Shown here: one piece after another, positions 1 through 9,489 of the stretch
Position numbering within the stretch: position 1 is the stretch's first letter
Layout of the letters: every line of letters begins with the position of its first letter
Assembly: GCA_900554375.1 (NCBI GenBank)
Contig: USHK01000033.1
Location: forward strand, 1-9,489
Origin: an uncultured Sutterella sp.
GTDB taxonomy: Bacteria > Pseudomonadota > Gammaproteobacteria > Burkholderiales > Burkholderiaceae_F
Length of the DNA stretch: 9,489 nucleotides
Reading direction: 5' to 3'
Notes under the pieces: generated by a model
What the model saw: the letters and a program-made list of their open reading frames with translations, nothing else
The model's database searches: none
Told to the model about the DNA's origin: nothing
Position numbers and translations under genes: made by a program

Positions 1-47
1 GAGATTCATGAGCGTCTCGTGGGCTCGGAGATGTGTATAAGAGACAG
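1..47. other. Illumina Nextera i7-side adapter (non-genomic)
   Basis: Bases 14-47 match the 34-nt Nextera read-2 transposase adapter, ending in the 19-bp mosaic end AGATGTGTATAAGAGACAG at 29-47. Bases 1-5 (GAGAT) fit the end of the P7 oligo and bases 6-13 (TCATGAGC) sit where the i7 index belongs. From memory this is the reverse complement of a standard Nextera index. The bases are library construct, not genome. They create false protein tails: the minus-strand frame through them ends in SLIHISEPTRRS and a plus-strand frame begins MYKRQ, both typical adapter-derived peptides. Confidence 0.98.
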
Positions 48-1118
48 TTCCTGAAGAACGCCTTGCTCCTCTGCGGAAGCGCTCAGCAGCTCCTGCTTTA
101 CCTTTTCGGCTTCTGCTTCAACAAGCGGAAGCAGTTTGGCGTGCACGAACTCGGAGAGGCGAATCAGCGTGGTTTGCCCCATGCCGACGTAGTCATCAAA
201 CTCATTTTCCGGCAGAAGCGGAACCTCAATGCCCCACTCTTTAGAGATTTCTGCGGCATGCTTAGCATTAAAGACTTCTAAGGTCTGCAAAACTTCTTCC
301 CTGGCCCAATCTTCGACTGCACGACCTTCCTGCATTAATGCTTCGGTTTCGGGCTCTTTTAAAAAATCCAAAACCGACTTTGTATCCGTAAAGCCTTTCG
401 GCGTCCACAGGAGCTCAACATAACGATCGTGAAAACGAGCTTTAAATTTGATACCTAAACGAACCGAAATACCCATAATGTGGGCAGCTTCATAAAGTTC
501 GTACACTACTTTCGGATCAACAAAGTTATAGTAGACAACTGTCAGACGGCGAATACCCTTAACACGTGCATCCATCACGAGATAAGTCGGGTTCTTGCGG
601 CCCATGGTGTTGGCGTCGTGCACATGGTCGTCCATAGTCTTCTGATTCCATTCCTCCGGCATCTCCAGCAAGAAGAATTTAGAAAGAAAGGCACGAACAA
701 TACGGGGATTGCCGGCGGCTACCTTCTGAAAATCGTGAATCAGTCGAAGCTGTTCTTCTTCATTGCCGCGCGCACGAACAATCTCTTTCATAAGCTGGAT
801 GAGCACGCGCGAAGTATTAAAACGGAAAGGGGTCTGAGCGCTGTAAAGCACTTCGTCATGAAGCGTCTTCAAAGCAGACAGCCTTTCTTCTACACCGGTA
901 CCGTCATTTAAACGCTGCAAAAGGTTGACCTCAGCCATCGCCATTCTTTCTTCATGGGTACTGACCATGTTTTGAATGCCGTGCGGATGCAGAGCGGTTC
1001 TAAAAGTCTCCTGCTCGGCAGAAGATACATTCCCGGAATCGATGACCTCATTAATTTTTCTGAGCAGATCTCGATCCTTCTTATCAAAACGTAATGACTG
1101 ATTCACCTTGAGACTCAA
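48..1118 (-). CDS. Partial unknown protein with degenerate PHP-like motif (3' end missing)
   Basis: Codons 1-357 of a gene whose 3' end lies beyond the contig edge; the residues after E357 come from adapter. The start is a TTG at 1118 with an in-frame TAA immediately upstream (1127-1125). Only a weak AAGAA ribosome site is seen, so the start is uncertain. The protein is soluble, charged and helical at first (residues 1-155), with no signal peptide or membrane segment. Residues 163-225 follow the order of a PHP-domain core: DDHVHD (163-168) like the metal-binding HxH, then a Gly near 188, VVYYNFVD (194-201) where active PHP proteins have (I/L)TDHN, and MGISVRLGIKF (215-225) where they have GI.V.PGIEF. 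HxH is kept, but the Asp-His and Glu ligands are replaced (Y196/Y197, K224), so catalysis by the usual metal site is doubtful. Residues 330-357 look coiled-coil-like. PHP kinship is inference from motif spacing; the function is unknown. Confidence 0.75.
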
Positions 1119-1289
1119 AAATAATTATTCTTGTGAAAAGTTTCGATTTTACAGAAGGTTAGCTTTTATGGTTGTAACAGAGAAACAAAAATTCCCAATA
1201 GCTCACATCTTCTAAAAATCCAAGCGGCAGAGCTTATACTGCGGACGAGTAGAAAATCACAAAAAAACGCCCACATACACACAACTTAA
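1119..1289. promoter_or_regulatory. Divergent promoter region
   Basis: This A/T-rich gap separates two divergently transcribed genes. For the leftward gene, TAAAAT (reverse complement of 1146-1151) is a fair -10 element placed about 28 nt before its TTG start; no good -35 is visible. For the rightward gene, TATACT at 1235-1240 is a near-consensus -10 and would leave a leader of about 45 nt, again without a clear -35. No operator palindrome stands out. Both promoter calls are weak inferences. Confidence 0.3.
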
Positions 1290-2015
1290 ATGACTGGACT
1301 TGGCACTCTCACAAATGTATTCGCTATTGCCCTCGGCGGAATATTAGGAATCATTTTCGGTAGGCGTTTGGCTGTAAACCATCAAAAGGCCTTAATCTCC
1401 GCATGCGGGTTATGCGTAATTTTCATTGGGATCGCAGGTACCCTAGAACAGATGTTCAGGATTAAGGACGGTGTCATTTCCACTTCCGGTATCTTAGTTG
1501 TGGTGCTCAGCTATGCCGTTGGGACACTTCTAGGAACAATATTTGATCTAGAAGGAAAAATTGAAAAATTTGGAGAATTTCTGAAAAACAAAGCCAACAG
1601 AAAAAATGACAATAACTTCGTTACCGCTTTTGTTGTTTCTTCATTAACTGTATGCATTGGAGCCATGGCCGTTGTCGGAGCGGTACAAGACGGTATCCAT
1701 AACGATGTGTCAATTCTCGTTGCCAAATCTATTTTGGACTTTGTCATAATCTTCATACTGACTGCCTCCTTAGGGATCGGGTGCGCTTTTTCGGCAATTC
1801 CTGTAGGCATTTTTCAAGGAAGCATTACGCTCCTGGCAGTGTTCATCGAACCTGTTTTGACTGCGAAGGCTCTTGGGTATCTTTCTATGACCGGATCGAT
1901 GCTGATTTTTTGCGTGGGCATTAATTTGGTTTTTGGGAAGAAATTTGAGGTGGCTAACATGCTTCCGGTCTTGATAGTGGCCGTGTTATTCGCATATATT
2001 CCCAACTTTGACTGA
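1290..2015 (+). CDS. DUF554 (YqgA-type) integral membrane protein
   Basis: A 241-residue polytopic inner-membrane protein of the DUF554 family, to which E. coli YqgA belongs; its transport or signalling role is not established. The family length (about 230) and signature fit: an N-terminal GTLTNVFAIALGGILG stretch (residues 5-20), and the central GAMAVVGAVQDGIHND (124-139) followed by LVAKSILDF (143-151). Hydrophobic segments fall at about 7-24, 36-53, 65-84, 111-131, 147-166, 168-188, 198-215 and 222-238, with a basic loop at 97-108 (KNKANRKND). The ATG at 1290 is the natural start for the conserved N-terminus, but there is no recognisable Shine-Dalgarno, so translation may be weak or use an A-rich leader. 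It stands alone: its upstream neighbour is divergent and its downstream neighbour convergent. Nothing links it to the molybdoenzyme module. Confidence 0.9.
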   Translation: MTGLGTLTNVFAIALGGILGIIFGRRLAVNHQKALISACGLCVIFIGIAGTLEQMFRIKDGVISTSGILVVVLSYAVGTLLGTIFDLEGKIEKFGEFLKNKANRKNDNNFVTAFVVSSLTVCIGAMAVVGAVQDGIHNDVSILVAKSILDFVIIFILTASLGIGCAFSAIPVGIFQGSITLLAVFIEPVLTAKALGYLSMTGSMLIFCVGINLVFGKKFEVANMLPVLIVAVLFAYIPNFD

Positions 2016-2219
2016 TATCGGCAAGCATTTCATCTGCACGACGTCCTATCGAGGAATTTTCTTGAGAGTTTTCAACAGCAATCCTCGCTCCTGCTCATAG
2101 GAAGCTGGAGACAGTGCATTGGGAAATCTGTCTTAACAGCTTTGAACTTTGCGAAGAAATCTAAGACTGCGCAAACCTTCTGAAATCTCCCGTTCGGCCA
2201 TCTGCTGCATCTTGTTTAC
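2016..2219. other. Convergent intergenic gap, no intact gene
   Basis: This gap lies between the convergent 3' ends of the DUF554 and LysR genes. No terminator with a T-run was found. A weak 6-bp inverted repeat (TTTGCG at 2148-2153, CGCAAA at 2170-2175) has a 16-nt loop and no tail. On the minus strand the LysR reading frame continues past its TAG as two short open stretches of 28 and 27 codons, separated by a TAA. This could be decayed coding sequence or chance. Confidence 0.5.
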
Positions 2220-3206
2220 CTAGGATGTTTTCAGCGATTTCTTTGAGATTTTTTTGCTTTCCTGACGTTTTTTGGCTCGTTTCTCTTCGAGACTGCGCAG
2301 TAAAACAGATCGAAACCACTGATGAGCCGGGTCAAAATGTGTACGGTCATGCCACAGAAACACCGGTGTCCAGGCCGGTTCCGCAACCAAATTCTTAGGA
2401 AGAATCGTCAGAGGAAGATTCCCGATGAGTTCGTTTACAGAAGATTCCGGCAGGCGTCCGATGAGATCACACTGGGTCAGCATATGGGGAACCGTTAATA
2501 GATACGGAGTATCAATCGCAATACTGCTTCCTTCCTCAAATCCGGAGGACTCCGTCGTAATTTTTCCTTCTGAATATCCGTACTTCACCGCAATAAAACG
2601 GTAGCTCTTTAGGTCCGCTCTCTTAAGCTGTTTACCTTCCTTAAGTTTGACTGCCAAAGGATGCGTATCCCTGACTACATATAAATGATCCGTGTTGTAG
2701 AGCGTCTCGTAGTGGAATTTCTTTCCTAATTCTCTTAACTTGAGATTGGGCGGCGCATAAATGACGATATCTATGTTGCCCTTCTCTAACGCCCACTGAA
2801 AATGCTCATGAAGCGAAATAACGGAAAGACGAATATTAGGAGCCTGCGAGAAGAGATTCGCAAGTGAGGGAACAATAAATCTCAGCGCTGCATTATCAAT
2901 GCAACCAATGCGGAAATCTTGCGTCAAGTCCTTAGGAGAAAAGACCTTCGGACTTGGAAGACGATCGATGCGCATCAAAATGGACTGAATCTCGCCAATC
3001 AATGAATCCATCTTGGGGGTCGGCATCATCGCACGGCCGCTTTTCACAAAAAGAGGGTCTTCAAAAATTTCCCGTGCTTGTGCCAAAAGGCGGAAACACG
3101 TCGCAGAGCCCTTTCCTAAACGGTTAGCAGTAGAGATAAGGTTGCGCGAGTCATAAAACTCGGCAAGAAATCTAAGCAATTCGCTGGTGGGACGGTCTTG
3201 GGCCAT
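2220..3206 (-). CDS. LysR-type transcriptional regulator, divergent from the molybdoenzyme operon
   Basis: A LysR-family activator/repressor of 328 residues from the ATG at 3206. A longer frame from a TTG at 3239 (339 aa) is open, but its extra 11 codons run through the palindromes at 3213-3257 and have no ribosome site, so I prefer the ATG. In the 339-residue numbering, the winged helix-turn-helix spans about 20-78 (LLRFLAEFYDSRNLISTANRLG, then FEDPLFVKSGRAMMPTPK). The effector-binding periplasmic-binding-protein fold spans about 108-313. The C-terminal WHDRTHFDPAHQWFRSVL is close to the WHxRxxxDPxHxWLR pattern of the NahR/DntR/LinR/NodD group, many of which bind aromatic compounds. An unusual Lys-rich tail follows (RAKKRQESKKISKKSLK). 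The divergent placement 134 bp from the molybdopterin subunit strongly suggests that it controls that operon and senses its substrate or a related compound. The effector is unknown. Confidence 0.92.
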   Translation of the reverse strand: MAQDRPTSELLRFLAEFYDSRNLISTANRLGKGSATCFRLLAQAREIFEDPLFVKSGRAMMPTPKMDSLIGEIQSILMRIDRLPSPKVFSPKDLTQDFRIGCIDNAALRFIVPSLANLFSQAPNIRLSVISLHEHFQWALEKGNIDIVIYAPPNLKLRELGKKFHYETLYNTDHLYVVRDTHPLAVKLKEGKQLKRADLKSYRFIAVKYGYSEGKITTESSGFEEGSSIAIDTPYLLTVPHMLTQCDLIGRLPESSVNELIGNLPLTILPKNLVAEPAWTPVFLWHDRTHFDPAHQWFRSVLLRSLEEKRAKKRQESKKISKKSLKTS

Positions 3207-3212
3207 ATCGTT

Positions 3213-3257
3213 ATCAATTTTGATGAGGATTTTTGTCAATTTTAATCAAATATGACA
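3213..3257. promoter_or_regulatory. Putative LysR operator: two inverted repeats
   Basis: Two inverted repeats lie side by side just upstream of the regulator's ATG. ATCAA-TT-TTGAT (3213-3224) is a perfect 5-bp arm repeat, and TGTCA-N14-TGACA (3234-3257) is a perfect 5-bp arm repeat over 24 bp. LysR proteins classically bind a T-N11-A dyad between divergent promoters plus a second site near the target -35, and this arrangement fits. The assignment is inferred from position and symmetry. Confidence 0.5.
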
Positions 3258-3279
3258 GGAAAACTCGTCTTTTCAAAAT
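3252..3279 (+). promoter_or_regulatory. Candidate promoter of the molybdoenzyme operon
   Basis: ATGACA (3252-3257, five of six -35 consensus bases) is followed after 16 bp by CAAAAT (3274-3279, four of six -10 bases), giving a start near 3286 and a leader of about 54 nt. The -35 overlaps the right arm of the proposed operator, as expected for LysR activation or repression. This is inference from sequence only. Confidence 0.35.
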
Positions 3280-3339
3280 ATGGAAATCACTCCAAAATTT
3301 CGCCCAGAAGCACCCCAATGCTGACAAGGAGAAACAATT

Positions 3340-5541
3340 ATGCAAAAACTCTCAAGAAGGCAAATTCTCAAGGCAATCTCCGCTCTTCCGGCCGTCTCTC
3401 CGGCCACTTCCGTACTTGCTCAGGCAGCTAATCCTCAAGCACAGGAATGGACGGGCTTTGCCATTTGCGATTCTTGCAATCACGTCCCCGCTTGCGGAAT
3501 TCAATTCCAGGCACAAGGCAATAACATTATCAGCATTAAAAACTGGAAAGAACATCCGCGTCATTGGCTCTGTTCCAAGGGCATGAGCACGCTGCAGCGT
3601 TTATATAACCCGAATCGTCTCCTTTATCCTATGAAGCGTACTGCTCCCAAAGGCGCGGCTGATCCGGGCTGGGTTCGTATTACCTGGGACGAGGCTTACA
3701 AGACGATTGCAGCTAACATGCTCGCCGCCAAGAAGAAATACGGCCCCGAATCCGTTATGTTCTATGCAGGAGACCCGAAAGAGCCGAGACCTTCCATTTA
3801 TCGTCTGGCTCGTTATTTTGATTCTCCAACTTGGGCCACAGAATCTTCCGCCGCTTGCCGCTCAGGCTGCATGATGGCCGAACAGCTCAACTTCGGCCAG
3901 CCGAATAACGGGTCAACACCCACTAAAGATACTAAGGTTTATATGATCATGGCTACCAACGTTTGGGCTCAGCCTCTAGGTTGGTGGGAAGCCATCAAGG
4001 CCGCAAAAGCACGCGGCTGCAAGATCATCACGGTTGATACCAGACGAACCAAAGCCGCAGAAATCGCCGATATCCATTTGGCTCCTGCCATTGGTACGGA
4101 CGCTGCTTTGGCTGCCGGTATCGCCCGCGTTCTGATCAAAGAAAACCTTATTAATAAGCCCTTCATCGATCAGTGGACACATGGTTTCGAAGAATACGCC
4201 AAATATGTGGAGCAGTTCACACCCGAAAAGACTCAGGAAATTACCGGCGTACCGGCTGATAAAGTCGTAGCAGCTGCTCGACTTTGGGCGCAGGGGCCGG
4301 GATCCTTTACTCTGACAACTCAGTCCCTGTCTCATAACTCCAACGGTGTAAACAACACTCGCGGTTTGCTCCTACTGCCAATCTTAATGGGTTACATCGA
4401 TATACCGGGCGGCGTCCCCTTCGGCCTGCCTCCGAAAGGTTTGTCCATGGCAGCCTTCGGTCTGCACCCTGCCATGTCTGATAAGAAGTGGTGGAACTCT
4501 CCTGAAGTGAAAGCTCGCCGCCTAGATAAAGACGAGCTTCCGCTTTGGCACGACCTGCAGGATCAGACCAGCCCTAACAACCTGCCTGAATGGGTTCGCG
4601 ACGGAAAAATCAAAGTCTTCTGCGGGTGGGGCTTTAACGTCAATATTTGGCCTCAGCCCGATGTCTATAACGACGCTCTCTCTAAATTAGACTTTGCGTT
4701 CGCTACTGACTATTTCCATCGCAAAGACAGTCATCGCAACATGGACATCATCCTTCCTGCTGCAATGAACTATGAACGCCACGCTCCCTTCGGCTGGTAC
4801 GGTCCGAACATTGCCGTTCGTAAGCCGATTAAGCCGCTCGGCGAAGCTAAAGAAGACTGGCGTATCGCTCTAGAGCTCGGCTGCATCATCGATAAGCCTG
4901 AAAACTTCTTTGACGGCGATCCTGAAAAAGCACTTGACTTCATTCTTCATCAGTACGAAGGGGGAGACCTGGTTAAATTCAGAAATGCGCTGCCTCAGAT
5001 CAGCCGTATCCCGGCTCCGAAACCCGGTTTTAAGAAGTATGAAGACGGAAGACTTCGTGCCGACGGCAAGCCCGGTTTCAACACTCTTTCCGGAAAACTG
5101 GACTTCTTCTCCGATCGCGCAGCTAAATTCGGCTACCCGGGCCTTCCGATTTACAAACCAATGACCGATCTCAGCAAAGAGTTTGATCTTCGTCTAATGA
5201 ACGGCTCCCGCAAACCGTACATCACGCACAGCAAGACTCGTACAGATCAACCCTATTTGATGGAAATTGAAGATTGCCTGCATGTCAATATCAATCCGAA
5301 AGATGCTGAAGCCAGAGGTATCAAGGAAGGCGACACCATCCTCATCACATCTCCGTTCGGCGGTCCTGTGGAAGGAAAAGCAGTAGTTTCTCTGATCGCT
5401 CCTGTCGGTACGATTGATTGTCAGTATGGCTGGCTAGACAATCAAAACACGCAGAAACTCATGAACCGCGACAATCGTGACCCGATGTCCGGTTATCCGA
5501 GCTACTTCGAAAATCCCGTCCGTGTAGAAAAGAAAGCCTAA
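3340..5541 (+). CDS. Tat-exported molybdopterin oxidoreductase, catalytic A subunit
   Basis: Catalytic subunit of the DMSO-reductase (Mo-bisMGD) superfamily, 733 residues, a normal length. It starts at an ATG 8 nt after AAGGAG (3326-3331). The N-terminus is a twin-arginine signal (SRRQILK, 5-11) with a short hydrophobic part and a plausible AQA cleavage site after residue 29, so the enzyme should be periplasmic. A [4Fe-4S] site follows: C43, C46, C52 and C78 (CX2CX5CX25C, with a longer second gap than the usual X3). Next come RLYNPNRLLYPMKRT (87-101), GWVRITWDEAY (110-120) and the Mo-ligand region ESSAACRSGC (168-177). C173 aligns with the NapA Cys/FdhF Sec ligand by spacing to FG (185-186). 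The C-terminal molybdopterin-binding beta-barrel spans about 615-728 and ends NPVRVEK. The substrate is unknown; possibilities include sulfur or other anion reduction and dehydroxylation of aromatic compounds. It is followed 10 nt later by its iron-sulfur partner and has no membrane-anchor gene. Confidence 0.95.
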   Translation: MQKLSRRQILKAISALPAVSPATSVLAQAANPQAQEWTGFAICDSCNHVPACGIQFQAQGNNIISIKNWKEHPRHWLCSKGMSTLQRLYNPNRLLYPMKRTAPKGAADPGWVRITWDEAYKTIAANMLAAKKKYGPESVMFYAGDPKEPRPSIYRLARYFDSPTWATESSAACRSGCMMAEQLNFGQPNNGSTPTKDTKVYMIMATNVWAQPLGWWEAIKAAKARGCKIITVDTRRTKAAEIADIHLAPAIGTDAALAAGIARVLIKENLINKPFIDQWTHGFEEYAKYVEQFTPEKTQEITGVPADKVVAAARLWAQGPGSFTLTTQSLSHNSNGVNNTRGLLLLPILMGYIDIPGGVPFGLPPKGLSMAAFGLHPAMSDKKWWNSPEVKARRLDKDELPLWHDLQDQTSPNNLPEWVRDGKIKVFCGWGFNVNIWPQPDVYNDALSKLDFAFATDYFHRKDSHRNMDIILPAAMNYERHAPFGWYGPNIAVRKPIKPLGEAKEDWRIALELGCIIDKPENFFDGDPEKALDFILHQYEGGDLVKFRNALPQISRIPAPKPGFKKYEDGRLRADGKPGFNTLSGKLDFFSDRAAKFGYPGLPIYKPMTDLSKEFDLRLMNGSRKPYITHSKTRTDQPYLMEIEDCLHVNINPKDAEARGIKEGDTILITSPFGGPVEGKAVVSLIAPVGTIDCQYGWLDNQNTQKLMNRDNRDPMSGYPSYFENPVRVEKKA

Positions 5542-5551
5542 GGAGATCGTC

Positions 5552-6193
5552 ATGAGCAAATATGGAATTATCGTTAACGCCGACGACTGCATCGGCTGTC
5601 ATGCCTGCTTCGTAGCTTGTAAAGAAGAAAATCAAGTTGCTCCGGGAGTGAAATGGAATCATTTGGAAAGACTTGAACATCCGGCCGAAGAAGTTATTGA
5701 GTACTTCCGAGTCTCCTGCATGCACTGCGAAAATCCCGCCTGCATGAAGGTTTGTCCGGTTAAAGCCGTTTATTTCGGACCGCACGGTGAAGTTCTGATC
5801 GACCAAAAGAAATGCATCGGCTGCAAAGGCTGCTTGGCAGCCTGCCCGTACGGTGCTCCCAAATTTTCCGATCCGAATAAACAGTCCTACTACGGCGACC
5901 TGAAGCCGCTCGGCGGAAGAGGTGCCAGCCCGACAGCCTGGACAACTCGAATTCCCGGAAAAGCCGAGCATTGCACTTTGTGTACGCATCGTACTTCCGA
6001 AGGCCGTTTGCCTGCCTGCGTTGAAGTCTGCTCGACCAAAGCCCTTCAGTTAGTAGACTACGACAACCCGACCGATGCTCAAAAAGCTTTGATTGCTAAG
6101 GCCCAGATCATCAATAAAGATGCGGGTACTTCTCCGAAGATCCGCTTCATTTCCTCCATTACTGACTTTGGAGCTATGAAGGTTAAAGCCTAA
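5552..6193 (+). CDS. Four-cluster [4Fe-4S] ferredoxin-like electron-transfer B subunit
   Basis: The DmsB/PsrB/TtrB-type partner of the upstream molybdoenzyme, 213 residues. Its AAGGAG ribosome site (5540-5545) overlaps the A-subunit TAA, with 6 nt to the ATG, so the two are translationally close and made in one operon. All 16 cluster cysteines are present: C13/C16/C19/C23, C56/C59/C64/C68, C88/C91/C94/C98 and C141/C144/C156/C160, which predicts four [4Fe-4S] clusters wiring electrons to the A subunit. There is no signal peptide, so it probably travels folded with A through Tat. There is no C-terminal membrane helix. The usual third gene (NrfD/PsrC or DmsC anchor) is absent, so how electrons enter is unknown; a soluble cytochrome or a remotely encoded quinol oxidase is possible. 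The ends of the protein (YGIIVNADDC and the FISSITDFGAMK tail) look complete. Confidence 0.95.
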   Translation: MSKYGIIVNADDCIGCHACFVACKEENQVAPGVKWNHLERLEHPAEEVIEYFRVSCMHCENPACMKVCPVKAVYFGPHGEVLIDQKKCIGCKGCLAACPYGAPKFSDPNKQSYYGDLKPLGGRGASPTAWTTRIPGKAEHCTLCTHRTSEGRLPACVEVCSTKALQLVDYDNPTDAQKALIAKAQIINKDAGTSPKIRFISSITDFGAMKVKA

Positions 6194-6364
6194 GTTTGAA
6201 TTGCGGTGCCAAAAGCGTGCGGCACCGCCTCGTATTTTTGGGCGGGTCATGAATCCGCCCTTTTTTTGTCGGAACTTTTCAATATATATGGCAGAAGCTA
6301 CTGCTATTGCCAAGAGCAATCCAAAGACAGTAAACCGAATACCTGACTTCGGATTAAGCTTCAT
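6050..6364 (-). CDS. Doubtful small membrane-anchored ORF antisense to the operon end
   Basis: An ATG at 6364 opens a 104-codon frame. Its first 35 residues look like a real signal anchor: a basic N-terminus (MKLNPKSGIR), a hydrophobic run at about 11-28 (FTVFGLLLAIAVASAIYI) and a basic stop-transfer (EKFRQKK). After that it runs through the reverse complement of the two terminators and into the B-subunit gene, where the residues look like antisense shadow. There is no ribosome site. It may be the surviving 5' piece of a lost gene, a very short membrane protein, or chance. Only about 6260-6364 has coding character. Confidence 0.2.
   Translation of the reverse strand: MKLNPKSGIRFTVFGLLLAIAVASAIYIEKFRQKKGGFMTRPKIRGGAARFWHRNSNLGFNLHSSKVSNGGNEADLRRSTRIFIDDLGLSNQSFLSIGRVVVVY
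6203..6239 (+). terminator. First intrinsic terminator-like hairpin after the AB operon
   Basis: A perfect 8-bp stem GCGGTGCC/GGCACCGC (6203-6210 and 6221-6228) with a 10-nt loop, starting 10 nt after the B-subunit stop. The T-run (TATTTTT, 6233-6239) begins 4 nt from the stem, so it may be inefficient alone. It is backed up by the next hairpin. Confidence 0.7.
6240..6267 (+). terminator. Second, strong rho-independent terminator of the AB operon
   Basis: The stem GGGCGG/CCGCCC (6240-6245 and 6255-6260) is extended by a G-U and a T-A pair to 8 bp and is directly followed by seven T residues (6261-6267). This is a canonical intrinsic terminator on the plus strand. In the other direction the hairpin is followed by A residues, so it is not bidirectional. 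It separates the chaperone gene from the AB transcript. Confidence 0.92.
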
Positions 6365-6560
6365 AAAATGCTTTTTTCGACACTGTTGCGAACCGGCGTC
6401 CTTATTTTCGATAGGACTTATTTTCGGGAGTCACCGCTGTCTTCTTCTCAGTTTCCCCTAAGTCCCAGTTAAATGATTCGCCCTATCATCACTTAGCTGA
6501 TAAAGTTTCCGGCAATGAACTAACTCTGTGCAATTTTGTACGCAGTCCCAAAGGAAGAAC
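6268..6560. promoter_or_regulatory. Leader/promoter region of the chaperone gene
   Basis: About 290 bp without a convincing plus-strand gene. It holds a 10-bp direct repeat, CTTATTTTCG, at 6401-6410 and 6417-6426 (16-bp period). An overlapping inverted repeat is GTCCT (6398-6402)/AGGAC (6413-6417), and another is ATGAT-N7-ATCAT (6473-6489). A promoter must lie here because two terminators precede it, but no hexamer pair is good enough to name. The left part overlaps the doubtful minus-strand ORF. Confidence 0.35.
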
Positions 6561-7130
6561 ATGAATTACCAAGAAATCACTCGAGAAGAATGCTTCGAAG
6601 CATTAGCAAAAATCATCACCGTTTTAAGCGAAATTATTCTTGACCCGCATGAGAATAAAACTTCCGTCTACCCAAAGGCTGCAGAAGCTTTTAACAGTAT
6701 TGCCGATGAAGTTGGTTTTAATGGCCCTCGTTTCGGCACCGTCTCTTTTAATGAAAACTTTGACCGAGAGGCAGCTAAACTCTTTTACGGTGTCGGTGAC
6801 ACAACGATCGGGATGACGCATTCTTTTTGGGCCGGCGGTCTGATTACGGTCACGGGACAAAATACCCACGAAGCATTTAAAACCTATCTCAACAAGGGCC
6901 TTCAAAACACTTCTAACCTGCCTGACGACCATCTCGCTGTCGAGCTCGCATTCCTTGGACATCTTTTGGCGGAAGACAAAATTGACGAAGCTCAGCAGTT
7001 CGTTAAAACTGAAATCCTGACCTGGTGGCCGACAGCTGAACAAAACATCGACAGCAAGACACAAAACAGAGACATCAAGGCGTTCTTCGCCTCCGTCACA
7101 GCTGCCTTGAAGTTTGTAGAAGCTCTTTAG
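6561..7130 (+). CDS. TorD/DmsD-family molybdoenzyme maturation chaperone
   Basis: A cytoplasmic all-helical chaperone of 189 residues, a typical TorD-family length. Such proteins bind the Tat signal and apo-form of a molybdoenzyme, assist Mo-bisMGD insertion and hold back export until the enzyme is folded. The key sign is PDDHLAVELAFLGHLL (121-136), the family's (P)DHLxxELxFMxxLL motif. KLFYG (73-77) and HSFW (87-90) match the upstream family positions, and QFVKTEILTWWP (146-157) matches the Fl..hL..W.P motif. I chose the ATG at 6561, preceded by AAGGAAG (6551-6557); a GTG at 6528 would add 11 residues without a ribosome site. It lies 367 bp after the B subunit, behind two terminators, so it is transcribed separately but is most simply the dedicated chaperone of the A subunit. 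It ends just before its own terminator. Confidence 0.85.
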   Translation: MNYQEITREECFEALAKIITVLSEIILDPHENKTSVYPKAAEAFNSIADEVGFNGPRFGTVSFNENFDREAAKLFYGVGDTTIGMTHSFWAGGLITVTGQNTHEAFKTYLNKGLQNTSNLPDDHLAVELAFLGHLLAEDKIDEAQQFVKTEILTWWPTAEQNIDSKTQNRDIKAFFASVTAALKFVEAL

Positions 7131-7136
7131 TTTATC

Positions 7137-7156
7137 TGTGTGAACATGTTCACACA
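7137..7156. promoter_or_regulatory. Perfect 20-bp palindrome with CRP-type core TGTGA-N6-TCACA
   Basis: Bases 7137-7156 are identical to their own reverse complement. The core (7139-7154) is TGTGA-N6-TCACA, the exact half-sites and spacing of the CRP/FNR-superfamily CRP consensus. It lies just after the chaperone stop and before that gene's terminator, with its centre 119 bp upstream of the transporter ATG. It could serve class I activation of the transporter from a start near 7208 (TTTAAA at 7196-7201 as -10). It does not match the FNR consensus TTGAT-N4-ATCAA. Regulator identity is inferred. Confidence 0.6.
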
Positions 7157-7165
7157 TGCTTTCCA

Positions 7166-7188
7166 CCGCCTTTTTAAAGGCGGTTTTT
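7166..7188 (+). terminator. Rho-independent terminator of the chaperone gene
   Basis: A perfect 8-bp stem CCGCCTTT/AAAGGCGG (7166-7173, 7176-7183) is followed by TTTTT (7184-7188) and a further T-rich stretch. The nominal loop is 2 nt, so the innermost A-T pairs will open. It begins 36 nt after the chaperone stop. Confidence 0.9.
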
Positions 7189-7265
7189 GCTTTATTTTAA
7201 AGACTTCTCGTCTCCGTTCGTTGCCACGTTGAGACTAAACTATCCGCAAATTCCAAGGAAAAATA

Positions 7266-8237
7266 ATGTTAGCCGCAACAATACTTCATTCACTATCCGC
7301 GGTCTGCGTTTTATTGATCGTGATCGGTTTTGGTGTTTTTCTCGCACGCAAAGGCTGGTTCGATGCGCCCTCGCACCGCGGTATCGTCTCTAAACTCGTC
7401 AACGCCGCGTTGCCGTGCTTTCTTTTTTATTCAGTTATTTCAAAGTTTTCGCATGGCGAACTTTATAACTTACTGAAGTTTGCCGGGCTTCCGTTCCTCA
7501 CGGTCGGCTTGAATTTTTTAGTCTCCGTTCTCTTTATCAAGCTCGGCTGGGTCCGACCTCATATGAAAGGAACCTTTATTGCCGCATTTACCGGAGCGAC
7601 CGTTTTGTTCGTCGGTGTTCCGCTCGTACAAACAATGTACGGCTCTGACGGAATTCCTTATTTGCTCGTCTACTTCTTTGCTAACTGCGTCTTCATTTGG
7701 ACCGTCGGAATTTTTAATATTCAATTAGACGGGGCGCGCCGAGGGATGGCAGAGGAACCCAAGATTTTCTCGGTTCGAGGCCTCAAGATGCTGCTCTCCC
7801 CTCCGCTGATGGGATTTCTTATTGGTTTAATCGTTGTCCTGCTCTCGATTCCCGTTCCTAAGTTTATCGCTCAGTCAACCCACACAATCGGCCAGTTAGC
7901 AACGCCGTTGGCCTTGGTGTTCGTCGGCATTACAGTCTGGCAAATCGGTTTTGAGAAACTCAAAAAACTCCCTAGGGAAGTCTGGCTGATCCTTCTTTCC
8001 TGCTATGTTATTCGTCCGATCACAATGTATTTGTGCACCATGCCGTTAGACATGGATCCGCTGATGAGAAAGTGCTTCATTCTCGCCTCCGCTCTCCCTG
8101 TCTCCTCCGTCATTGCAGTGCTTTCCAAGGCATACGGCGGCGACGAAGAGTTTGCTTCAGAGGCTATTGGGGCAAGCACTGTTGCGATGATCTTCGTCCT
8201 TCCCTTCCTGCTAATTGCCGTCAACCTCGTCAACTGA
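7266..8237 (+). CDS. AEC (auxin efflux carrier) family transporter
   Basis: A 323-residue inner-membrane permease of the AEC family, whose bacterial members move small carboxylates such as malonate or malate. The start ATG follows AAGGAA (7255-7260) by 5 nt. The family layout of two similar halves of about five helices is visible. The first half has KLVNAALPCFLFYSVI (43-58) and the FTGATVLFVGVPLVQTMYG region (108-126); the Asn usual before F.G.P is Thr112 here. A cytoplasmic loop lies around 153-168. The second half has ATPLALVFVGITVW (212-225) and LASALPVSSVIAVLSKAYGGD (273-293), then ASEAIGASTVAMIFVLPF (297-314). It has its own region after the upstream terminator and a CRP-like palindrome at 7137-7156. 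The last 27 bp overlap the end of the convergent kinase gene. The substrate is unknown; it might import or export the compound used by the molybdoenzyme, but nothing in the sequence proves this. Confidence 0.9.
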   Translation: MLAATILHSLSAVCVLLIVIGFGVFLARKGWFDAPSHRGIVSKLVNAALPCFLFYSVISKFSHGELYNLLKFAGLPFLTVGLNFLVSVLFIKLGWVRPHMKGTFIAAFTGATVLFVGVPLVQTMYGSDGIPYLLVYFFANCVFIWTVGIFNIQLDGARRGMAEEPKIFSVRGLKMLLSPPLMGFLIGLIVVLLSIPVPKFIAQSTHTIGQLATPLALVFVGITVWQIGFEKLKKLPREVWLILLSCYVIRPITMYLCTMPLDMDPLMRKCFILASALPVSSVIAVLSKAYGGDEEFASEAIGASTVAMIFVLPFLLIAVNLVN

Positions 8238-9447
8238 ATCCGGCTTGAAACGAATCACGAAGTCGGTCCCTTTGCCGACTTCGGATTTGAGCGCAATATT
8301 CCAGCCTAACGCCTCAGCTGCGCGCTTTGAAATCGCCAGTCCCAAACCGAATCCCTGATAATGGCCGCGACTGCCCTGTCCGGCCCTGAAACCGCGGTCA
8401 AAAACTCGTTCACGATCCTCTTCTTTTATACCGATTCCCGTGTCTCGAATAATGGCTTGATCTTCGTCAACGATGACGGTCACCGTACCCTTGTCCGTGT
8501 AATGAATGGAATTGAAGACAAGATTATCGAAGATAGTTGCACCGAGCACTTCGTTGAATGTCTGCTTGGGCGCCTCCTTCAATTCGACTGAAAGTTTTAA
8601 GCCCTTGTTCTCGGCCTTTTGTTTCCAAGACTCTTTGAGTCCGGCAATGAGTTCCGGCATAGAGCAAAGCGCATTGTTCTGACCCGTTCTTGCCCTGCCG
8701 ATATTTAAAAAGACTTCGGCCATTCCTTTAATTCTCGAAGAGGCATTCTGAGCCCGGCGAATTAATGTTTTTTGACGGTCGTTGCCCTGAACCTGTTCAT
8801 TGAGAAGTTCAAGGCTAGTATCGATCACCGTGAGGGGAGTGCGAACTTCATGGCTGACTTCAGTAGAGAAGGCCCTCTCCTTCATCGCCAGCACTTTGAG
8901 CTTGGAAACCAGTGCTTTAAAAGATCGTTCCAGTTCTCCGATTTCATTGTCGGGCCAATGACCTTTGAAAATCTCTTCGCTGTAGATTTTTCCGTTCTGG
9001 ATCAATCCCTCTGCCCTAACAGCTTCTTTTGTTAACTGCCCCAGAGGAGAAAGGAGCTTGCGACCTAGATACCAGCCGACAAAAGAGCAAATCGCAATCA
9101 AAAGGATGAATCCGACAACTCCGATTCTAAAAAGGTGTCTTTCCCAAATCTCAAAATTCCCTTGATGGCGCGTCAGGACATAACGCTTTCCGTCAATAAT
9201 CTTAGTGTAGGTATGAAGATCTTCACCGTCCGTAAACTCCGTATAACCTTGAGGATAATGTTTAAAAAGATCTGGAATTGCTCGGCTGGGATCTCCTTCA
9301 ATATAAAGACGGGAAACATGGTCCAAGCGGGGCGGCTTTCCCTGCAGAATATCGGCCGTAACCACCGTTTGAAGCATGTCATCCATGACAGATGCCATAA
9401 GTTTGTTTTCCGCAGTCTCCAATACATAAACGAGCGTAATGGAATAG
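8211..9447 (-). CDS. Sensor histidine kinase, 5' end missing
   Basis: The C-terminal 411 residues of a membrane-bound two-component kinase. The first residues of the apparent frame (MCIRDS) are adapter, so the true start and first membrane helix are lost. In that frame's 417-residue numbering, about 7-110 is a periplasmic sensor region (AIPDLFKHYPQGYTEF, then KRYVLTRHQGNFEIWERHL), which resembles sensors of CarS/ColS-like kinases. A membrane helix lies at 111-133, then HAMP (to about 190), HisKA with FSTEVSHEVRTPL (phospho-acceptor H205), and a GHKL ATPase. Its N-box is FDNLVFNSIHYT (312-323), G1 is DTGIGI (341-346), F-box RVFDRGFR (353-360) and G2 GFGLGLAISK (371-380). All catalytic elements are intact. 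The gene ends at a TAG 27 bp inside the convergent transporter gene. No response regulator is in the window; it probably lies upstream, off the contig. The signal is unknown. Confidence 0.95.
8258..8283. terminator. 9-bp hairpin after the transporter stop, inside the kinase 3' coding end
   Basis: A perfect inverted repeat CGAAGTCGG/CCGACTTCG (8258-8266, 8275-8283) with an 8-nt loop lies 20 nt past the transporter stop. It could act as the transporter's 3' end or terminator, but the following bases (GATTTGAG) lack a true T-run. On the minus strand it encodes kinase residues around 394-403 (SEVGKGTDFV), so the pairing may be partly a coding accident. Confidence 0.35.
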
Positions 9448-9489
9448 CTGTCTCTTATACACATCTGACGCTGCCGACGACTCCTTACG
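9448..9489. other. Illumina Nextera i5-side adapter (non-genomic)
   Basis: Bases 9448-9480 are the reverse complement of the Nextera read-1 transposase adapter, starting with mosaic end CTGTCTCTTATACACATCT. Bases 9481-9488 (CTCCTTAC) occupy the i5 index position (reverse complement GTAAGGAG, a standard index from memory), and the last G begins the P5 oligo. The artefact peptide MCIRDS comes from here. Confidence 0.98.

Follow-up and report, generated by a model that had tools for sequence, protein, structure and literature searches.

An anchorless molybdoenzyme family of Parasutterella-like bacteria and a candidate tetrahaem cytochrome as electron donor

The window (the whole stretch of 9,489 nucleotides analysed) encodes a molybdoenzyme, AB, of a widespread type that falls outside the characterised families tested; judged from the loci compared, the lack of a membrane anchor gene is a family trait. 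We give about an even chance to AB being a periplasmic reductase without an anchor of its own, fed by a separate CymA-like quinol dehydrogenase. A NapC/NirT cytochrome is proposed for this role because of the anchorless family trait and because a four-haem cytochrome of this type is encoded in all A-positive genomes, in most of them linked to modE; the model was drawn by analogy with Shewanella ArrAB, which is served by CymA.

Gene layout of the window

The contig is Parasutterella-like: A is 97% identical to that of P. excrementihominis YIT 11859, and the DNA 85-88%. The kit originally predicted, consisting of a LysR-type regulator, a Tat-type Mo subunit A, a 16-Cys subunit B and a TorD-like chaperone, was confirmed from the ORFs and Pfam, with all four ORFs at the positions first proposed (Table 1). 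For TorD, translation more probably begins at the later ATG, giving 189 aa, in keeping with the 188-189 aa of several relatives.

Table 1. Features of the window with their positions and the basis of assignment.
Feature	Position	Strand	Basis or remark
DUF554, polytopic ORF	1290-2015		Pfam
LysR-type regulator	2220..3239	-	divergent from A; substrate domain PF03466 1.4e-18
A, Mo/W-bisMGD catalytic subunit, Tat motif	3340..5541	+	ATG, 733 aa, MQKLSRRQILK
B, four-cluster [4Fe-4S] electron-transfer subunit	5552..6193	+	16 Cys; Fer4_11
B-TorD spacer, unalignable to YIT 11859	6234..6542		blastn
TorD-like chaperone	6561..7130 (ORF from 6528 GTG)	+	PF02613 1.5e-08 (Nitrate_red_del)
AEC-type transporter, after TorD	7266..8237	+	PF03547 (Pfam); link with AB uncertain

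Further copies of AB were inspected in 24 of 32 loci from relatives, giving 25 copies with the window (L053 with less than 260 bp of flank). The ORF caller used for the relatives is crude in GC-rich genomes, and most of their ORFs were named by best phmmer match alone. B adjoins A in 24 of the 25 copies, TorD relatives adjoin AB in other genomes, and so does the LysR gene in several relatives. The compact LysR-A-B-TorD order that had been described holds in the window but not as a fixed arrangement: no more than 350 bp separate TorD from AB in 12 of the 25 copies, as measured from stop-to-stop ORFs and with three of the 12 TorD genes (L112, L113, L115) on the opposite strand. In YIT 11859, the type strain, a flavoprotein/cytochrome block of 8 kb (L094, 7504-15469) lies between B and TorD; the compact layout thus varies.

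The HTH domain of LysR scored slightly under the Pfam cut-off (21.4 of 26.6). Its best NCBIfam models were BsrA (75 bits) and LeuO (62 bits), with PcaQ at 25 bits, all far under cut-off; on these scores the suggestion that the regulator senses aromatic compounds was rejected. The AEC-type transporter is also found beside TorD in L094, and L102 and L103 each have an AEC-like gene in the vicinity of AB (in L103 by Pfam); this type of transporter does not belong to a quinol-oxidising anchor family. Reading the substrate from the neighbours was abandoned: AEC and MFS transporters, porins, flavoproteins, lyases and a racemase differ by locus and share no common theme.

Subunits A and B

Subunit A matched the Pfam domains Molybdopterin (3.9e-30) and Molydop_binding (3e-14). 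Its Fe4S4 domain scored slightly below cut-off (21.6 of 22.7 bits), and the four Cys of this domain are invariant: Cys43, 46 and 52 form a Cx2Cx5C cluster loop, followed by Cys78. Cys173 is the predicted Mo ligand, a position at which Cys is invariant. The Cys residues of B number exactly 16, fall into four groups and are all kept in each of the 24 B proteins compared. B matched Fer4_11 (1.2e-18) and has no twin-arginine motif of its own; its best NCBIfam score was that of ArrB (129.9 of 450). By Pfam, invariant Cys and model fold, AB thus has the bisMGD subunit, the [4Fe-4S] site and the four-cluster B of A-B type complex iron-sulphur molybdoenzymes.

Assignment of A to a known family was rejected on the NCBIfam scores. 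The best whole-protein score was obtained with formate dehydrogenase alpha (232.7 of 666). A scored 199.7 bits with the PhsA/PsrA model NF012032 (cut-off 694) and 52.2 bits with the ArrA model NF041714 (cut-off 1600), and was far under cut-off for DmsA/YnfE, TorA/BisC, NapA, FdnG/Fdh, TtrA, NarG and AioA. With no listed model near its cut-off, the earlier statement that the substrate is not readable from subfamily signatures was upheld.

The best PDB sequence match of A was PsrA (175 bits). An AlphaFold2 model (mean pLDDT 90) matched acetylene hydratase best in Foldseek (E 4.9e-46, TM 0.81; 23-25% identity), and polysulfide reductase next. Polysulfide reductase, nitrate reductase and formate dehydrogenase matched nearly as well, formate dehydrogenases at similar Z.

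Family and distribution

A phylogeny of the A subunit, proposed originally as a check, was run as a quick tree with SH-aLRT support only and a long-branch warning, including for the window's clade with an ArrA-like row. A was placed in a 53-row clade of Sutterellaceae and Desulfobacterota-like proteins, marked by the Cx2Cx5C loop and the invariant Cys at the Mo-ligand position. It fell outside the characterised rows included (DmsA, BisC-like, NapA, FDH, NarG), the tree being built without true PhsA, TtrA, ArrA, AioA, transhydroxylase or catechol dehydroxylase rows. Among 212 homologues, 11, some of them fragments, lay outside the two signature patterns. A Tat motif was present in 75 of 77 Sutterellaceae-like A proteins and in just 11 of 121 proteins of the sister clade, which has Desulfatiglandales among its few named members; since most of the sister clade lacks the motif, the ancestral role need not be quinol-linked reduction.

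The top protein cluster holds 2215 member sequences. In a Pseudomonadota sample, five of 398 genomes matched A at E <= 1e-70, one being G001 and the other four showing 32-34% identity. Plasmid records matching A numbered 998, all below 60% identity, the 12 listed at 26-29%. A search for a PhsA reference, in which none of 274 genomes reached E <= 1e-150, was uninformative, because its controls gave nothing either. No paper on the AB family appeared among the literature matches listed for Sutterella, Parasutterella and Sutterellaceae molybdoenzymes or respiration.

Absence of a membrane anchor gene

The original prediction that the module lacks an NrfD/PsrC or DmsC anchor was borne out. Pfam searches of the eight window ORFs gave no NrfD, DmsC or cytochrome b, the polytopic ORFs being DUF554 and the AEC-type transporter. 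HMM searches detected no NrfD in the operon of any of the 25 copies; other polytopic ORFs were recognised by counting membrane helices in a sliding window of hydropathy, without use of a trained predictor, and those beside AB were partly checked with Pfam. No anchor gene therefore joins AB as part of a conserved cluster in the copies inspected, and the integral membrane C subunit that is a further mark of A-B type molybdoenzymes is absent from the AB operon, as it also is in some other members such as Shewanella Arr. In L115 an NrfD gene lies 3.3 kb from AB, inside a separate A-B-NrfD operon.

An anchor encoded elsewhere was sought in the 19 A-positive genomes. DmsC was rejected: 18 genomes gave no match, and the sole match (G039) is at cut-off and overlaps an NrfD match. 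G001 has two DmsA/YnfE-type genes above the TIGR02166 cut-off. NrfD genes are present in all 19 genomes (52 matches, gene pieces included). The search for an orphan NrfD, checked gene by gene in G001 only, gave none: its six genes belong to two A-B-NrfD operons, one formate dehydrogenase, two AOR-type clusters and one multihaem/NosL cluster, each with its own partner.

Candidate electron donor

The search for multihaem cytochromes that had been recommended yielded a candidate for the remote electron donor postulated in the original prediction. A CymA-like NapC/NirT gene above cut-off, with four haem motifs, is present in all 19 A-positive relatives; the cytochrome is known from these genomes alone and not from the window's own. 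In 17 of them it lies 153-312 bp downstream of a modE match on the same strand, with modAB, predicted molybdate-uptake genes, divergent from modE-NapC/NirT in the same number and modC too in 16 (mod set checked with Pfam in one genome, ModE in a second); in G054 and G060 no mod genes were seen beside it. The arrangement may reflect synteny that one family has inherited. No link between modE and a cytochrome appeared among the literature matches listed (10 of 54), a weak search in which 'ModE' also caught 'mode'.

A role as dedicated NrfH was rejected, as no further ORF with at least three haem motifs lies nearby in 18 of the 19 genomes (L148 has one). Extra NapC/NirT matches occur in five of the 19, counts that may include gene pieces. 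Overall, 42 of 67 genomes carry NapC/NirT above cut-off, 23 of 48 A-negative ones among them, as expected of a hub, but no specific link with AB. Soluble tetrahaem cytochromes and flavoproteins are also present in relatives and could be partners of AB.

Proposed function and alternatives

Electron flow, its direction and the substrate of AB are inferred. TorD would load A in the cytoplasm, and B would be exported together with A by the predicted Tat route. Menaquinol would be oxidised by the NapC/NirT cytochrome, which would pass electrons to B, directly or via small tetrahaem cytochromes, and from there to the Mo centre, so that AB would reduce its substrate in the periplasm. LysR may sense that substrate.

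Instead of using a cytochrome, AB might plug into an NrfD/PsrC or cytochrome b anchor borrowed from another operon. NrfD in all 19 genomes, the neighbouring operon in L115 and cytochrome b561 genes in G001 (counted there only) speak for such borrowing, which we consider quite unlikely nonetheless: each NrfD gene of G001 has its own partner enzyme, and the B subunits beside NrfD are only distant to B of AB (phmmer 47-90 bits, against 489 for the type-strain ortholog). It is unlikely, too, that AB is a dehydrogenase or oxidase delivering electrons from a periplasmic substrate to a cytochrome. The formate dehydrogenase alpha score and the formate dehydrogenase folds point that way, but the score is far under cut-off, and the TorD-like chaperone, the polysulfide reductase-like size and fold and the reductase-type gene setting weakly favour reduction.

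Two readings concern the chemistry of A. That A dehydroxylates its substrate reductively or acts otherwise on aromatic compounds, as gut catechol dehydroxylases do, seems very unlikely to us. Such chemistry is suggested by Desulfatiglandales in the sister clade and by the best Foldseek match, acetylene hydratase, which is reported to be closest to catechol dehydroxylases (PMC7028382); however, the identity of A to the hydratase falls under the >30% window given there for catechol dehydroxylase queries, and the three other folds match nearly equally. Drift of A from ArrA/PsrA, with a reductase activity on arsenate or sulphur oxyanions, is likewise highly improbable: PsrA is the best PDB match of A and ArrB the best match of B, but the ArrA and PhsA scores of A are low, and in the type strain another gene comes nearer to ArrA (927 of 1600) and two A-B-NrfD operons are PhsA-like, all of them likewise below cut-off.

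The reading of AB as a reductase fed by NapC/NirT can be extended, tentatively, to a Sutterellaceae Mo-linked electron bus, which is possible although we rather doubt it. The lost anchors of many Mo reductases (AB family, DmsAB, ArrAB-like) would be replaced by a single tetrahaem quinol dehydrogenase that is encoded next to modE and whose first haem is of the CX3CH type. The window enzyme would then be the founder of a new bis-MGD family, distinguished by its cluster loop and by a new reaction in which a diet- or host-derived gut compound is reduced. The literature found tells little about what Sutterellaceae-type bacteria respire, and PF00384 was matched seven to 16 times in each of the 19 A-positive genomes, a count that takes in gene pieces and other proteins with this domain. 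Should these enzymes all be supplied by one modE-linked cytochrome, deleting its gene alone would probe the respiratory network as a whole; the Cx2Cx5C signature marks out an abundant enzyme family to assay.

Comparison with known systems

PsrABC/PhsABC resemble AB in A-B order, in PsrA as best PDB match and in Cys at the Mo-ligand position; unlike them, AB has no PsrC/NrfD, has a TorD-like chaperone and is far under the PhsA cut-off. Acetylene hydratase of Pelobacter acetylenicus shares the compact 727-residue fold, but A differs in its low identity, in its Tat motif and B subunit, and in having Asn47 where the hydratase has an aligned Asp, its catalytic residue.

The gut catechol dehydroxylases of Eggerthella and Gordonibacter, compared by description only, are likewise gut bis-MGD enzymes. 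Those of Eggerthella are reported also to have a Tat signal and an adjoining FeS partner gene, and to differ from AB in that a putative membrane anchor is co-localised with dadh, cadh and hcdh (PMC7028382).

A parallel in architecture is Shewanella ArrAB. It is described as lacking ArrC, and its arsenate respiration as involving CymA, a member of the NapC/NirT proteins on which several reductases draw (PMC2500031). Tat-type A, four-cluster B and a missing anchor gene are common to both systems, and in relatives of the window's genome a NapC/NirT cytochrome is available as a candidate quinol oxidiser. ArrA itself is unlike A, both in the ArrA score of A (52 of 1600 bits) and in the cluster loop (Cx2Cx3C in the ArrA-like row against Cx2Cx5C in A), and here, in contrast to Shewanella, the candidate donor gene lies beside modE in the relatives.

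Gene content of the window

The four genes named in the original prediction were all found at the predicted positions by ORF calling and profile identification.

Genes of the module in the window, identified by ORF call and Pfam/NCBIfam profile search
Gene	Position	Strand
LysR	2220-3239	-
A (Mo/W-bisMGD catalytic subunit, 733 aa)	3340-5541	+
B (four-cluster FeS subunit)	5552-6193	+
TorD-like chaperone	ORF 6528-7130, probable start 6561	+

A carries an N-terminal twin-arginine motif (MQKLSRRQILK), and the 16 Cys residues of B, arranged in four groups, were all kept in 24/24 B proteins compared. The gene next after TorD encodes an AEC transporter; no anchor gene was found there. Window A is 97% identical to A of P. 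excrementihominis YIT 11859, with 85-88% DNA identity over three aligned blocks (blastn). Given this close match, the window probably originates from a Parasutterella of another lineage than YIT 11859. At both ends, positions 1-47 and about 9447-9489, the window carries a sequence resembling a transposase adapter (CTGTCTCTTATACACATCT and its complement); it truncates the terminal ORFs and gives rise to spurious peptide ends such as SYTHLTLPTTPY.

Window blocks 47-1196, 2251-6233 and 6543-9446 aligned (blastn) to L094 of YIT 11859. One break holds a DUF554 membrane protein gene (1290-2015), absent at that place in L094. At the other, L094 has an 8-kb block between B and TorD (7504-15469) which the window lacks, encoding a flavocytochrome with cytochrome c3-type haems, a LysR, a flavoprotein, a 131-aa tetrahaem cytochrome, a porin and a MocR-like regulator. 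In a sister genome (L097), whose A is 82% identical, LysR-A-B-TorD are contiguous as in the window, suggesting that YIT 11859 acquired the block by insertion. Lyase_1 (fumarase/argininosuccinate lyase superfamily) genes were seen near AB in L106 (11560-13059) and L101 (3107-4588), one with a signal-peptide-like start.

Distribution and surroundings of AB

At E <= 1e-100, A was detected in 19 of 67 genomes of YIT 11859's family, at 32 places including two fragments in G018. Only 5 of 398 sampled phylum genomes passed 1e-70, YIT 11859 and four with 32-34% A identity. In the sister clade of Desulfobacterota-like relatives (P0086-P0212), 11/121 proteins had a Tat motif; because it is absent in most, most may be cytoplasmic.

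Surroundings were read for 25 copies of A, being the window and 24 of the 32 places (flank under 260 bp in L053). B was found in 24, L105 having none, and TorD lay within 350 bp in 12. NrfD was present in the operon of 0/25 copies; in L115 it lay 3.3 kb away, in a separate A-B-NrfD operon. The original observation of a four-gene kit lacking an anchor was right. Summed over the 19 A-positive genomes, there were 211 PF00384 and 52 NrfD matches; DmsC occurred in one, at cut-off.

YIT 11859 had 16 PF00384 matches, besides one further, weaker molybdopterin gene (L085). NapA, NarG, two formate dehydrogenases and two DmsA scored over a cut-off; two BisC/TorA-like, two PhsA-like and one ArrA-like scored below; two had no label, and three (L094, L088, L090) belong to the family of window A. 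NrfD adjoins both PhsA-like genes and one formate dehydrogenase; cytochrome b561 accompanies the second formate dehydrogenase and one of the unlabelled genes. NarG has a 5-helix ORF beside it (anchor-type by helix count), and NapA a NapH-like FeS membrane ORF. In the stretches read, no anchor was recognised beside the three window-A-family copies, both DmsA, the ArrA-like gene or the other unlabelled gene; one DmsA is flanked on the opposite strand by two ORFs with 11-12 helices by helix count. A Burkholderiales paper (PMC3954881) reports that, of 188 genomes, only YIT 11859 has arrAB; this label more likely belongs to the ArrA-like gene on contig C4.

Two aldehyde ferredoxin oxidoreductase-type (AFOR_N/AFOR_C) operons of YIT 11859 (L091, L093; contigs C62, C32) carry a haem protein, an FeS protein and NrfD. 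A multihaem cytochrome, FeS, NrfD and ABC-transporter-like cluster occurs in two genomes (L092, L095); NosL in L092 was confirmed by Pfam.

Candidate electron donor

The hypothesised remote donor gained a concrete candidate in the relatives' NapC/NirT cytochrome, over cut-off in 19/19 A-positive genomes (25 matches; extra ones in G001, which is YIT 11859, there in the NarG region, and in G053, G060, G064 and G065). One gene per genome was followed (L141-L159, 19 stretches). The proteins measure 187-244 aa as read, with a single N-terminal membrane helix predicted. All carry four haem motifs, of which the first is CxxxCHxM in 19/19, and in 18/19 stretches the gene is the sole ORF with at least three such motifs. 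In 17/19 genomes (exceptions G054, G060) a modE match is found 153-312 bp upstream of the gene in the same orientation, with modA and modB divergent; modC joins them in 16, the contig being cut short in L156. For one genome Pfam supported ModE (HTH plus TOBE), SBP, permease and ATPase, and for another it supported ModE; the molybdate role is assigned from these domains.

NapC/NirT was over cut-off in 42/67 family genomes, hence also in 23/48 A-negative ones. This fits a general hub and counts against a tight link, and is no proof of service to AB.

Comparison with known systems

The AB family is new relative to the tested references, yet of known kind. Its closest working precedent is Shewanella ArrAB, which lacks ArrC; CymA, a NapC/NirT protein serving several reductases, takes part in its arsenate respiration (PMC2500031). 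By analogy, menaquinol would reduce the NapC/NirT cytochrome, from which electrons would pass to B and on to A, which would reduce a periplasmic substrate.
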